Source: Rhabdaerophilum calidifontis (GTDB lineage Bacteria; Pseudomonadota; Alphaproteobacteria; Rhizobiales; Beijerinckiaceae). Taken from it: a stretch of 64,000 bases of DNA. Positions within the stretch are counted from its first letter, which is position 1. Each line of letters starts with the position of its first letter. This document shows, in pieces, positions 1 through 64,000 of the stretch. A program made the translations under genes and the position numbers. The stretch is from positions 1 to 64,000 of the forward strand of contig NZ_VTRS01000010.1 of assembly GCF_008641065.1 (NCBI RefSeq), read 5' to 3'. The notes beneath the pieces were generated by a model. It saw only the letters and a list, made by a program, of their open reading frames with translations. It ran no database searches and was not told the DNA's origin.

Positions 1-2
1 TC

Positions 3-65
3 GGCCGGTTGACCCCGGACGAGGCGTACTTCAATGCGCTGCCAGCAATCCCGATGGCGGCCTAA
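3..65 (+). pseudogene. 3' end of IS3-family-like transposase (partial)
   Basis: An open frame enters from the left edge and stops with TAA at 63-65. It encodes a tail that reads LTPDEAYF followed by a short hydrophobic end. That pattern is typical of the C-terminus of IS3-family OrfB (DDE integrase-core) transposases. Only about 20 codons are in view, so whether the rest of the element is intact cannot be judged. The AT-richer stretch that follows (66 to about 127) is likely the right end of the insertion sequence. The assignment rests on this short C-terminal motif. Confidence 0.55.
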
Positions 66-127
66 CCGAGGCAGGAATCCACTTAGGAAACGCCCCGAAA
101 CTGTTCAAACAAACCGAGCCAGCTCTC
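66..127. mobile_element. probable right end of the insertion sequence
   Basis: Between the transposase-tail stop codon and the start of the next gene lie about 60 bases of lower GC content, ending in GAGCCAGCTCT. IS3-type right ends usually have a similar short non-coding tail after orfB. The exact terminal inverted repeat cannot be fixed, because the left end lies outside the window. The boundary near 127 is inference. Confidence 0.35.
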
Positions 128-154
128 CCGTCGCCGCGCTGGATAAACGGTTCG

Positions 155-190
155 GCGATGGCGATGGCGATGGCGATGGCGATGGCGATG
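155..190 (+). repeat. (GCGATG)6 hexanucleotide repeat at a start codon
   Basis: Six perfect tandem copies of GCGATG place six in-frame ATG codons, at 158, 164, 170, 176, 182 and 188, in front of the following gene. The unit is two codons long, so copy-number change adds or removes Met-Ala pairs without shifting the frame. It could change the start-codon context or spacing, but cannot switch the gene off by frameshift. Confidence 0.9.
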
Positions 191-1084
191 GAACTCCTTT
201 CTCCGATCCGCGGCCTGATCGGCGCGCTGCGCCGGCCCGGCGGCCTCGCGGCATCGATCCTCGTGCTGGCGCTTGCCCCCGGGCCGGGGAGGGCGCAGGG
301 GGGCGGAGCGGCCGGGCCGGTGCCATCTGTGACGATCCCGCTCGTCATCGATCCGGACCGGCGGATCGAGCGCCGCGAATTGCCGCGCAACACCGCGCTG
401 CGCTTCGTTACGGAAGAGGATTTTCCGCCCTTCAACTATATCGGGCGCGACGGCCAGCTCGCCGGCTTCAACATCGATCTCGCACGCGCGATCTGCGCGG
501 AGCTCGCGGTGTCCTGCGCGGTCCAGCCGCGGCGCTGGGATCTGCTTCTGCCGGCGCTCGACCGCGACGAGGCCGATGCGGTGATCGCCGGCCACCGGAT
601 CACCGCCGAACTCCGCGCCCGCTACGAGGTATCGCTGCCGACGCATCGCTCGCCGGCCCGCTTCGCGACGCGGCGCGACGGCGCGATCACGGATATCGCC
701 GCGATCCGCGGCCGCACGGTTGCCGTGGTCGGCGGCTCCGCGCACGAGGCTTTCCTCAACGCGCTGTTTCCGGCCGTGACGCTCAAACGCTTCGAGCGCA
801 TCGATCAGGCGCTGGAGGCGATGCGGCGCGGCGAGGCCGATCTCGCCTTCGGCGACGGCATCGCCATCGCCTTCTGGATGAACGGCTCGGAATCGCTCGA
901 TTGCTGCGCCTTTCTCGGCGGTCCCTTCACCGAGAGCCGGTTCTTCGGTGAGGGGGCCGGCATCGTGGTGAAGGGCGGCAATATCGCCCTGCGCGCCGCG
1001 ATCGACCACGCGCTCTGGCGCATCAGCCGCGACGGACGCTACGCCAAGCTCTATCTCAAGCATTTCCCGATCCCCTACTATTGA
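158..1084 (+). CDS. periplasmic substrate-binding protein, family 3 (amino-acid ABC transporter type)
   Basis: The product is a solute-binding protein of the SBP_bac_3 type, which captures amino acids or similar small organic ions in the periplasm for an ABC importer. After a positively charged and hydrophobic export signal ending near GRAQ, the domain begins with FVTEEDFPPFNYIG and continues with GFNIDLARAICAEL, the usual family opening. It ends with the ISRDGRYAKLY segment typical of the C-terminal lobe. No permease or ATPase gene is adjacent, so the partner is encoded elsewhere or it works in signalling. The start is uncertain: six in-frame ATGs lie in the hexamer repeat and none has a good ribosome-binding site. 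ATG 188 gives a normal-length signal peptide. The native upstream DNA seems to have been replaced by an insertion sequence about 30 bases upstream. Confidence 0.8.
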   Translation: MAMAMAMAMAMELLSPIRGLIGALRRPGGLAASILVLALAPGPGRAQGGGAAGPVPSVTIPLVIDPDRRIERRELPRNTALRFVTEEDFPPFNYIGRDGQLAGFNIDLARAICAELAVSCAVQPRRWDLLLPALDRDEADAVIAGHRITAELRARYEVSLPTHRSPARFATRRDGAITDIAAIRGRTVAVVGGSAHEAFLNALFPAVTLKRFERIDQALEAMRRGEADLAFGDGIAIAFWMNGSESLDCCAFLGGPFTESRFFGEGAGIVVKGGNIALRAAIDHALWRISRDGRYAKLYLKHFPIPYY

Positions 1085-1143
1085 TTGACGGCCGGGGCCC
1101 GGCTCCGTAACGAAAGCGGGTTTTCCCGAACCCGCCGGACCTC

Positions 1144-2874
1144 ATGACCGATCTTTCCGCCTATCGCGACGCCGCCCAGACCTCGAATGCCTGGCCCTTC
1201 GAGGAGGCGCGGAAACTTGTGGCGCGGCTGGAGCGCAAGGGCGGCTTCGCCAAAAGCGGCAAGGATCACGTCCTGTTCGAGACCGGCTATGGCCCTTCGG
1301 GTCTGCCGCATATCGGCACGTTCGGCGAGGTGGTGCGGACGACCATGGTCCGCCGCGCCTTCGAGACGCTGACCGGCGGCGCCATCCCGACGCGGATGCT
1401 CGTCTTCTCGGACGATCTCGACGGCATGCGCAAGGTTCCGGACAACGTCCCGGACAAGGCTGCGCTCGAGGCGCATCTCCAGAAGCCGCTGACCGCGGTG
1501 CCGAACCCGTTCGGCGGGGATTACCCGAGCTTCGGGCATCACAACAACGCGATGCTGCGGCGCTTCCTCGATACGTTCGGGTTCGATTACGAATTCGCGA
1601 GCGCGACCGAATATTACCGCGCCGGCCGGTTCGACGCGGTGCTGCTGCGCGCCGCCGAGCGCTATGACGCGATCATGGATGTGATGCTGCCGACGCTGGG
1701 GGCGGAGCGGCAGGCGACCTATTCGCCCTTCCTGCCGATCTCGCCGACGACCGGCCGCGTGCTCTATGTGCCGATGAAGAAGGTCGATGCGAAGGCGGGC
1801 ACGATCACCTTCGCCGACGAGGACGGCACCGATGTCACGCTCCCGGTGACCGGCGGCAACGTCAAGCTGCAATGGAAGCCGGATTTCGGCATGCGCTGGG
1901 CGGCACTCGATGTCGATTTCGAGATGTTCGGCAAGGATCACCAGACCAATGCCGCGATCTATGACCGGATCTGCGCCATCCTCGGCGGCATGCCGCCGGA
2001 GCATTACGTCTATGAGCTGTTCCTCGACGAACTCGGCCAGAAGATCTCCAAATCGAAGGGCAACGGCCTGACGATCGACGAATGGCTCACCTATGCCGCG
2101 CCCGAGAGCCTGGCCCTGTTCATGTTCCAGAAGCCGCGCGAGGCCAAGAGACTCTATTTCGACGTCATCCCCCGCGCAGTCGATGATTATCTCGCTCATC
2201 TCGACGGATTCGAGCGGCAGGATGCGAAGGCGCGGCTCGCCAACCCGGTCTGGCACATCCATGGCGGCGCGCCGCCGGCGCCGGAGCGCGTCGCGGCCGG
2301 CGGCGGCAACCAGACGGCGGCGCGGGTCGATTTCGCACTGCTGCTCAACCTTGTCGCCGTCGCCAATGCCGAGGACAAGGCCGTGCTCTGGGGCTTCCTC
2401 CAGCGCTATGCGCCGGGGGTCTCGCCCGCAACCCATCCCCGGCTTGACGGCCTCGTCGGCTATGCCATCCGCTATTTCGCCGATTTCGTGAAGCCCAAGA
2501 AGGTCTACCGCGCGCCGGACGAGGTCGAGCGGCCGGCGCTCGAAGCCCTGGCGCGGGAACTCGCGGCGCTCCCCGATGGGGCGACGGCAGAGATGATACA
2601 GGAAGCTGTCTATAATGTCGCCCGCATCGTGCCGCGCTACCAGGATTTCGCCGCCAAGGGCGCGACACCGGAGCGGCCGGGAGTTTCGAACGCCTGGTTC
2701 AATGCCCTCTACCAGATCCTGCTCGGCGAGGAGCGCGGCCCGCGTTTCGGTTCCTTCGCGGCGATCTACGGCGTGGCGAACACCGTGCGGTTGATCGAGG
2801 CGGCGCTGGCCGGGCGCCTCATCGCCGCGCACGCCGCCTTCCTCGCGGCGCGGGGCGTGCCCCCGGCGGGGTGA
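1144..2874 (+). CDS. lysK: lysyl-tRNA synthetase, class I
   Basis: This enzyme charges tRNA-Lys with lysine in the cytoplasm. It is the class I (archaeal-type) LysRS, unrelated to the class II LysS of most bacteria. The HIGH-type ATP-binding motif is HIGT at residues 56-59 (context [12 protein letters not shown]). The KMSKS motif is KISKS at residues 300-304. The 576-residue length fits bacterial class I enzymes, including those of many alphaproteobacteria. It ends two bases before the convergent repressor gene. No second LysRS is in the window, so this may be the sole enzyme. Confidence 0.95.
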
Positions 2875-2876
2875 GC

Positions 2877-3503
2877 CTATTGGCTCGCCCAGAGGATGCG
2901 GCAGATGGCGCGGATCTGCCCGGCGGGCCGCGCCGGCAAGGATTCCCCGGTAACGGAGAAGAACTGCACATGCGTTGCCGTCTGGTGTCCGAGCACGGCG
3001 ATCATCGGCATTCCGGCATGCGGCAGCACGAAGACGCGGTCGCCGCGCCGGGTCGGCGCCTCATGCGAGACGATGAGGATGTCGCCATCCGCATAGACAG
3101 GCGCGAGCGCCTTGCCGCGCACCTCGATCGCGAACAACCCTGTCGTGTCGCGACCCGGGAAATTGATCTCGTCCCAGCCGCGCGATCGAGGCCGGCCGCC
3201 TTCGTCGAAGGCCTCGCTGAGCCCGGCCTCCAGCGGGCGGAAGGGCAGCCGGGCGCCGGGTCGCGGCTGGCCGGTGACGATGCCGAGGAATTCATCAACG
3301 CCAACGCCGGTGGCGGCCAGCACCTTCGCGATCGATTCGGTCGAGGGCCAGCGCGCCTGCCCCTCCGCATTGATCCGCTTGGAGCGGTTGAACGTCGTCG
3401 GGTCGAGGCCCGCGCGCTTGGCGAGGCTCGAAATCGAAAGGCCCTGTCGCTGCGCCAACGCGTCGATCGCGGCCCAGATCTGCGCGTGCGTCAGCATTGT
3501 CAT
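2877..3503 (-). CDS. helix-turn-helix repressor with S24/LexA-like C-terminal domain, apparently non-cleaving
   Basis: This is a predicted DNA-binding transcription factor of about 208 residues. The N-terminal 60 residues form an XRE-type helix-turn-helix (SISSLAKRAGLDPTTFNRSKR). The C-terminal half has the LexA/CI fold signature, with PVYADGDILIVS and GDRVFVLP. At the usual catalytic serine (G-S-M in LexA) the sequence is GKALAP, and no lysine is visible at the second catalytic position (VLGHQ). It therefore probably cannot self-cleave and may use the fold to dimerise or bind a ligand. ATG 3503 is chosen because it directly precedes the HTH; ATG 3497 is an alternative and the longer frame upstream is AT-rich non-coding. 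A palindrome at 3541-3555 may be its own operator. Confidence 0.8.
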   Translation of the reverse strand: MTMLTHAQIWAAIDALAQRQGLSISSLAKRAGLDPTTFNRSKRINAEGQARWPSTESIAKVLAATGVGVDEFLGIVTGQPRPGARLPFRPLEAGLSEAFDEGGRPRSRGWDEINFPGRDTTGLFAIEVRGKALAPVYADGDILIVSHEAPTRRGDRVFVLPHAGMPMIAVLGHQTATHVQFFSVTGESLPARPAGQIRAICRILWASQ

Positions 3504-3540
3504 TCCGATATTCACAACTCGGGCTCGACTACCAATTTTG

Positions 3541-3555
3541 ATTGTACCAAACAAT
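3541..3555. promoter_or_regulatory. candidate operator, inverted repeat ATTGT-N5-ACAAT
   Basis: A perfect five-base inverted repeat with a five-base spacer lies 37 bases upstream of the repressor start, in the AT-rich divergent region between the repressor and DUF952 genes. Its position suits autoregulation. The link to the repressor is inference from location. Confidence 0.4.
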
Positions 3556-3649
3556 TCCGCTAAAATACTGATACGAATTGAAACGTGCGGGAGCAGGTCG
3601 GGCGGGAGCAAGGCCCGGATGGTCTTCCGCGTCATATCCGGTCCGCAGG

Positions 3650-4015
3650 ATGACTCCGCATCGCCCGCGTCTGCTCTACAAAATCCTCGGCGCGGCGGAA
3701 TGGCAGGGCTTCCGCGTCGCGGGGCTGTTCGACGGCTCCGAGGTCGACCGGCGCGACGGCTTCATCCATTTCTCCTATGCCGATCAACTCGCCGAGACCG
3801 CGCGGAAGCATTTCTCCGGGCGCCTCGATCTGGTCCTGCTTGCGGTGGATCCGGCACCGCTCGGTGCGGCGCTGCGCGACGAGGTCTCGCGCGGCGGGGC
3901 GCTTTTCCCGCATCTTTACGCCCCACTTCCCTTGGCGGCGGTCCTGTGGGACAAGCCGATTCCCCTCGATCCGGTGGGTCGGCCGGTGCTTCCGTCGCTC
4001 GATGCGCCGGATTGA
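3650..4015 (+). CDS. DUF952 family protein
   Basis: A small cytoplasmic protein of about 121 residues with the DUF952 pattern: a start near LLYKILGAAEWQ, DGFIHFSYADQL in the middle, and FPHLYAPLPLAAVLWDKPI near the end. The family has an ADP-ribosyl-transferase/cyclase-like fold by some predictions, but no established reaction that I know of. ATG 3650 is used because GCAGG sits just upstream and the homologous sequence begins there. It lies 27 bases before pyrD and is probably co-transcribed with it, an arrangement I recall from other alphaproteobacteria. The function is unknown. Confidence 0.85.
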   Translation: MTPHRPRLLYKILGAAEWQGFRVAGLFDGSEVDRRDGFIHFSYADQLAETARKHFSGRLDLVLLAVDPAPLGAALRDEVSRGGALFPHLYAPLPLAAVLWDKPIPLDPVGRPVLPSLDAPD

Positions 4016-4042
4016 TCGGCCCGCGCTCCGGACGGTGCCCCG

Positions 4043-5128
4043 ATGGTCGCGATGCTGTCTTCGCTCTATCCGCTTCTCCAGCCGGCGCTCCGGTTCGTCG
4101 ATCCCGAGCGCGCGCATGATCTCGCGATCGCGGCCCTGGCCCGCCTGCCGCTCCCCGCGCCCGCACCGGATGATCCCCGCCTGGCGCTGACTGCGTTCGG
4201 CCTCCGCTTCCCCAACCCGATCGGCATCGCCGCCGGGTTCGACAAGGGGGCGCGGGTCGCCGAGCCGCTGCGGCGGCTGGGCTTCGGCTTCGTCGAGGTG
4301 GGTGGCGTCACCCTGCGGCCGCAGCCCGGCAATCCGCGCCCGCGCGTGTTCCGGCTGTTGCGCGATCAGGCGATCATCAACCGCTACGGCCTCAACAGCG
4401 AGGGGGCCGAGATTGTCGCCGCGCGCCTGGGCCGCCTGCGCCGTACGGGGATTCTCGGCATCAATCTCGGCGCCAACAAGGAAAGCGCCGATCGGCTCGG
4501 CGATTATGTCGCGCTGATCCGCCGGCTGGGGCCGCTGGCGGATTTCGTGACGCTGAACATCTCCTCGCCGAACACCCCCGGCCTGCGCGATCTCCAGGGC
4601 CGCGCCTTCCTCGACGAGTTGATCGCCCGCGTGGTCGATGCGCGCGCCGAGGACAATCTCCGGACGCGAATCCTGGTGAAGATTGCGCCGGATCTCGGCC
4701 TCGCCGAACTCGACGACATCGTCGCCGTGGCGCGCGGGCGGTCGGTGGACGGGATGATCGTCTCGAATACGAGCGTGGCGCGGCCGCGGGATCTGCGCGA
4801 GAAGGGGGTCGCGCGCGAGGCTGGCGGGCTTTCGGGCCGGCCGCTCTTCAGGCCCTCGACGATCCTGCTAGCGCAGGCCTTCCAGCGCGTTGCCGGCGCT
4901 TTTCCGCTGATCGGCGTCGGCGGCATCCTCAGCGGCGAGGATGCGGTCGCCAAGCTGGCGGCCGGCGCTTCGCTGGTGCAGGTCTATTCGGGCTTCGTCT
5001 ATCGCGGCCCGGCGCTGATCGAGGAGATCAAGGCGCGGCTTCTCGCGGCCATCGAGCGCGAGGGGGTCGGCTCCGTCGCGGCGCTGGTGGGGCGCAACGC
5101 CGCGACCTGGGCCGAGGCCGGTGCCTGA
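4043..5128 (+). CDS. pyrD: dihydroorotate dehydrogenase (quinone), class 2
   Basis: This enzyme oxidises dihydroorotate to orotate in pyrimidine synthesis and passes electrons through FMN to membrane quinone. The class 2 signature [14 protein letters not shown] carries the catalytic serine. The N-terminal helices that dock class 2 enzymes to the membrane are present ([21 protein letters not shown]). FMN-phosphate-binding glycine motifs follow near the end ([12 protein letters not shown]). The length of about 361 residues is normal. ATG 4052 is a possible alternative start. It is downstream of DUF952 and convergent with the response regulator. Confidence 0.95.
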
Positions 5129-5144
5129 GCGCGGCCGGCGGCTC

Positions 5145-5804
5145 TCAGCCCGGCAGGTCGAGGCGGGCGGCCGCGATCACCGCCTGCGTGCGGCTCTCGA
5201 CGCCGAGCTTGGCGAGGATCGCCGAGACATGCGCCTTCACCGTCGCCTCGGAAACCGAGAGTTCATAGGCGATCTGTTTGTTGAGAAGCCCCTCGGAGAG
5301 CATGGTCAGCACCCGCATCTGCTGCGGGGTGAGGCTTGCGAGACGGCGGATGAGGTCGGCCGTTTCCTTGTCGCCCTCGGCGAGGGGGATATCCGGCGGC
5401 GTCCAGGTGTCGCCGGCGAGCACGTGCCGGATGGCGCGGTTGATCGTCTCGATCGGCGTCGTCTTGGGGATGTAGCCGGCCGCGCCGAATTCCATGCAGG
5501 TGCGGATGGTCGCGGCATCGTCGATCCCGGAGACGATCACCACGGGCACGGAAGGGTGCTGCGCGCGCAGATAGGTAAGGCCGGAGAATCCGTTGACGCC
5601 GGGCATCTTGAGATCGAGCAGCACGAGATCGACCTCCGGTGCGCCGCCGAGCGCGGTCGTCACCTCGTCGAGCGTGCCGGCCTCGATCACGGTCAGCGGA
5701 TCGAAGATCCCGCCGATCGCCTGCCGGAGCGCGCCGCGGAACAGCGGATGATCGTCGGCGACGATGATGATGCCCGGCCCGTTCGCCGTCTTGGTCTCGC
5801 CCAT
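5145..5804 (-). CDS. NarL/FixJ-type response regulator, CrbR/ErdR-like
   Basis: A two-domain response regulator. The receiver domain (about residues 10-130) has the acidic pair in ADDHPLFR, the phospho-acceptor Asp64 in LLDLKMPG, and a conserved lysine in GYIPKTTP. The C-terminal LuxR-type helix-turn-helix (about 150-215) includes LTPQQMRVLTMLSEG and SVSEATVKAHVSAIL. From memory, the overall sequence closely resembles CrbR/ErdR regulators, which with the SSS-type kinase CrbS/MxtR control acetyl-CoA synthetase and acetate use in gammaproteobacteria. No kinase is adjacent, but a matching SSS-type hybrid kinase lies at 30315-33884. It is divergent from a degenerate SSS-like membrane protein, with 193 bases between. 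Confidence 0.85.
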   Translation of the reverse strand: MGETKTANGPGIIIVADDHPLFRGALRQAIGGIFDPLTVIEAGTLDEVTTALGGAPEVDLVLLDLKMPGVNGFSGLTYLRAQHPSVPVVIVSGIDDAATIRTCMEFGAAGYIPKTTPIETINRAIRHVLAGDTWTPPDIPLAEGDKETADLIRRLASLTPQQMRVLTMLSEGLLNKQIAYELSVSEATVKAHVSAILAKLGVESRTQAVIAAARLDLPG

Positions 5805-5997
5805 GCCCGTTCCGCCGTTTCCTCTGGGTGCCGTTCGCGCGGCACCATGCTCGTCTTTGTCGGTTGTGTTTGATGATGAACGCCCTTCATGTCACTTGGC
5901 AAGACGGCCAAGACGGCGTGCAAGACTTCGCCTCGGGCGCGTCTGGTCCCTCGGCCGGGCGGCGCGGGGGAAACGGGCTGGGAGCAAGGGTTAAGAC

Positions 5998-7545
5998 ATG
6001 ATCGGCGGGCTGGTTCTGGCGCTCTCGCTGGCCGGGTTCGGCCTGCTGGTGCTCGGCGAGCGCATGGGGCTCGGCGCGGGGCTCGCCTCCGCCGCCATGC
6101 TCGCGCAATTCCTCGTCGCGGGGCTGGCACTGGCACTGGCGAGCATGACGAGCCGGCTGCATCGCTACCTCGTCGGGGCGCCGCGCGGGGCGATCCCCGG
6201 CTTCGCGGCGCTGGTTGCGGTGACGCTCGTCGCCGGCTTCGTGCTGGTGGAGGGCGGGCCTGATCCGCGACCGGGAGCCTATGGCGCGCTGATCCTGGGC
6301 TTCGTGGCAGCGCCGCTCGTCGCCCCCTTCAATCCCTGGCGCGATCTCGGGCGTTTCGCGACCGACGAGCGGGCCTTGCGCCTGCGCGACCGTGATCCGG
6401 GCGAGGGGACGCGCGGCGCGCTTGCGATCGCCGCGCTCGCGGCCGTCCTGGCCTTGATCCTGATCCTCGCCGCCGGCCTGCCGGTGATCCTCGGCCGGCT
6501 CGAGGCGGCGACGGATTGGCCGCGCACGCGGCTCTGGCTGTTCGCGGCGGTGTTTGCCGCCGCCATCCCCCTGCTGGGCGGGATCGGCGGGCTGCGCCGC
6601 GCGGCCCTGTTCCTGATCGTGATCGCGCTTCTCGCCGCGCTGCTGCCGCTCGGCATCCAGGCGCTGCGCGATCTCGCGCCGGATGCGGATGGCATGGCCT
6701 GGCTCGGCCGGATGACGGGCGCGATCCCTGACCGGACCCGGATCGCCGCCTTCCTGCCCTCGGCACCGCGCGAAGGGGTTCCGCTCGCGATCGGCTTTGT
6801 CCTCGGCCTCGCGCTCCAGCAGGCGGCGGCGCCGCTGGCCGGAGCGGCGGCGCGCCTTCGGGGCCTGGCGCTCGGGCTTGCGCTGGCGCTCGGCCTGGCA
6901 TTCGCGGCGGCTGCGGCGCGCGATGCGCTCGAAACCCTGATCTCGACGCGCCTTGCGGGCGTTCCGGTCGGGCAATGGCCGCTCTTCGTCTTCGACGACG
7001 CCGTTCGCGGCTGGATCACCACCTGCGGCCTTGCGCCGGAGGATGCGCTTGCGGCGGCGCGCGCTTGCGGGCGCGCGGGGCTGCGCGACATCCTGCCGCC
7101 GGGCGCGATCCGCCTCGCGCCCGGTCTCGCCGCGCCAGCGCTGGCGCTGTCGGGCGGCTATCCGGCGACACTGGGCTTCATCTGGGGCATCCTGCCGCCG
7201 CTGATCGCGCTGAGCGGGCTCGGCATGCTGGTCCTTGCCGCGGCGAGCGGCTTCTCGGAGCGTGTGCTGTTCCGCCTCGCGCATCCGCGCGCGCTGCGCG
7301 GCTTCCGGCTCGCCATGGCCCGGCTCAGCCTGCTCGTGCTGGGGACGCTGCTTTACACCCTTGAGGCGCGCGGCGTTGCAGTCGAACCCGGCTTCGCGCG
7401 CTGGGCGCTGCTCGGGCTGGCGCTGACCATTCTTGCGGCGATGGCTGGTTATCGGCTGATCGCGGCGGCGCGTCTCATCCGCCGTCGTCGCGCGCCGGAA
7501 CCGTCCGCCGCGACGGAGGCGGCGCCGCACCCAGGCGTTCCCTGA
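5998..7545 (+). CDS. polytopic membrane protein, possibly a degenerate sodium/solute symporter (SSS) relative
   Basis: A 515-residue protein with about a dozen hydrophobic segments, clearly an inner-membrane protein. No standard motif is conserved. The order of features parallels SSS transporters: an early HRYLVGAPRGAIPGFAAL segment where SSS proteins have Y-x-V-A-G-R and an N-G-x-A helix; then VAPFNPWRDLGRFATDERALRLR where they have a short loop before the DF-x-x-x-RY motif; then LLGGIGGLRRAALF where they have GG-x-R. The critical sodium-site residues cannot be recognised. The gene is divergent from a CrbR-like regulator, whose relatives control ActP-type acetate symporters, and this fits the idea. 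Its 3' end overlaps the convergent ligase gene by 71 bases. The SSS link is inference. Confidence 0.55.
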   Translation: MIGGLVLALSLAGFGLLVLGERMGLGAGLASAAMLAQFLVAGLALALASMTSRLHRYLVGAPRGAIPGFAALVAVTLVAGFVLVEGGPDPRPGAYGALILGFVAAPLVAPFNPWRDLGRFATDERALRLRDRDPGEGTRGALAIAALAAVLALILILAAGLPVILGRLEAATDWPRTRLWLFAAVFAAAIPLLGGIGGLRRAALFLIVIALLAALLPLGIQALRDLAPDADGMAWLGRMTGAIPDRTRIAAFLPSAPREGVPLAIGFVLGLALQQAAAPLAGAAARLRGLALGLALALGLAFAAAAARDALETLISTRLAGVPVGQWPLFVFDDAVRGWITTCGLAPEDALAAARACGRAGLRDILPPGAIRLAPGLAAPALALSGGYPATLGFIWGILPPLIALSGLGMLVLAAASGFSERVLFRLAHPRALRGFRLAMARLSLLVLGTLLYTLEARGVAVEPGFARWALLGLALTILAAMAGYRLIAAARLIRRRRAPEPSAATEAAPHPGVP

Positions 7546-9106
7546 GCGTCTCGATCCGGTCGGCCTCGGCGGCGGGCTTGTCCCAGCGGATGCGGTGGAT
7601 GCGCGGGAAGCGCATCGCGATGCCGCTGCGATGCCGTGTCGAGACCTGCAAGCCCTCATAGGCGATTTCCAGCACGAGCCCGCCCCCGGCGCCATGCGCC
7701 ACCTCCCGGACCGGGCCGAAGCGGTTGATCGTGTTGCGCCGCACGAACTGGTCAAGTTCGGCGAGTTCGGCATCGGTGAAGCCGAAATAGGCCTTGCCGA
7801 CCGGCACCAGCCGCTCCCCATCCCAGACGCCGAAGGTGAAATCCGAGTAGAATGAGGAGCGCTTGCCATGCCCGCGCTGGGCATACATCAGCACGCAATC
7901 GACGAGATCCGGCGCGCGCTTCCACTTGAACCACGGCCCCCAGGGCCGGCCGGCGAGATAGGGGCTGTCGCGGCGCTTGAGCATCACCCCCTCGATCGCG
8001 GGATCTGCGGCCGAGTCCGCGCGCCGCGCGGCGAGTTCGGGCCAATCCGCGAAGGGAATGAGCGGCGAGAGCCGGAGGCGTGCCGTGCCGGCCGCCGTCA
8101 CGAGCGCTTCGAGCCGGGCGCGGCGCGCGAGGAGGGGCAGGGCGCGCAGATCCTCGCCGCCCGCAAACAGGAGATCATAGGCGATGAGATGGGCGGGAAA
8201 CGCGGCGAGAAGCCGCGCCCCGACCTGCTTGCGGTTGAGGCGCTGCTGCACCGCGGAGAAGGGCGCCACCGTTTCGTCATGGATGACGACCAGCTCGCCG
8301 TCGATCACACCGTCGAACCCGAGCCCGGCGGCGAGATCGGGGAAGGCGGCGGTGATCTCGTCACCGGAGCGCGAGAACAGCCGGGTCTCCCCCGGCCGCG
8401 CCGCCGCCTGGACGCGGATCCCGTCCCATTTCCATTCGGCGATGAAATCCGCCGGGTCGAGCGCGGCGAGTTCGGCCTCGTCGAGCGGATGGGCGAGCAT
8501 GGGCGCGCGGAAGGTGAGCGCGTCCGCCGCATCCGGGCGCGGGCCGCGCCCCTCCAGCCAGGCGAACAGCGCGGGATAGGGGGGCGCGATTGCGTGCCAG
8601 ACCTCCTCGACCTCCGCCGCGGCGACGCCGCCCAGAGCCGCCACTGCCTGCCGAGCGAGCGCCGCCGAGACGCCGATCCGCAAGCCGCCCGTCATCAGCT
8701 TGAGCAGTGCCCAGCGCCCCTGCTCGTCGAGCGCGTCGAGCCAGGCTGCGATCCGGGCCGGCAAGGCGGCGCGATGCGTTTCGCCCAGCGCCGCGACGAT
8801 CGCGCCGAGCCGCCCGGTTTCCGCTTCGGCCGGCTGGGCCGGCCACATCAGCGCGATCGTTTCCGAGAGATCGCCGACATAATCATAGGCGAGCGCGAAC
8901 AGCACCGGATCGGCGCGCTCGGCGATCAGCGCCTTGAGCAGCGCCGGCTTGGCGGCGGGAAAATCGAGCGCGCCGCACAGCGCCGCCAGCGCATAGCCGC
9001 GGTCCGGGTCGGGCGTCGCACGGAAATAATCGGTCATGAGCGCGAGCTTGGCGTTCCGGCGCGGTTCGAAGGCGAGACGGTCGATCAATTCGGCGAAGGC
9101 CCTCAT
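7475..9106 (-). CDS. ATP-dependent DNA ligase of the ligase-associated (cisplatin damage response) repair system
   Basis: A stand-alone ATP-dependent DNA ligase that seals nicks using a lysyl-AMP intermediate. The nucleotidyl-transferase motif I is EWKWDGIR, with the predicted adenylated lysine at residue 226. Further motifs are DGELVV and GVMLKRRDSPY, followed by an OB-fold region containing WFKWKRAPD. An N-terminal helical ligase domain occupies about the first 200 residues. The length of about 543 residues matches the family that travels with an MBL exonuclease, DEXH helicase and PdeM. ATG 9106 overlaps the exonuclease stop by four bases, so translation is probably coupled. The 3' end overlaps the convergent membrane-protein gene by 71 bases. 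Confidence 0.93.
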   Translation of the reverse strand: MRAFAELIDRLAFEPRRNAKLALMTDYFRATPDPDRGYALAALCGALDFPAAKPALLKALIAERADPVLFALAYDYVGDLSETIALMWPAQPAEAETGRLGAIVAALGETHRAALPARIAAWLDALDEQGRWALLKLMTGGLRIGVSAALARQAVAALGGVAAAEVEEVWHAIAPPYPALFAWLEGRGPRPDAADALTFRAPMLAHPLDEAELAALDPADFIAEWKWDGIRVQAAARPGETRLFSRSGDEITAAFPDLAAGLGFDGVIDGELVVIHDETVAPFSAVQQRLNRKQVGARLLAAFPAHLIAYDLLFAGGEDLRALPLLARRARLEALVTAAGTARLRLSPLIPFADWPELAARRADSAADPAIEGVMLKRRDSPYLAGRPWGPWFKWKRAPDLVDCVLMYAQRGHGKRSSFYSDFTFGVWDGERLVPVGKAYFGFTDAELAELDQFVRRNTINRFGPVREVAHGAGGGLVLEIAYEGLQVSTRHRSGIAMRFPRIHRIRWDKPAAEADRIETLRERLGAAPPPSRRTVPARDDGG

Positions 9107-10125
9107 GCCGCGCCTCCCGCATCCTCGTCGCCATAGCCGACGAGCCGCAGCGGCCGCGCCGCCCACCCGCCCGCCTGGCACCAATGGACGAGCGCGTCCT
9201 CCTGGCCATGCGTTACCCAGATCTGGCCGGCGCCGGTCTGCGGCAGCGTCGCGGTGAGATCGGGCCAATCGGCGTGGTCGGAGATGACAAGCGGCAATTC
9301 GGCGCCGTTCTGCCGTGCCCGGGCCTTGATGCGCATCCAGCCGCTCGCGACCGCCGTGACCGGGTCGGGGAAACGGCGCGACCAGAGATCGGCGAGGCTC
9401 GCGGGCGGGCAGAGAACCAGCGCGCCGGCGAGATCGGCCCTGGCCGCGCCGGTCGCCGGACGGAGATCGCCGAGCGGGATGCCGCGCTCGGTGTAATAGC
9501 GCGTGACCTTCTCCAGCGCGCCGTGGAGATGGATCGGCGCGTCGTAGCCGGCATCGCGGATCAACCGGATGACGCGCTGCGCCTTGCCGAGCGAATAGGC
9601 GCCGACGAGATGCGCTCGCTCCGGGAAGCGGCGCAGCGAGGCAAGGAGCTTGGCGATCTCCGCGGCCGGGTCGGGATGGCGGAAGACCGGCAGGCCGAAG
9701 GTCGCCTCGGTGACGAAGACATCGCAGGAAATCGGCGCGAAGGCGGGCGTGGTCGGGTCTGCCTGGCGCTTGTAATCGCCCGAGACGACGATGCGGCAGC
9801 CGCGCCATTCGAGCAGGATCTGCGCCGATCCGAGCACATGACCGGCCGGCTCGAACCGGATCGCGACCCCGCCCTCCACGATCGTTTCGCCGTAAGGGGC
9901 GATCTGGCGCGTGCCGCAGAAATCCGCACCGAGGCGGATCGCCATGATGTCGAGCGTCTCGCGGGTCGCCAGCACCGCGCCATGGCCGGGGCGGGCATGG
10001 TCGGAATGGGCATGCGTCACCAGCGCGCGCCCGACAGGTTGCAGCGGATCGATGAAGAAATTCCCCGGCGGGCAATAGAGCCCCTCGGGCCGCGGATGGA
10101 GCAGGTCTTCTGGCCGGACGGACAT
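9103..10125 (-). CDS. ligase-associated DNA damage response exonuclease (MBL/beta-CASP fold)
   Basis: A metallo-beta-lactamase-fold nuclease of about 340 residues related to SNM1/CPSF73-type enzymes, predicted to trim DNA ends before ligation. The metal-binding HAHSDH motif is at residues 38-43, and further ligands are GHVLGSAQ, SGDYKRQ and the late SDHADW. It corresponds to the exonuclease of the known ligase-associated repair cluster. ATG 10125 has AAGAGG just upstream, and the family normally begins close to this point, so the longer upstream frame is rejected. It forms an operon with the ligase and is divergent from the methyltransferase and helicase arm. Confidence 0.9.
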   Translation of the reverse strand: MSVRPEDLLHPRPEGLYCPPGNFFIDPLQPVGRALVTHAHSDHARPGHGAVLATRETLDIMAIRLGADFCGTRQIAPYGETIVEGGVAIRFEPAGHVLGSAQILLEWRGCRIVVSGDYKRQADPTTPAFAPISCDVFVTEATFGLPVFRHPDPAAEIAKLLASLRRFPERAHLVGAYSLGKAQRVIRLIRDAGYDAPIHLHGALEKVTRYYTERGIPLGDLRPATGAARADLAGALVLCPPASLADLWSRRFPDPVTAVASGWMRIKARARQNGAELPLVISDHADWPDLTATLPQTGAGQIWVTHGQEDALVHWCQAGGWAARPLRLVGYGDEDAGGAA

Positions 10126-10219
10126 GCCTCTTGCTTGGCTCTCGCTAGTCTCCCGCCCTTCACATAGGCGCCGGCGCGGCATACGGAAGGTCGGCTCCGA
10201 GCAAGCGCGCAGGATTGTC

Positions 10220-11125
10220 GTGCCGAACGATCTCTCGACCTCCGGCGATCTCATCGCCGACCGGCGTTTCGCCTATGCCCGCGCCGCCCTCGCGGAGGGC
10301 GATGCCGGGGCGGCGCGCGACCTCTTCGCGCAGGTCCTCGAACGCGCGCCGGTCTGGCCGCCGGCGCTGCACGGGCTCGCGGAGGCGGCCTTGCTCGGCG
10401 ACGATCCCGAGGCGGCGCGGGCGGCGGCGGCGGCCTGCCTCGCCCTTGATCCATCCGACCGGCTGGGCGCCGGGCTGATCCTCGCCCGGATCGAGGGGCG
10501 CGTCGTGATGCCGGAGGCCTATGTCGCGGCGCTGTTCGACGAATACGCCCCGCGCTTCGACCGTCATCTGACCGGGATACTCGGCTATATCGCGCCCGAT
10601 CTGATCGCGGTCGCGCTGCGGGAGGAGGGGGGGCTTTCCGGAATCGGGCGCGTGCTCGATCTCGGCTGCGGCACCGGACTGATGGCGCGCGCCCTGCCGA
10701 TCCCCGGCGCCGAATGGACGGGTGTCGACCTTTCCGCCGCCATGCTGGCGAAGGCGCGCGAGACCGGGCTCTATGCCCGCCTCGAACAGGCGGAGCTTTG
10801 CTCCCATCTCGGGGGGGAAGCGGCGGAGAGCGTCGATCTCGTGCTGGCGGCGGATGTGTTCTGCTATGTCGCGGATCTCGCGCCGGTGCTGTGTGCGGCG
10901 GCAAGGGTGCTCGCGCCGGCTGGCCGGCTCGCTTTCACCATCCAGAGCCAGGCCGGCGCGGGCGCGATCCTCGGGGCGGATCAGCGCGTCCATCACGCGC
11001 CGGCGCTGGTGCGGGCGGCGGGCGCGGCCGCCGGGCTGCGGCTGCGGCGCCAGCAGCCGGTCTCGGCGCGGATGGATCGCGGCCGGCCGGTGCCCGGCAT
11101 GCTGTTCGTCTTCGGCCGGGGCTGA
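10220..11125 (+). CDS. TPR-containing SAM-dependent methyltransferase
   Basis: A predicted class I methyltransferase of about 301 residues with an N-terminal TPR-like helical region (YARAALAEGDAGAARDLFAQVLERAP). The SAM-binding motif I is VLDLGCGTGLMARAL near residue 145, followed by WTGVDLSAAML and a motif IV region VDLVLAADVF. The substrate is not known. GTG 10220 is chosen because AGGA lies five bases upstream. The gene sits inside the ligase-associated repair cluster, 39 bases or fewer before the helicase, and is probably co-transcribed with it. It is not one of the usual four genes of that cluster. Confidence 0.8.
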   Translation: MPNDLSTSGDLIADRRFAYARAALAEGDAGAARDLFAQVLERAPVWPPALHGLAEAALLGDDPEAARAAAAACLALDPSDRLGAGLILARIEGRVVMPEAYVAALFDEYAPRFDRHLTGILGYIAPDLIAVALREEGGLSGIGRVLDLGCGTGLMARALPIPGAEWTGVDLSAAMLAKARETGLYARLEQAELCSHLGGEAAESVDLVLAADVFCYVADLAPVLCAAARVLAPAGRLAFTIQSQAGAGAILGADQRVHHAPALVRAAGAAAGLRLRRQQPVSARMDRGRPVPGMLFVFGRG

Positions 11126-11164
11126 GCCTTGCCGGCCGGCGGCCCGGGCGCCACCTTGGCGGCG

Positions 11165-13711
11165 ATGCCGCCCGCCGATTCCAGCCCCGAAGCGCCCGAC
11201 GATCCTTGCGCCCTGCCGCCGGCCTTCGCGCGCTGGTTCGCGCAGCGCGGCTGGATCCTCCGCCCGCATCAGGCGGAGATGCTGGCGCAGGCCGCGGCGC
11301 GGCGATCCACGCTCCTGATCGCCCCGACCGGCGCCGGCAAGACGCTGGCCGGCTTCCTGCCCGCCCTTGTCGAACTGGCCGCCCGCCCGCCGCGCGCCGC
11401 GCCGCGCGGCGTGCACAGCCTCTATATCTCGCCGCTCAAGGCGCTTGCGGTCGATATCGCCCGCAATCTCGAGGCGCCGATTGCGGAGATGGGGCTCGAT
11501 ATCCGCGTCGAGGCGCGCACGGGCGATACGCCCGCCGCCCGCCGCCAGCGGCAGCTCCGCCAGCCGCCGGACATCCTGCTGACCACGCCGGAGCAGATCG
11601 CGCTGCTGCTCTCTCACGGGGAGGCGCGGCGCTTCTTCTCGGAACTGCGCCTGATCATCGTCGATGAACTGCACGCGCTGGCGCCGGGCAAGCGCGGCGA
11701 TCTCCTCGCACTCGGCCTTGCCCGGCTCGCGGTTCTCGCGCCAGCGGCGATCCGGTTCGGGCTGTCGGCGACGGTCGCGGAGCCGGACGCGCTGCGCCGC
11801 TGGCTGGTGCCGCAGGAGCCGCCCGGCGCCATGGCGGATCTCGTGACGGTACCGCGCGAGCTGGCCGCCGCCCCGGACCTGCGGATTCTGGAAACGGCGG
11901 CGCGACTGCCCTGGTCCGGCCATTCGGCGCGCCACGCGATGGGCGAGGTCTACGAGGCGATCGGCCGGCACCGGCTCAGCCTGATCTTCGTCAATACCCG
12001 CATGCAGGCCGAACTCGTGTTCCGGATGCTGTGGGACATCAACGAGGCCGGGTTGCGCATCGCCCTGCATCACGGTTCTCTCGATGTCGCGCAGCGCCGC
12101 AAGGTCGAGGCGGCGATGGCGGCCGGCGGGCTCGATGCCGTGGTCTGCACCTCGACGCTCGATCTCGGCATCGATTGGGGCGATGTCGATCTCGTCGTCC
12201 ATATCGGGGCGCCGAAGGGGGCGAGCCGGCTGCTGCAGCGCATCGGGCGTGCGAATCACCGGCTCGACACCCCCTCGCGCGCCCTGCTTGTGCCCTCGAA
12301 CCGGTTCGAGATGCTCGAATGCCGCGCGGCGATCGAGGCCGCCGCGGCCGGCGAGCAGGATGCCCGGACGGCGCGCACCGGCGCGCTCGATGTGCTCGCC
12401 CAGCACGTCACGGGCATGGCCTGCGCGGAGCCTTTCGCGCCGGATGCGCTGTTCCGCGAGGTGACGGCGGCGGCGCCGTATTGCGGCCTCCCGCGCGCCG
12501 ATTTCGACCGTATCCTCGCCTTCGCCACCGATGGCGGCTATGCGCTGCGCGTCTACGAGCGGTTCGCGAAGCTGAAGCGCGATGCCGGGGGGCGTTACCG
12601 GATCGCCAATCCGCGCCTCGCGCAGGGCTACCGGATGAATGTCGGCACCATCGTCGAGGAGACGATGCTCAAGGTCCATCTCGGCGCCGGACGCGGCGGA
12701 GCCCTGCGTCCCGGCAGGCTGCTCGGCGAGATCGAGGAATATTTCGCCGAGGGGCTCAGCCCGGGCGATACCTTCGTCTTCGCCGGCGAGGTGCTGAAAT
12801 TCGAGGGGCTCGTCGAGGATCGCGTCATCGCAAGCCGCGCCGCCGGGCGCGATCCGATGATCCCCTCCTATGCGGGCGGCAAGTTCCCGCTTTCGACGCA
12901 TCTTGCGGCGCGCGTGCGCGCGCTGATCGCCGATCCCGCGCATTGGCGGTGCCTGCCGGCGCAGGTCGCGGATTGGTTGCGGCTCCAGCAGGCGAGATCC
13001 GGGCTTCCGGGGCGGGACGATCTCCTGATCGAGAGCTTCCCGCGCGCCGGCCGGCATTTTCTGGTGCTCTATCCGTTCGAGGGCCGGCTCGCGCATCAGA
13101 CGCTCGGCATGCTGCTGACGCGGCGGCTCGAACGCGCCGGGCTGAAGCCGCTCGGTTTCGTCGCCAATGATTACGCGCTTGCAACCTGGATGCTCGGCGA
13201 CCCGCAGCGCTGTGTCGCGCGCGAGCCCGGCTTTCTCGGCGCGCTGCTCGACCCCGACATGCTTGGCGACGATCTCGAGGCCTGGCTCGCCGAGAGCGCC
13301 CTGATGAAGCGCTCCTTCCGCCATTGCGCGATCGTCTCCGGGCTGATCGAGCGCCGATTTCCCGGCATGGAGAAGAAGGCGCGGGCGCTGACCCTCTCCA
13401 CCGATCTGATTCATGACGTGCTGCGCCGCCATGAGCCGGATCACATCCTGCTGGCGGCCGCGCGGGCGGATGCGGCGTCCGGCCTCATGGATCTGCGCCG
13501 CCTCTCGGACTTCCTGATGCGGATCCGCGGGCGAATCGCGCATCATCCGCTGGCGCGGATATCGCCGCTCGCGGTGCCGGTGATGCTCGAGATCGGGCGC
13601 GAACCGGTCTATGGCGAAGCGGGCGACGCGGCGATCGCGGAGGAAGCGGAGCGGCTGATGCAGGAAGCGGCGGACGAGCCCGGGCCGGCAGATGGCGGGG
13701 CGGAGGCGTGA
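11165..13711 (+). CDS. ligase-associated DNA damage response DEXH-box helicase (Lhr-type)
   Basis: A superfamily 2 helicase of about 848 residues of the large-helicase-related type, predicted to unwind damaged DNA for the associated exonuclease and ligase. Walker A is APTGAGKT near residues 54-61. The DELH Walker B box (IIVDELHALAPGKRGD) is near residue 165. Motif III-like LSATVAEP and the helicase C domain motifs FVNTRMQAELVF and LLQRIGRANHR are all visible. The C-terminal Lhr-type winged-helix and DEAD-assoc region follows. ATG 11165 is used; a TTG at 11129, three bases after the methyltransferase stop, would add 12 residues. PdeM begins two bases after its stop. Confidence 0.93.
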   Translation: MPPADSSPEAPDDPCALPPAFARWFAQRGWILRPHQAEMLAQAAARRSTLLIAPTGAGKTLAGFLPALVELAARPPRAAPRGVHSLYISPLKALAVDIARNLEAPIAEMGLDIRVEARTGDTPAARRQRQLRQPPDILLTTPEQIALLLSHGEARRFFSELRLIIVDELHALAPGKRGDLLALGLARLAVLAPAAIRFGLSATVAEPDALRRWLVPQEPPGAMADLVTVPRELAAAPDLRILETAARLPWSGHSARHAMGEVYEAIGRHRLSLIFVNTRMQAELVFRMLWDINEAGLRIALHHGSLDVAQRRKVEAAMAAGGLDAVVCTSTLDLGIDWGDVDLVVHIGAPKGASRLLQRIGRANHRLDTPSRALLVPSNRFEMLECRAAIEAAAAGEQDARTARTGALDVLAQHVTGMACAEPFAPDALFREVTAAAPYCGLPRADFDRILAFATDGGYALRVYERFAKLKRDAGGRYRIANPRLAQGYRMNVGTIVEETMLKVHLGAGRGGALRPGRLLGEIEEYFAEGLSPGDTFVFAGEVLKFEGLVEDRVIASRAAGRDPMIPSYAGGKFPLSTHLAARVRALIADPAHWRCLPAQVADWLRLQQARSGLPGRDDLLIESFPRAGRHFLVLYPFEGRLAHQTLGMLLTRRLERAGLKPLGFVANDYALATWMLGDPQRCVAREPGFLGALLDPDMLGDDLEAWLAESALMKRSFRHCAIVSGLIERRFPGMEKKARALTLSTDLIHDVLRRHEPDHILLAAARADAASGLMDLRRLSDFLMRIRGRIAHHPLARISPLAVPVMLEIGREPVYGEAGDAAIAEEAERLMQEAADEPGPADGGAEA

Positions 13712-13713
13712 GC

Positions 13714-14433
13714 ATGCCCGCCATCACCGCCGTTGTGCCCGTCTCTTCGTCCCTGGCCGGTGCGGTGCCCGTCCGGCTCGGCGGTCTCGATCTGATCCTG
13801 CATCCCGAGGGCGCGGCGCTGGTGCCGGCGGAGGAGACGCTGATCGTCGCCGATCTCCATCTCGAGAAGGCGGCGAGCTTCGCCGCGCGCGGCCGGCTGC
13901 TGCCGCCGCATGATTCGGTGGCGACGCTCGGCGCGCTCTCCGCTCTTGCCGGGGCGCTGGCGCCGCGGCGGATCGTGCTGCTCGGCGACAGCTTCCATTC
14001 GCGGCTTCACACCTTCGGCGCCGCGTCGCCGGGGCCGGCGCTGATCGCCGGGCTCGCGGCGCGGGCGGAACTGGTCTGGATCGCGGGAAACCATGATCCC
14101 GTGCCGCCGCTTCCGCTGCCCGGCCGGGCGCTGCCGGAACTGCGGATCGGCGATGTGGTGCTGCGGCATCTGCCCTGCCGCGACGGAAGGCCCGAGATCG
14201 TCGGCCATCTCCACCCGGCCGCGCGGCTGCGCACGCGCGCGGGCGCGCTGCGCCGGCGCTGCTTCCTGCTCTCGCCGGCGCGGCTCGTCCTGCCGGCCTT
14301 CGGCGCGCTGACCGGGGCGCTCGATGCCGATGACCCGGCGATCGCGGATTGGTTTCCGGATCGGGCGGGGCATGCCTTCCTGCTTGGGCGCGCCGGGTTG
14401 AGCCGCGTTCCGCTCGCCGCGGTGATGGGCTGA
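13714..14433 (+). CDS. pdeM: ligase-associated DNA damage response endonuclease PdeM
   Basis: A calcineurin-like metallophosphoesterase of about 239 residues that completes the four-gene ligase-associated repair system. Metal-binding motifs are VADLHLEKAASFAARG, LLGDSFHSR and IAGNHDP, with a late histidine pair in VGHLHPAA. ATG 13714 is preferred to GTG 13708, because GGAGG at 13702-13706 is seven bases from the ATG but only one from the GTG. It directly follows the helicase gene and is convergent with TIGR02186. Confidence 0.88.
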   Translation: MPAITAVVPVSSSLAGAVPVRLGGLDLILHPEGAALVPAEETLIVADLHLEKAASFAARGRLLPPHDSVATLGALSALAGALAPRRIVLLGDSFHSRLHTFGAASPGPALIAGLAARAELVWIAGNHDPVPPLPLPGRALPELRIGDVVLRHLPCRDGRPEIVGHLHPAARLRTRAGALRRRCFLLSPARLVLPAFGALTGALDADDPAIADWFPDRAGHAFLLGRAGLSRVPLAAVMG

Positions 14434-14437
14434 GGCG

Positions 14438-15235
14438 TCAGTCGCGCCGGAAGGCGATATTGGCGATCCAGCCGAGCAGGATCGCCATCGCCACCGAGAA
14501 CAGCGCATAGGCCCAGGCCTCGTTGCGCGCGGCATTGGCGACGAAAGCGTCGAAACCGACCTTGCGCACCACGAAGCCGGCCTGCGCGGTCTTCAGCGGC
14601 ACCCCCTCGGACAGCACTGAGATGTTGACGAGATAGAGCCCGGTCGGCGCCTTTGCGGGCAACTGGATCGTCGCGGTGAAGAGATTGGGGCGGATCATGG
14701 TCACGGCGCGCTCGTTCTGCGTCACCGCGCCCTCCTCGCGGCGCAGCCGCAGCAGCGCGTTGCGGAAGCCGAACTCGCTGCCGCCTTGCGCATCCGACAC
14801 GCGCGCCGCGTCGGGAAGGAAGTATTCGAGCCCGAGCTTCAGCCGCTCGCGCACCGCCTCGTCGGTGATCTCGTGCAGCGGCCGCGCCGTGAGCAGCGAG
14901 AAGAACAGCGGAATGCGCATGTAGCGGCGACGCTGATCCGTGAGCCAGATCGGCCCGAACCTGCCCTTGCGATGCACGACGACATCGCCCTGCGGCCCCT
15001 GGACATTGGCGACGACATCGTAATTGCCGGAGCGGGCGATGGTGCGCGCATCGCGCTCGATGAGCCCGAATACGGTGATCTCGGCGCCGGTATAGGTGGA
15101 GGTGATCGCGACCTCGCGCGTCGAGAGCGCGAGCACCAGCTCCTCGGCGCGCCCCGCGCCGGGCAGCAGCGCCGCGAGCAGGGCCGCGAGGAGCAGGCCC
15201 TGGTGCCGCAGGCGACGGCTCGCCCGCCGGCTCAT
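14438..15235 (-). CDS. TIGR02186 family (Alph_Pro_TM) membrane-anchored periplasmic protein
   Basis: A 265-residue protein with an N-terminal signal (LLLAALLAALLPGAGRAEEL), a periplasmic domain containing GAEITVFGLIE and RRRYMRIPLFF, and one C-terminal membrane helix (YALFSVAMAILLGWIANIAF). This layout matches the alphaproteobacterial TIGR02186/Alph_Pro_TM family, whose function is not established. Its start overlaps the stop of the TauE/SafE permease gene by four bases, so the two are translated together and probably act together in transport or handling of a sulfonate-like anion. Confidence 0.85.
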   Translation of the reverse strand: MSRRASRRLRHQGLLLAALLAALLPGAGRAEELVLALSTREVAITSTYTGAEITVFGLIERDARTIARSGNYDVVANVQGPQGDVVVHRKGRFGPIWLTDQRRRYMRIPLFFSLLTARPLHEITDEAVRERLKLGLEYFLPDAARVSDAQGGSEFGFRNALLRLRREEGAVTQNERAVTMIRPNLFTATIQLPAKAPTGLYLVNISVLSEGVPLKTAQAGFVVRKVGFDAFVANAARNEAWAYALFSVAMAILLGWIANIAFRRD

Positions 15236-16161
15236 CGCTCGACCTCGGAGGCGCTGATCGAATAGAGATCGTTCGGCTGGCCGACGATATCGAAGGCGAA
15301 GCGCACGCCGACGATCAGGATCAGCAGCGCGAGCAGCAGCCGGAACTGCTCGCCCTTGAGCGTCTGCCCCGTGCGCGCGCCGAATTGCGCGCCGATTACT
15401 CCGCCCACGACGAGCGTCAGCGCCAGGAGAAGATCGACCGCCTGCGAGATCGTCGCATGCAGCCAGGTCGCGACGAGCATCGTCGCGACGATCTGGAACA
15501 GCGAGGTGCCGACGACCACCGAGGTCGGGATGCGGAAGAAATAGATCAGCGCCGGGACGACGAGGAAACCGCCGCCGATGCCGAGCACGGTGCCGATGAA
15601 GCCGATCACCGCGCCGAGCGCCAGCAGCGGCAGCACGCTCGTCGACATTTTCGAGCGATGGAAGCGCATCGGGAAGGGCAGGCGTTCATACCAGCGATGC
15701 TCGCCCGCCTGGCGCAGCGGCACGGGCTTGCCGGCGCGTCGGCGGCTCAGCATCGAGCCGATGCTCTCGACGAACATCAGGCAGCCGACCGACATCAGCA
15801 GCGTCACGTAAGAGAGCGTGATGACGAGATCGAGATGGCCGAGGCGGCGCATCTGGTTGAAGAACAGCACGCCGAACAGCGTCCCCGCGAGGCCGCCGAT
15901 GACGAGCACGATGCCGAGTTTCACGTCGAGCGCGCCGCGCCGCCAGTAATTCAGCGTGCCCGTCACCGAGGACGCGGCGATATGGACCGAGGAACTCGCC
16001 ACCGCGACCGGCGCCGGAACGCCGACGAAGATCAGCAGCGGGGTGAGCAGGAAGCCGCCGCCGACGCCGAATAGCCCCGAGATGAACCCGATCGCGCCGC
16101 CCATTCCGAGCAGCAGGAACAGGTTGAGCGGCAGTTCCGCAATCGGGAGATAGAGCTGCAT
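15232..16161 (-). CDS. TauE/SafE family sulfite/anion exporter
   Basis: An inner-membrane permease of about 309 residues with two related halves. Each begins with the family motif: GFISGLFGVGGGFLLTPLLI near residue 25, and GFIGTVLGIGGGFLVVPALI near residue 180. The family exports or imports organosulfur anions such as sulfite or sulfoacetate; the substrate here is not known. ATG 16161 is chosen because the first membrane helix begins right after it. Upstream is the PodJ-like gene, and downstream the coupled TIGR02186 gene. Confidence 0.88.
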   Translation of the reverse strand: MQLYLPIAELPLNLFLLLGMGGAIGFISGLFGVGGGFLLTPLLIFVGVPAPVAVASSSVHIAASSVTGTLNYWRRGALDVKLGIVLVIGGLAGTLFGVLFFNQMRRLGHLDLVITLSYVTLLMSVGCLMFVESIGSMLSRRRAGKPVPLRQAGEHRWYERLPFPMRFHRSKMSTSVLPLLALGAVIGFIGTVLGIGGGFLVVPALIYFFRIPTSVVVGTSLFQIVATMLVATWLHATISQAVDLLLALTLVVGGVIGAQFGARTGQTLKGEQFRLLLALLILIVGVRFAFDIVGQPNDLYSISASEVER

Positions 16162-16258
16162 CGGCGATATCGCGTCGCGCGGCCGAACGGACCGGCCGCC
16201 TCGTCCCTTCCTATTGGGCCGCTGCCGCGACGGCGTCAACCGCCGCCGAGCGGATGGC

Positions 16259-19200
16259 TCAGGGCGCGCGGGCCGCGATCCGGGCCCAATTGCCCGGCTC
16301 GTTCGCGGCCGCGTTCGGCCGGGCGGGCTTGAACGCCTTGATTCGCTCGTTTTCCTTTGCCAGCTGGTCCTTGGTCAGCCGCGCGGCGATGTCGTCGCGT
16401 TTCCTGGCCGCGTCCTGGTCGCCCTGCGCGGCGGCGATGCCGAACCAGCGATAGGCCTCGCCGAGATCCTGGTTCACGCCGAGCCCGCGTGCGAACAGGA
16501 TCGCGATGTTGAACTGGCTGTCCTTGACCCCGTGTTCCGCCGCGCGACGGAACCACAGCGCGGCGCCGGCATAATCCGGCGCGCCGTGCACGCCTTCGGC
16601 CAGCAGCACGGCGGCATTGTGCATGGCGAGCACATGGCCCTGTGCGGCGGCGCGGTCAAACCATTGGAAGGCGAGCGCCTGATCCTTCGTGATGCCCCGT
16701 CCCTCCCGGTATAGGCTCGCGAGCCGGTATTGTGCGGGCGCATGCCCGGCCGCGGCGGCCTGCTCGAACCAGCGCGCCGCCGCCTGCGGGTTGCGCGCCG
16801 TGCCGCGGCCATCGGCGAAGCGCGCGCCGATTTCGAACAGCGCCGGGGCATTGCCGCCGAGCGCCGCCTCGCGCAGGGCGTCCTCGCCCTTGAAGCCGCT
16901 TTCCTCGATCAGTGCGGCGACGGCATGCCGCCCGGTCTCGATCGGTCGCGCGGTGCCGTCCCCACCGATCGACCCTACGGCGAGAGGGTCGGTCTGCGCG
17001 ATGGCGTTCGAATCCTGGAGCCGCTGGGCGCGCTTGCCATCCTTTGCCGTGCCGATCGTCGGAATCGGTTGCCCCTCGGCGGGGGCCGAGGGCGTGCCGA
17101 TGCCCTGCGTGGTGCGCGGCGCCTCGTCGCCCTCGGCCGGCGCGCTGACAGCCGGCTTCGGCGGCGCTTCGACGACCGGACCGAGATTGCGGTTCGTCCA
17201 GACCTTGAGCGCCCCGACCGAGAGGACGAACACCGCAAGCCCGAGCAGGATCGGCTTGCGCGCCCGCACCAGGAAGCTTGCCGAGGGCGCGCTCGCTGCC
17301 GCCGCTTCGCGCTGCCCGCCGGCGATCCGGCAGGTCTGCGCTTCGCTCGTCTCGGCCTGGCTGCGCGCCGCCGCCTGGGCCGCGCGGCGCGCGGCGATGA
17401 AGCTCGCCTTCGGGTCCGCCGGCCGCGCCTCGCCGGGGCGCTGCCCCGGTTCCAGCGGCAGATCCTCCATCGTTTGGGGGGTCGTCTGCGTGGCTTCCGG
17501 CGTCTCGGCCGATCGCTTCATCCCGGTGCGGGACGGTTCGCCGGGCGGCGCCGGATCGCGCGGGGTGACGGTCGGCATGGCCGGCATCGCCGGCGCAGCG
17601 GGTGGGGCCTCGGCGCGCTCCGGCGGGGCGGGGTGATGAGACCTTCCGCCCGTTTCCAGCATTCCCATGCGCTGAACGAGCGTTTCGAGCGTGTTCTGCA
17701 AGCCTTCGAGCAATTGCCGGGTGCGGCGGTCGGCCTCGCTCTGCGCGGATTTGAATTCGCCGAGATCGCGCTTGATCAGCAACAACCCCTCGGCCGCCAG
17801 CGCGTCGCTCGCCTCGTCGCGCGGCGCGCTGCGCAGCGCCTCCTGCGCGGCGCGGAGTGCGGCCTTTTCCGCTGCGGAATGCAGGTCGCGGCGGGTCGAA
17901 TCGAATTCGGCGAACAGATCGGAGATCGCCCGCTCGATCCCGCGCGTGCCCTCGCCGGCATTCTCGTCGATGCGGCGGGCGATATGGGCGATCTCGGCAT
18001 GAAGGCGGTCGAGGCCGGCGGCATCGGGCGGCGCCTGCCGGGCCGCGTCGAGATGCGCGGCCACCCGCTCCAGCATCGCGAGCACGGCTTCGCCCTGCGC
18101 CGGCGCCTGCACGGCCTGCCCGAGCGTTGCGCCGATGGCCTCGAGCCGGGTTGCGATCTGGTCGAGCCCGCCGAGCGGGGTATCGCGGCCCGAGTCGAGC
18201 GCGCGGTCGATCCGTTCGAGCCGCTCGGCGATGGAATCGAGCTGCGGCAATGGCTGGACGCCGCTGGCGAGCGATTTCATGCCGCTCGCCAGCGCGTCGA
18301 TCTTATCCTCGATCCGGCCGATGCCGGACAGGCGCTGCTCGATGCCCCGGAAGGCGGCGGCCGGATCGATTCGCTCCAGCCGGTCGCGGACATCGCGGAT
18401 CGCGTCGATCACCGCCCGGTCGGCGTCGGGGGAAGCGCGGAAATGCTCGATCTGCCGGCCGAGCGCGTCGATCTGGCGCGCCAGCCCTTCGAGCGGCTGC
18501 GCGCGCAGCGCCTGCGTCACCAGCGTGCGGAGGCTCTCCGTCTCGCGGGCGATCTCGTCGAGGCGTCCGGCGCTGGCGGTGCCGGCGGCGAGCCCGTCAA
18601 GCCGACGCGCGAGATTGCCGATCTCCTGCGACAGGCGCTCGATGCCGCGCCCGCCGGCCATTTCGCGCAGGACCGCCTGGATATCCTCGTGCATGCGCTC
18701 GATCGCGGCGGAGAGCCGGGGCGGGAGCGCATCCTGCACCGCGCCGAGCCGTCCCGCGACCCCGGCCACCGCCTCCTCGACGAGGCCGACGAGGCGCGCC
18801 GGCGCGAGCTGCGCCACCGAATCGGCGAGCCCGGCAAGATCGCGCCGGATCGCCTTGAGATCGTCGCCGCGGCTTTCGCCGCGCCATTCCGCGATGCGCG
18901 CGGCGATTTCGTCGAGCCGGTCCTGGAGGCGAGCCGTGTCGGGGGCCGGGCGGGCGCGCATTTCGTCGATCCGAGCGACGAGTGCGCCGAGTGTCTCGTG
19001 CATGCTCTCCGGGCGGGGATGGCCGGGTGCGGGCTCGGCATCGAGATGGCGGCGGCGCGCCTCGATCTCGGCCAGAGTGCGGGCGAAAATGGCGTTGTCG
19101 GCACTGGCGCGCGGTGTCGCGGCCGGCGGCTCCGGCCGGTTCAGCGCCTCGAGCCGGCGTTCGAGGCCCTGAAGGATGTCGGCGATCCGTTCCGGTCCGG

Positions 19201-19549
19201 CGCGGCGGGGCGGCTCGACACCGGCGAGGCCGCGGCGTTCGATCCGCTCCATGGCCTCGACGGCGTTTTCCAGAAGTTCCACCATCTGCTGGTTGTCGCC
19301 ACTGCGGCCCGGGCGGCCCTTGCCGAGCCGGTCGAGCCGTTCGGCGAGATCGTCGAGCCGTGCCGGGCGCCGGGCCCGGCGCGGGGCGGCATAGGCGGGT
19401 GCCTCGTCCTCGTCGGCATCGAGGCTGCCGGACAGGACCTGGTTCAGCCATTGTCCGACGGATAGGCCGGAGCGCTGCGCGGCCTCGACCGCCTGCTCCC
19501 GAATCTCGGGGTCGATCCCCCGGATGCTCCACGGCATTGCATTCGCCAT
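16259..19549 (-). CDS. PodJ-like polar localisation factor with C-terminal Sel1 repeats
   Basis: A 1096-residue, largely coiled-coil cytoplasmic protein with a single membrane span and a periplasmic tail. The N-terminus (WSIRGIDPEIREQAVEAAQRSGLSVGQWLN) is the signature of PodJ and related alphaproteobacterial polarity proteins. Residues from about 60 to 640 are rich in Leu/Glu/Arg heptads. A proline-rich linker precedes one helix at about 763-783 (KPILLGLAVFVLSVGALKVW). The region after about residue 870 holds Sel1-type repeats (GNAPALFEIGARFADGRG, APAQYRLASLYREGRG, LAMHNAAVLLAEGV, KDSQFNIAILFARGLG). In Caulobacter PodJ directs polar organelle assembly and pilus/flagellar pole development. 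A lone flagellin gene lies 600 bases away, divergently. ATG 19537 is an alternative start. Confidence 0.85.
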   Translation of the reverse strand: MANAMPWSIRGIDPEIREQAVEAAQRSGLSVGQWLNQVLSGSLDADEDEAPAYAAPRRARRPARLDDLAERLDRLGKGRPGRSGDNQQMVELLENAVEAMERIERRGLAGVEPPRRAGPERIADILQGLERRLEALNRPEPPAATPRASADNAIFARTLAEIEARRRHLDAEPAPGHPRPESMHETLGALVARIDEMRARPAPDTARLQDRLDEIAARIAEWRGESRGDDLKAIRRDLAGLADSVAQLAPARLVGLVEEAVAGVAGRLGAVQDALPPRLSAAIERMHEDIQAVLREMAGGRGIERLSQEIGNLARRLDGLAAGTASAGRLDEIARETESLRTLVTQALRAQPLEGLARQIDALGRQIEHFRASPDADRAVIDAIRDVRDRLERIDPAAAFRGIEQRLSGIGRIEDKIDALASGMKSLASGVQPLPQLDSIAERLERIDRALDSGRDTPLGGLDQIATRLEAIGATLGQAVQAPAQGEAVLAMLERVAAHLDAARQAPPDAAGLDRLHAEIAHIARRIDENAGEGTRGIERAISDLFAEFDSTRRDLHSAAEKAALRAAQEALRSAPRDEASDALAAEGLLLIKRDLGEFKSAQSEADRRTRQLLEGLQNTLETLVQRMGMLETGGRSHHPAPPERAEAPPAAPAMPAMPTVTPRDPAPPGEPSRTGMKRSAETPEATQTTPQTMEDLPLEPGQRPGEARPADPKASFIAARRAAQAAARSQAETSEAQTCRIAGGQREAAAASAPSASFLVRARKPILLGLAVFVLSVGALKVWTNRNLGPVVEAPPKPAVSAPAEGDEAPRTTQGIGTPSAPAEGQPIPTIGTAKDGKRAQRLQDSNAIAQTDPLAVGSIGGDGTARPIETGRHAVAALIEESGFKGEDALREAALGGNAPALFEIGARFADGRGTARNPQAAARWFEQAAAAGHAPAQYRLASLYREGRGITKDQALAFQWFDRAAAQGHVLAMHNAAVLLAEGVHGAPDYAGAALWFRRAAEHGVKDSQFNIAILFARGLGVNQDLGEAYRWFGIAAAQGDQDAARKRDDIAARLTKDQLAKENERIKAFKPARPNAAANEPGNWARIAARAP

Positions 19550-19750
19550 AACCGGTCCCGCTTCCCGTCGCCGCATGCGGCTGCGGCGCGCTTTTGGCAG
19601 CGGGCGGGGCGAATCAGCCGGTTGGAATCACCCGTTCCCGCGCCCTCGCAGCTTTTCCGCATTAAGGTAAACGGTGGGTTAATCCCCCGGCATTTCTGGC
19701 CGGCGCCGCCTCTGCTTCGACCGATGCATGCGGCGCATGGGGGCGTGGCG

Positions 19751-19942
19751 TTATCGCGATGCCCTGCTGCGCGCATCGAGGATATCGGCGACATTCTGAT
19801 CGATCATTTCGATCAGATCCTCGGCCTCCATGATAGCGATCGCGAGGATCGAGCGCAGCAGCGCGGTTTCGTCGGAATGAAGCTGAGCCTTCATCATGAA
19901 GGCGAAGTCAATGATATTCTTGATGATATCACGTTCAGGCAT
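19751..19942 (-). CDS. small hypothetical protein, helical
   Basis: A 63-codon open frame in an otherwise gene-free, AT-richer gap between the PodJ-like gene and flagellin. The product is predicted to be almost wholly helical (MPERDIIKNIIDFAFMMKA then ILAIAIMEAEDLIEMIDQN), with no signal peptide. Its amino-acid composition is balanced and unlike the Arg/Pro-rich frames created by antisense shadows, which supports it being real. No family is recognised and no strong ribosome-binding site is seen. Its position suggests, but does not prove, a link to motility. Confidence 0.5.
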   Translation of the reverse strand: MPERDIIKNIIDFAFMMKAQLHSDETALLRSILAIAIMEAEDLIEMIDQNVADILDARSRASR

Positions 19943-20151
19943 GGCAGCGCCCCATAAGGTTGTCGGCCCGGGGGGCCGGAAGGAACATCGGTGCCCGCCG
20001 AGCGGGCTCTTTCCCCGAATTCCGATTCAATGCACAATCATAGCGTGTATAAATCAACCAAAACAACCGAAAGCTTTAATTAGCAATTTGCACGCATAGG
20101 TTGCGGCATCGGACGCATCCCGCGCTCCGGATTGACCCAGAAAGGTGCCAC

Positions 20152-21309
20152 ATGGCCGATATCACCCTCTCCGTTGGCGTTCGCCAGTCGCTCGCCGCCA
20201 TCAAGTCCACCACTACCGCGCAGCAGCAGCAGCAGCTCAAGCTGGCGACAGGCAAGCGCGTGAATTCCGCGCTCGACAACCCGGTGAACTATTTCACCTC
20301 CTCGGGCCTTTCCAACCGTGCTCGCGATCTCTCGTCCCTCCTCGATTCGATCGGGCAGGGCGTCAAGGTCATCGAGGCGGCCGACAAGGCGATCAAGGCG
20401 CTGACCAAGCTCGTCGAATCGGCGCAGGCATCCGCCCGGCAGGCGCTGCAATCCACCTCGACGACGCCGAAGGTCACCGGCGCCAACACCACCCCGCTCA
20501 CCGGCGCCACCGTGCTCTCCTCGGCGGGGGCTGGCGCCTTCGCGGTCGGCGACACGATCACGGTCAACGGCACCACGATCCTGACCTTCGCTGCCGGCGA
20601 CGATGTCAATGATGTCATCAACAACATCAACACCAACACAACGCTCAACCCGAGCGGCGGCCCGCTGAAGGTTCAGGCATCGCTGAACGCGCAGGGGCAG
20701 ATCATGATCGAGGCGCTCGACGGCGCGGCGCTGACGGTGTCGGGCTCGGCGGCGGCGAAGGTTTCGACGCTGTTCGGCGGCGCGACGCTCACCGCCGCGA
20801 CCAACACCAATACGACGCGCAAGGATGCGGCCGCGCAGTTCGACGCGCTGCGCACCCAGATCGACCAGCTCGCGGCCGATTCCTCCTATAACGGCATCAA
20901 TCTGCTCGATGGCGGCTCGCTCAAGGTGCAGTTCAACGAGGTCAACACGGCTTCGGTGACGATCTCGGGCGTCAAGTTCAACGCGACGGGCCTCTCCATC
21001 GCCGCATCCACCAACAATTGGCAATCGGACAAGGACATCAACGACGCCCTCGGCAATCTCACCACGGCGATCACCAAGCTGCGCAACCAGGCTTCGACCT
21101 TCGGCTCGAACCTTTCCGTGGTGCAGACGCGGCAGGATTTCACCAACAACCTGATCGACACGCTCGAAACGGGGTCGGATCTGCTGGTCCTCGCCAACCA
21201 GGACGAGGAGGCGGCGAAGCTCGTCACGCTCAACACCCGTCAGCAGCTTGCTTCGACCGCGCTCAGCCTCGCGACGCAATCGGAGCAAAGCGTGCTGCGT
21301 CTCTTCTAA
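20152..21309 (+). CDS. flagellin
   Basis: The filament subunit of the flagellum, exported by the flagellar type III system. The conserved N-terminal D0/D1 helices are present (ITLSVGVRQSLAAIKST, QLKLATGKRVNSALDNPVNYF, SSLLDSIGQGVKVIEAADK). The C-terminal D0/D1 helices are too (TTAITKLRNQASTFGSNLSVVQTRQDFTNNLI). A Thr/Asn/Gly-rich variable middle runs from about residue 110 to 230. The length of 385 residues is typical. ATG 20152 follows AAAGG at the correct distance. The gene stands alone, with an AT-rich upstream region and a strong hairpin after the stop, so it is probably monocistronic. No other flagellar structural gene is in the window. Confidence 0.95.
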   Translation: MADITLSVGVRQSLAAIKSTTTAQQQQQLKLATGKRVNSALDNPVNYFTSSGLSNRARDLSSLLDSIGQGVKVIEAADKAIKALTKLVESAQASARQALQSTSTTPKVTGANTTPLTGATVLSSAGAGAFAVGDTITVNGTTILTFAAGDDVNDVINNINTNTTLNPSGGPLKVQASLNAQGQIMIEALDGAALTVSGSAAAKVSTLFGGATLTAATNTNTTRKDAAAQFDALRTQIDQLAADSSYNGINLLDGGSLKVQFNEVNTASVTISGVKFNATGLSIAASTNNWQSDKDINDALGNLTTAITKLRNQASTFGSNLSVVQTRQDFTNNLIDTLETGSDLLVLANQDEEAAKLVTLNTRQQLASTALSLATQSEQSVLRLF

Positions 21310-21335
21310 CCATCTGCGACAACAGCGGCAAAATC

Positions 21336-21364
21336 GCGGACGGCGCGGCGCGCCGTCCGCATTT
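21336..21364 (+). terminator. terminator hairpin after flagellin
   Basis: A perfect 11-base stem, GCGGACGGCGC with its complement, and a three-base loop lie 27 bases after the flagellin stop. They are followed by ATTT. The short T run makes it a strong hairpin but a modest rho-independent terminator. Confidence 0.7.
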
Positions 21365-21526
21365 CCACGACATCGCTTCACAAATCCGTTGAAATTGACC
21401 GCTTTGCTGCCAGTCTGGTGCAGATGCCGCTTGCCAAGCGGCAAGATAGTTTATATGTAAACAAAAGAGATCGCTTTGCGGGGCGCCAGCCCGCGGCTTC
21501 CATCGCGATCCTTGGAGGAAATTGCC

Positions 21527-23323
21527 ATGCCGAGCTATCGCGCCCCGGTCCAGGACGTCACCTTCCTGCTCAACCATGTGTTCGGCATCGAGAAATACGG
21601 CAATCTGCCGGGGTTCTCCGATCTTTCCGCCGAGACGCTGGAGGCGATCCTGGCCGAGGGGGCCAAGCTCTGCGAGGAGGTTCTCCAGCCGCTGAACCGG
21701 GTCGGGGATATCGAGGGCTGCAAGCGCCACGAGGATGGCCGTGTCACGACGCCCAAAGGGTTCAAGGCCGCCTATGACGCCTTCGCCGCCGGCGGCTGGG
21801 TGGGGCTTTCCGCCGATCCCGAATATGGCGGGCAGGGCCTCCCCTACACGCTCGGCGCGATCATGAACGAATTCGCTTCGTCGGCTAACATGGCGTTCTC
21901 GATGTATCCGGGCCTGACGATGGGCGCGATCGCGGCGCTCAACACCCATGCCTCGGACGAGATTAAGCGGACCTATCTGCCGAAGATGATCGAGGGGCCC
22001 TGGACAGGCACGATGAACCTTACCGAGCCGCATTGCGGCACCGATCTCGGCCTGATCAAGACCCGCGCGACCCGCCAGCCGGACGGCAGCTTCCGCATCA
22101 CCGGCACCAAGATCTTCATCTCGGCCGGCGAGCACGATCTCAGCGACAACATCATCCACCTCGTTCTCGCCCGCATCGAGGGCGCGCCGGAAGGGGTGAA
22201 GGGGATCTCGCTGTTCGTGGTGCCGAAATTCCTCGTCAACCCCGATGGCTCGCTCGGCGCGCGCAACCCGGTCGCCTGCGGCGCGATCGAGCACAAGATG
22301 GGGATCCACGGCAATTCCACCTGCGTGATGAACTATGACGGCGCGACCGGCTGGCTGGTCGGCGAGGAGAATCGCGGGCTTAACGCCATGTTCGTGATGA
22401 TGAACGAGGCGCGGCTCGGCGTGGCCATCCAGGGGCTCGCGCAATCCGAAGTCGCCTATCAGAACGCGGTCGCCTATGCGCGGGATCGCATCCAGGGCCG
22501 GGCGCTGACCGGCGCCAAGGAGCCGACGAAGGCGGCGGATCCGATCATCGTCCATCCCGATGTGCGCCGCACGCTGCTCTCCATCCGCGCCTTCAACGAG
22601 GCGGCGCGCGCGCTGGTGCTCTGGACGGCGCTAAAGAGCGATGTCGCCCATCGCTCCGAGGATGCCAAGGCGCGCCAGGAGGCGGACGATCATCTCGGGC
22701 TGATGACCCCCGTGCTCAAGGGGGTTCTGACCGACAGGGGCTTCGAGAACGCGGTCGCCGCACAGCAGATGTTCGGCGGGCACGGCTATATCGAGGAATG
22801 GGGGATGAGTCAGTTCGTGCGCGATGCCCGCATCGCGATGATCTACGAGGGCGCGAACGGCATCCAGGCGCTGGATCTCGTGGGGCGCAAGCTCCCGCGC
22901 GACGGCGGCCGGGCGGTGATGAGCTTCTTCAACGAGGTGCAGGGCTTCATCAAGGCCGGCGAGGGAGAAGCGGCGCTCAAGCCGCTGTTCGGCCCGCTCG
23001 CGCAGGGGCTCGGCCATCTTCAGCAGGCCACGATGTGGTTCATGCAGAACGCGATGGCGAAGCCGGACAATGCCGGCGCCGGCTCCACCGATTACATGCA
23101 TCTCTTCGGCCTCGTCGCGCTCGGCTACATGTGGGCGATGCAGGCGAAGGCTGCGCATGCGAAGCTCGCCGCCGGCGCCAATGGCGATGCGGCCGCGCTC
23201 GAGACCAAGCTCACGCTCGCGCGCGTCTTCATGGAGCGGCTGATGCCGGAGACGGGCACGCGCCTCGCCAGGATCGCCGCCGGCGCCGATGCCGTGATGG
23301 CGCTGCCGGCGGAGATGTTCTGA
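21527..23323 (+). CDS. acyl-CoA dehydrogenase with C-terminal extension
   Basis: An FAD flavoprotein of about 598 residues catalysing the first step of fatty-acid beta-oxidation. The central acyl-CoA dehydrogenase motifs are visible: MNLTEPHCGTDLGLIKTRA, GTKIFISAGEHDL, and the late QMFGGHGYIEEWGMSQFVRDARIAMIYEGANGIQALDL. That last stretch includes the region that carries the catalytic base in this long subfamily. A C-terminal helical extension of about 130 residues distinguishes it from short-chain enzymes. GGAGGA stands eight bases before ATG 21527. It is the first gene of an operon with a thiolase and a FadB-type protein, so it supplies enoyl-CoA to the next enzymes. Confidence 0.93.
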   Translation: MPSYRAPVQDVTFLLNHVFGIEKYGNLPGFSDLSAETLEAILAEGAKLCEEVLQPLNRVGDIEGCKRHEDGRVTTPKGFKAAYDAFAAGGWVGLSADPEYGGQGLPYTLGAIMNEFASSANMAFSMYPGLTMGAIAALNTHASDEIKRTYLPKMIEGPWTGTMNLTEPHCGTDLGLIKTRATRQPDGSFRITGTKIFISAGEHDLSDNIIHLVLARIEGAPEGVKGISLFVVPKFLVNPDGSLGARNPVACGAIEHKMGIHGNSTCVMNYDGATGWLVGEENRGLNAMFVMMNEARLGVAIQGLAQSEVAYQNAVAYARDRIQGRALTGAKEPTKAADPIIVHPDVRRTLLSIRAFNEAARALVLWTALKSDVAHRSEDAKARQEADDHLGLMTPVLKGVLTDRGFENAVAAQQMFGGHGYIEEWGMSQFVRDARIAMIYEGANGIQALDLVGRKLPRDGGRAVMSFFNEVQGFIKAGEGEAALKPLFGPLAQGLGHLQQATMWFMQNAMAKPDNAGAGSTDYMHLFGLVALGYMWAMQAKAAHAKLAAGANGDAAALETKLTLARVFMERLMPETGTRLARIAAGADAVMALPAEMF

Positions 23324-23432
23324 GAAGCGGCGCGGGGCGGCGGGCCGCGAACCGCTGCCTGGATCTCCGCGCCGGGGCCCGGCCGATCCGTGCCGGATGC
23401 CGAAATCCGACTGCCAAAACAGGGAGGCCCCC

Positions 23433-24641
23433 ATGGCCGAGGCATACATCTACGATCACGTGCGCACCCCGCGCGGCAAGGGCAAGGCCGATGGCTCGCT
23501 CCATGAGGTGACCGCGGTCCGCCTCGCGGAAACCGCGCTCCGGGCGGTGAAGGATCGCAACGGGCTTGATCCCCGCCTTGTCGACGATGTCGTGCTCGGC
23601 TGCGTCGATCCCGTCGGCGAGGCTTCGGGCGACATCGCGCGCTCGGCGGCGATCGCGGCCGGCTATGGCGAAAGCGTGCCGGGCATCCAGATCAACCGGT
23701 TCTGCGCCTCGGGGCTCGACGCGGTGGCCTTCGGCGCCGCGCAGGTGATGGCGGGGCAGAAGGATCTCGTGATCGGCGGTGGCGTCGAGAGCATGAGCCG
23801 CGTCGGCATGGGCGCCTCGGGCATGATGCCGGCGGTCGATCCCAGCGTTGCGATCCCCTCCTATTTCTCGCCGCAGGGCGTGGCGGCGGACCTGATCGCG
23901 ACCAAATACGGCTTCACGCGCGACGATGTCGACGCCGTCGCGGTGGAGAGCCACAAGCGCGCGGCGCGCGCCTGGAGCGAGGCGCGCTTCTCGAAATCGG
24001 TCGTGCCGGTCCGGGATGTCAACGGCCTGACGATCCTCGCGCGCGACGAGACGATCCGCCCCGCCACCGATATGCAGACGCTGGGCGCGCTAAAGCCCTC
24101 CTTCGCGATGATGGGCGAGCAGGGCGGCTTCGACGCGGTGGCGATCCAGGGCCATCCGGAGGTCGAGACGATCAACCATGTCCATCATGCCGGCAATTCC
24201 TCCGGTATCGTCGACGGCGCCTCGGCGGTGCTCGTCGGCTCGAAGGCGGCCGGGCGCAAGGCGGGGCTCCGAGCGCGGGCACGCATCCGCGGCTTTGCGA
24301 GCCTCGGCTCGGATCTCGCGCTGGTCCTGACCGGCCCGGTCGATGTGACCGAGAAGCTCTTCGCCCGCACCGGCATGACCATGAAGGACATCGATCTCAT
24401 CGAGATCAACGAGGCCTTCGCGGCGGTCGTGTTGCGCTACCAGCAGGCTTTCGATCTCGATCCCGCCAAGGTCAACGTCAATGGCGGCGCGATCGCCATG
24501 GGCCATCCGCTGGGCGCCACCGGCGCGATGATCCTCGGCACGGTGATCGACGAACTCGAGCGACGCGACCTCAATACCGGCCTCGTCACCCTGTGTGTCG
24601 CCCATGGCATGGGCACGGCGATGATCGTCGAGCGCGTCTGA
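23433..24641 (+). CDS. acetyl-CoA C-acyltransferase (beta-ketothiolase, FadA/FadI type)
   Basis: A thiolase of 402 residues that cleaves 3-ketoacyl-CoA into acetyl-CoA and a shortened acyl-CoA. The active-site nucleophile is Cys91 in [11 protein letters not shown]. The GHPLGATGA histidine motif and the second catalytic cysteine in LCVAHGMGT are near the C-terminus. GGGAGG precedes ATG 23433. It lies between the acyl-CoA dehydrogenase and FadB-type genes, so degradative use is far more likely than PHB synthesis. Confidence 0.93.
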
Positions 24642-24660
24642 TCCAGGCGGGAGAAAACCG

Positions 24661-26880
24661 ATGAACCTCAAGAATTTCCGCTTCGAGACCGATGCAGATG
24701 GCGTGGCGCTCCTGACCTGGGACATGCCGGGCCGCTCGATGAATGTGATCACCCCCGAGGTGATGGACGAGTTGGAGAGCGTGATCGATCACGTTGTCTC
24801 GGCCGAGGGGGTCAAGGGCTGCGTCATCACCTCCGGCAAGGATACCTTCTCCGGCGGCGCCGATCTCACCATGCTCCAGGGGCTCGGCGTCGAGTTCGGC
24901 AAGCTGGCGAAGGCCAAGGGCGAGGAGGCTGCGATGCAGTTCTTCTTCGACCGCTCCTCGGCCCTGTCGCGGCTCTATCGCAAGCTCGAAACCTGCGGCA
25001 AGCCCTTCGCGGCCGCGGTGCACGGCACCTGCCTCGGCGGCGCCTTCGAACTCGCGCTCGCCTGCCATTACCGCGTGGTTTCGGATTCGGACAAGACCCG
25101 GATCGGGCTGCCGGAGATCAAGGTCGGGCTGTTCCCCGGCGCCGGCGGCACCCAGCGCGTGGCGCGGCTGATGCAGACCGGCGACGCGCTCCAGATGCTG
25201 TTCCGCGGCGACCAGATCAAGCCGGCGCAGGCGAAGAGCATGAATCTCGTCCATGCCGTGGTGCCGCGCGAGGGGCTCGTGCGGGCGGCGGCGGACTGGA
25301 TCAAGGCCGGCGGTTCGCCCAAGGCGCCCTGGGACCAGGAGGGCTACAAGCTGCCCTCGAACAAGGTGCACTCGCCCGCCGGCATGATGATCTGGCCGCC
25401 GGCCAACGCGATCTACCGCCGCGAGACGCAGGACAATTACCCGGCCGCCAAGGCGATCCTGCAATCGGTCTATGAGGGGCTGATGCTGCCGATGGACCTC
25501 GCGCTCCGCGTCGAGAGCCGGTATTTCGCGCATATCCTGCGCTCGCCGGAGGCAGCGGCGATGATCCGCTCGCTCTTCGTCTCCAAGGGCGAACTGGAGA
25601 AGGGCGCACGCCGGCCGGAAGGCATCGAGCCGCTCAAGATCAAGCGGGTCGGGGTGGTCGGCGCCGGCTTCATGGGCGCGGGCATCGCCTATGTCTCGGC
25701 GCAGGCCGGAATCAATGTCGTGCTGGTCGACCGCGACCAGGAGGCGGCGGACAAGGGCAAGGCCTATTCGCACAAGCTGATGTCCGACCAGATCCTGAAG
25801 GGGCGCGCCAAGACCGCCGACCGCGACGCGCTGCTCGCCCGCATCCATGCCACGGCCGATTTCTCGGCGCTCAAGGGCTGCGATCTGGTGATCGAGGCGG
25901 TGTTCGAGGACCGGGCCGTGAAGGCGGAGGTCACGAAGAAGATCGAGGCCGCCATCGGCCGCCGCACCATCCTCGCCTCCAATACCTCGACCCTGCCGAT
26001 CTCCTCGCTCGCCGAGAATTTCGCGCGGCCGAGCCAGTATATCGGCATCCATTTCTTCTCGCCGGTCGAGAAGATGCTGCTGGTCGAGATCATCCTCGGC
26101 AAGCGCACGGGGGATCGGGCGCTCGCGACGGCGCTCGATTTCGTCCGCGCCATCCGCAAGACGCCGATCGTCGTCAATGATTGCCGCGGCTTCTTCGCCA
26201 ATCGCTGCGTGCTGAACTATATCCGCGAGGGCCATCTCATGCTGGCCGAGGGTGTGCCGCCGGCGATGATCGAGAATATGGCCAAGAAGGCCGGCATGCC
26301 GGTCGGCCCGCTCTCGCTCAACGACGAGGTCGCGCTCGATCTCGGCTGGAAGATCCTCCAGGCGACGAAGAAGGATCTCGGCGCCGAGGCGGTGGACCCC
26401 AAGCAGGAGGCGCTGCTCAAGACCATGGTCGTCGATCTGGAGCGCCTCGGCCGCAAGAACGGCAAGGGCTTCTACGATTACGCCCCCAGCGGCAAGAAAC
26501 TCTGGCCCGGCCTGAAGGATCTCCAGAAGACCCGCCTTGCCGCCGACGCTCTCGACCGCCAGGAACTCATCGATCGCTTCCTGGTGATCCAGGCGCTGGA
26601 GGCGGCGCGCACGGTCGAGGAGAAGGTCATCACCGATGTCCGCGAGGCCGATGTCGGCGCCATTCTCGGCTTCGGCTTCGCGCCCTATACCGGCGGCCCG
26701 CTCTCCTATATCGACCGCATGGGCACCAAGGCCTTTGTCGCCTTGTGCGAGCGGCTCGCGAAGGCGCATGGCGAGCGCTTCCGCCCCAACAAGCTGCTGC
26801 GCGCCATGGCGCGGAAGGGCGAGACCTTCTACGGCCGCTTCAACCCCTACGGGCGCGCATCGGACAAGGATGCCGCGTAA
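24661..26880 (+). CDS. FadB/FadJ-type bifunctional enoyl-CoA hydratase / 3-hydroxyacyl-CoA dehydrogenase
   Basis: A 739-residue multifunctional beta-oxidation enzyme. The N-terminal crotonase domain (about 1-200) includes [10 protein letters not shown] and the oxyanion-hole segment [19 protein letters not shown]. An NAD-binding Rossmann domain starts near residue 330 with [14 protein letters not shown]. The dehydrogenase signature [13 protein letters not shown], the active-site context [13 protein letters not shown], and the C-terminal dimerisation domain ([12 protein letters not shown]) follow. It is 19 bases after the thiolase and is the last gene before a terminator. Confidence 0.95.
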
Positions 26881-26900
26881 GCGCACCGGGATGACGAGCC

Positions 26901-26926
26901 GGGCGGCCGCGTCGGCCGCCCTTTCC
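26901..26926 (+). terminator. rho-independent terminator of the beta-oxidation operon
   Basis: A perfect eight-base stem GGGCGGCC with its complement, a five-base loop and a following TTT lie 20 bases after the FadB-type stop codon. It separates the operon from the thioesterase gene. Confidence 0.75.
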
Positions 26927-26955
26927 GCTGCAGAAAAGCCGGAGACCGATCTGCC

Positions 26956-27501
26956 ATGAATCTCTGGCTGCGCGTGCTCTGGCTGTTCCTGACGGCGCCG
27001 TTCGGGGCGCGCATCGCCCCGCCTTTCGGGGTCTCGCGGCTGCGCTTCCGCGTCTGGCCGCTCGATCTCGACACCAATCTCCACATGAACAACGGCCGCT
27101 ATCTCACGATCGCGGATCTCGGCCGCGCCGATCTGCTGCTGCGCACCGGGCTCTGGCGCGCCGTGCTCAAGGAGGGGCTGCTGCCGATGCTCTCCGGCGC
27201 CGCGATCCGGTTCCGGCGGGAATTGAGGCCCTTCCAGCCCTTCACGCTGGAAACGCGCATCGTTGCCTGGCAGGGCACCTCCTTCATCATGGAGCACCGC
27301 TTCCTCGCGAAGGACGGAGCCGGCGCCGAGATCACGGCGGCGATCGCGCTGGTGCGCGGCGGGCTCTATGCCAGGCGGCAGCGGAAATTCCTCCCCGCCG
27401 AACACATCGCGGAATTGTCGGGCTATGCAGGTCCCGCCCCGGAGATCACGCCGGATCTCGCCGAGTTTCTGGCGCTCGAAAGCGCGCTGAAGACGCGCTG
27501 A
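26956..27501 (+). CDS. hotdog-fold acyl-CoA thioesterase family protein
   Basis: A 181-residue hotdog-fold protein resembling the THEM6/4HBT-like thioesterases. Recognisable parts are the N-terminal hydrophobic lead (LWLRVLWLFLTAPF), the family motif PLDLDTNLHMNNGRYLTIADLGR, and a central strand region with SFIMEHRFLAKDG. It may hydrolyse an acyl-CoA released by the adjacent beta-oxidation enzymes. The substrate is inferred from context only. A terminator lies between it and the FadB-type gene, so it has its own promoter or depends on read-through. Confidence 0.8.
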   Translation: MNLWLRVLWLFLTAPFGARIAPPFGVSRLRFRVWPLDLDTNLHMNNGRYLTIADLGRADLLLRTGLWRAVLKEGLLPMLSGAAIRFRRELRPFQPFTLETRIVAWQGTSFIMEHRFLAKDGAGAEITAAIALVRGGLYARRQRKFLPAEHIAELSGYAGPAPEITPDLAEFLALESALKTR

Positions 27502-27584
27502 CCGAGCCGTGAATTGACAGGTCCGCGCGCTCGCGGGCTTGATGGCGCCGCCACCCGCATCGCCCTCCCGCACCTGGAACACGC

Positions 27585-28211
27585 ATGACGCGCACCATCG
27601 ATTACCTGTTCTCGCTCATGAGCCCGTGGGCCTATCTCGGCTTCGACCGCTTTCATGAGATCGCCCGGAAACACGATGTCCGGATCCGCTACCGGCCGGC
27701 GCTGCTCGGTGAGATCTTCGCCGAGACCGGCGGGTTGCCGCTGGCGCGACGCCACCCCGCGCGCCAGGCCTATCGGCTCGTCGAGCTTCAGCGCTGGCGC
27801 GCCGCGCGCGGGCTTCCGCTGGTGCTCAACCCGCGTTACTGGCCGTTCGAGGGGGCGCTGGCCGATCAGATCGCCATCGCGATCATCGAGGCTGGGCATG
27901 TGCCCGAAGCCTATCTCCGCGCCGCCCACCGGGCGATCTGGGCCGAGGAGCGCAATCTCGCGGACGAGAACGAACTTGCCGCCCTGCTCGCCGCGGCCGG
28001 CTTGCCCGCGGAACTGCTGGTCCGCGCGCGTTCGCCGAAGATCACCGATCTCTACGCCGCCAACCGCGATTGGGCGATCGCCGCCGGGGTCTTCGGCGCG
28101 CCGAGCTATGTGCTCGACGGCGAGGTCTTCTGGGGGCAGGACCGGCTCGAATTGCTGGAATCCGCCTTGGGCTCGGGGCGCCCGGCCTATCGGCCGGACA
28201 CCGATCTCTGA
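27585..28211 (+). CDS. 2-hydroxychromene-2-carboxylate isomerase family protein (DsbA / GST-kappa fold)
   Basis: A 208-residue thioredoxin-fold protein of the HCCA isomerase family, which uses glutathione to isomerise aromatic breakdown intermediates. The N-terminal active-site region is YLFSLMSPWAYLGFDRF, with a serine in place of the DsbA cysteines. The C-terminal GVFGAPSYVLDGEVFWGQDRL is the family's cis-proline and FWGQDR signature. No aromatic-degradation operon is present, so the true substrate may differ from the name. It is convergent with the SCO gene, six bases away. Confidence 0.85.
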   Translation: MTRTIDYLFSLMSPWAYLGFDRFHEIARKHDVRIRYRPALLGEIFAETGGLPLARRHPARQAYRLVELQRWRAARGLPLVLNPRYWPFEGALADQIAIAIIEAGHVPEAYLRAAHRAIWAEERNLADENELAALLAAAGLPAELLVRARSPKITDLYAANRDWAIAAGVFGAPSYVLDGEVFWGQDRLELLESALGSGRPAYRPDTDL

Positions 28212-28217
28212 TCGGGC

Positions 28218-28814
28218 TCAGCCGGCGATGAGCCGACGAAGCTTGGCCTGCCGCACGGCCGGGGTCTCCTGCGAATCGAGGGTGCCGAAGAACAGGCCCT
28301 TCGCATCCATCAGGTAGATCGCGGCGGTATGGTCCATCGTGTAGCCCGAGGGTGTCTCGACCTTGCGGTAGATGGCGCGATAGGCCCGCGCCACCATGGC
28401 CAGTTCGGCCTCGTCCTTTGGCACGAGGCCGATGATGCGCGGGTCGAACGAGGCGGTATAGTCGCGCAGCAGCTCGACCGTGTCGCGCGCCGGGTCCACC
28501 GTGACGAAATAGACCCGGAAATCCTTTGCCGCCGCGCCGAGGGCCTCGAGGTCGTTATGAATCTCGAGCATCGCGGTCGGGCACACATCCGGGCAATGCG
28601 TGAAGCCGAAGAACAGCGCGAAGGGCCGGCCCTTCAGGCTTTCGCTGTCGATCGTGCCGCCGCTGGTCGCGGCGAGGCGGAAGGGGCCGCCGATGGCGGC
28701 GACCCCCGAGCCCGTCTCGTTCGCGTGCGGGTTGAGCAGCAGATAGCCGAGCACCGCCGTCAGCAGCGCGACGCTGCCCCAGGCGAGCACGCGAATGAGT
28801 CGCAGCGTGGTCAA
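28218..28814 (-). CDS. SCO1/SenC family copper chaperone
   Basis: A membrane-anchored periplasmic thioredoxin-like protein of 198 residues that delivers copper to the CuA site of cytochrome c oxidase. An N-terminal anchor (VLAWGSVALLTAVLGYLLL) precedes the domain. The copper-binding CPDVC motif is at residues 74-78 and the third ligand is the histidine in YTMDHTAA near residue 163. Its start overlaps the stop of the DUF1775-PCuAC gene by four bases, so it is translationally coupled in a three-gene copper operon. Confidence 0.93.
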   Translation of the reverse strand: MTTLRLIRVLAWGSVALLTAVLGYLLLNPHANETGSGVAAIGGPFRLAATSGGTIDSESLKGRPFALFFGFTHCPDVCPTAMLEIHNDLEALGAAAKDFRVYFVTVDPARDTVELLRDYTASFDPRIIGLVPKDEAELAMVARAYRAIYRKVETPSGYTMDHTAAIYLMDAKGLFFGTLDSQETPAVRQAKLRRLIAG

Positions 28815-29800
28815 TGCTTGTGCCCTCCATGATCCGCGCCCGAGGCCCCCATCGCATCGATGCGGTATTCGACCGCGACCTTGCCGGCCTTCTCGAACAC
28901 CAGTTCGCCCTTCACCGTGTCGCCCTGGTTGAGCCGCCGCTTGAGATCGAGGAACATGACATGGAAGCCGCCGGGCTTGAGCGTGACGGTTTCACCGGGC
29001 TTGATCTCAAGGCCCTTGGCCAATGCGCGCATCTTCATCACGCCCCCGTCCATCGCCATCTCGTGCACCTCGAAGATCCCGGCAATCTCGGCCGAACCGC
29101 CGATGAGCCGATCCGGCGCCGAGCCGGTATTGGTGATGGTCATGAACCCGCCCGCGACCTTGGCGCCGGCAGGGGTTGCCCGCGTCCAGGGCGCGGAGAT
29201 GACAAGTCCGCCGACCTTGTAGCTCGGTGCTGCGGCATGGCTGCCATGGCCGCCGGCCTGCGCCACGGCCTTGGGCAGAATCCGGATGCCCGGCGCCGGC
29301 ATCTTCAACGCGTGCGGGTCCTGCCCCTTGGCGGGGATCTCGGTCCACGCCACCTTGCCGCTGGCGCATTCCTGCACCACGGGCACGAACAGGGTTTCGT
29401 TGGCCGGCAACGCGTCCGTCACCCGTGCCTGAAAGACGAACTCGTCGTAATTGTCGTCGGCGAGATTGCCGCCGGACCAGACGATCTCCTTGACACCCGC
29501 CTTCACCTCGCGGCCGTAGAGCGTGTAGCTGCGGGCATAATCGCCCTTGCTGGTGGTGAGCGTCCAGCCGGATTTCGGCATCGGCTTCACGGCGATCAGA
29601 CCCTCGGGGATCGTGACGCGGACGATATTGGTCGCCTGGCCTTCGCAGCCATGCGGAATGCGGAGCACCATCTTCTGGGTGCTGTCCTGGGGGGCGGCCT
29701 GCACCTCGAAGGTGGCATGCGCGCCGGCCTGCTGCGGTGCTGCGAGGGCGAGGAGGCAGGCGGAAAGGGGCGCCGCGAGGCGCATCGTGAACATCGACAT
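28811..29800 (-). CDS. DUF1775 (YcnI-like) - PCuAC fusion, periplasmic copper chaperone
   Basis: A secreted 329-residue protein joining two copper-handling domains. After a signal peptide ending AGAHATF, the DUF1775 domain (about 25-175) begins with the copper-binding His at the mature N-terminus and contains VVQECASGKVAWTEIPAKG. The C-terminal PCuAC domain (about 190-315) contains APWTRATPAGAKVAGGFMTI and the HEM-x10-MKMR copper(I) site, then GGFHVMFLDLKR. The C-terminus is His-rich (DHGGHKH). It likely receives copper and passes it to the SCO protein encoded next. DUF2946 lies 35 bases upstream. Confidence 0.92.
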   Translation of the reverse strand: MSMFTMRLAAPLSACLLALAAPQQAGAHATFEVQAAPQDSTQKMVLRIPHGCEGQATNIVRVTIPEGLIAVKPMPKSGWTLTTSKGDYARSYTLYGREVKAGVKEIVWSGGNLADDNYDEFVFQARVTDALPANETLFVPVVQECASGKVAWTEIPAKGQDPHALKMPAPGIRILPKAVAQAGGHGSHAAAPSYKVGGLVISAPWTRATPAGAKVAGGFMTITNTGSAPDRLIGGSAEIAGIFEVHEMAMDGGVMKMRALAKGLEIKPGETVTLKPGGFHVMFLDLKRRLNQGDTVKGELVFEKAGKVAVEYRIDAMGASGADHGGHKH

Positions 29801-29835
29801 CGGAATGATCCTGAATGAGAGGGAAGAACGGGCGA

Positions 29836-30246
29836 TCAGGCCCGGCCCGGCGGTCCTCTCGACCAGGGCAGGATATGCGGTTCGGCGTGCGCCACGGGCG
29901 TGTCAACGCGCTCGGCCGGCAGGCCGGCCGGTGCGTGCGGCGGCAGGATCGTCGCGAGGCGCGGCGCCAGCGCGGGTTGCGCCGGCAGGCAGCATGTCGC
30001 GCAATCATGCGCTGCGGCGGGGGCCTGGTCCGGATCGCTCCGCTCGTCGAGGCTTACCGGCGCGTGCACGTCGTCCGGTTTCTGGCCCGACATACAGAGC
30101 GCGAAGGCGATACCCGGTTCTGAAGCGGCCCGCTGCGCCAGCGCGCGTGCTTCGATCACCCCCGACAGCGCAATGAAGGCGCAGAGGAGCAGCGGCAGCG
30201 CTTCGCGCAGCAGCCCGCGGCCATGCCGGATCAGGGTCTGAACCAT
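29836..30246 (-). CDS. DUF2946-like small membrane/periplasmic protein
   Basis: A roughly 136-residue protein with one N-terminal hydrophobic segment (EALPLLLCAFIALSGVIEARAL), a Cys-x-x-Cys-Cys cluster in HDCATCCLP, and a proline-rich tail ending SRGPP. This layout fits DUF2946, a family of unknown function often found near copper-handling genes. The cysteines could bind copper. ATG 30246 is used because GGAAAGG sits next to it. It is first in the operon with DUF1775-PCuAC and SCO. Confidence 0.65.
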   Translation of the reverse strand: MVQTLIRHGRGLLREALPLLLCAFIALSGVIEARALAQRAASEPGIAFALCMSGQKPDDVHAPVSLDERSDPDQAPAAAHDCATCCLPAQPALAPRLATILPPHAPAGLPAERVDTPVAHAEPHILPWSRGPPGRA

Positions 30247-30314
30247 GCCTTTCCATATGCCCCCGAACCCGCCGCCGGCAAGAGCGGAGCGGTTGAAAGC
30301 ATGAGCGCGAAGCG

Positions 30315-33300
30315 TCACTCCGCGGCGCGCGGCGCCTCCAGGCTGAGCTGGGCGATCAGCGCCCGCAGCGCCGAGGGCTTGATCGGCTTGTTGAGCACCG
30401 GCACCCCGGCGGCGGCGGCCTGGTCCCGCACCTCCGTGGAGCGATCGGCCGTGATCAGGGCCGCAGGAAGGCCCGGGCGCAACCGCCGCCGGAGCGCGCG
30501 GATCGCGACAAGCCCGTTGCCTTCGTCGAGCTGGTAATCGACCAGCGCGAGGGTCGGCGGCGTTCCGCTGCGCACTGCCGTGAGGATCGCCGCGGCATTG
30601 GCGCCGGTGGTCACCGTGCAGCCCCAGCCCTCGAGCAGGGTGCGCATGCCGTCGAGGATCGCCGGCTCGTTGTCGATCACCGCGACATGGATGCCGGCGA
30701 GCGGCGCCGGCGGAGCAGCCGTCTCGCCCTCGACCGGGGTCGACGCGGCGTGTGCCGGGCGCTGCGCCGCGATCGGCACCGCGACCCGGAACGATGAGCC
30801 CCTGGCGGGCGCCGAATCGAGTTCGAGCCGGTGCCCCAGAACCTTGACGATTCGTTCGACGATCGAGAGCCCGAGCCCGAGGCCGCGCTCGATGCGTGCG
30901 CCCTGGTCGAGGCGCTGGAATTCCTTGAAGATCACCTTCTGCTTGTTCGCGGCGATGCCGATGCCGGTATCGGCGACGACGAGGACTGCCTGCCCCCCCC
31001 GCCGCTTGACGCCGACGAGCACGCGGCCCGTGATGGTATATTTGATCGCGTTCGAGACGAGATTCTGGAGCAGGCGGCGCAGCAGCCGCCGGTCGCTGGT
31101 CACGACCAGCGAGGAGGGGACGAAGATCAGCCGCAACCCCTTGGCCGCCGCAACCGGGCCGAACTCGATCTGGAGCTGATTAAGCACGTCGCCGATCGGG
31201 AAGCTCGAGCGTTCCGGCTGGAGCTTGCCGCCGTCGAGCCGCGAAATCTCGAGCAGCGCGGAGAGGATCTCCTCGACGGCGTTGAGCGATGCCTCGACAT
31301 TGCCGGCGAGCGCGGCCTGCGGCGTGTCGCGCAGGCTTTCGGAGAGTGCGCTCGAATAGAGCCGTGCGGCGTTGAGCGGCTGGATGATGTCGTGGCTTGC
31401 CGCGGCGAGGAAGCGTGTTTTCGAGGCATTGGCCTCCTCGGCCTCCAGCTTCGCGCGGGCAAGCTCGCGGTTGGCCTGGGTGAGTTCGTCGGTGCGGGTG
31501 CGGACGCGCTTCTCGAGCGTGACATTGGCCTCGGCCAGCGCGCGCTCGGCCTCCACCGCCTCGGTGATGTCGGTGTAGGTCGTCACGAGACCGCCATCGG
31601 GCAGGTGGTTGGAGCGGATCTCGATCGTCCGCCCGGACGGATGCAGGGTCAGGCGCTGCGGCTCGGTCTCCTGCACCAGCGAGGCGATGCGCTGGGCGAT
31701 GACATCGGCGGCAAGCGCCTTTCCGTAAAGCTCGCGCCGGGCATTGTCGTTGACGATCTCGTCGAGCCCGACCCCGAAGCGCACGAGGTCCGGCGGCAGT
31801 TCGAACAGGTCCTGGAAGGCGCGGTTCCAGCACATCAGCCGCAATTCGCGGTCGAACACGGTCACGCCCTGCCGGGTATGGTCGAGCCCGTGCTGGAGCA
31901 GCGTGCGCGAATGCTGGATCGCGGCGGAGGCATCGTCGAGCAGCTTCAGCGCCGCCTCGGTCGAGACATTGCGCCGCCGCAGCATCAGCGACAGCACGAG
32001 CCGCGACGAGGCGGCGCCGATCGCCGAGGCGAGGAGATGCTCGGCAAAGCGGATCGTATGCGCATCGGCCTCCTGCCCGGTGACGAAGGGGGTTCCGCGT
32101 TGCAGTTCGAAGGCGCCGAAGGCACGGTCCGTCCGCTCTTCGCCGAGATAGCGCGCGACCGTGGTGCGCAGGTCGTCGACGCTGACCGAGGAGCGCCAGA
32201 GCTTGAACGAGGGGCCTGCGGCGCTGGCTTCGGGGCGGGTGAAGAGGCTGGCCTGAAGCCGCTCGATCGGACTTTGGGCGCGCAGCAGCGAGACCAGCAC
32301 CAGCACCGCCGTGTTGATGCCGAGCGATAGCGCCACCCCGGTCACGAGAGGCGGGAAATCGGTGCCGAGAATGCTCGACGGCGCGAGGAAGGAGAGGCCG
32401 AACGGTCCGTCGCGGACGATATGGGCGATGAAGCCGCCGCTGCCACCGAGCGTCGGCAGGAACAGGAGGTAGAGCCACAATCCGAAGCCGGCCGTCAGCG
32501 CCGCAAGCGCGCCCTGCGCGTTCGCCCGCTGCCAGAACAGCCCGAGGAAGAAGGCCGGGACGAGCTGCGCGATCGCGGCGAAGGACAGCAGGCCGATCGA
32601 GGCCAACGCCGCCTGCTCCGAGGCCCGGTAATAGGCGAAGCCGAGGAAGAGGATGATCACGACCGCGACACGCCGGATCATCAGCACCGTCTGCCCCATG
32701 TCGAGCCGGTTGCCGCGTCCGGCGCCCGCGGGGTCGTTGATTATCTCCTTCGGGCGCAGGTTGGTCCGTCGCAGCAGGAACGGCATCGCGAGATCGTTGG
32801 AGACCATGATGCCGCAGGCGACCGATTCGACGATCACCATGGCCGTGGCGGCGGATAGCGCGCCGATGAACGCGGCGAGCGCCACGAGGCCCGCCTCTGC
32901 CTGGAGCGGCAGCGACAGCACCATGAAATCGCGGTCGATCGTGCGCTCGGGGAAGATCACGAGGCCGGCAAGCGCGATCGGCACCACGAACACGTTGATC
33001 GCGACGAGATAGGCCGGGAATTGCCAGGCCGCCTGGCGCAGGTCGCGCACGTCGCGGTTCTCGACGATCATTACGTGGAACTGGCGTGGCAGCAGGAAGA
33101 TCGCGAAGGCCGCGAGCATCGTCGTCGTGACCCAGACATAGGGGTCCGGCGGGGTGGAGAGCATTTCCGCCGCCGCCGGCACCTGCCGCGCCCGCGTGAA
33201 GAGATCGTCGAACCCGTCGAACATCACGAAGACGACGAAGACCCCCACGGCTAGAAAGGCGAGCAGCTTGACGAGCGATTCCGCCGCGATTGCCAGCATC

Positions 33301-33884
33301 AGCCCGTTCTGGTGCTCGGTCGCGTCGATATGGCGCGTGCCGAAGGCGATCGCGAAGGCTGCGAGCACGATGGTGACAAGCAGCGAGACATCCCCGATCA
33401 CGCTGATGCCGCGGATGGTGGGCACATAGCCGAGTTCGCGGAAGACGATGATCTCCAGCGCCGAGGAAATCGCCTTGAGCTGGAGCGCGATGTAGGGAAC
33501 CGTGCCGACGACGGCGATCACCGCCACGATGGCCGCGACGCGCCCGTCCTTGCCGTAGCGGGCGCCGATGAAATCGGCGACCGAGGTGATGCGCTGCGAT
33601 TTCGCGATATGGATGATCCGCGCGATGAGGGGCAGGCCGAGCAGGATGCCGATCAGCGGGCCGAGATAGATCGGCAGGAAATCGAGCCCCGCGCGCGAGG
33701 AGAGGCCGACCGAACCGAGGAAGGTCCAGGACGTGCAATAAACCGCGAGCGTCAGCGCGTAGATCGGCGGCCGGAAGCGGTCGCGCATCAGGAATCCGCC
33801 CCGCGTATCGCCGAAATGGGCGATCGCGAACAGCGTGATCAGGTAGAGCAAGGCGGCGGCGAGCGCGACCCAGCCGGCGAGCAT
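30315..33884 (-). CDS. hybrid sensor histidine kinase with sodium/solute-symporter-like sensor domain (CrbS/MxtR-like)
   Basis: An 1189-residue membrane kinase. The N-terminal half (about 1-570) is a 12- to 13-helix SSS-type transporter domain containing YCTSWTFLGSVGLSSRAG and RITSVADFIGARYG. A PAS domain (about 660-790), a short coiled coil, and a histidine kinase domain follow. The phospho-accepting His831 lies in LAAASHDIIQPLNAARL. The N box is NLVSNAIKYT and the G boxes are VADTGIGIA and GLGLGLSIV. A C-terminal receiver domain has Asp1116 in LALVDYQLDEG. Its architecture matches CrbS/MxtR kinases, which sense a carbon-related signal and control acetate use. The likely DNA-binding partner is the CrbR-like regulator at 5145-5804, unusually 25 kb away. 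The gene is divergent from the exonuclease-CBS-DUF294 fusion. Confidence 0.9.
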   Translation of the reverse strand: MLAGWVALAAALLYLITLFAIAHFGDTRGGFLMRDRFRPPIYALTLAVYCTSWTFLGSVGLSSRAGLDFLPIYLGPLIGILLGLPLIARIIHIAKSQRITSVADFIGARYGKDGRVAAIVAVIAVVGTVPYIALQLKAISSALEIIVFRELGYVPTIRGISVIGDVSLLVTIVLAAFAIAFGTRHIDATEHQNGLMLAIAAESLVKLLAFLAVGVFVVFVMFDGFDDLFTRARQVPAAAEMLSTPPDPYVWVTTTMLAAFAIFLLPRQFHVMIVENRDVRDLRQAAWQFPAYLVAINVFVVPIALAGLVIFPERTIDRDFMVLSLPLQAEAGLVALAAFIGALSAATAMVIVESVACGIMVSNDLAMPFLLRRTNLRPKEIINDPAGAGRGNRLDMGQTVLMIRRVAVVIILFLGFAYYRASEQAALASIGLLSFAAIAQLVPAFFLGLFWQRANAQGALAALTAGFGLWLYLLFLPTLGGSGGFIAHIVRDGPFGLSFLAPSSILGTDFPPLVTGVALSLGINTAVLVLVSLLRAQSPIERLQASLFTRPEASAAGPSFKLWRSSVSVDDLRTTVARYLGEERTDRAFGAFELQRGTPFVTGQEADAHTIRFAEHLLASAIGAASSRLVLSLMLRRRNVSTEAALKLLDDASAAIQHSRTLLQHGLDHTRQGVTVFDRELRLMCWNRAFQDLFELPPDLVRFGVGLDEIVNDNARRELYGKALAADVIAQRIASLVQETEPQRLTLHPSGRTIEIRSNHLPDGGLVTTYTDITEAVEAERALAEANVTLEKRVRTRTDELTQANRELARAKLEAEEANASKTRFLAAASHDIIQPLNAARLYSSALSESLRDTPQAALAGNVEASLNAVEEILSALLEISRLDGGKLQPERSSFPIGDVLNQLQIEFGPVAAAKGLRLIFVPSSLVVTSDRRLLRRLLQNLVSNAIKYTITGRVLVGVKRRGGQAVLVVADTGIGIAANKQKVIFKEFQRLDQGARIERGLGLGLSIVERIVKVLGHRLELDSAPARGSSFRVAVPIAAQRPAHAASTPVEGETAAPPAPLAGIHVAVIDNEPAILDGMRTLLEGWGCTVTTGANAAAILTAVRSGTPPTLALVDYQLDEGNGLVAIRALRRRLRPGLPAALITADRSTEVRDQAAAAGVPVLNKPIKPSALRALIAQLSLEAPRAAE

Positions 33885-34074
33885 GATGGCGTTCCGTTCC
33901 CGTTGCGCGGGCATTCCCCGCTTGCCAGCGAGCTTTCCACGCCGGAGGCTCCCCCGCAAGCAGGGCGATCTCCACCGAAAGCGGGGCTTGCCTCCGCTCC
34001 GTCTGCCATCGATCATCATATGCGCGGTTCGGGCATCCGGGCTGCGGCGAGACGCGGAGGGGGGCGGAAGACAG

Positions 34075-36198
34075 ATGGTCGAGGTCCTGGGCAATGTGCC
34101 GCTCTTCGCGCTCGATGCCGTCGCCATCGATCTCGAAACCACCGGGCTCGATCCGCGCGAGGCGCGGATCGTCGAGATCGCGGCGGTGCGGCTCACCCAT
34201 GGCCGGCGGGAGCAAGAGAGTTTCGCAAGTCTCGTCGCCAGCGGAACGCCGCTTCCCGAGCCGGTCGAACGGCTCACGGGCATCACCAATGCCGCGCTGG
34301 AGGGGCAGCCCGATTTCCGCGCAATCTACCCGGCCTTCACCGATTTCTGCGGCGAACGCGTCATGCTCGGCCATGCGATCGGCTTCGATCTCGCCGTCCT
34401 GCGGCGCGAATGCGAGCTTGCCGGAATCCGCTGGTCGCGGCCGCGCGCGCTCGATACGCGCCTTCTCGCCGGCATCGTCGCGCCGCGCCTGCCCGATCAT
34501 TCGCTGGAAACGCTGGCAAGCTGGCTTGGCCTCACGCTCGGGCCGCGGCATCGCGCGACATCCGACGCGATCTCGGCGGCCGAGGTCTTCCGCGGATTGC
34601 TGCCGAAGCTGCGCGAGGCCGGCATCCGCACGCTCGGCGAGGCCGAGCAGGCCTGCCGCACGCTCACCGATCAGCTCGAACGCTATCATCGCGCCGGCTG
34701 GGTCGAGCCGGTCGCGAGCCCGGCGCAGAGCGATGCCGAGCGCACGCTCGCGCGGCTCGATTCCTACCCCTACCGCCACCGCATCCGCGAGGTGATGCGC
34801 ACGCCGCCGCAATGCGTGCCGCCGGAGACGAGCCTGCGCATGGTGATGCGCGGCATGGCCGAGGCGCGCGTCTCCTCGGTCTTCGTCGGCCGGGAGGGCG
34901 AGAGCCGCGACTGGGGCATCCTCACCGAGCGCGACGCGCTGCGCGCCATCGCCCGCGAGGATGCCGCCGTGCTCGATCGGCCGGCCGGTTCCCTGGCCTC
35001 GCGCCCGCTCGCGACCATTCCCGCCGATGCCTTCGTCTACCGCGCGATTGGCCGCATGACGCGGCTCAACATCCGCCATCTCGCGGTGACGGCGGAGGAT
35101 GGCTCCGTGGTCGGCGCGCTCTCGCAGCGCGACCTTCTGCGCCTGCGCGCCACGCTCGCCATCGCGCTCGGCGACGATATCGATCAGGCCGGGGATGCCG
35201 GCGCGCTCGGCCGCGCCTGGGCCAAGCTCCCGGCCATGGCCCGCGCGCTTCTGGAAGAGGGGATCGGCGCGCGGGAGATCGCCGCCATCGTCGCGCGCGA
35301 GATCGGGGCGTTAACGCGCAAGGCCGCGATGCTGGCCGAGGCGGCGATGGCAGCGGAAGGGCTGGGGGCGCCGCCGCGCGCCTATGCGGTGCTGATCCTG
35401 GGTTCGGCCGGGCGGGGCGAGAGCCTGCTGTCGATGGATCAGGACAATGCGCTCGTCTATGCGGGCGCGGAGGATGACGCGGTCGATGCCTGGTTCGCCG
35501 ATCTCGGCCGGCGTTTTACCGCCATCCTGCACGAGGTCGGCGTTCCGCTCTGCAAGGGCGGCGTCATGGCCTCGAATGCGGCCTTCCGCGCCTCGCTGGA
35601 GGGGTGGAAGGCGCGGATCGCGCATTGGGTGACGCGGGCGAACCCGCAGGATCTGCTCAATGTCGATATCGTCTTCGATCTCCGGCCCGTGCATGGCGAC
35701 GGCGCGCTGGGCGCCGAACTCTGGCGCTTCGCGCTCGAATCCGCGCGCGGCCAGACCGCCTTTCTCAAGATGCTCGTCGAGATGCACGAGGCCGATCAGG
35801 GCGCGCTGACCCTGCTCGGCGGCTTCCGGCTCGAAGGCGGACGCATCGATCTCAAGCGCCATGCGCTTGGCAAGATCGTCGCGGCGGCGCGCGTCATGGC
35901 GCTGGCGCTCGGCATTGCCGCGCGCGGAACCGCCGACCGCCTCGCCGAGGTCCGTGCCGCCGGCCATGGCGCCGATTCCGATCTCGCCCGGCTCGACGAG
36001 ACCCATGCGCGGGTAATGGACCTGATCCTGCGCGCGCAGCTTGCCGATATCCGCGCCGGCCGGCCGCCGACGACGCGTGTTCCACCAGATCTGCTCGATC
36101 CGGCCGAGAAATCGGCGCTGAAGGGCGATCTTTCCGCGCTCGGTGCCATCGACACCCTGGTGCGCGACTGGATGAGTTCGGCCTTCGACAGGCGATAG
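34075..36198 (+). CDS. 3'-5' exonuclease - CBS pair - DUF294 nucleotidyltransferase-like fusion protein
   Basis: A 707-residue cytoplasmic fusion. Residues 1-175 form a DnaQ-like DEDD exonuclease (AIDLETTGLDPREARIVEIAAV, LGHAIGFDLAVL, HRATSDAISAAEV). Residues about 235-370 are two CBS modules, which usually bind adenine nucleotides. Residues about 400-520 are a DUF294 nucleotidyltransferase-like domain (LGSAGRGESLLSMDQDNALVY), and the rest is its C-terminal partner domain. The CBS-DUF294 part resembles GlnD-like nucleotidyltransferases. From memory, such genes often neighbour SSS kinases or acetate permeases, sometimes with a separate exonuclease gene; here they are one protein. ATG 34075 is preceded by a purine-rich GGAAG. 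The function is not established. Confidence 0.88.
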   Translation: MVEVLGNVPLFALDAVAIDLETTGLDPREARIVEIAAVRLTHGRREQESFASLVASGTPLPEPVERLTGITNAALEGQPDFRAIYPAFTDFCGERVMLGHAIGFDLAVLRRECELAGIRWSRPRALDTRLLAGIVAPRLPDHSLETLASWLGLTLGPRHRATSDAISAAEVFRGLLPKLREAGIRTLGEAEQACRTLTDQLERYHRAGWVEPVASPAQSDAERTLARLDSYPYRHRIREVMRTPPQCVPPETSLRMVMRGMAEARVSSVFVGREGESRDWGILTERDALRAIAREDAAVLDRPAGSLASRPLATIPADAFVYRAIGRMTRLNIRHLAVTAEDGSVVGALSQRDLLRLRATLAIALGDDIDQAGDAGALGRAWAKLPAMARALLEEGIGAREIAAIVAREIGALTRKAAMLAEAAMAAEGLGAPPRAYAVLILGSAGRGESLLSMDQDNALVYAGAEDDAVDAWFADLGRRFTAILHEVGVPLCKGGVMASNAAFRASLEGWKARIAHWVTRANPQDLLNVDIVFDLRPVHGDGALGAELWRFALESARGQTAFLKMLVEMHEADQGALTLLGGFRLEGGRIDLKRHALGKIVAAARVMALALGIAARGTADRLAEVRAAGHGADSDLARLDETHARVMDLILRAQLADIRAGRPPTTRVPPDLLDPAEKSALKGDLSALGAIDTLVRDWMSSAFDRR

Positions 36199-36350
36199 GG
36201 CCGGTCTGGCGCGCGATTGCCGCAGGCGGCGGAATGCGCCTATCTTCTTCCGCGAACCGCGCGGTGCTTTGCCGGCTCGGTTGATGGTTCCGGCGCGCGG
36301 CCCGCCGGGCCGCTGCCGCTATGGTCGCGCTTGGTTCGGGAGGGGCCAGC

Positions 36351-36764
36351 ATGCTCAAGGAATTCCGGGAATTCGCCCTCAAGGGCAATGTCGTCGATCT
36401 TGCGATCGGCGTGATCATCGGCGCCGCCTTCGGCAAGATCGTCGATTCCATGGTGGGAGACATCTTCCTGCCGGTGATCGGCGCGCTGACGGGCGGGCTC
36501 AATTTCGACAATTACTTCCTCGGGCTTTCCAAGGCCGTGACCGCGACCAACGTGGCCGATGCCGCCAAGCAGGGCGCGGTGCTCGCCTATGGCCGGTTCA
36601 TCACCGTCACGATCAATTTCGCCATCATCGCCTGGGTGCTGTTCCTGGTCGTGAAGGCGATGAACCGCCTCAAGAAGCAGGAGGCCGCTGCGCCGGCCGC
36701 GCCGCCGGAACCCTCCACGACCGACAGGCTCCTGATGGAGATCCGCGACACGCTGCGCAAATAA
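36351..36764 (+). CDS. mscL: large-conductance mechanosensitive channel
   Basis: A 137-residue inner-membrane channel that opens under extreme membrane tension to release solutes during hypo-osmotic shock. The N-terminal helix and first membrane span ([29 protein letters not shown]) carry the gate. A periplasmic loop and the second span ([23 protein letters not shown]) follow, with the short charged C-terminal helix. GGGAGGGG precedes ATG 36351. A hairpin lies just after the stop. Confidence 0.97.
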
Positions 36765-36771
36765 GGGCCAC

Positions 36772-36799
36772 GGCGCGCGCCGGAGTCGCGGCGCGCGCC
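36772..36799 (+). terminator. GC-rich hairpin after mscL
   Basis: Two copies of the self-complementary GGCGCGCGCC, eight bases apart, form a perfect ten-base stem seven bases after the mscL stop. There is no T run, so it may stall or protect the transcript rather than act as a classical terminator. Confidence 0.45.
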
Positions 36800-36854
36800 C
36801 GCCGCACGCCTGAGGCTGTTGCGACGCCATGCGGTTTCCCGCATAAGCGTGGCG

Positions 36855-38039
36855 ATGCTTGCGAATCTTCCGGGGGGAGCCGCCTTCCCCATCCGCCCCA
36901 ATGCCGCCGCTGCGCCGGCGAGCGGCATCGTCGAGGTGTTCGATTACGGCCGCAACCGGCCCGGCCTGCTGCCGCTCTGGGTCGGGGAGGGCGATCGCCC
37001 GACGCCGCCCTTCATCGCCGAGGCCGCCTTGGCTTCGCTGCGGGACGGCGAAACCTTCTACACCTATCAGGCCGGCCTTCCCTCGCTGCGCGCGGCGATT
37101 GCCGAATATCTTTCGCGCCTCTATGCCGTGCCGGTCGCCGACGAGCGAATCTATGTCACCGGCGGGGGCATGCACGCGCTCCAGATCGCGGTGACGCTGA
37201 CGGCCGGTGCCGGCGACGAGGTGATCATCCCCACCCCGGCCTGGCCGAATTTCGTCGGCGCCGTCACCGTCTCCGGCGCGGTGCCGCGCGAGGTGGCGAT
37301 GCGCTTCGGCCCCGGCGGTTTCGCGCCCGATCTGGAAGCGCTGGCGGCGGCGGTCACACCGCGCACGCGGGCGGTCGTCGTCAACTCGCCCTCGAATCCG
37401 ACCGGCTGGGTGGCGACCCCCGCGGATCTCGCGGCGATCCTCGATCTCGCGCGCCGGCACGGGCTGTGGATCATCGCCGACGAGATCTATGGCCGCTTCG
37501 TCTATGACGGCGTGCGCGCGCCCTCCTTCCGCGATGTCATGGCGGCGGAGGACTGCATCCTCTTCGTCCAGACCCTGTCGAAGAACTGGGCGATGACCGG
37601 GTGGCGGGTCGGCTGGATCGAGGCGCCCCCGGTTCTCGGGCCGACCATCGTCAACCTGATCCAGTATTCGAGCTCGGGCACGGCGGTCTTCCTCCAGCGG
37701 GCGGCAGAGGCCGCGATCCGCGGCGGCGAGAGCTTCATCGCCGAACAGCTCGCCCGCGCCCGCGAGAATCGCGCCATCCTGCTCGACGCCTTCAGCCGCG
37801 AGAACCGGCTGCGCTTCGCCCCGCCCGACGGCGCGTTCTATCTGTTCTTCGGCGTCGAGGGGATCGCGGATTCCCGCGCGCTCGCCTTCCGCATCATCGA
37901 CGAGGCCAATGTCGGGCTCGCGCCGGGAACCGCCTTCGGTGCGGCCGGGCAGGGCGCCTTCCGCCTCTGCTACCTGCGCGGCACCGCCGATATCGCCGAG
38001 GCCGCCGGGCACCTCGTCGATGTCGTGAGACGGCTGTGA
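36855..38039 (+). CDS. PLP-dependent aminotransferase, class I/II
   Basis: A fold-type I aminotransferase of about 394 residues that transfers an amino group between an amino acid and a 2-oxo acid. The motif VNSPSNPTGW, the cofactor-binding DEIYGRFVYDG, and the Schiff-base Lys243 in LSKNWAMTGWRVGW are all present. A C-terminal arginine near GAFRLCYLRG should bind the substrate carboxylate. The specific substrate cannot be read from sequence. Its stop overlaps the GTG start of the following AbrB-family permease, so the two are translated together. Confidence 0.9.
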   Translation: MLANLPGGAAFPIRPNAAAAPASGIVEVFDYGRNRPGLLPLWVGEGDRPTPPFIAEAALASLRDGETFYTYQAGLPSLRAAIAEYLSRLYAVPVADERIYVTGGGMHALQIAVTLTAGAGDEVIIPTPAWPNFVGAVTVSGAVPREVAMRFGPGGFAPDLEALAAAVTPRTRAVVVNSPSNPTGWVATPADLAAILDLARRHGLWIIADEIYGRFVYDGVRAPSFRDVMAAEDCILFVQTLSKNWAMTGWRVGWIEAPPVLGPTIVNLIQYSSSGTAVFLQRAAEAAIRGGESFIAEQLARARENRAILLDAFSRENRLRFAPPDGAFYLFFGVEGIADSRALAFRIIDEANVGLAPGTAFGAAGQGAFRLCYLRGTADIAEAAGHLVDVVRRL

Positions 38040-39088
38040 GCGGGCTGGCAGAAGGGCGCACCTGGCTGCGCGTCCTCGTGACGCTGGCTGCGGCCTGCGG
38101 CGGCGGGTTCGTCTTCATGCTGCTGCGCCTGCCGGCGCCCTGGCTTTCCGGAGCGCTGATCGGCGTGGTGGTCCTGCTTGCCGCCGGCGTGCGGACGCGG
38201 CTGCCGGACCTGCTGCGCGATCTCGGCATGCTGCTTGCCGGTGCCGTCACCGGTTCGGCGATCACGCCGGAAATGCTGCGCGCGGCGGCGCGCTATCCCG
38301 TCTCGTTGCTGATGCTCGGGCTGACCTCGATCGTCATCGTGCTGGCGGGGCGCCTCGTGCTCGAGCGCGTCTTCGGCTGGGACCGGCGAACCGCGTTCTT
38401 CGCCACGCTGCCCGGCGCGCTTTCGGCGGTGATCGCGGCGGTGGCGTCGGTGGGCGGCGACATGGCCCGCGTCGTGGCGGTGCAGGCGTTCCGGATGTTC
38501 GTGCTCGTCGCGGTGCTGCCGAGCACGATCTTCCTCGCGGTCGCGGTCAAGGGGCGGCCGCCGCAGGCGGTGATCGGCGGCGGCGATTTCGCGCTGGTCA
38601 TGGCGCTGGCGCTGGCGGTGGCGCTGCTCTTCGGCCGGCTCGGCATCATGGCGCCGTTCCTGATCGGCGGCATGATCGGGGCGGGGCTGCTTCATGTCAC
38701 GGATATCGTCCACGGCACGCCGCCGGCGATGCTCGCCGATCTGGCGATGCTGCTTGTCGGCGCCTTCGCGGGCTCGCGCTTCGCCTATGTCGAGGCCGGG
38801 TTGATCCGCTCGCTGATCCTGCCGGGGCTCGCGATCTTCCTCGTCACCACCGTGATCGCCGCCCTTGGCGCGCTCGCCACCGCCTGGCTGGTCGGGATTC
38901 CGCCGGCCGAGGCGCTGGTCGCCTTCGCGCCGGGCGGCCTCGAGGCGATGGTGATGCTCGGCATCGCGCTGGGGCTCGATCCGCTCTATGTCGCCTCGCA
39001 CCATGTCGCGCGCTTCGTGGCCATCGCGGCGAGCGTGCCGTTCCTCACGCGCTGGATCGCGGGCGCGGACGGGCGCGGCGGCGCCTAG
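38036..39088 (+). CDS. AbrB-family (ammonia monooxygenase-associated) membrane protein
   Basis: A 350-residue inner-membrane protein of two similar halves with about ten helices. Each half contains the family pattern of a small-residue-rich helix followed by APWLSGALIGV or APFLIGGMIGAGL, and a late GGLEAMVMLGIALG. It belongs to the AbrB membrane family (PF05145), unrelated to the Bacillus AbrB regulator, and is a putative permease without a confirmed substrate. GTG 38036 overlaps the aminotransferase stop by four bases. Its stop shares the four bases CTAG with the stop of the convergent gene. Confidence 0.82.
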   Translation: MSGLAEGRTWLRVLVTLAAACGGGFVFMLLRLPAPWLSGALIGVVVLLAAGVRTRLPDLLRDLGMLLAGAVTGSAITPEMLRAAARYPVSLLMLGLTSIVIVLAGRLVLERVFGWDRRTAFFATLPGALSAVIAAVASVGGDMARVVAVQAFRMFVLVAVLPSTIFLAVAVKGRPPQAVIGGGDFALVMALALAVALLFGRLGIMAPFLIGGMIGAGLLHVTDIVHGTPPAMLADLAMLLVGAFAGSRFAYVEAGLIRSLILPGLAIFLVTTVIAALGALATAWLVGIPPAEALVAFAPGGLEAMVMLGIALGLDPLYVASHHVARFVAIAASVPFLTRWIAGADGRGGA

Positions 39089-40551
39089 AGCGGCCGTTCG
39101 CGGGGCGTGAGCGCGTCGATCGCCTCAAACCGTGCCGATCGCGCATAGGTATGGATGCCGGCGATGCCGCGCCCCGCCGGCCCGGCGATGCGTCCGATTT
39201 CCCGCTGCCGGAACCCGGCTTCATCGAGGCGCTCGATCGCGCAGAAGCGCAGCCCGCGGCCATAGCCTCCGAGGCAATCCTGCACCGGCCGGACCAGCAT
39301 ATCCTCCTCCTCGAGAACCGGCCCGGCGGAGCGCGCCAGCCGCGCGTCGATCAGGACCGGATCGGCCGGCTGCCGGGTGAAGGGGCCGAGCGGGCTCTCG
39401 GCGCGGTAGAGGGCGAGGCAATCCCAGCTCGATCCGCCATCCGGCGTCGTGTTGGCGAGGATCCACCACGCCGCGCCGTGGCGGAGCAGGGTCGCGTCAT
39501 GCAGCGGCTCGGCGATCAGCGGGCCGAGATATTCCCAATGCTCCGGAAAGATCCGGGCGCGGTAGAGCGGCAGATGCCCTTCCGCCGCGTTTTCGGGGAT
39601 CATGTAGATCTCGCCGGCATGCGCGAACAGGAACGGGTAGGAGAGATGCCCCTCGCGCGCCAGGATGGGGCGCGGCACGAAGAGCGGCACGCCTTCGGGG
39701 TCGAGTTCGGTATAGGCGATGACGCCGCGCCCGGTGGCATAGGGATAGTCCTCGACGAAGAGACAGGTCCGCCCGGCCTGTTCCCAGAGGATCGGGTCGG
39801 CATAATAGCGTTGGCCGTCATCAGGGAGGAAGCGGAAGCCCTCGATGCCGTTCTCGCCGCTGAAGGGAGGGCGCGGCGCGCGCGGGCGGATGCCGACGCG
39901 CCAATGCTCGGCAAGCGGTGTGCCAAGGCCGAGCCGGCGCGCGAGGCGCGCCCCAAGCGCCGCCGCTGCGAAGCCGAACGCCCCGGCGGCGGAGACCGGT
40001 CCGGCAGCCGGCATGCCTTCCGCGGGCGACCCGGGCCCGCCATCACATGACCGATCCGTGAGCGCCATGCCAGCGAACGCCATGCCGGCGAGCGTCACGA
40101 TGCGGGCGAGCACCGGCGGCAGCGCACGCAGCAGCCGGTCCGGCGCCTCGATGGCCGGCAGGCCCGCAGCGCGGATTCCGCTGCCATCGCGGATCGCTAG
40201 ATGCGGGTTGCGGCCGGCGAGGAGCGCCGGCGCAAGATGCCGGATCCCGGCCTCGCCGTCCACCGCGAGATGGAGGGCCGATCGATCCGCCGCCGGCAGG
40301 CCGGAGAGTTCGAGCCGAATCTCGGCAGGCCCTTCCGGTGCCGGGAGGCGGCCGGGATCGAGCGGGGCGAATGGATCGGAATCGCCATAGAGCCGGCGCT
40401 CGAATCCCCGCAGAAGCGCCAGGGCGCGCGAATCCCCGCCGCCCGGCCGGATGCGGAAGCCCGGCCGGTGGCCGCGTGCCGCAAGCCCTGCCGCGAGGCC
40501 CGAGAGCCAGGTCCGGCAATCCCCCGCCTCCAGGCTGATCTCGATCTGCAT
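39085..40551 (-). CDS. GINT1-N-like five-bladed beta-propeller protein of the exopolysaccharide cluster
   Basis: A 488-residue protein whose C-terminal 280 residues look like a glycosidase/transferase beta-propeller. Repeated strands include YYADPILWEQAGRTCLFVEDY, LSYPFLFAHAGEIYMIPE and LHDATLLRHGAAWWILAN. This matches, from memory, the N-terminal domain of plant GINT1-type glucosamine transferases, which also occurs in bacterial polysaccharide loci, sometimes with a formyltransferase domain. The N-terminal 200 residues lack a complete formyltransferase active site (isolated LELSGLPAADRSALHLAVDGE strands only), so that part may be degenerate. The catalytic activity is unknown. It is divergent from a GT4 glycosyltransferase. 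Confidence 0.65.
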   Translation of the reverse strand: MQIEISLEAGDCRTWLSGLAAGLAARGHRPGFRIRPGGGDSRALALLRGFERRLYGDSDPFAPLDPGRLPAPEGPAEIRLELSGLPAADRSALHLAVDGEAGIRHLAPALLAGRNPHLAIRDGSGIRAAGLPAIEAPDRLLRALPPVLARIVTLAGMAFAGMALTDRSCDGGPGSPAEGMPAAGPVSAAGAFGFAAAALGARLARRLGLGTPLAEHWRVGIRPRAPRPPFSGENGIEGFRFLPDDGQRYYADPILWEQAGRTCLFVEDYPYATGRGVIAYTELDPEGVPLFVPRPILAREGHLSYPFLFAHAGEIYMIPENAAEGHLPLYRARIFPEHWEYLGPLIAEPLHDATLLRHGAAWWILANTTPDGGSSWDCLALYRAESPLGPFTRQPADPVLIDARLARSAGPVLEEEDMLVRPVQDCLGGYGRGLRFCAIERLDEAGFRQREIGRIAGPAGRGIAGIHTYARSARFEAIDALTPRERPL

Positions 40552-40630
40552 GCAGGCTCGCCCCCCGCAACCGAATCTTCGTTTCTTTCTGGCAGGAACG
40601 ACGCCGCGATCCCAGCCGGCCGGAGCATGG

Positions 40631-41749
40631 ATGCAGGCGCGTAAATTTCTCTTCTACACGCATGCGCTCGCGGGCGGCGGCGCCGAGCGCGTCTTCGCGA
40701 TCCTCGCCTCCGAATTCGCCCGGCGCGGCCACGAGACGCTGTTCGCCGTTGATTTCGACGCCCCGGAGAACCGCGATTTCCTCGATCCGCGCGTGCGTCT
40801 CGTCACGCTGCCGGCCGGGCATCTCCGCGCTGTCGTCGCGCTGGCGCGCCTGATGCGGGCCGAACGGCCCGAGGCCAGCTTTTCCGGCATCGGGGTCTCG
40901 AATCTCAAGCACGTGCTGGCCGCGCTGCTGGCCGGCCGCCAGCGCCGCGCCATCCTCTCCTATCACGGCTTCTTCCCCTCGGAGCCGCAATTCCTCTCGC
41001 GTCTCGGCAACCGGCTGACGCCGCTCCTGACCCGGCTCTGCGGCCGGGCGGTCGCGGTCTCGGACGGGCTCCGCGCGGCGCTGGTGGACGCGCATGGCGC
41101 CAGCCCGGCGCGGACCGTGCGCATCTACAACCCCGTCGACGCGCTCGATCCGCCGGAAGGGTTGAGCCGCGCGGCGCTGGCGGCGCGCCCGCCGGTGGTG
41201 CTGTTCGTCGGCCGCATGGCGCCGGACAAGGATCTCGGCACGCTGCTCGCCGCCTTCGCGCGCCTCACGCATCCGGAGGCGCGGCTCGAGATCGTCGGCG
41301 ACGGGCCGGAACGGCCGCATTTCGAGGCCGAGGCGGCGCGGCTGGGGCTCGGCGGGCGCGTCCGCTTCCTCGGCTATCAGCGCAATCCCGGCCCGGCCTA
41401 TCGCGGCGCGCGGGTCTTCGCGCTCGCCTCGCGGCGCGAGAGTTTCGGCAATGTGGTGGCGGAAGCCCTCGCCCATGGCCTCGCGGTGGTGTCGACCGCG
41501 AGTGCCGGCCCGAGCGAGATCCTTGCCGGGGGGCGGTTCGGCACGCTGGTGCCGATCGGCGATGCACCGGCTTTGGCGCGGGCGCTCGATGCGGCGCTCG
41601 CCGATCCCGGCGATCCCGCCCCGCGCATGGCCCGCGCGGCGGATTTCACGGTCACGCGCGCGGCGGATGCCTATCTCGCGCTGGCCGAGACGGTGATCGC
41701 GGAGGCGGAAGGCCCCGGTGCATCCTGCGGAGCCGAAGACGCCGGCTGA
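40631..41749 (+). CDS. glycosyltransferase, GT4 family
   Basis: A cytoplasmic GT-B fold glycosyltransferase of about 372 residues adding a sugar to a lipid-linked polysaccharide intermediate. The N-terminal glycine loop is HALAGGGAERVFAILA. The C-terminal nucleotide-sugar domain has VVLFVGRMAPDKDLGTLLAAF, the GDGPERPHFE loop and the catalytic ESFGNVVAEALAHGLAVVST motif with the two glutamates of EX7E. GGAG lies five bases before ATG 40631. Its last 79 bases overlap the 3' end of the convergent glycosyltransferase gene. The sugar donor and acceptor are unknown. Confidence 0.9.
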   Translation: MQARKFLFYTHALAGGGAERVFAILASEFARRGHETLFAVDFDAPENRDFLDPRVRLVTLPAGHLRAVVALARLMRAERPEASFSGIGVSNLKHVLAALLAGRQRRAILSYHGFFPSEPQFLSRLGNRLTPLLTRLCGRAVAVSDGLRAALVDAHGASPARTVRIYNPVDALDPPEGLSRAALAARPPVVLFVGRMAPDKDLGTLLAAFARLTHPEARLEIVGDGPERPHFEAEAARLGLGGRVRFLGYQRNPGPAYRGARVFALASRRESFGNVVAEALAHGLAVVSTASAGPSEILAGGRFGTLVPIGDAPALARALDAALADPGDPAPRMARAADFTVTRAADAYLALAETVIAEAEGPGASCGAEDAG

Positions 41750-42987
41750 GAGCGGGACGCAGCCTCCGGGCCGGTTTCGGCGTAATCCGTGCCTCCGCCC
41801 GGAATCCGGATCCGCGCATGCGTCGCGAACAGGCCGGCGAAGATCGCATCGACCGAATAGGCGGCGACCGAGGCGGCGATCCGCGCGGGATCGAGCCTGC
41901 CGGCGCGGATATCGTGCCAGAGATCGGCGAGGGCCTCGGCGAGGGCCTCGGCGGTCGCCTCCGTCGCGCCGTGGCGCGGCACCAGCGCGCCGGTCTCCCC
42001 GGCGCGGATGAAGGGCGTGAAGCTCGGCAGCGATGCGGCCACGAAGGCGCGCCCCGAGGCGAGGGTTTCGAGCAGGAAGCAGGGCAGCCCCTCGGAATGC
42101 GAGGTCATGAGCCCGCAATGCACCTGGCGCAGGCGCGCGGCCACGCCCTCGGCATCCTGCATGCCGTGGCGCTCGGTCAGCGGGCGGATCGCGGCGAAAC
42201 CGGGGATCGTCTCCGGGTCGGCGGCGCCGATCAGGTGGAACGCAACCCGGCCGTCGAGCCGGCGCGCCAGCGCCGCGATGGTCGCGACCATCAGGGCCGG
42301 ATCCTTCACCGCGTCGAGTCGCCCGGCATAGGCGAGGTGGAACCGCTCCCCTTCCGGGAACGGCGTCGGCCGGAACAGCCGCGTATCGACCGGCACCGGC
42401 AGCACCGAGGATTTCCGCGCAATTCCGCGGTGCCGTGCCGCCAGCGCCCCGCGCAGTTCCTCGCTGACCGCGAAGACATGGGCCGCGCCCGCGAAGGCGA
42501 GCCATTCGCTCCAATGCTTCAGGCCGCGATGGCGCTTGAGCAGCGAATCGGTGCTGGCCGCCGCCGTCAGGTCGGAATGGATGGTCAGCGCATAGGGCAG
42601 GCGCAGCAGCAGCGGCAGGATCGCGAATTCGACGCGCGGCAGATCGGCGCTCGCGGAGCGGCCGGCGACCAGCCGCCGCAGCGCCGGCAGATGACGCAAC
42701 CCGCCGGCCACGAAACGCAAGGTCGTCGACCGGAACAGGCTCGGCGCCGCGACCCGCGCCTCGTCCGCCGGCACATGCGCGACCGGCAGGAAGGTGATGC
42801 TTCGCCCGCCGAACGGCACGGCGAGCGGCACGCCCGGCGCAAGATCGCCGGCTTCGTCGATCCCGACGAGCAGGAGATCGGTCCCGGCCGGATGATTGCG
42901 CAGGATCTGGCGGATATGCGTCTCGATCCCGCCGATCTTGCTGCCGCGCGGGTCCATGGTCGCGAAGACGACGAGCATCGGCAGCAT
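41671..42987 (-). CDS. glycosyltransferase, GT4 family
   Basis: A second GT-B glycosyltransferase of the cluster, about 438 residues. The N-terminal acceptor domain begins FATMDPRGSKIGGIETHIRQIL. The C-terminal donor domain has LAYAGRLDAVKDPALMVATI, and an EX7E-like motif in TSHSEGLPCFLLETLASGRAFVA. The C-terminal 45 residues are Ala/Ser/Pro-rich and lie over the 79-base convergent overlap. ATG 42987 is preferred over 42978 because GAGG lies upstream. It follows the WecG-type gene by four bases and is surely in the same operon. Confidence 0.88.
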   Translation of the reverse strand: MLPMLVVFATMDPRGSKIGGIETHIRQILRNHPAGTDLLLVGIDEAGDLAPGVPLAVPFGGRSITFLPVAHVPADEARVAAPSLFRSTTLRFVAGGLRHLPALRRLVAGRSASADLPRVEFAILPLLLRLPYALTIHSDLTAAASTDSLLKRHRGLKHWSEWLAFAGAAHVFAVSEELRGALAARHRGIARKSSVLPVPVDTRLFRPTPFPEGERFHLAYAGRLDAVKDPALMVATIAALARRLDGRVAFHLIGAADPETIPGFAAIRPLTERHGMQDAEGVAARLRQVHCGLMTSHSEGLPCFLLETLASGRAFVAASLPSFTPFIRAGETGALVPRHGATEATAEALAEALADLWHDIRAGRLDPARIAASVAAYSVDAIFAGLFATHARIRIPGGGTDYAETGPEAASRSQPASSAPQDAPGPSASAITVSASAR

Positions 42988-42991
42988 CGGA

Positions 42992-43771
42992 TCACGCCTC
43001 CGCCGAGCGCGCGCCACGCCCTACCGGCGCCAGCAGCAGCGCTGCGAGCACAAGGGCGCATTTGGCATAGCGCCGCGCAAGCCGGACCGGGTTGGTTCCG
43101 AGCCGCCAGAGCCATTCGAGGCCGAGGCGCCGGAAAGGCTCCGGCGCCCGGATCTGGGTGCCGGCGAGAAAATCGAGGGCGGCGCCGATGCAGACGAAGC
43201 CGAGGCCGGGGAAACGCTCGGCGAATTCCGCCGCGAACAGCTCCTGCTTCGGCGCGCCGAGCGCGACGAGAACCAGCCGCGCGCCGGACCGGGCGATCCG
43301 CTCGAGCGCTGCCTCGGCCTCCGTCCCGACGGGATCGAACCCGAGGCGCGGCGCCTCGTGATGCACGATCGTGAGGCCCGGCGCGGCGCGGCGGAGCACG
43401 CCCGCCGCACGGACGAGCGTGGCCTCGTCCGTGCCGAACAGCGCGACGGGAATGCCGGCGCGTGCCGCCTCGCATGCGAGCGGCAGGACGAGATCGGCGC
43501 CGGTGGTGCGGCGGACCGCCGGGTTCTGCCGCCGCGCGAGCAGCGCCACCGGCGCACCGTCGGCGCTCACGAATTCGGCACGGCGATAGGCGGCGCGGAA
43601 GCGCGCATCCTCGCGGCGCTTGACGATATGGTCGAGATTGAGCGTGAACAGCCGGAAGCCGCGCCCGGCTCGTGCCTCGGCGATCGCCGCCGCGACCGCC
43701 TGGTCGAGCGTGGCGAGATGGATCGGCTGGCCGTCGATGCGTGCGATTTCGGGATGGAGCGGCTGGGTCAC
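42992..43771 (-). CDS. WecG/TagA/CpsF family glycosyltransferase
   Basis: A 259-residue glycosyltransferase of the GT26 family, which usually transfers the second sugar (ManNAc-type or glucose) onto an undecaprenyl-linked first sugar. Family motifs are FTLNLDHIVKRREDARFRAAY, SADGAPVALLAR, and LVLVALGAPKQELFAAEF. A hydrophobic C-terminal segment (CALVLAALLLAPVG) probably associates it with the membrane. GTG 43771 is chosen because AGGA stands before it at the right distance; ATG 43822 or 43819 would give a longer form spanning a palindrome. It is divergent from the GH10 gene. Confidence 0.9.
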   Translation of the reverse strand: MTQPLHPEIARIDGQPIHLATLDQAVAAAIAEARAGRGFRLFTLNLDHIVKRREDARFRAAYRRAEFVSADGAPVALLARRQNPAVRRTTGADLVLPLACEAARAGIPVALFGTDEATLVRAAGVLRRAAPGLTIVHHEAPRLGFDPVGTEAEAALERIARSGARLVLVALGAPKQELFAAEFAERFPGLGFVCIGAALDFLAGTQIRAPEPFRRLGLEWLWRLGTNPVRLARRYAKCALVLAALLLAPVGRGARSAEA

Positions 43772-43792
43772 GCGGGTTCCTGTCTGCCTCGT

Positions 43793-43812
43793 GTTCCGCT
43801 TCGAAACGGAAC
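43793..43812. promoter_or_regulatory. 20-base near-perfect palindrome in the exopolysaccharide divergent region
   Basis: The arms GTTCCG and CGGAAC flank a CTTCGAAA core; only one base pair of the 20-base palindrome is mismatched. It lies 21 bases upstream of the WecG-type start and about 150 bases upstream of the GH10 gene, which suits an operator for a dimeric regulator. The regulator is not known. Confidence 0.4.
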
Positions 43813-43962
43813 GCAACATCATGGCCCTAGCCGGGCAATCCTTGTGCCGGGGTTGCGGAAGCGCGTCCGATGGCACCGGGTTCAGGGGTTTTTAGCGTTC
43901 TGCCTTTCTATTCTGCTGATCGGATCCGTCGCATTCTCGGCATCGCGGCGGGGAAGGGCACC

Positions 43963-45063
43963 ATGCATGTTCCGCGGAAAGGGTCCGGGCCGGATCGCCG
44001 CCAGGTTCTCGCCGGGCTCGGCGCGCTGTCGGCGATGCCGGCGCGGGCGCAGCCCCTGCCGCTCTGGGCCGCTGCGGCGAGCCGGGGCCTGGTCTTCGGC
44101 GCCTCCTCGTCCTGGGAGGTGATCCGCGATCCCGATTACGCCGCGCTCCATGCGCGGGAATCGCGGCTGATGGTCACCGACAAGGCGATGAAGTTCGATT
44201 TCCTGCGTCCGCGCGCGGATGTCTATGACTTCGCCGAGGCCGACGCGCTGCTCGCCTTCGCGCGGGAGCACGGCATGGCCTTCCGGGGCCACACGCTGAT
44301 CTGGAACTACGCGCCGCCGCCCTGGCTCGCCGGCAAATCCTCCGCCGAGATCGAGCGGATCTTCGACGACCATCTCGAGACCGTCGCTGGTCGCTATGCC
44401 GGAGCGATGGAGAGCTGGGACGTGGTCAACGAGCCGTTCTGGCCCGATCACGGCGCGCCGGGCGGCTTTCGCCGCGGGCCATGGTTCGATGCGATGGGCG
44501 AGGGCTATATCGAGCGCGCGTTCCGCCGCGTGGCGACGATCGACCGGAGCGCGACGCTCGTGCTCAATGAAGCCTTCTGCGAGCAGAACGACCGGCTCGG
44601 GATTGCGGTCCGCGCGCGGATGCTGCCGCTGATCGACCGGCTGCTCGACCGCGGCGTGAAGCTCGACGCGATCGGCCTCCAGGCGCATCTCAAGCCGGGC
44701 CTGCCCTTCGAGATCGATGCCTTCCTGCGCTTCCTTGACGAGATCGCCGCGCGCGGGCTGCCGATCTATCTCAGCGAATTCGACATCGACGACGAGAGCT
44801 TCCCGCGCGAGAGCGCGAAGCGCGATGCGCTGGTGGCGGAATGGGGGGCGCGTTTCCTCGGCCCGGTTCTCGCCAACCGGGCGGTGCGGGCAATCATCAC
44901 CTGGCATCTGTCGGACAAATACACCTGGTATCGCGAGCCGCAGGTCGCCCGGCGCCGGCAGCGCGATTTTGCGGCCCGCCCGCTCCCCTTCGACGACCGG
45001 ATGGCCGCCAAGCCGCTGCGCTCCGCGATGGCCGAGGCGTTTCGGGCCGCGCCGGCCCGCTAG
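43963..45063 (+). CDS. GH10 family glycosidase (endo-1,4-beta-xylanase-like), Tat-exported
   Basis: A 366-residue retaining glycoside hydrolase. A twin-arginine signal (DRRQVLAGLGALSAMPARAQ) predicts folded export to the periplasm. The family 10 barrel motifs are FRGHTLIWNYAPPPWL, the acid/base Glu157 in WDVVNEPFW, IGLQAHLKP, and the nucleophile Glu272 in YLSEFDIDD. GGGGAAGGG precedes ATG 43963. It sits within a polysaccharide export cluster, so it probably trims or edits the cell's own exopolysaccharide rather than plant xylan. That role is inferred from context. Confidence 0.9.
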   Translation: MHVPRKGSGPDRRQVLAGLGALSAMPARAQPLPLWAAAASRGLVFGASSSWEVIRDPDYAALHARESRLMVTDKAMKFDFLRPRADVYDFAEADALLAFAREHGMAFRGHTLIWNYAPPPWLAGKSSAEIERIFDDHLETVAGRYAGAMESWDVVNEPFWPDHGAPGGFRRGPWFDAMGEGYIERAFRRVATIDRSATLVLNEAFCEQNDRLGIAVRARMLPLIDRLLDRGVKLDAIGLQAHLKPGLPFEIDAFLRFLDEIAARGLPIYLSEFDIDDESFPRESAKRDALVAEWGARFLGPVLANRAVRAIITWHLSDKYTWYREPQVARRRQRDFAARPLPFDDRMAAKPLRSAMAEAFRAAPAR

Positions 45064-46517
45064 GCGTCGCCACGCTGCCGCGCCCGGAACGCGCGCACGA
45101 GGTCCCGCGTCTCGCGCGGGAACAGCGCCGCAAGCACCGGCGCATAGGCGAGCATGCCGAGGAGGATCGCCGCGATCACGCTGTCCCAGCGCGGCGCGAC
45201 CGGCAGCCCGAACCGGGGAAGGAGCGCGAGCGCGCCGGCCATCGCCGCCGCCGCGAGCAGCACGCGCGCGCAGCGCCCGAGCGGGATCGCGAAGCCGTAA
45301 CACCGCGTCAGGTAGACGGCGTCGCCAAGCGCGATGATCGCCGCGGCGAGCGTCGTCCCGATCACCGCGCCCGCGAGGCCGCCCAGCAGCACGCCGAGAA
45401 CGGCCGCGACCATGGTGAGCGCCGCCTCGATCATCTCGAGCGCCAGCATCGGCCGCGGCGCCTCCATCAGCAGATAGAGCTGGTCCCAGCCATGCATCCG
45501 CACGTTGCGGATCGCCGCGCCGACCAGCGCCCAGGGCAGGATCATGATCGTCGCCGCGTGGTATTCGGCCGCGATCAGCAGCCGCACGAGCGGTTCGTTG
45601 ATCGCGATCACCCCGAGCGTCGCCGGTGCGATCAGGATGAAAAGCAGCAGCGAATTGTCCGACAATTGCCGCTTCGCGCCGGCGATATCGCCGGCCTCCA
45701 TCGCCCGCACGGCGAGCGGATAGGCCGCCGCCGTCACCACCATCGCCGCGACCGCGGCGAGCCGCGTCGCGAGCCCCCAGCCAACCGAGAGCAGGCCGAG
45801 CGCGACCGGCCCCTCAGCGGCCTCCACGACGAAGCGGATGCCGTTGGCGGCGATCCAGCCGAAGCTGCTTGCCACCACCACCGGCAGGCCGAAGCGGAGC
45901 GCCGCGGCGAGCACCGCGCGGTCGATGCCGGCCGGCCGGAGCGCGAGGCCGAGCCGCCGCGCTGTCAGCGCCGCCACTGCGCCCTGCGTGAGCGCGAACA
46001 GGATCAGCACCCATTCCGGATGCGGGCCGACAAGCACGAGGGCGGGGAGGCTCAGCGCCAGCCCGCCGAGCGGCGCGACGATCTGGAGCGCCGAATAGGC
46101 GCCGATCGCCTCGGCCTTGCGCGCGCGCTCGGAGAGCAGGTTCACGAGGCTCCGGGTCAGCGTGAACAGCACCGCGCCGAGATGGAAGAGCGGTGAGACG
46201 CCGGGTTCGGTGGCGAGAACGACGAGGAGGGTCGCGAGGATCTGGAGCCCGCCCGTCGCCAGCAGCACCCCGGCTTCGGTCATGCGGAAGCGGGCCTGCG
46301 CCGCCGCGTCTCGGTGCGCCCCGGCATAGCGCATCATGTAGATGGTCCACCATGACAGGCAGAGCAGGAAGACCAGCTCCTGGCTCGCGAAGACCAGCAT
46401 GGTCAGCCCGTAATCCGCCGCACCGAGGACATGCGTCAGCGCGATCGCCGCGGCGAATTGCGCGAGCGGGCCGAGGAGCTGCGCCGGCAGATAGGCGAGC
46501 GTCTGGCGGATCAGCAT
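45060..46517 (-). CDS. oligosaccharide flippase (Wzx/MOP superfamily)
   Basis: A 485-residue inner-membrane protein with about 12 to 14 helices in the MOP/Wzx pattern. It begins LAYLPAQLLGPLAQFAAAIALTHVLGAADYG, the typical opening of polysaccharide flippases. It is predicted to flip the lipid-linked repeat unit across the membrane for the polymerase encoded next. Its start overlaps the stop of the polymerase gene by seven bases, and its stop overlaps the GH10 stop by four bases. Confidence 0.88.
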   Translation of the reverse strand: MLIRQTLAYLPAQLLGPLAQFAAAIALTHVLGAADYGLTMLVFASQELVFLLCLSWWTIYMMRYAGAHRDAAAQARFRMTEAGVLLATGGLQILATLLVVLATEPGVSPLFHLGAVLFTLTRSLVNLLSERARKAEAIGAYSALQIVAPLGGLALSLPALVLVGPHPEWVLILFALTQGAVAALTARRLGLALRPAGIDRAVLAAALRFGLPVVVASSFGWIAANGIRFVVEAAEGPVALGLLSVGWGLATRLAAVAAMVVTAAAYPLAVRAMEAGDIAGAKRQLSDNSLLLFILIAPATLGVIAINEPLVRLLIAAEYHAATIMILPWALVGAAIRNVRMHGWDQLYLLMEAPRPMLALEMIEAALTMVAAVLGVLLGGLAGAVIGTTLAAAIIALGDAVYLTRCYGFAIPLGRCARVLLAAAAMAGALALLPRFGLPVAPRWDSVIAAILLGMLAYAPVLAALFPRETRDLVRAFRARQRGDA

Positions 46518-47812
46518 GGCAGCGGCCGCCGGACGGGGAAGGAGCGGATGGGCGCAGACCTTGCGATATCCGGCACGGCGGGGAGAAGGGTCAGCAGCAT
46601 CAGGATCAGGGTCGCGAAGCCGATCGTCTTGCCGGCAATGCCGAGGAAGCTGGAATTGACCACGAAGAAATAGCCGAGGATCACGAGCGCCGCCGGCCGG
46701 CACCGCGCCGCGAGCGCCGCGAGGAAGAACAGCAGCCCGGCGAAGAACACCAGCGCCGGCAGCAGCCCGTAATAGAGGCTGAAGGCGACCCAGAAGCTCT
46801 CGATGCCGTATTCCAGCCGGTAGAGGTTCACGAGATAGCCGAGATGCGCCTGCGGCGGCCCGAACAGCAATTCCGGCCAAGTGAAGCCGTCGAACAATTC
46901 GAACATCAGCACGCGCGCATTGGCCGAGCCCTTGTCCTCGGTGAAGCGCAGCAGGAACTTCTCGAAAAATCCGGCCTCCGCGAGCAGACCGACCAAACCG
47001 AGCCCGGCCGGCACCACGAAAGCCAGCACGGTGAGCGTCGAGAGCCGCGTCCGCGCGCCGGCAAGCGCCCGGAACATCTGCCGGCCAAGTGCCGCCAGCA
47101 GGAACAGCACCAGCAGGACGAGCGAGGCGCGGCCGCCGAAGGCGATCATCGCCGCCGTTTGCAGCGCGATCGCCGCGCCGCGTGCCGGGCCCGCGAGTTC
47201 GCGGCCGCCGCCGACCAGCAGCGTCGCGGTGTAGCAGCCGGTGATCAGCGCGTTGCCGAGCGGATGGCCGAGAAGCGCGGTCGAGCGCCAGTCGCCGGTG
47301 ATCGCCACGCCGCCGGCCACATAGGGGGTGAGCCGCAGCCCGGTTGCGAATTCGCCGAGGCCGACGAGCGCGTTGAGCGCGAGGCCGCCATGGATGAGCC
47401 AGGCGAGGCGGTGCCGGGTTGCCGGCGCGGCGCGGCCATGGATGACGAGGATGATCAGCGGCAGCAGGAACGTGTCGATCGGCGCTGCCGCCGGCAGGCC
47501 CTGGTTCATCGTCCCGTGCAGGAGCAGGAGCGCCCAGGCGAGCAGGAACAGCGCGAGCCGCGCATCGCCGAAGAAGGCGGCGCCGAGGCTGGTCAGCGGG
47601 TTGCCGTCGCGCAGGGCGCCAAGCAGCAGGATCGTCGCCGCGAGATAGGTGGCGGGGTGGAAGCGTGTCGGTCCAGATCCGCCCGGCGCGTCGTAGTTCC
47701 AGCCGAGCGCGCCGAGCGCCATCGGCGAGATCGTCAACATCGCGAGCGCCATCGTGAGCGTCAGCGCGTGGATGGCCGCGTCGAGCCGGGGTGTGGCGGC
47801 GGGGGCGCTCAT
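46511..47812 (-). CDS. Wzy/O-antigen-ligase-like exopolysaccharide polymerase
   Basis: A 433-residue polytopic membrane protein with about ten helices and a long periplasmic loop containing GDWRSTALLGHPLGNALI and FGGRASLV. This is the arrangement of O-antigen ligase/Wzy-type enzymes (resembling VpsF). It likely links repeat units on the periplasmic side. The start ATG 47812 overlaps the Wzc-like gene's stop by four bases. The very long open frame running upstream to 51304 in the same frame is an artefact of high GC content. Confidence 0.8.
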   Translation of the reverse strand: MSAPAATPRLDAAIHALTLTMALAMLTISPMALGALGWNYDAPGGSGPTRFHPATYLAATILLLGALRDGNPLTSLGAAFFGDARLALFLLAWALLLLHGTMNQGLPAAAPIDTFLLPLIILVIHGRAAPATRHRLAWLIHGGLALNALVGLGEFATGLRLTPYVAGGVAITGDWRSTALLGHPLGNALITGCYTATLLVGGGRELAGPARGAAIALQTAAMIAFGGRASLVLLVLFLLAALGRQMFRALAGARTRLSTLTVLAFVVPAGLGLVGLLAEAGFFEKFLLRFTEDKGSANARVLMFELFDGFTWPELLFGPPQAHLGYLVNLYRLEYGIESFWVAFSLYYGLLPALVFFAGLLFFLAALAARCRPAALVILGYFFVVNSSFLGIAGKTIGFATLILMLLTLLPAVPDIARSAPIRSFPVRRPLPC

Positions 47813-49950
47813 GCCGCCTGCCCGACCGTGCCGAGCAATCGGTCCTGGTACCCTGCCCGGAGGGCTGCGGCGAGCGCCGGGGCGCGGGGATCGGCGCCCG
47901 CCGGCAGCAGCGCGATGACGCCGTCGATGCGCCGCGCGATGTCGATCCGCCCGAGATCCGCCGAGCCGAGCGGCGGTCCGTCGATCAGGATCACGCCGAC
48001 GCGGAGGCCGGGCCCGCCGCCGCGCGGCGGGGCAGCGGCGGGATCGAGGATCAGCAATGCGCCGGATCCCGCATGGGCGAGGCGCCAGGCGCGCCGGCGG
48101 GCAGCGCCGATCTCGACCGTAATCGCCTCGCCGCGCCCTGCCAGCATCGCCGCCAGACCCGATGCCCCGCCCGTTCCGTCGACGAGCAGGACATCGAGGC
48201 CGCGCCGGGCGAGGGCGCGGGCGAGATTGGCGGCGAGCGCCGGGTTGCTGCCCGCGCCGCCGGCACCGGAGACCATCAGGGTCGTTGACCGTCGGGGGTC
48301 GAGCCCCGGCGCGATCCGCTCCGCCAGCCGGATCATCGCGCGGGAATAGGGGGAATCCGGGTTGCGATCGACCAGATCGAGCGCGATTCCGGCACCCTGG
48401 CCGTGCCCTTCGCGGCCGAGCCAGCGCCCCCGCCCGGCGGGTAGAATCGCCGGCAGGATCGCGAGCGGCTCGGTTGACGGGTTCGCGGTTTCGGTGCGGT
48501 GGCGTCCGCGGCCGAGACCGCTGCCGAGGGGCCGCGCCGGAAGCCGGATGCCGCCCTGCGCCAGCGTTTCCAGCGCCAGCGCCAGGCCGATGCCGGCGAA
48601 AAGCCCGGCCGCGAAGCCGAGCGCCAGGATCAGCGGGCGGTTGGGGAAGCTCCGCGCCTGCGGCGTCGCTGCCGGCTCGATCACCCGCCCCGCCGGCGTA
48701 TCCACCGTGAGCCGCGCGATCTGCTCCTTGTCGCGCAGGAATTTCTCGTAGACCGCCTTCTGTGCATCGACCGCGCGTTCGAGTTCGCGCAGCCGCAGCA
48801 GCTTGGCATTGGTGGTGGTCGTCTCGGCCTTGAGCTGGTCGAGCTGGCGTTCGAGGCCGGCGACATGGGCGCGGGCGACCTGATAGGCCGTGCGCGCGCC
48901 TTCGGCAATGCGGTTCAGTTCCTCGTTGAGCAGGCGCCGAGTCTCGGCGAGTTGTTCGCGGATCTCGATCGCGGCCGGGTGGCGCGGGCCGAGCGTCGAG
49001 CGCGCATTGGCCTCGAGCCGCAGGATCTCCGCGATCTGGCCGCGCAGCCGGTCGATCGTCGCCGAGCGCAGCGCTTCGGGCATGGCATCGGGCGGCCGGC
49101 CGCTCTTCTTCAGTGCCTCGACCTGGTCGAGCCCGGCCTTGGCTTCCGCCATCCGGCGCTGCGCCTCCACGAGACCCCGGTTGAGTTCGCTGAGCTGCTG
49201 CTCGCCGACCAGCCGGCCTTCCGCGCCGATGATGCGGTTCTCGGCCTTGTAGGCCTCGACCCGGCCCTCGGCCTCGCGCAGCCGCCCCTGGAGATTGGCG
49301 AGATGCGTGTCGAGCCAGCCCGCCTCGCGCGTGGCGGTCTCGGATTTCGAATCGCGCCCGTCGGACAGATAGGCGCGCGCGACGGCATTGGCGATGCGGG
49401 CCGCTTTCTGCGCTTCGCGCGAGCGGATCTGGATCTCGACGACATAGGTCCGCTCCGGCCGCTTGACCTTCAGGGCTTGCTTGAGGTTGCGCAGCGCATT
49501 GGCCATGGGCTCGGCGGGGCCGCGCCCGAATTCCGGGTCTTCGGCGAGTTTTTCGGTCTCGATCACCCGGCGCAGCACCGCATCGGATTCGATCACCAGC
49601 GTCTGGCTGTCCACGAGATTGGGATCGTATCCGGCGCCGGTGCCGGTCCCCTCGATCTGGAAGCTCGCGCGGTTGCGCGGATCGACGAAGATCGCGGTCG
49701 AGGCGACATATTGCGGTGTGGCAAGAAAGGCATAGGCCAGCGCGAGCCCGGTGGTCAGCGCGGTCGAGCCGGCGATCACCCGCCAGCGCCGCGCGAGGAT
49801 CGCGCCGAATTCCGCGATGCCGATCATAGGCTCGCCCGGCGCGTCCGCCTGCGGCGCGGCGGGTCCGGACGCGGCAGCGCGCGCCGCGCCCGCGCGCCGG
49901 AGCGCCGGGCGTCCCGCCGATGTCAGACCTGTCCCTGTGCTCGCTTTCAT
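47809..49950 (-). CDS. Wzc/GumC-like polysaccharide co-polymerase with degenerate kinase domain
   Basis: A 713-residue inner-membrane protein that controls export and chain length of the polysaccharide. A Wzz-type domain starts near residue 40 with a first helix (WRVIAGSTALTTGLALAYAFL). A long periplasmic coiled coil runs from about 170 to 430. The second helix is LILALGFAAGLFAGIGLALAL. The C-terminal domain corresponds to a BY-kinase, but the Walker A region at about 560-570 reads SGAGGAGSNP, with Ser568 where the catalytic lysine should be. There is no terminal tyrosine cluster. It is therefore probably an inactive kinase. ATG 49950 is the only good start. Confidence 0.85.
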   Translation of the reverse strand: MKASTGTGLTSAGRPALRRAGAARAAASGPAAPQADAPGEPMIGIAEFGAILARRWRVIAGSTALTTGLALAYAFLATPQYVASTAIFVDPRNRASFQIEGTGTGAGYDPNLVDSQTLVIESDAVLRRVIETEKLAEDPEFGRGPAEPMANALRNLKQALKVKRPERTYVVEIQIRSREAQKAARIANAVARAYLSDGRDSKSETATREAGWLDTHLANLQGRLREAEGRVEAYKAENRIIGAEGRLVGEQQLSELNRGLVEAQRRMAEAKAGLDQVEALKKSGRPPDAMPEALRSATIDRLRGQIAEILRLEANARSTLGPRHPAAIEIREQLAETRRLLNEELNRIAEGARTAYQVARAHVAGLERQLDQLKAETTTTNAKLLRLRELERAVDAQKAVYEKFLRDKEQIARLTVDTPAGRVIEPAATPQARSFPNRPLILALGFAAGLFAGIGLALALETLAQGGIRLPARPLGSGLGRGRHRTETANPSTEPLAILPAILPAGRGRWLGREGHGQGAGIALDLVDRNPDSPYSRAMIRLAERIAPGLDPRRSTTLMVSGAGGAGSNPALAANLARALARRGLDVLLVDGTGGASGLAAMLAGRGEAITVEIGAARRRAWRLAHAGSGALLILDPAAAPPRGGGPGLRVGVILIDGPPLGSADLGRIDIARRIDGVIALLPAGADPRAPALAAALRAGYQDRLLGTVGQAA

Positions 49951-50134
49951 GACCGCCGACAAAGACGCGCCCCGCTGCCGGATGCGGCCGGGGCACTCGC
50001 GACGACCCTGACAGATGATCCTTTACGAAGCGTTCACCATAACCCGGCGCCCGGCGGGTTTCGGCGGTTTCGTTGCGAGAAAATTGAAATCTCTGGCGCA
50101 GGGATGGGGCGAGACCCGCAACCCCGGAGGCAGC

Positions 50135-51313
50135 ATGGCGCACGAGGCCGGCATCACCCTCGATCTGCCGCATTCGCCGCCACGGCAGGCCGCGGCGGCG
50201 AATGCGCATGGCCTCGTGCCGGGTATCGTCTGGTTCCGCGATGCGGCCGCGTTCGCGCCGCTCGTCGCCGGGCTTGAAGGCTCGCCCTTCCAGAGCCGGC
50301 ATTGGCTCGCCGCCTGGCTTGATGTGTTCGGCGCGCCGGAGATCGAGCCCTTCCTGCTGACGCTCGCCGACCCGGATGGGACCACCCTCCTCGCCTTGCC
50401 GCTGGTCCGTCGACGGGACCGTGGCCTCGCCGTGATCGAGGTGCCGGATCTCGGCGTGACGGATTACGCCGCGCCGCTGCTCCGGCGCGATCGGCTCGCC
50501 GATCTCCCCGGCCCGGCGGCCCTGTGGCGGCTGCTCAGCCGCGCCCTGCCGCCGGCCGATCTGCTCCGCCTCAACCGCATGCCCCCGGTCGTCGCCGGCA
50601 TGGCGAACCCGCTCCATGCGCATCCCGCCGCCCGGCGGCACCGGCTCTCGGGTTGGCGGCTTGCGCTGCCGGCGGAGTATCCCGCCTATCTCGCGGCGCT
50701 GGGCAAGTCGCATCGCGAGAATCTCGGCAAGTTCCGTCGCCGCTTCGAGCGCGTCGAGGGCGCGGAGATCGCGGTGCTGCGCGACATTCCCGCCGCCTGC
50801 GCGGCGCTCGCCGATCTCGACCGCATGCAGGCGGCGCGCGTCCGGGAGATGGGACGGGATTACCATCTCGACCAGCCGCGGATCGCGGCGTTCTACCGCC
50901 GGCTGGTGGAAACCGGCATCGAAAGCGGCGAGACCCTGATGTGCCGGCTCGGTATTCCGGGCGAGACCCTCGCGCTGAATTACGCGGTTCGTGCCGGCGA
51001 CCAGCTCGTCTATCTGCGTCTCACCAACGCCTTCGGGGAGTGGACACGCTATTCGCTCGGCACCATCGTCACCGATCAGGCGATCCGCGAGGCGCTGGCA
51101 CTGGGCGTCACCACCTTCGATTTCGCGATGGGCGATTACGAGTACAAGCGCCGGTTCGGCGCCGTTATCGCGCCGCTGCATGATCTCGTGCTGCCGCTTT
51201 CCGCGAAGGGCCTGCCAGCTGCCGCGCTCTGGCATCTGCGCGACCGCATCGCCAAGAGTGGGTTCATCCGCCGCCTGACCGGACGGAGCGCCTTGCCGGC
51301 GCATCCGGCGTGA
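50135..51313 (+). CDS. GNAT / FemAB-like acyltransferase (Acetyltransf_6)
   Basis: A 392-residue cytoplasmic protein of the FemAB-like acyltransferase family, often found in polysaccharide and cellulose loci. The core is SHRENLGKFRRRFERVEGAEI, followed by GETLALNYAVRAGDQLVYLR and the family ending TFDFAMGDYEYKRRFG. It probably acylates a sugar of the exopolysaccharide or its precursor; the donor and acceptor are not known. GGAGG before ATG 50135 supports this start over the longer frame at 50015. It is divergent from the Wzc-like gene. Confidence 0.82.
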   Translation: MAHEAGITLDLPHSPPRQAAAANAHGLVPGIVWFRDAAAFAPLVAGLEGSPFQSRHWLAAWLDVFGAPEIEPFLLTLADPDGTTLLALPLVRRRDRGLAVIEVPDLGVTDYAAPLLRRDRLADLPGPAALWRLLSRALPPADLLRLNRMPPVVAGMANPLHAHPAARRHRLSGWRLALPAEYPAYLAALGKSHRENLGKFRRRFERVEGAEIAVLRDIPAACAALADLDRMQAARVREMGRDYHLDQPRIAAFYRRLVETGIESGETLMCRLGIPGETLALNYAVRAGDQLVYLRLTNAFGEWTRYSLGTIVTDQAIREALALGVTTFDFAMGDYEYKRRFGAVIAPLHDLVLPLSAKGLPAAALWHLRDRIAKSGFIRRLTGRSALPAHPA

Positions 51314-51322
51314 AACCCGCGC

Positions 51323-51973
51323 CTAGCCCTTCAGGGCCTCGTATTTGGCGAGAAAATCCGCGACCGGGAGCGCGCGGAAATCGTCGAGCGCCGCCCGCAG
51401 CGCGGCATGGCTCCAGTCCCACCAGGCGAGCGCATCCATGCGCTGGCCGATCTCCGGCGGGAAGCGTTCGCGGATCGGCCGCGCCGGCACGCCGCCGACA
51501 ATCATGTAGGGCGCCACATCCTTCGAGACCACGGCGCCTGCCCCGATCACCGCGCCGTTGCCGATCGTCACCCCCGGCAGGATCGTCGCGCCGTGCCCGA
51601 TCCAGACATCATGGCCGATGGTGATGCCGTTGGCGCGCCGCCAAGCGAAGAAATCCCCCTCAATCTCGGCATCCGGCCAGTAATCCTGGGCGCGATAGGT
51701 GAAATGGTGGAGGGTCGCGCGCCAGGTCGGGTGGTTGGTGGCGTTGATCCGGACATGCGAGGCGATGTTGACGAACTTGCCGATCTTCGCGGCCCAGGCC
51801 TCGGTCTGGCGGATCAGATAGGAATAATCGCCGATCTCGCATTCGCTGACGACGCAGCCCTCGTCGATCTCGGTATAGCGTCCGAGGATTGATTGCGTGA
51901 CGCGCGCGGTCGGGTGGACCAGCGGCGTCTCGGAAAGCCCCTTGCGGGGTGCCGGCGCGGGCGCCGCCGTCAC
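51323..51973 (-). CDS. phosphonate-cluster hexapeptide-repeat acyltransferase (TIGR03308-like)
   Basis: A 216-residue left-handed beta-helix acyltransferase. Hexapeptide repeats run through [20 protein letters not shown] and [37 protein letters not shown]. The late [17 protein letters not shown] is characteristic of the phosphonate-associated subfamily. The enzyme probably acetylates a phosphonate or an intermediate. GTG 51973 overlaps the stop of the second phnE by four bases, so it belongs to the same operon as the last gene. Its partner C-P lyase core is not in this window. Confidence 0.85.
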
Positions 51974-52824
51974 GCCGTGACCCTGCGGCTGCCCGTCAGG
52001 CCGAGGCGCAGCTTGGTCGACAGGAAATCGATCGCGGCCACCGTGACCAGAACCATGATGATGATGAAGGAGACCCGGTCCCATTCATAGGTGCGGATCA
52101 TCTCCGCGAGATGCAGCCCGATGCCGCCGGCGCCGACAATGCCGATGATGGTCGCCGAGCGGGTGTTCGATTCGAAGTAATAGAGCACCTGGCTCAGGAA
52201 GACCGGCAGCACTTCCGGCAGCAGCCCGAAGCGCAATCCGCCGAGATTGGTGGCGCCGCAGGAGAGCACGCCCTCGCGCGGTTTCGGATCCGCCGCCTCG
52301 ATCGCCTCGGAAAAGAGCTTGGTGAAGGAGCCGATATCGCTGGTCATGATCGCGAGCACGCCGGCGAAAGGCCCGAGCCCGACGACATTGATCCAGATGA
52401 GCGCCCAGATCAGCGTGTCCACCCCGCGCACCGTGTCCGAGAAGCGCCGCGTCAATTGCCGGGTGAGCCAGGTGCCGATCGTGCCGCGTGCGGCGAGAAA
52501 GCCGAGCGGAAAGGCAAGAATCGCCGCAAGCAGCGTGCCGAGAAAGGCGATCGCCACCGTCTCGGCCAGCGCCTTGAGGAAGAGTGGCGCCTGTCCGCCG
52601 GGCGAGGGCGGCACCATCAGCCCCAGGAAGGTGCCGAGCTGGGCGAGCCCGGTCCCGAGCCGTGCCAGCGAGAATTCCAGCCGGCCGAAGGCGAAAAGAG
52701 CCAGCGCCGCCATACCGCCGACAACGGCCAGCGTCGCGAGGCGGCTGCCGATCCCGGGGCGGACCAGCGCCGCATGGCGCTCCGCCACCGCCGCACGATC
52801 GGGGAAGAGATGCGGCTTTTTCAT
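51970..52824 (-). CDS. phnE: phosphonate ABC transporter permease PhnE (second copy)
   Basis: A 284-residue inner-membrane permease of the phosphonate importer. The central inner-membrane component signature is present, with [34 protein letters not shown] and the EAA-type loop around [23 protein letters not shown]. It overlaps the first phnE by four bases and probably forms a heterodimer with it. The N-terminus has an extra charged stretch before the first helix. Confidence 0.92.
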
Positions 52825-53705
52825 CGGGCATGCTCCCGCGCGATCAGACGGTGGCGGATGCGCTCGGTGCCGATATCGATGAGGATGACGGTCGCGATCA
52901 CGAGCAGGAGGATCGCCGAGACATCGGAATAGTAGAATTTGCGCACAGCCTCGATCAGTTCCTGGCCGATGCCGCCCGCGCCGACGAAGCCCATCACCGC
53001 CGCGCCGCGCACGTTGATCTCGAAGCGCAGCAGCGCGTAGGACGCGAAGTTCGACAGAACCTGCGGCACCACCGCGTAGCGGATCGCCTGCCAGCGCGAG
53101 GCGCCGGCGGCCACCGCGCCATCCACCGGTTTCATGTCGATATTCTCCACCACCTCGGCGAAGAGCTTCCCGAGCGCGCCGAAGGTGTGGATCATGATCG
53201 CCAGCACGCCCGGCACCGGCCCGAGCCCGAAGGCGACCACGAAAATCAGCGCGAAGACCAGTTCCGGTACCGTGCGGCAGAATTCGAGGATGCGCCGCGC
53301 GACGAACCGCTGCGTCTTGGAACGCCCGAGATTGGCCGAGGCCGCGAAGCAGAGGAAGAAGGCGCCGATCGCGCCGAGCAGCGTGCCGAGATAGGCGATC
53401 AGCACCGTATCCGCGATATGGACGAGCCATTTCCGGATACCCCAGAACCATTCGCCGGGATCGGCAAAGACGAGGCGGCCGCTGTCGAGCACGAAGATGC
53501 GGCCGAGATAATCGGGAAAGCGATAGGCATTCTCGATGAATTTCCGCAGGTCGACCTCTGCGGCTACACCCGCGAGCAGCACGCAGGCGACAAGGACCAC
53601 GAGGCCGAGCATGCTCGCGCGCCGCTTGGCCGCGCTCTCGGCCGCGTAATGCGCGAGATGCGGCGCGATCTGGTTCTCGGGCAGGCGGATGACGGCGTGG
53701 GCCAT
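52821..53705 (-). CDS. phnE: phosphonate ABC transporter permease PhnE (first copy)
   Basis: A 294-residue permease with the signature IADTVLIAYLGTLLGAIGAFFLCF and the EAA loop GASRWQAIRYAVVPQVLSNF. It follows phnD after a 103-base gap that holds a hairpin, and is coupled by a four-base overlap to the second phnE. Together they form the membrane channel for phosphonates or related phosphorus compounds. Confidence 0.93.
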   Translation of the reverse strand: MAHAVIRLPENQIAPHLAHYAAESAAKRRASMLGLVVLVACVLLAGVAAEVDLRKFIENAYRFPDYLGRIFVLDSGRLVFADPGEWFWGIRKWLVHIADTVLIAYLGTLLGAIGAFFLCFAASANLGRSKTQRFVARRILEFCRTVPELVFALIFVVAFGLGPVPGVLAIMIHTFGALGKLFAEVVENIDMKPVDGAVAAGASRWQAIRYAVVPQVLSNFASYALLRFEINVRGAAVMGFVGAGGIGQELIEAVRKFYYSDVSAILLLVIATVILIDIGTERIRHRLIAREHAR

Positions 53706-53759
53706 GGAAACTCGCGGACATCACGAAGGGCGGCGCGGGAGGGGCCACGCGCAGGCGGC

Positions 53760-53792
53760 GCGGTGCCGGAAGCGCGAGGCTCCCGGCACCGC
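53760..53792 (-). terminator. hairpin between phnD and phnE
   Basis: A perfect ten-base stem around CGGTGCCGG and its complement, with a 13-base loop, lies in the 103-base gap after phnD. There is no T run. Such hairpins after a binding-protein gene commonly stabilise the upstream message and so lower expression of the permease; that role here is inference. Confidence 0.55.
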
Positions 53793-53808
53793 CCTAGGGC
53801 GAAGCGGC

Positions 53809-54717
53809 TTACGAGCCCTTCTTGCGGAGATTGTCGACGAATTTCTGGAGTTCGAGCGCCGGCAGGTAATCGTCGTGCTTGACCGGCAGCATGCCGGTCG
53901 ACTTGCCGTCGAACAGCTTGTCATAGGCGGCCTTGTTGGTCTTCGGCATCTCGCTGATCGACTTGCGGATCGCGGCCTTGAGATCTTCCGGAAGCGACTT
54001 CAGATACACGAAGGGATAGCCGGCGATCTTGTCCGATTTCATGATCATGCGGAACTCATCCGCCTTGACCATTCCCTTGCCGACCATGCGGCTGAGGTTC
54101 GAATCGTTGTCGGCGTTCCACCAGTTGAAGGCGACGTCCACGGTGCCCTGCTTGAGCGCGAGGATCGCGTTCTCGTGGCTGCCGGTGGTCAGCGTCTTGG
54201 CGAAGAACTTGGCCGGATCGATGCCTTCCTTGTTCAGCGCGAAGAGCGGAACATTGTAGCCCGAGGTCGAATTCGGATCGACGAGGCCGAGATTCTTGCC
54301 CTGGAGATCCTTGATCGTCTTGTAGGGATCGCCGGCGCGGACATAGGCGACCGAATAATAGCCGCCATTGCCGTTCGCATCCGCCGGCGTGAAGAACGGT
54401 TCGACGCCGCCATTCGTGACCGTGTAGGCGCGGATATAGGAGGAGGGGCCGTGCTCGCCGATATGGATCACGCCGGCGCGATGGCCCTCGATCACCGCCG
54501 CGTAATCATTGGCGATGCGCAGCGTGACCTTCACGCCGAGATCCTTCGAGAGCTGCTCGATGAACAGGTCGTAGCGACCGGCGACGCCCGAGGCGTTCTC
54601 CGCCGGGACGACGGCATAGACGAGTTCCGGATATTTCGCCTTCCAATCCTGGGCGAGGGCCGGGGTGGCGAGCGCCGCAAGCGCGGTGCCGAGCATGAAG
54701 CGGCGGGTGATCGACAT
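53809..54717 (-). CDS. phnD: phosphonate ABC transporter substrate-binding protein
   Basis: A periplasmic binding protein of 302 residues. The signal peptide (RRFMLGTALAALATPALAQ) is followed by the PhnD-type domain, which contains YAVVPAENASGVAGRYDLFIEQL, GEHGPSSYIRA and GLVDPNSTSGYNVPLF. The last of these is the family's ligand-phosphonate contact region. It delivers phosphonate, phosphite or phosphate esters to the PhnE permeases. It lies 58 bases after phnC in a Pho-box-led operon. Confidence 0.94.
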   Translation of the reverse strand: MSITRRFMLGTALAALATPALAQDWKAKYPELVYAVVPAENASGVAGRYDLFIEQLSKDLGVKVTLRIANDYAAVIEGHRAGVIHIGEHGPSSYIRAYTVTNGGVEPFFTPADANGNGGYYSVAYVRAGDPYKTIKDLQGKNLGLVDPNSTSGYNVPLFALNKEGIDPAKFFAKTLTTGSHENAILALKQGTVDVAFNWWNADNDSNLSRMVGKGMVKADEFRMIMKSDKIAGYPFVYLKSLPEDLKAAIRKSISEMPKTNKAAYDKLFDGKSTGMLPVKHDDYLPALELQKFVDNLRKKGS

Positions 54718-54775
54718 GGTGGTCCTTCCTGTTGAGGCTGGCGTGTGAACTCTGCGAACGGGGGTGGCCCGCCGT

Positions 54776-55579
54776 TCAGGCGACGGCCGGCAGGGCCGCC
54801 GCGATCGCGGTGCCGGGCGCCGGGATCATGGTCATCGCCTCGTGGGCCTCGAGGCCGTAGAGCTCGCGGGCCGCGGCTTCGTCGAGCGCTTCCGGCGTGG
54901 CGTCGAACACCACGCGCCCCTGCGCCATGCCGATGAGGCGGTCACAATATTCCTTGGCGATGTCGAGATCGTGCAGATTGCAGATCACGGTGATGCCGAA
55001 CTGCTTGTTGAGCCGCAGCAGCGCATCCATCACGAGCTTGGTGTTGCGCGGGTCGAGCGAGGCGATCGGCTCGTCGGCGAGCACGATATCCGGCTCCTGC
55101 ACCAGCGCGCGGGCAATGGCGACGCGCTGCTGCTGGCCGCCCGAAAGCGTCTCGGCGCGCTGGGCGGCGAGATTGGCGATGTCGAACTGTTCGAGCGCCG
55201 ACATCGCGATGGCGCGGTCGTCGGGCGACCAGATCTTGAGGAAGGACTTGATCTGCGAGGTATGGTTCAGCCGGCCCATCAGCACATTCGTCAGCACGTC
55301 GAGGCGGCCGACGATGTTGAACTGCTGGAACACCATCGCGCAGGAGGAGCGCCAAGCGCGCAGATCGGCGCCGCGCAGCGCGGTGACGTCGCGCCCGTCC
55401 CACAGGATGCGCCCCGAAGAGGGCTCCTGGAGGCGGTTGATCATCCGAAGCAGGGTCGATTTGCCGGCGCCGGAGCGGCCGATCACGCCCACGAAGCTGC
55501 CGCGCCCGATCTCGAGCGAGACGGAATCCACGGCGATCTTGTTGCCGAAGCGCCGCGAGAGATCCTTGATTGTCAGCAC
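54776..55579 (-). CDS. phnC: phosphonate ABC transporter ATP-binding protein
   Basis: A 267-residue ABC ATPase powering phosphonate uptake. Walker A is GRSGAGKST at residues 34-42, the signature is LSGGQQQR, and Walker B is [12 protein letters not shown]. The D-loop and H-switch follow. The start is GTG 55579, matching the usual PhnC beginning [12 protein letters not shown] hairpin ends seven bases upstream and may sequester the ribosome-binding G run. It is the first gene of the operon. Confidence 0.94.
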
Positions 55580-55585
55580 GAGAAA

Positions 55586-55606
55586 CCCCCGAACATCATT
55601 CGGGGG
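55586..55606 (-). promoter_or_regulatory. hairpin at the phnC ribosome-binding site
   Basis: A perfect eight-base stem, CCCCCGAA with its complement, and a five-base loop end six bases before the GTG start of phnC. In the message, the stem's 3' side GGGGG would be the ribosome-binding sequence, and it is followed by TTTCT. It could therefore gate translation or act as a leader attenuator. The function is inferred. Confidence 0.5.
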
Positions 55607-55625
55607 ATCGACATATCGGCCTGAT

Positions 55626-55643
55626 ACAACAGTTGGATGACAG
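55626..55643 (-). promoter_or_regulatory. Pho box upstream of phnC
   Basis: On the minus strand the sequence reads CTGTCAT-CCAA-CTGTTGT, two seven-base repeats with the correct four-base spacer. The first matches the PhoB consensus fully and the second in five of seven bases. It lies 47 bases upstream of the phnC start, so the operon is predicted to be induced by phosphate starvation through PhoB. Confidence 0.85.
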
Positions 55644-55644
55644 T

Positions 55645-55660
55645 CCCGAGGCGCCTCGGG
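55645..55660. repeat. 16-base perfect palindrome between glpD and phnC
   Basis: CCCGAGGC followed directly by its complement lies between the glpD stop and the Pho box. Without a loop or T run it is not a good terminator on its own, but it could form a cruciform or a weak end signal for glpD transcripts. Its role is unknown. Confidence 0.4.
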
Positions 55661-55702
55661 GTGCGTGGGAACTCGGGGCGCGCGGGAAAGGGGCCTGCCG
55701 CT

Positions 55703-57229
55703 TCAGCCCGCCGGGGCGGTGCCGGCGAGGCCGCGCATGAAGGTTTCCAGCGCCTCGGTCTCCGCCGCGCTGGTCCGAAGGCCGAGCTTGGAGCGCCGCC
55801 AGAGCACATCCTCGGCACTTGCCGCCCATTCCTCGGCCACCAGGTAGCGGATCTCGCGCTCGGTCAGGTCGGGGCCGAAGCGGCGGCCGAGATCGTCGAG
55901 ATGGCGCGCGCCTTCGAGGATCGCCCCGGCGCGGGTGCCGTAGCTCCGCGCGAGCCGGCGGATCAGCCCCTCCGGCAGCGCGGGGTGGCGGGCGGCGAGG
56001 TCCAGCGTGAAATCCGCGAGCCCGGTGACGGGAAATTCGCCGCCGGGCAGCTTGGCGCCGGCGGTCCAGCCCGCCGCCAGCCCCGGCATCGGAAGATGCG
56101 GGGCGAGCGCGGCGAGAGCCGCTTCCGCGAGCCGTCGATAGGTGGTGATCTTGCCGCCGAACACCGAGAGCAGCGGCGCGCCGCCGGCCGCGTCGAGCTT
56201 CAGCACATAATCGCGCGTCGCCTCCTGCGCCTTGCCGGCGCCGTCGTCATAGAGCGGCCGGACGCCGGAATAGGTCCAGACCACATCCTCCCGCCGCACC
56301 GGTGCGGCGAAATATTCGCTCGCCGCCGCGCAGAGATAGGCGATCTCCTCCTCCGAGGCCCGCACCGCGCCGGGGTCGCCAGCATAATCGCGATCCGTGG
56401 TGCCGATCAGCGTGAAATCGTCCTCGTAGGGGATGGCGAAGACGATGCGGCCATCGGCGTTCTGGAAGATGTAGCTCCTGTCATGCGGAAAAATCCGCCG
56501 CACGACGATATGCGAGCCCTGCACCAAGCGCACGCGGGGCTCCTGCGCGGCGCGGATGCGGTTCTTCAGCACATCGGCCACCCAGGGCCCGGCGGCGTTG
56601 ACCAGCGCGCGCGCGCGAATCGTCCGGGCGCCGGCCGCGTCCTCGACGCCCAGCGCCCAGCCGTCGGCGCCGCGCGCGGCCGAAGCCAGCCGCGTCCGCG
56701 TCTCGATCGTCGCGCCCCGCGCGCGGGCATCCATGGCGTTGAGCACCACGAGCCGCGCATCCTGCACCCAGCAATCGGAATATTCGAAGGCGGTGGCGAA
56801 GCCCGGCTTCAACGGCGCGCCGGCCGCGTCGCGGCGCAGATCGAGCACCCGTGTCGGCGGCAGCAGGCGCCGGCCGCCGAGATGATCATAGAGGAACAGC
56901 CCGAGCCGCAGCAGCCAGGCCGGCCGCAACCCGCGGTGATGCGGCAGCACGAAGCGCAGCGGCCAGATGATGTGCGGGGCGAGGTTCCACAGGATTTCGC
57001 GCTCGATCAGCGCCTCGCGGACGAGCCGGAATTCGTAATGTTCGAGATAGCGCAGCCCGCCATGGATGAGCTTGGTCGACCAGGACGAGGTGCCGCTCGC
57101 AAGGTCGTTCTGCTCGCAGAGATAGACCTTGAGCCCGCGGCCCGCGGCGTCGCGGGCGATGCCGCATCCGTTGATGCCGCCGCCGATGATGGCGAGGTTA
57201 TAGCTTGGTTCCAGGGGAGATGGCTTCAC
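55703..57229 (-). CDS. glpD: aerobic glycerol-3-phosphate dehydrogenase
   Basis: An FAD enzyme of 508 residues that oxidises sn-glycerol-3-phosphate to dihydroxyacetone phosphate and passes electrons to the membrane quinone pool. The FAD-binding GGGINGCGIARDAAGRGL is at the N-terminus. The family motifs SSWSTKLIHGGLRYLEHYEF and VNAAGPWVAD, and the C-terminal DAO domain, are present. GTG 57229 is chosen because GGAGG lies just upstream. A GlpR-type operator precedes it, and glpR is the upstream gene in the same direction. Confidence 0.95.
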   Translation of the reverse strand: MKPSPLEPSYNLAIIGGGINGCGIARDAAGRGLKVYLCEQNDLASGTSSWSTKLIHGGLRYLEHYEFRLVREALIEREILWNLAPHIIWPLRFVLPHHRGLRPAWLLRLGLFLYDHLGGRRLLPPTRVLDLRRDAAGAPLKPGFATAFEYSDCWVQDARLVVLNAMDARARGATIETRTRLASAARGADGWALGVEDAAGARTIRARALVNAAGPWVADVLKNRIRAAQEPRVRLVQGSHIVVRRIFPHDRSYIFQNADGRIVFAIPYEDDFTLIGTTDRDYAGDPGAVRASEEEIAYLCAAASEYFAAPVRREDVVWTYSGVRPLYDDGAGKAQEATRDYVLKLDAAGGAPLLSVFGGKITTYRRLAEAALAALAPHLPMPGLAAGWTAGAKLPGGEFPVTGLADFTLDLAARHPALPEGLIRRLARSYGTRAGAILEGARHLDDLGRRFGPDLTEREIRYLVAEEWAASAEDVLWRRSKLGLRTSAAETEALETFMRGLAGTAPAG

Positions 57230-57269
57230 GGATCCTCCGGCGAATTCAAAATAATCACGCGGCAAATGC

Positions 57270-57303
57270 TTTCGTTTTCGGATATCCGAAACTTGAAACG
57301 AAA
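57270..57303. promoter_or_regulatory. GlpR-type operator upstream of glpD
   Basis: Nested palindromes are present. The inner one is a perfect 16-base repeat, TTTCGGAT with its complement (57276-57291). The outer arms are TTTCGTT (57270-57276) and AACGAAA (57297-57303). TTTCG-type half sites are typical of GlpR operators. It lies in the 74-base gap between glpR and glpD. Confidence 0.75.
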
Positions 57304-58197
57304 TCAATCGCGCCCATTGTCGCGCGTCTCCGGTTCGGATGCGCGCGGGGCGGTCTCGATGACATCGACCCCGCTCTGGCGACAGATCTCGGCGATGCCC
57401 GCTTCGGGCAGCAGATCGGTGACGAACAGGTCGATCTCGGCGAGATGGCCGATCCGCACCGGCGCCTGGCGGGCGAACTTCGTCCGGTCCGCGACCAGAA
57501 TCGCCTGCCGCGCGTTTTCAAGGATGGCGCGCGCGACCCGCACCTCGCGGTAATCGAAATCCAGCAGCGCGCCGTCGGGATCGATCGCCGAAACGCCGAT
57601 CACCGCGTAATCGACCTTGAACTGCCGGATGAAGCTCACGGCGGCTTCGCCGGTCACGGCGCCGTCGGCGCGACGCACCGGCCCGCCCGCGACGATCACC
57701 TCGATGCGCGGATGCGGATAGAGAAGGGTCGCGACGTTGAGATTGTTGGTGATCACCAGCAGATCCTCGTGCTGGATCAGGGCCTTGGCGACTTCCTCCG
57801 TCGTGGTCCCGATGGTGATGAACAGCGAGGCGCCGTTGGGGATGCGTGCCGCCGCGGCGCGGCCGATCGCCTCCTTCTCGGCCTGCGCCACCAGCCGGCG
57901 CGCCGCATAGGCGAGGTTCGACACGCCGGAGCCGGCGATGGCGCCGCCATGGACGCGCGTCAGCAGCCGCCGCGCGCAGAGTTCGTTGAGATCCTTGCGG
58001 ATGGTCTGCGGCGAAACCTCGAACCGCGCGGCAAGGTCTTCCACCATGACGCGGCCCGCGCCGCGCGCGAGATCGAGAATCTCCTGAAGACGGCCGCCGG
58101 GCGGCGCGGCAGGGCCGGGCGCGGCACCGGCCATGGGACCGGCCTGGCCTTCGGGGGAGGGGCGGACGGGCGAGGGGCGGAGGGGAGTGCGCGCCAT
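57304..58197 (-). CDS. glpR: DeoR-family glycerol-3-phosphate regulon repressor
   Basis: A 297-residue repressor. The N-terminal winged helix (about 40-95) contains LAARFEVSPQTIRKDLNELCARRLLTRVHGGAI, the DeoR signature. The C-terminal sugar-phosphate sensor domain has NGASLFITIGTTTEEVAKAL, VTGEAAVSF and LVADRTKFARQAPVRIG. Linkage to glpD and two matching operator palindromes make GlpR the best call. The first 30 residues are Pro/Ala-rich and may not be needed; ATG 58197 is the first start, with GAGGAAG upstream. Confidence 0.88.
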   Translation of the reverse strand: MARTPLRPSPVRPSPEGQAGPMAGAAPGPAAPPGGRLQEILDLARGAGRVMVEDLAARFEVSPQTIRKDLNELCARRLLTRVHGGAIAGSGVSNLAYAARRLVAQAEKEAIGRAAAARIPNGASLFITIGTTTEEVAKALIQHEDLLVITNNLNVATLLYPHPRIEVIVAGGPVRRADGAVTGEAAVSFIRQFKVDYAVIGVSAIDPDGALLDFDYREVRVARAILENARQAILVADRTKFARQAPVRIGHLAEIDLFVTDLLPEAGIAEICRQSGVDVIETAPRASEPETRDNGRD

Positions 58198-58254
58198 CTT
58201 CGGAGCTTCCTCGCGCCGGATTCCGGGACCCCGCGGAGCCGGGTTTCACTTCTC

Positions 58255-58288
58255 TTTCGTTCCGGGCGCTTCGCGAGCGTGAACGAAA
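58255..58288. promoter_or_regulatory. second GlpR-type operator, upstream of glpR
   Basis: The arms TTTCGTTC (58255-58262) and GAACGAAA (58281-58288) form a perfect eight-base inverted repeat separated by 18 bases, about 60 bases upstream of the glpR start. The arms are the same as the outer arms of the glpD operator, which suggests autoregulation. Confidence 0.6.
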
Positions 58289-58417
58289 TAATGTGAGGAT
58301 GCAAGCGGGGCGGAAATCTCGGAGGGGGGGCGAAGGAGATCCACGCCTGGAATGCCAGACGCGCCTTGGCCGGTCTGGCCTTGTCTGGCCGGGCTTGTGG
58401 GCCGCCGTGGCCGGATC

Positions 58418-58492
<75 letters not shown>

Positions 58493-58552
58493 TGATCTGC
58501 CGCTCCTGCCATATTCGATCGCGCCGGGTCAAGCGTTCCGGCCGGGAGGCTA

Positions 58553-58589
58553 TTGTGCATCGCACAAATTTGTTGCGGTGCAGCACAAA
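58553..58589. promoter_or_regulatory. PhaR-like operator sites upstream of the phasin gene
   Basis: The first element is a perfect inverted repeat, TTGTGC-ATC-GCACAA (58553-58567). It is followed at once by a related TGC/GCA-rich element (58569-58589) containing TTGTTGC and GCAGCACAA. Phasin promoters are commonly repressed by PhaR through TGC-rich sites of this kind. The second element is imperfect. Placement 120 to 150 bases before the phasin start supports the assignment. Confidence 0.55.
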
Positions 58590-58706
58590 CGGGAGTATGG
58601 AGACCGCGTTCTGACAGATGCGAGGGTCCGCCACGCGGCGCGCGGGCGGGACCATCCTCGCAGGTTCGCGCGTCGCGCGCTGCAAGCCAAGATGGAGATG
58701 CCGGAC

Positions 58707-59261
58707 ATGACCACCGTTCCCGTCAAGAAGAGTGCCGCCAAGCCGGCCGAGACTGCCAAGCCTGCCGAGGTTTCGACGCCCGTCCAGGCCGCGGCCCCTG
58801 CCCCGGCCGAGACGGCCGCGCCGAAGGTGGCCACCTTCCCGCAGGTGCCGATGGCCGATCTGCTGAAGCCGCTCAACGCGGTGCAGGAGCAGGTTCGCGC
58901 CAATGCCGAGAAGGGCATCGAGCGGCTGCGCGCCCAATATGCCACGCTGAAGGGCTCGGCCGAGCAGGCGACCGACCGGCTCGAGGAGAGCGTCGCGGCC
59001 GCCCATGCCGGCTCGCGCGCCTTCAACATGAAGGTGCTCGAACTGTTCCGCCAGCAGGCCGATGCGAGCTTCGCGCATCTGCAGGCGCTGTTCGGCGTCA
59101 AGACGCTCGGCGATGCGGTGAAGCTCCAGCAGGATTTCGCCCGCGCGCAGGTCGAGCTGGTTCAGGCGCATACGCGTCAGCTCGCCGAGATGGCGAAGCA
59201 GGTCGCAACCGATGTCGCCGAGCCGGTCCGGCAATCGATCGTCCAGCCGCTCGGCCGCTGA
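58707..59261 (+). CDS. phasin family protein
   Basis: A 184-residue granule-associated protein that coats polyhydroxyalkanoate inclusions. A short Lys/Ala/Pro-rich N-terminal tail is followed from about residue 50 by amphipathic helices typical of the Phasin_2 family (LLKPLNAVQEQVRANAEKGIERL, LELFRQQADASFAHLQALFG, LQQDFARAQVELVQAHTRQLAEMAKQV). ATG 58707 is preferred because GGAG lies nine bases upstream; ATGs at 58692 and 58698 lack a ribosome-binding site. PhaR-like sites lie upstream and a terminator downstream. Confidence 0.9.
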   Translation: MTTVPVKKSAAKPAETAKPAEVSTPVQAAAPAPAETAAPKVATFPQVPMADLLKPLNAVQEQVRANAEKGIERLRAQYATLKGSAEQATDRLEESVAAAHAGSRAFNMKVLELFRQQADASFAHLQALFGVKTLGDAVKLQQDFARAQVELVQAHTRQLAEMAKQVATDVAEPVRQSIVQPLGR

Positions 59262-59303
59262 CGCGCCGGACCGCCGCGGGCAGGGTCCCGGCCGAGAATA
59301 ATC

Positions 59304-59334
59304 AAGGGCGCGGAGCCTCTTCCGCGCCCTTTCG
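59304..59334 (+). terminator. terminator after phasin
   Basis: A perfect 11-base stem, AAGGGCGCGGA with its complement, and a six-base loop lie 42 bases after the phasin stop. The stem's 3' end runs into TTTC. It is a strong candidate intrinsic terminator. Confidence 0.75.
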
Positions 59335-59436
59335 ATTGTACCCGGCGGCGGGCATTCGCGCCGGCGCCGGTCACGCCATCTTTCCGGATTTGCCGCCTTG
59401 AAATCGGCGGCGATTGAAGCTAGGCAAACCGGACGT

Positions 59437-59513
59437 GCAGTCGTAGCTCAGTTGGTTAGAGCGTCGGTTTGTGGCACCGAAGGCCGGTGGTTCGAATCCA
59501 CCCGACTGTACCA
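59437..59513 (+). tRNA. tRNA-His (GTG), lacking encoded G-1 and with discriminator A73
   Basis: The cloverleaf is complete. The acceptor stem GCAGTCG pairs with CGACTGT, including one G-T pair at the end. The anticodon stem TCGGT/ACCGA holds loop TTGTGGC, giving anticodon GTG. The T arm is GGTGG-TTCGAAT-CCACC. The discriminator is A and CCA is encoded. Most bacterial tRNA-His genes encode an extra G at -1 opposite C73. Here the base before the acceptor stem is T and position 73 is A, the form known from many alphaproteobacteria. Confidence 0.95.
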
Positions 59514-59698
59514 TTTCCCAATTCGACCATTTCCCTGGCCGGCCATTCCCCGGATCGATTGCTCTTGCGGATCCGCAATCAAGGCCGCTGGCGACGCAGG
59601 ATTGCCGATCCCGCCCCGCCGCGGAGCCGGCATGGCGTTTCGCAGGTCTTCGCGGTCAGGGCGATGCCCGGCGGTTCGGGGTCCCGCAGGGGGCCGGT

Positions 59699-60457
59699 TC
59701 AGGCGCGGGTGATCTCGACCGTGTGCTTGCGCCGCTTCAGGACCCAGCCCAGGGCGATGACGAAGGCCGCGCCGATCGCCGCCGCGCCGTAGAAGATCGC
59801 CGCGATCGGCTTGGTGATGGTCACCGTGCCGCCATGCCCGTCCGATTCGGTGGCGGTCTTGATCCAGCCCGGATCGAAGGCGGCGAGCTGGCCCATCACA
59901 TAGGGGTCGCTGACGATCATCTCGGCCGCGATCCAGCCGAGCAGCGCCGCGCCCGCCCAGATGATGATGGGGAAGCGGTCCATGACGTTCGACAGCAATT
60001 GCGAGCCGAAGATGATGAGCGGGATCGAGAGCAGCAGGCCGAAGATGAACAGCCAGATATTGCCGCCCGCCGCCGCCGCGATCGCCACGACATTGTCGAG
60101 GCTCATCACCGCATCGGCGATGGCGATGGTGCGGACCGCGCGCCAGAGATTGTCGCTCGATTCGATGTCCGGCCCGCCTTCCTCCTCGCCGAGCGCGAGC
60201 TTGACGCCGATCCACAGCAGCAGCAACCCGCCCACGACCTTCAGGAACGGTACGCCGAGCAGATAGGTGATGAAGATCGCGAAGATGATCCGGAGGCCGA
60301 TCGCCGCGCCGGCTCCGAGCGCCATGCCGAGCTTGCGCTGATTGTCCGGAAGGGAGCGGCAGGCCAGCGCGATGACGACGGCGTTGTCGCCGGAGAGCAG
60401 CAGGTCGATCCAGACGATCTGGATCAGCGGCACGATATAGGGGGTCAGCGATTCCAT
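59699..60457 (-). CDS. TerC family integral membrane protein
   Basis: A 252-residue inner-membrane protein with about seven helices. The first half carries WIDLLLSGDNAVVIALACRSLP and the second VRTIAIADAVMSLDNVVAIAA, the duplicated aspartate-containing motif of TerC/YjbE proteins. The family is linked to metal ion homeostasis, often manganese export. The upstream gene ends three bases before its start, so there is no room for a yybP-ykoY riboswitch here. Confidence 0.9.
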   Translation of the reverse strand: MESLTPYIVPLIQIVWIDLLLSGDNAVVIALACRSLPDNQRKLGMALGAGAAIGLRIIFAIFITYLLGVPFLKVVGGLLLLWIGVKLALGEEEGGPDIESSDNLWRAVRTIAIADAVMSLDNVVAIAAAAGGNIWLFIFGLLLSIPLIIFGSQLLSNVMDRFPIIIWAGAALLGWIAAEMIVSDPYVMGQLAAFDPGWIKTATESDGHGGTVTITKPIAAIFYGAAAIGAAFVIALGWVLKRRKHTVEITRA

Positions 60458-60460
60458 CGG

Positions 60461-61225
60461 TCAGGCGCGCTCCTGCGATTTTCCGCCCCTCATGAACGAG
60501 CTTGCCGGAGATGACAAGAGTGCGACGGCTATCGTCAGAGGCGCCACGCGACAAAGGCTGTGCGCGTTGTGGCGGCGGATCGGCAGGCGCTCCCAGTTGC
60601 CGGCCGCGTCGCGGCGCAGGGCGGCGCCGGCGTCCGCGATGCGGATCGCTTCCGGCGCCAGCGCGAGGCCGGTGCCGAGTGCCTTTGCCACCGCCTCCTT
60701 CGCGGTCCAAAGCCGCAGGAATGCCGCGCTGCGGGCCGGTTCGGGCAGGGCGCGCAGCGCGGTTTGCTCGTCCGCGCGGAGCATGTTCCAGGGGATCGCG
60801 GTGGCCGGGCGCAGCAATTCGATATCGATCCCCACCGGCCGGCGGGCGAGTGCGAGCGCGTTGATCCCGGCGCGGGCCGAGAAGGAGATGAACAGCCCGC
60901 CCGCAGGCGCCGCGATGCGGGGTGCGCCGGCCTGATCGCGCAGGATCCGGATCGCGGCGGCCGGGCGGCCAAGGAGTGGCGCGAGCAGCGCGCGGGCGAG
61001 CCGCCGGCGGTGCAGGAACCCGTCGGGATCGGCATGGCCCCCGGCCTCCGCGCGCTCCTCCGCCGTGGCGGGGGGCAGCCCGGATTCCGGGGCAGCGGCG
61101 GCCAGCAGCGCTGCGAATCCCTGCGCCGCGATTTGTTCCGCGACCGCCGGCCGCCGCATCTCGGGCGTATCGCCGGCGGCGAGCGGCAGAAGCCAATCCG
61201 CGCCCTCGTCCTGGTTCTCCCGCAT
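60461..61225 (-). CDS. 4'-phosphopantetheinyl transferase superfamily protein
   Basis: A 254-residue Sfp-type enzyme that activates carrier proteins by adding phosphopantetheine from CoA. Key motifs are PVGIDIELL (magnesium-binding aspartate and glutamate) and RLWTAKEAVAKALGTGL (the WTxKEA catalytic motif). The preceding LFISFSARAGINALAL matches the family's F-x-x-S-H region, with Ala/Arg replacing the usual Ser-His. No polyketide or peptide synthetase gene is nearby, so its carrier protein is unknown. It is directly upstream of terC. Confidence 0.85.
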   Translation of the reverse strand: MRENQDEGADWLLPLAAGDTPEMRRPAVAEQIAAQGFAALLAAAAPESGLPPATAEERAEAGGHADPDGFLHRRRLARALLAPLLGRPAAAIRILRDQAGAPRIAAPAGGLFISFSARAGINALALARRPVGIDIELLRPATAIPWNMLRADEQTALRALPEPARSAAFLRLWTAKEAVAKALGTGLALAPEAIRIADAGAALRRDAAGNWERLPIRRHNAHSLCRVAPLTIAVALLSSPASSFMRGGKSQERA

Positions 61226-61685
61226 CCGCGCCGCTCCTTCCGCCTTGCGGCAGCGGCACGGATCATGGCAGAGTCAACGGTAAATCCAACCATTCATGCG
61301 GAATTCTCCCGGCGGCACCATGGGGCGCATCCGGGAGCCTGCGCCGTCAGGATCGAAACATGCCCGAAAACGCGCCGGCGCCGCCCTTCACCCGGGGCAG
61401 GTTTCGCCGAGGGTCTGCGGTTGGGTCTGCCGCTCCTGCTGCGCCGGGCCGGGCTCTGAGGACGACCCCTGCGGAAAGCGCAGTGCCGCCATGCACGGGC
61501 CGCGGCGCCTGCGGCGTGGCAGCGCGTCATCGCCGCTTGCCGAAGCGCCGCCGCGGCTCCTATTAAGAATGGCTCGAAGCTCGGTCCCGCACGAACCGGC
61601 ACGGGCGGGAAACGGGAGGCGGGCAGGGGCCCGGAACGCGTTGGCAGCACCAATCGAAACGCCGGGCGCCCAGACGCGCCCGACC
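61226..61685. other. 460-base intergenic region upstream of lutA
   Basis: No convincing gene was found between the phosphopantetheinyl transferase start and lutA. Frames on the plus strand are Arg/Ser/Pro-rich and look like GC artefacts. The stretch around 61270-61310 is AT-richer (GGTAAATCCAACCATTC) and could hold a promoter. No tRNA or known riboswitch was recognised. Confidence 0.5.
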
Positions 61686-62492
61686 GTGAAGTCCAATCCC
61701 CGCGTCGCGCTGTTCGCGACCTGCCTGGTCGATACGATCCGTCCGACGATCGGCTTCGCCGCCGCCAAGCTGCTGGAGGATGCCGGCTGCCGCGTCGAGG
61801 TGCCGCGCCAGACCTGCTGCGGCCAGCCCGCCTTCAATTCCGGCGACCGGGCGACCACCAGGGCGCTGGCGCTTCAGATGATCGCGGATTTCGAGGGCTA
61901 TGATTACATCGTCGTGCCCTCCGGTTCCTGCGGCGGCATGATCAAGGCGCATTATCCCGAACTCTTCGCGGATGATCCAAACCTTGCCGCGCGCGCCGGG
62001 CGGCTTGCGGCCAAGACCTTCGAACTGGTCTCCTTCCTCACCGATGTGCTCGGCGTGACGTCGGTTTCCGCCCGCTTCGAGGGCGATGTCACCTACCACG
62101 ACAGCTGCTCCGGGCTGCGCGAACTCGGCATCCGCAACCAGCCGCGCCGACTGCTCGGCACGGTCGAGGGGCTGCGCCTCGTCGAGATGAAGGATGCCGA
62201 TGTCTGCTGCGGCTTCGGCGGCACCTTCGCGGTCAAATACGGCGAGATCTCCGACAAGATCGTCACCGAGAAGGCCGGCAATATCGAGCAAACCGGCGCC
62301 GCGACGCTGCTCGCCGGCGATCTCGGCTGCCTGCTCAACATGGCCGGCAAGCTCTCGCGGCGCGGCGCGGCGGTTGAGGTCCGGCACGTCGCCGAGGTTC
62401 TTGCCGGGATGACGGATACCCCGCCGATCGGCAAGGCCTCCCCGCAGGCGCGGAGCCGGGCAACGGCCGGCTCGAAGGAGGATCCGGCATGA
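61686..62492 (+). CDS. lutA: (Fe-S)-binding protein LutA/LldE, lactate utilisation
   Basis: A 268-residue subunit of the LutABC-type L-lactate oxidation complex. Two cysteine-rich CCG domains are visible: TCCGQPAFNSG near residue 38 and VCCGFGGTFAVKYGEIS near residue 175, each preceded by its partner cysteines (ATCLVD and HDSCSGLRELG). GTG 61686 is chosen because homologues begin right before RVALFATCLVD. No clear ribosome-binding site is present, and ATG 61569 would add 39 unlikely residues. It overlaps lutB by four bases. Confidence 0.9.
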   Translation: MKSNPRVALFATCLVDTIRPTIGFAAAKLLEDAGCRVEVPRQTCCGQPAFNSGDRATTRALALQMIADFEGYDYIVVPSGSCGGMIKAHYPELFADDPNLAARAGRLAAKTFELVSFLTDVLGVTSVSARFEGDVTYHDSCSGLRELGIRNQPRRLLGTVEGLRLVEMKDADVCCGFGGTFAVKYGEISDKIVTEKAGNIEQTGAATLLAGDLGCLLNMAGKLSRRGAAVEVRHVAEVLAGMTDTPPIGKASPQARSRATAGSKEDPA

Positions 62493-63913
62493 GCGGCACC
62501 CCCACCACCCGCGATTTCAAGGCGAACGCCTCCCGCGCCATCGCTAATACCCAGCTCACCGGCAACCTGAAGGCGGTGCGGCAGAACTTCATCGACAAGC
62601 GCGCCAAGGCGGTCCACGCCCTGCCGGAATTCGAGGCGTTGCGCGAGAGCGGGAAGGAGATCAAGAACCACACCCTCGCGCATCTCGACCTCTATCTCGA
62701 AGCCTACGAGAAGAAGGTCGTCGAGACGGGCGGCCATGTCCATTTCGCGGCCGATGCCGCCGAGGCCCGCGCCATCGCGCTCGATATCTGCCGCAAGGTG
62801 GGGGCGAAGACCGTCACCAAGGGCAAGTCGATGATCACCGAGGAGGTGGGGCTGAACGCCTATCTCGAGGCGAACGGCGTCATCCCGGTCGAGACCGATC
62901 TCGGCGAATACATCATCCAGCTCCGCGGCGAGGCGCCGAGCCATATCATCGCCCCGGCGGTGCATCTCAACAAGAACCAGATCGAGGGCGATTTCCGCCG
63001 GGTTCATACCCATCTCGATCCCGGCCGCGACCTGACCGAGAAGACCTCGCTGCTCACCGAGGCGCGCGGGGTGCTGCGCGAGAGCTTCCTCGCCGCCGAT
63101 GTCGGCATTACCGGCGCGAATTTCCTCATCGCCGAGACCGGAACCTCGGTCATCGTCACCAACGAGGGCAACGGGGATCTCACGCAGATCCTGCCGCGGG
63201 TGCATATCGTCTTCGCGTCCATCGAGAAGGTGGTGCCGACGCTGGAGGATGCGAGTCAGATCCTGCGCCTGCTCGCGCGCTCGGCGACCGGGCAGGAGAT
63301 GAGCGTCTACACCACCTTCTCCACCGGCCCGCGCCGGCCGGGCGACCCCGACGGGCCAGAGGAATACCACGTCGTCATCCTCGACAACGGCCGCTCCGCG
63401 ATGCTCGGCGGCGAGTTCCAGGACATGCTGCGCTGCATCCGCTGCGCGGCCTGCATGAACCATTGCCCCGTCTATCATCAGATCGGCGGGCACGCCTATG
63501 GCTGGATCTATCCCGGCCCCATGGGCGCGGTTCTCACCCCCTCGCTGATCGGCGTCGACGAGGCCGGGCATCTGCCCAATGCCTCGACCTTCTGCGGCCG
63601 CTGCGAGAGCGTCTGCCCGATGAAGATTCCGCTGCCGAAGATGATGCGCCATTGGCGCGAGCGCGAGTTCGAGCGCCATCTCAACCCGGCGGTGGCGCGG
63701 CATGGCCTCGGGTTCTGGGCCTTTTTCGCCAAGCGCCCGCGGCTCTACGCGCTCGGGGCGCGGATCGCGATGAAGGGCATGGCGCTGCTCGGGCGCGGCA
63801 AGGGCAGTTTCAAATCCCTGCCGGGACTTTCGGCCTGGACGAAATATCGCGATTTCGCGGTGCCGGAGGGCGAGACCTTCCAGGCGAAATGGGCGCGCGC
63901 CCGGAAGGGCTGA
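62489..63913 (+). CDS. lutB: iron-sulfur protein LutB/LldF, lactate utilisation
   Basis: A 474-residue subunit of the lactate oxidation complex. The N-terminal LUD domain (about 60-290) has TKGKSMITEEVGLN and ITGANFLIAETGTSVIVTNEGN. Two 4Fe-4S motifs follow: CIRCAACMNHCPVY near residues 316-326 and CGRCESVCPMKIPL near 369-377. The C-terminal region (about 395-474) is the family's usual tail. LutC/LldG, normally the third subunit gene, is not downstream: the next gene is convergent and unrelated. Confidence 0.93.
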   Translation: MSGTPTTRDFKANASRAIANTQLTGNLKAVRQNFIDKRAKAVHALPEFEALRESGKEIKNHTLAHLDLYLEAYEKKVVETGGHVHFAADAAEARAIALDICRKVGAKTVTKGKSMITEEVGLNAYLEANGVIPVETDLGEYIIQLRGEAPSHIIAPAVHLNKNQIEGDFRRVHTHLDPGRDLTEKTSLLTEARGVLRESFLAADVGITGANFLIAETGTSVIVTNEGNGDLTQILPRVHIVFASIEKVVPTLEDASQILRLLARSATGQEMSVYTTFSTGPRRPGDPDGPEEYHVVILDNGRSAMLGGEFQDMLRCIRCAACMNHCPVYHQIGGHAYGWIYPGPMGAVLTPSLIGVDEAGHLPNASTFCGRCESVCPMKIPLPKMMRHWREREFERHLNPAVARHGLGFWAFFAKRPRLYALGARIAMKGMALLGRGKGSFKSLPGLSAWTKYRDFAVPEGETFQAKWARARKG

Positions 63914-63915
63914 GC

Positions 63916-64000
63916 CTACTCGACCGTGACCTGATAGGTGATGGTGGAGCAGCCGGGGCGGTTGTTCGCCACGCCGCAGACGCGGATCCCGTAGCGGTCC
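63916..64000 (-). CDS. 3' end of a hypothetical gene (partial)
   Basis: A minus-strand frame enters from the right edge and stops with TAG at 63916-63918, two bases after lutB. The visible 27 residues read as RYGIRVCGVANN followed by STITYQVTVE, with two cysteines. This could be a secreted beta-rich protein, but too little is visible to name a family. Confidence 0.55.
   Translation of the reverse strand, partial: DRYGIRVCGVANNRPGCSTITYQVTVE

Follow-up and report, generated by a model that had tools for sequence, protein, structure and literature searches.

The gene island described here is probably an ordinary four-gene repair cluster (Lhr-type helicase, exonuclease, ligase and PdeM) with an independent methyltransferase gene lying between its two arms. 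The sequence-only reading had proposed this methyltransferase as a fifth component of the repair system. That it forms a core fifth part of that system is improbable, given that the gene is a frequent neighbour of the repair genes in one order, Hyphomicrobiales, yet also lives without them, and its function is most likely independent of theirs.

Layout of the repair island and its intergenic region

The window (the whole stretch of Rhabdaerophilum calidifontis DNA that was analysed, 64,000 nucleotides) carries the island as follows.

7475–9106, minus strand: ligase (cisplatin damage response ATP-dependent DNA ligase; TIGR04120, 790.5 bits, cut-off 400)
9103–10125, minus strand: exonuclease (ligase-associated, metallo-beta-lactamase/beta-CASP type; TIGR04122, 460.9 bits, cut-off 325)
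10126–10219, no strand: divergent intergenic region, exactly 94 bases
10220–11125, plus strand: methyltransferase (GTG start; TPR-type class I SAM-dependent, PF08241)
11129–13711, plus strand: helicase (ligase-associated DEXH, Lhr-Core type; TIGR04121, 1077.7 bits, cut-off 850)
13708–14433, plus strand: PdeM/MPE (ligase-associated endonuclease; TIGR04123, 184.7 bits, cut-off 150)

The earlier description of two arms diverging from a 94-base region holds in its coordinates, with ligase and exonuclease on the minus strand and methyltransferase, helicase and PdeM on the plus strand. All four repair proteins score above their NCBIfam cut-offs and their genes are adjacent save for the one extra gene between the arms. 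The methyltransferase heading the helicase arm is indeed a non-standard gene inside the cluster, the four standard ones being TIGR04120–TIGR04123. The spacing is as tight as had been claimed: exonuclease and ligase overlap by 4 bases (the ligase start ATG lies over the exonuclease stop), helicase and PdeM likewise overlap by 4 bases, and methyltransferase and helicase are separated by 3 or 39 bases according to whether the helicase starts at TTG 11129 or at ATG 11165, the latter of which may be the true start. The helicase also matched WH_Lhr and DEAD_assoc domains in profile searches, the ligase contains KWDG, which we take to be the nucleotidyl-transfer motif, and the exonuclease contains HAHSDH, presumably its metal motif. 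The only RNA elements found by the Rfam search were two tRNAs; ARAGORN added a third, doubtful tRNA at 5369–5463. A role in anti-phage defence was considered and rejected: in PADLOC the methyltransferase had one match, over its SAM domain, the helicase matched 61 families and the other three proteins matched none.

Both promoters presumably lie within the 94-base gap, in which a promoter scan called no sigma-70-like site and the LexA-type GTTC-N7-GTTC repeat is absent. SOS control through LexA was likewise rejected, as no exact GTTC-N7-GTTC or GAAC-N7-GAAC was present upstream of the methyltransferase in the loci scanned. LexA-type sites upstream of the methyltransferase in those loci were one-mismatch only, and scattered. 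By eye, the block CTTCACATAG at 10158–10167 is also found in five of the nine exonuclease-linked genus relatives compared (L146, L153–L156).

Linkage within the order and retention without repair genes

The order survey sampled 219 genomes of Hyphomicrobiales and scored the best 10 methyltransferase candidates in each. Full-length methyltransferase matches lay within 5 kb of a helicase or exonuclease in 36 of 54 cases, so that within the order the gene is not found mainly away from repair genes; partial or later-starting matches, the only kind in 27 genomes, lay near them in 0 of 37. The survey of relatives' clusters that the sequence-only reading had suggested gave a divided answer: linkage recurs in nine of the 12 families with a full-length match, but most helicase-bearing genomes do not have such a copy (present in 53 of 172, missing in 119), which argues against a fifth component. 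In raw counts that ignore ancestry, every one of the 53 genomes holding a full-length copy has a helicase, vs 119 of the 166 others. By pairs, methyltransferase and helicase were within 5 kb in 26 of 49 genomes (9/12 families), and methyltransferase and exonuclease in 25 of the 42 genomes where an exonuclease was matched besides a full-length methyltransferase; in 21 of these 42, the window's genome included, the two were divergent with fewer than 300 bases between matched stretches, a recurrence that goes beyond chance. In four genomes (G127, G157, G230 and G024) exonuclease and methyltransferase form a pair that lies some 97 kb or further from the helicase, with the ligase adjoining such pairs in the loci fetched (L121, L133). 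The methyltransferase was unlinked in every row of two families (7/7 in f20, 5/5 in f6).

These counts derive from HMMER or tblastn places; the gene caller used was custom-built. Helicase distances cover 49 of the 53 full-length genomes; the other four (G144, G195, G217 and G237), whose helicase places are missing, were judged by exonuclease alone in the 36/54 figure, and G144, with neither place, was entered as unlinked. Among the 37 partial rows, G087, G155, G195 and G233 have no helicase place and their exonuclease is on another contig. Contig ends hide some neighbours, and hand-picked context loci were excluded from the rates.

The gene for the membrane protein Alph_Pro_TM served as a control; it had the helicase within 5 kb in 21 of 41 genomes, spread over 10 of 11 families. 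No repair role is known for this gene, yet its linkage to the helicase is about as frequent as that of the methyltransferase, so old gene order probably explains much of the linkage, and its similar hold on position would tell against the fifth-component proposal. The methyltransferase itself was within 5 kb of pyrD in 7 of 53 genomes and of Alph_Pro_TM in 8 of 43. Neither of these genes was within 10 kb in 15 of the 36 linked loci, where the repair genes thus stayed while other neighbours left; eight of those 15 genomes have no Alph_Pro_TM match at all, which weakens the case that these loci make for an accessory role.

Within the genus, the methyltransferase is present in 17 of 17 genomes, a helicase above cut-off in 13 (directly beside the methyltransferase in 13/13), and an exonuclease in 11, each of which also has a ligase match (10 above cut-off, that of G010 being broken by a contig end), so the pattern is nested. 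No helicase, exonuclease or ligase was found in the remaining four (G003, G009, G014 and G016), where cluster loss was judged by those three genes and where the methyltransferase is nonetheless kept in 4/4, its frame free of stops and its sequence among the 63 aligned rows with common invariant residues. In G009, G014 and G016 its immediate neighbours are the two genes by which the island is bordered elsewhere. In the gene tree (86 rows) the end branches of copies without repair genes measure 0.26–0.40, within the 0.24–0.50 of linked copies in the same clade; the tree omits copies that are short, broken or distant (L064, L065, L068, L069, L159, L160, L163, L165), duplicates (L032, L033, L034, L062) and several short loci. 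Tentatively, since this is a gene tree, there were at least two independent losses of the repair genes. An intact copy in four of 17 genus members devoid of helicase, exonuclease and ligase counts against a fifth component.

Outside the order, a class survey (a sample, with the best eight candidates per genome) placed a helicase within 5 kb in 0 of 47 genomes with a methyltransferase match, 23 of which have a helicase somewhere. This too speaks against a fifth component, but most of the matches are partial, only one (G504) beginning at residue 9 or earlier, so that for orthologues the survey has little power and its weight against an accessory role is reduced. In 19 near-full-length loci from outside the order, the stretches fetched contain no hit to a repair gene, a further point against the proposal. 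In other lineages the neighbours include agmatine-deiminase-type genes (15 loci), agmatinase (3 loci) and an RlmJ-like gene, adjacent to the methyltransferase in four and within 3.5 kb in two.

The methyltransferase protein and rival readings of its role

The methyltransferase matches PF08241 at 63.2 bits (Pfam cut-off 21.2) and contains the motif DLGCGTG, while TPR models fall slightly under their Pfam cut-offs (TPR_19 22.1 vs 25; TPR_14 21.8 vs 23.5). An AlphaFold2 model (pLDDT 96.3) places five N-terminal helices of TPR-like length at residues 11–25, 29–42, 47–59, 63–76 and 84–92, and we are confident in the predicted architecture, in which a helical cap at the N-terminus precedes a class I SAM-methyltransferase fold. 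The alignment reveals an N-terminal motif, SG[DN]xxADRR, in full-length orthologues. Pfam gave SAM-methyltransferase and TPR models only, and among NCBIfam equivalogs 22 families matched with none above cut-off (the best at 45.9 against 155, with BioC at 45.5 against 342 and UbiG at 39.1 against 102.95). Sequence matches to solved structures start at residue 99 or later in 38 of 38 cases, and so none spans the helical cap. By structure, the best neighbours of the catalytic part are NTMT1/NRMT1, ScNTM1, phosphatidylethanolamine N-methyltransferase, ChlM and UbiG, which tie in overall fold (Z about 20–22, rmsd 2.4–3.3 over 184–206 residues) but differ in sequence (12–26 per cent identity), the alignments covering the catalytic part only and mostly from about residue 90. 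These neighbours are tied, and the common fold does not reveal the substrate, which is most likely a small molecule or a protein.

The sequence-only reading had also suggested modification of a damage product. It is extremely improbable that the enzyme acts on DNA or on a damaged nucleotide: although the gene's position points that way, as does mad2, matched by PADLOC over the SAM domain (44.6 bits, residues 103–243), [DNS]PP[YFWH], which is motif IV of DNA amino-methyltransferases, is present in 0 of 63 aligned sequences, a lack that makes such modification unlikely, the folds ranked highest belong to methyltransferases of small molecules and proteins, and Pfam domains other than SAM-methyltransferase and TPR are absent. 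Membership in agmatine or polyamine metabolism is very unlikely. It would account for the 15 Rhodospirillales-type loci in which the methyltransferase diverges from an agmatine-deiminase-type gene, with a gene for N-carbamoylputrescine amidase coming after the latter, and for an agmatinase-family gene near it in L047, L059 and L063, deiminase and agmatinase being two enzyme families with one substrate. By curated cut-offs the deiminase falls short (261.5 against 381.8), while the amidase passes (447.8 against 410.25), as do both of the agmatinases that were scanned (194.8 and 177.2 against 174.3). However, this neighbour was picked post hoc among many, the 15 loci form a single clade of the gene tree, and repair-linked loci have no agmatine-type gene.

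An accessory membership of the repair pathway in Hyphomicrobiales, in which the helical cap would recruit a partner and the enzyme would methylate a repair or chromosome-associated protein under damage, is unlikely. The linkage across nine of 12 families, the divergent exonuclease pair (under 300 bases in 21/42, tighter than simple inertia suggests), the 15 linked loci lacking pyrD and Alph_Pro_TM within 10 kb, which include the four genomes where exonuclease and methyltransferase keep together far from the helicase, the helicase found in 53/53 full-length-copy genomes vs 119/166 others (ancestry ignored), and the presence of NTMT1/ScNTM1, which methylate protein N-termini, among the structural neighbours (Z about 21, a tie with enzymes of small molecules) are all consistent with it. 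Against it stand the four of 17 genus genomes with an intact copy and no helicase, exonuclease or ligase, the 119 of 172 helicase-bearing genomes without a full-length copy, the two wholly unlinked families and the 0/47 outside the order. Distinctly unlikely, too, is the reading that the pathway in Hyphomicrobiales acquired an accessory protein methyltransferase which is expressed, like the exonuclease, from the divergent promoter region and tunes the pathway, with a second target keeping the gene alive where the repair genes have been lost. There is somewhat more reason, on balance still minor, to think that the genes are co-regulated and share no biochemistry, the divergent promoter region driving a common stress response in which the methyltransferase serves another stress-related reaction; exonuclease and methyltransferase are divergent in 25 of 25 exonuclease-linked rows, and the gap is short, with a sequence block common to 5/9 exonuclease-linked genus relatives. 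Yet neither the window nor any scanned locus has an exact LexA-type repeat upstream of this gene, the window yields no promoter call, and the methyltransferase is kept where the exonuclease arm is gone.

Proposed explanation and known systems

The reading that we favour, an ordinary repair cluster around an independent gene, may be put as follows. Going by the published families, the repair proteins would act together on damaged DNA, the helicase unwinding, PdeM and the exonuclease trimming and the ligase sealing. The methyltransferase would be a class I enzyme that uses SAM and is capped by helical repeats, and whose reaction is kept with or without the repair pathway. An ancestor of many Hyphomicrobiales probably had the order ligase–exonuclease diverging from methyltransferase–helicase–PdeM, and this arrangement was probably kept by gene-order inertia, perhaps also by a divergent promoter region that the arms would share. 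For the reading of gene neighbourhoods, the lesson is that a tight, recurrent arrangement can be separable by natural deletions. If the methyltransferase did belong to the pathway, a modifying enzyme would be tied to a widespread repair system; in either case the conserved, uncharacterised family is of interest in its own right.

The predicted TPR-containing methyltransferases, which we take to be COG4976, resemble the protein in that a Methyltransf_11/25-type domain comes after N-terminal helices as long as those of TPRs; unlike them, its full-length orthologues add SG[DN]xxADRR. No characterised member of that group appeared among the literature matches listed (titles and abstract openings), and in literature of the same scope, outside of which the founding cluster papers fall, nothing was found linking this methyltransferase with the cluster. 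Ejaz and Shuman reportedly described the bacterial Lhr-Core/Exo/Lig/MPE repair gene cluster in 2018. Passages of one paper describe the Lhr-Core/Exo/Lig/MPE operon and call the damage that it targets unknown (PMC10140301), and a passage of another counts 276 genomes out of 319 in which MPE adjoins bacterial lhr (PMC8301817). The island in the window has the same four proteins above cut-off, contiguous apart from one inserted gene, and differs from that cluster in being split into two divergent arms with a methyltransferase heading the helicase arm.

The five-gene island

The sequence-only reading had described a ligase-associated repair island whose two arms diverge from a 94-base gap, with a methyltransferase heading the helicase arm, and gene coordinates and curated-model scores bear out this anatomy. 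Five genes lie within 7475-14433 of the window:

7475-9106, minus strand: ligase, above its curated cut-off (TIGR04120-TIGR04123 set)
9103-10125, minus strand: exonuclease, above its curated cut-off (same set)
10220-11125, plus strand: class I SAM-methyltransferase (PF08241)
11129 or 11165 (start) to 13711, plus strand: DEXH helicase, above its curated cut-off (same set)
13708-14433, plus strand: PdeM, above its curated cut-off (same set)

The ligase and exonuclease genes overlap by 4 bases on the minus-strand arm, the methyltransferase, helicase and PdeM genes follow closely in that order on the plus-strand arm, and 94 bases separate the divergent arms. Within that gap a CTTCACATAG block (10158-10167), common to close relatives upstream of the methyltransferase (L146, L153-L156), is a possible promoter element. 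A convergent membrane-protein gene (5998-7545) and the ligase gene overlap at their 3' ends by 71 bases (7475-7545), and an Alph_Pro_TM membrane-protein gene (14438-15235, minus strand) adjoins PdeM. In several families the island repeatedly has a MATE-family transporter gene nearby (L037, L115, L116, L122-L124, L128, L130, L131), whose match to the DinF model falls below the DinF cut-off.

The four-gene repair cluster has already been published (PMC10140301, PMC8301817; see also PMC10799422). Among the papers listed, titles and abstract starts link this methyltransferase with the cluster in no case.

Linkage across the order and its control

The 219 genomes of the order (taken to be Hyphomicrobiales) yielded 54 full-length methyltransferase matches (starting at residue 9 or earlier), spread over 53 genomes. 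With 5 kb as the limit, 15 of these are near helicase and exonuclease alike, 11 have just the helicase close by, 10 just the exonuclease, and 18 have neither gene. Linked cases occur in 9/12 families. Partial or later-starting matches were never repair-linked (0/37; the helicase place is unlisted in four of those genomes). The arrangement is thus real and recurrent. The helicase is present in 53/53 genomes with a full-length match vs 119/166 others, raw counts that ignore ancestry.

To control for gene order, the positions of pyrD and of the Alph_Pro_TM gene were determined in the same 53 genomes. The methyltransferase lies within 5 kb of the helicase in 26/49, the exonuclease in 25/42, pyrD in 7/53 and Alph_Pro_TM in 8/43, while helicase and Alph_Pro_TM lie within 5 kb in 21/41 order genomes with both places known (10/11 families). 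The Alph_Pro_TM gene, which has no known repair role, thus keeps about as close a link to the helicase as the methyltransferase does, so inertia of gene order explains much. Leaning against plain inertia are a methyltransferase-exonuclease gap below 300 bases in 21/42 and the 15/36 linked loci where no pyrD or Alph_Pro_TM gene lies within 10 kb; eight of the 15 genomes without these old neighbours have no Alph_Pro_TM match at all.

The methyltransferase apart from the repair genes

All 17 genomes of the window's genus carry the methyltransferase. The helicase exceeds its cut-off in 13 and directly adjoins the methyltransferase in 13/13; the exonuclease is found in 11, with a ligase match in the same 11 (truncated in G010, where the contig ends), and adjoins the methyltransferase in 10, the eleventh (G007) having its methyltransferase at a contig end. 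Helicase, exonuclease and ligase were all not found in four genomes of 98-100 completeness (G003, G009, G014, G016). In three of these the methyltransferase sits between the island's usual flanks, the membrane-protein and Alph_Pro_TM genes; in G003 the locus yielded only the former. Three loci from other Hyphomicrobiales groups (L046, L049, L130) show the full order ligase-exonuclease-methyltransferase-helicase-PdeM-Alph_Pro_TM, which makes loss more parsimonious than several separate gains. The repair-less copies occupy at least two separate places in the gene tree, and their branches do not exceed in length those of linked copies from the same clade. Retained in this way, the methyltransferase therefore has work without helicase, exonuclease and ligase. 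Two further genomes (G001 and G006; loci L137, L149) are natural half-systems, with the helicase and without this system's exonuclease and ligase.

In the class sample outside the order, 47 genomes have a methyltransferase match and 23 of them a helicase, which lies within 5 kb in none (about 15 kb in G243 and G378); most of these matches are partial, so the survey tests true orthologues only weakly. Another set comprised 19 outside-order loci placed by title or tree position (L041-L045, L048, L050, L052-L061, L063, L066), with matches that begin no later than residue 12 and end no earlier than residue 295; exonuclease, ligase, helicase and PdeM gave no match in 19/19 fetched stretches (up to 8 kb per side).

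Other neighbours recur. In 15 Rhodospirillales-type loci (L041-L045, L048, L050, L052-L058, L061), one clade of the gene tree, the methyltransferase (at about 8001-8880 of most of these loci) diverges from an agmatine-deiminase-type gene that scores below its curated cut-off; next to the latter comes an N-carbamoylputrescine amidase gene, which scores above its own. On the opposite flank most of them carry a gene for an RlmI-like RNA methyltransferase. An agmatinase-family gene lies nearby in three loci (L047, L059, L063). What we take to be an RlmJ-like gene, the family scan having assigned none, is next downstream in four loci of family f20 (L106-L109) and no more than 3.5 kb away in two outside-order genomes (L158, L159). 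The deiminase, amidase, agmatinase and RlmJ-like genes fit an enzyme whose neighbours vary by lineage, and offer leads to its substrate.

The proposal that the methyltransferase is a fifth repair component is thus only partly supported: tight linkage recurs in the order, but four genomes of the genus keep the gene without helicase, exonuclease and ligase, and no linkage was seen in the loci and genomes surveyed outside the order. The best account is an independent enzyme held in an old gene order, which would keep it between the repair arms, perhaps helped by a shared divergent promoter region.

The enzyme and its relatives

Searched against NCBIfam, the methyltransferase matched 22 models, none over its cut-off. 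An AlphaFold2 model built from 37 sequences (mean pLDDT 96.3) predicts a five-helix repeat-like cap, then a long linking helix and the catalytic domain. Residues identical in 63/63 aligned methyltransferases include DLGCG (147-151), Y123, P126, Y185, D212, Y216, R256, H259 and R284. Motif IV, a mark of DNA amino-methyltransferases, occurs in 0/63 of these sequences, and the substrate is likely a small molecule or protein. The nearest solved folds, which are tied, are phosphatidylethanolamine N-methyltransferase, ChlM, NTMT1/ScNTM1 and UbiG.
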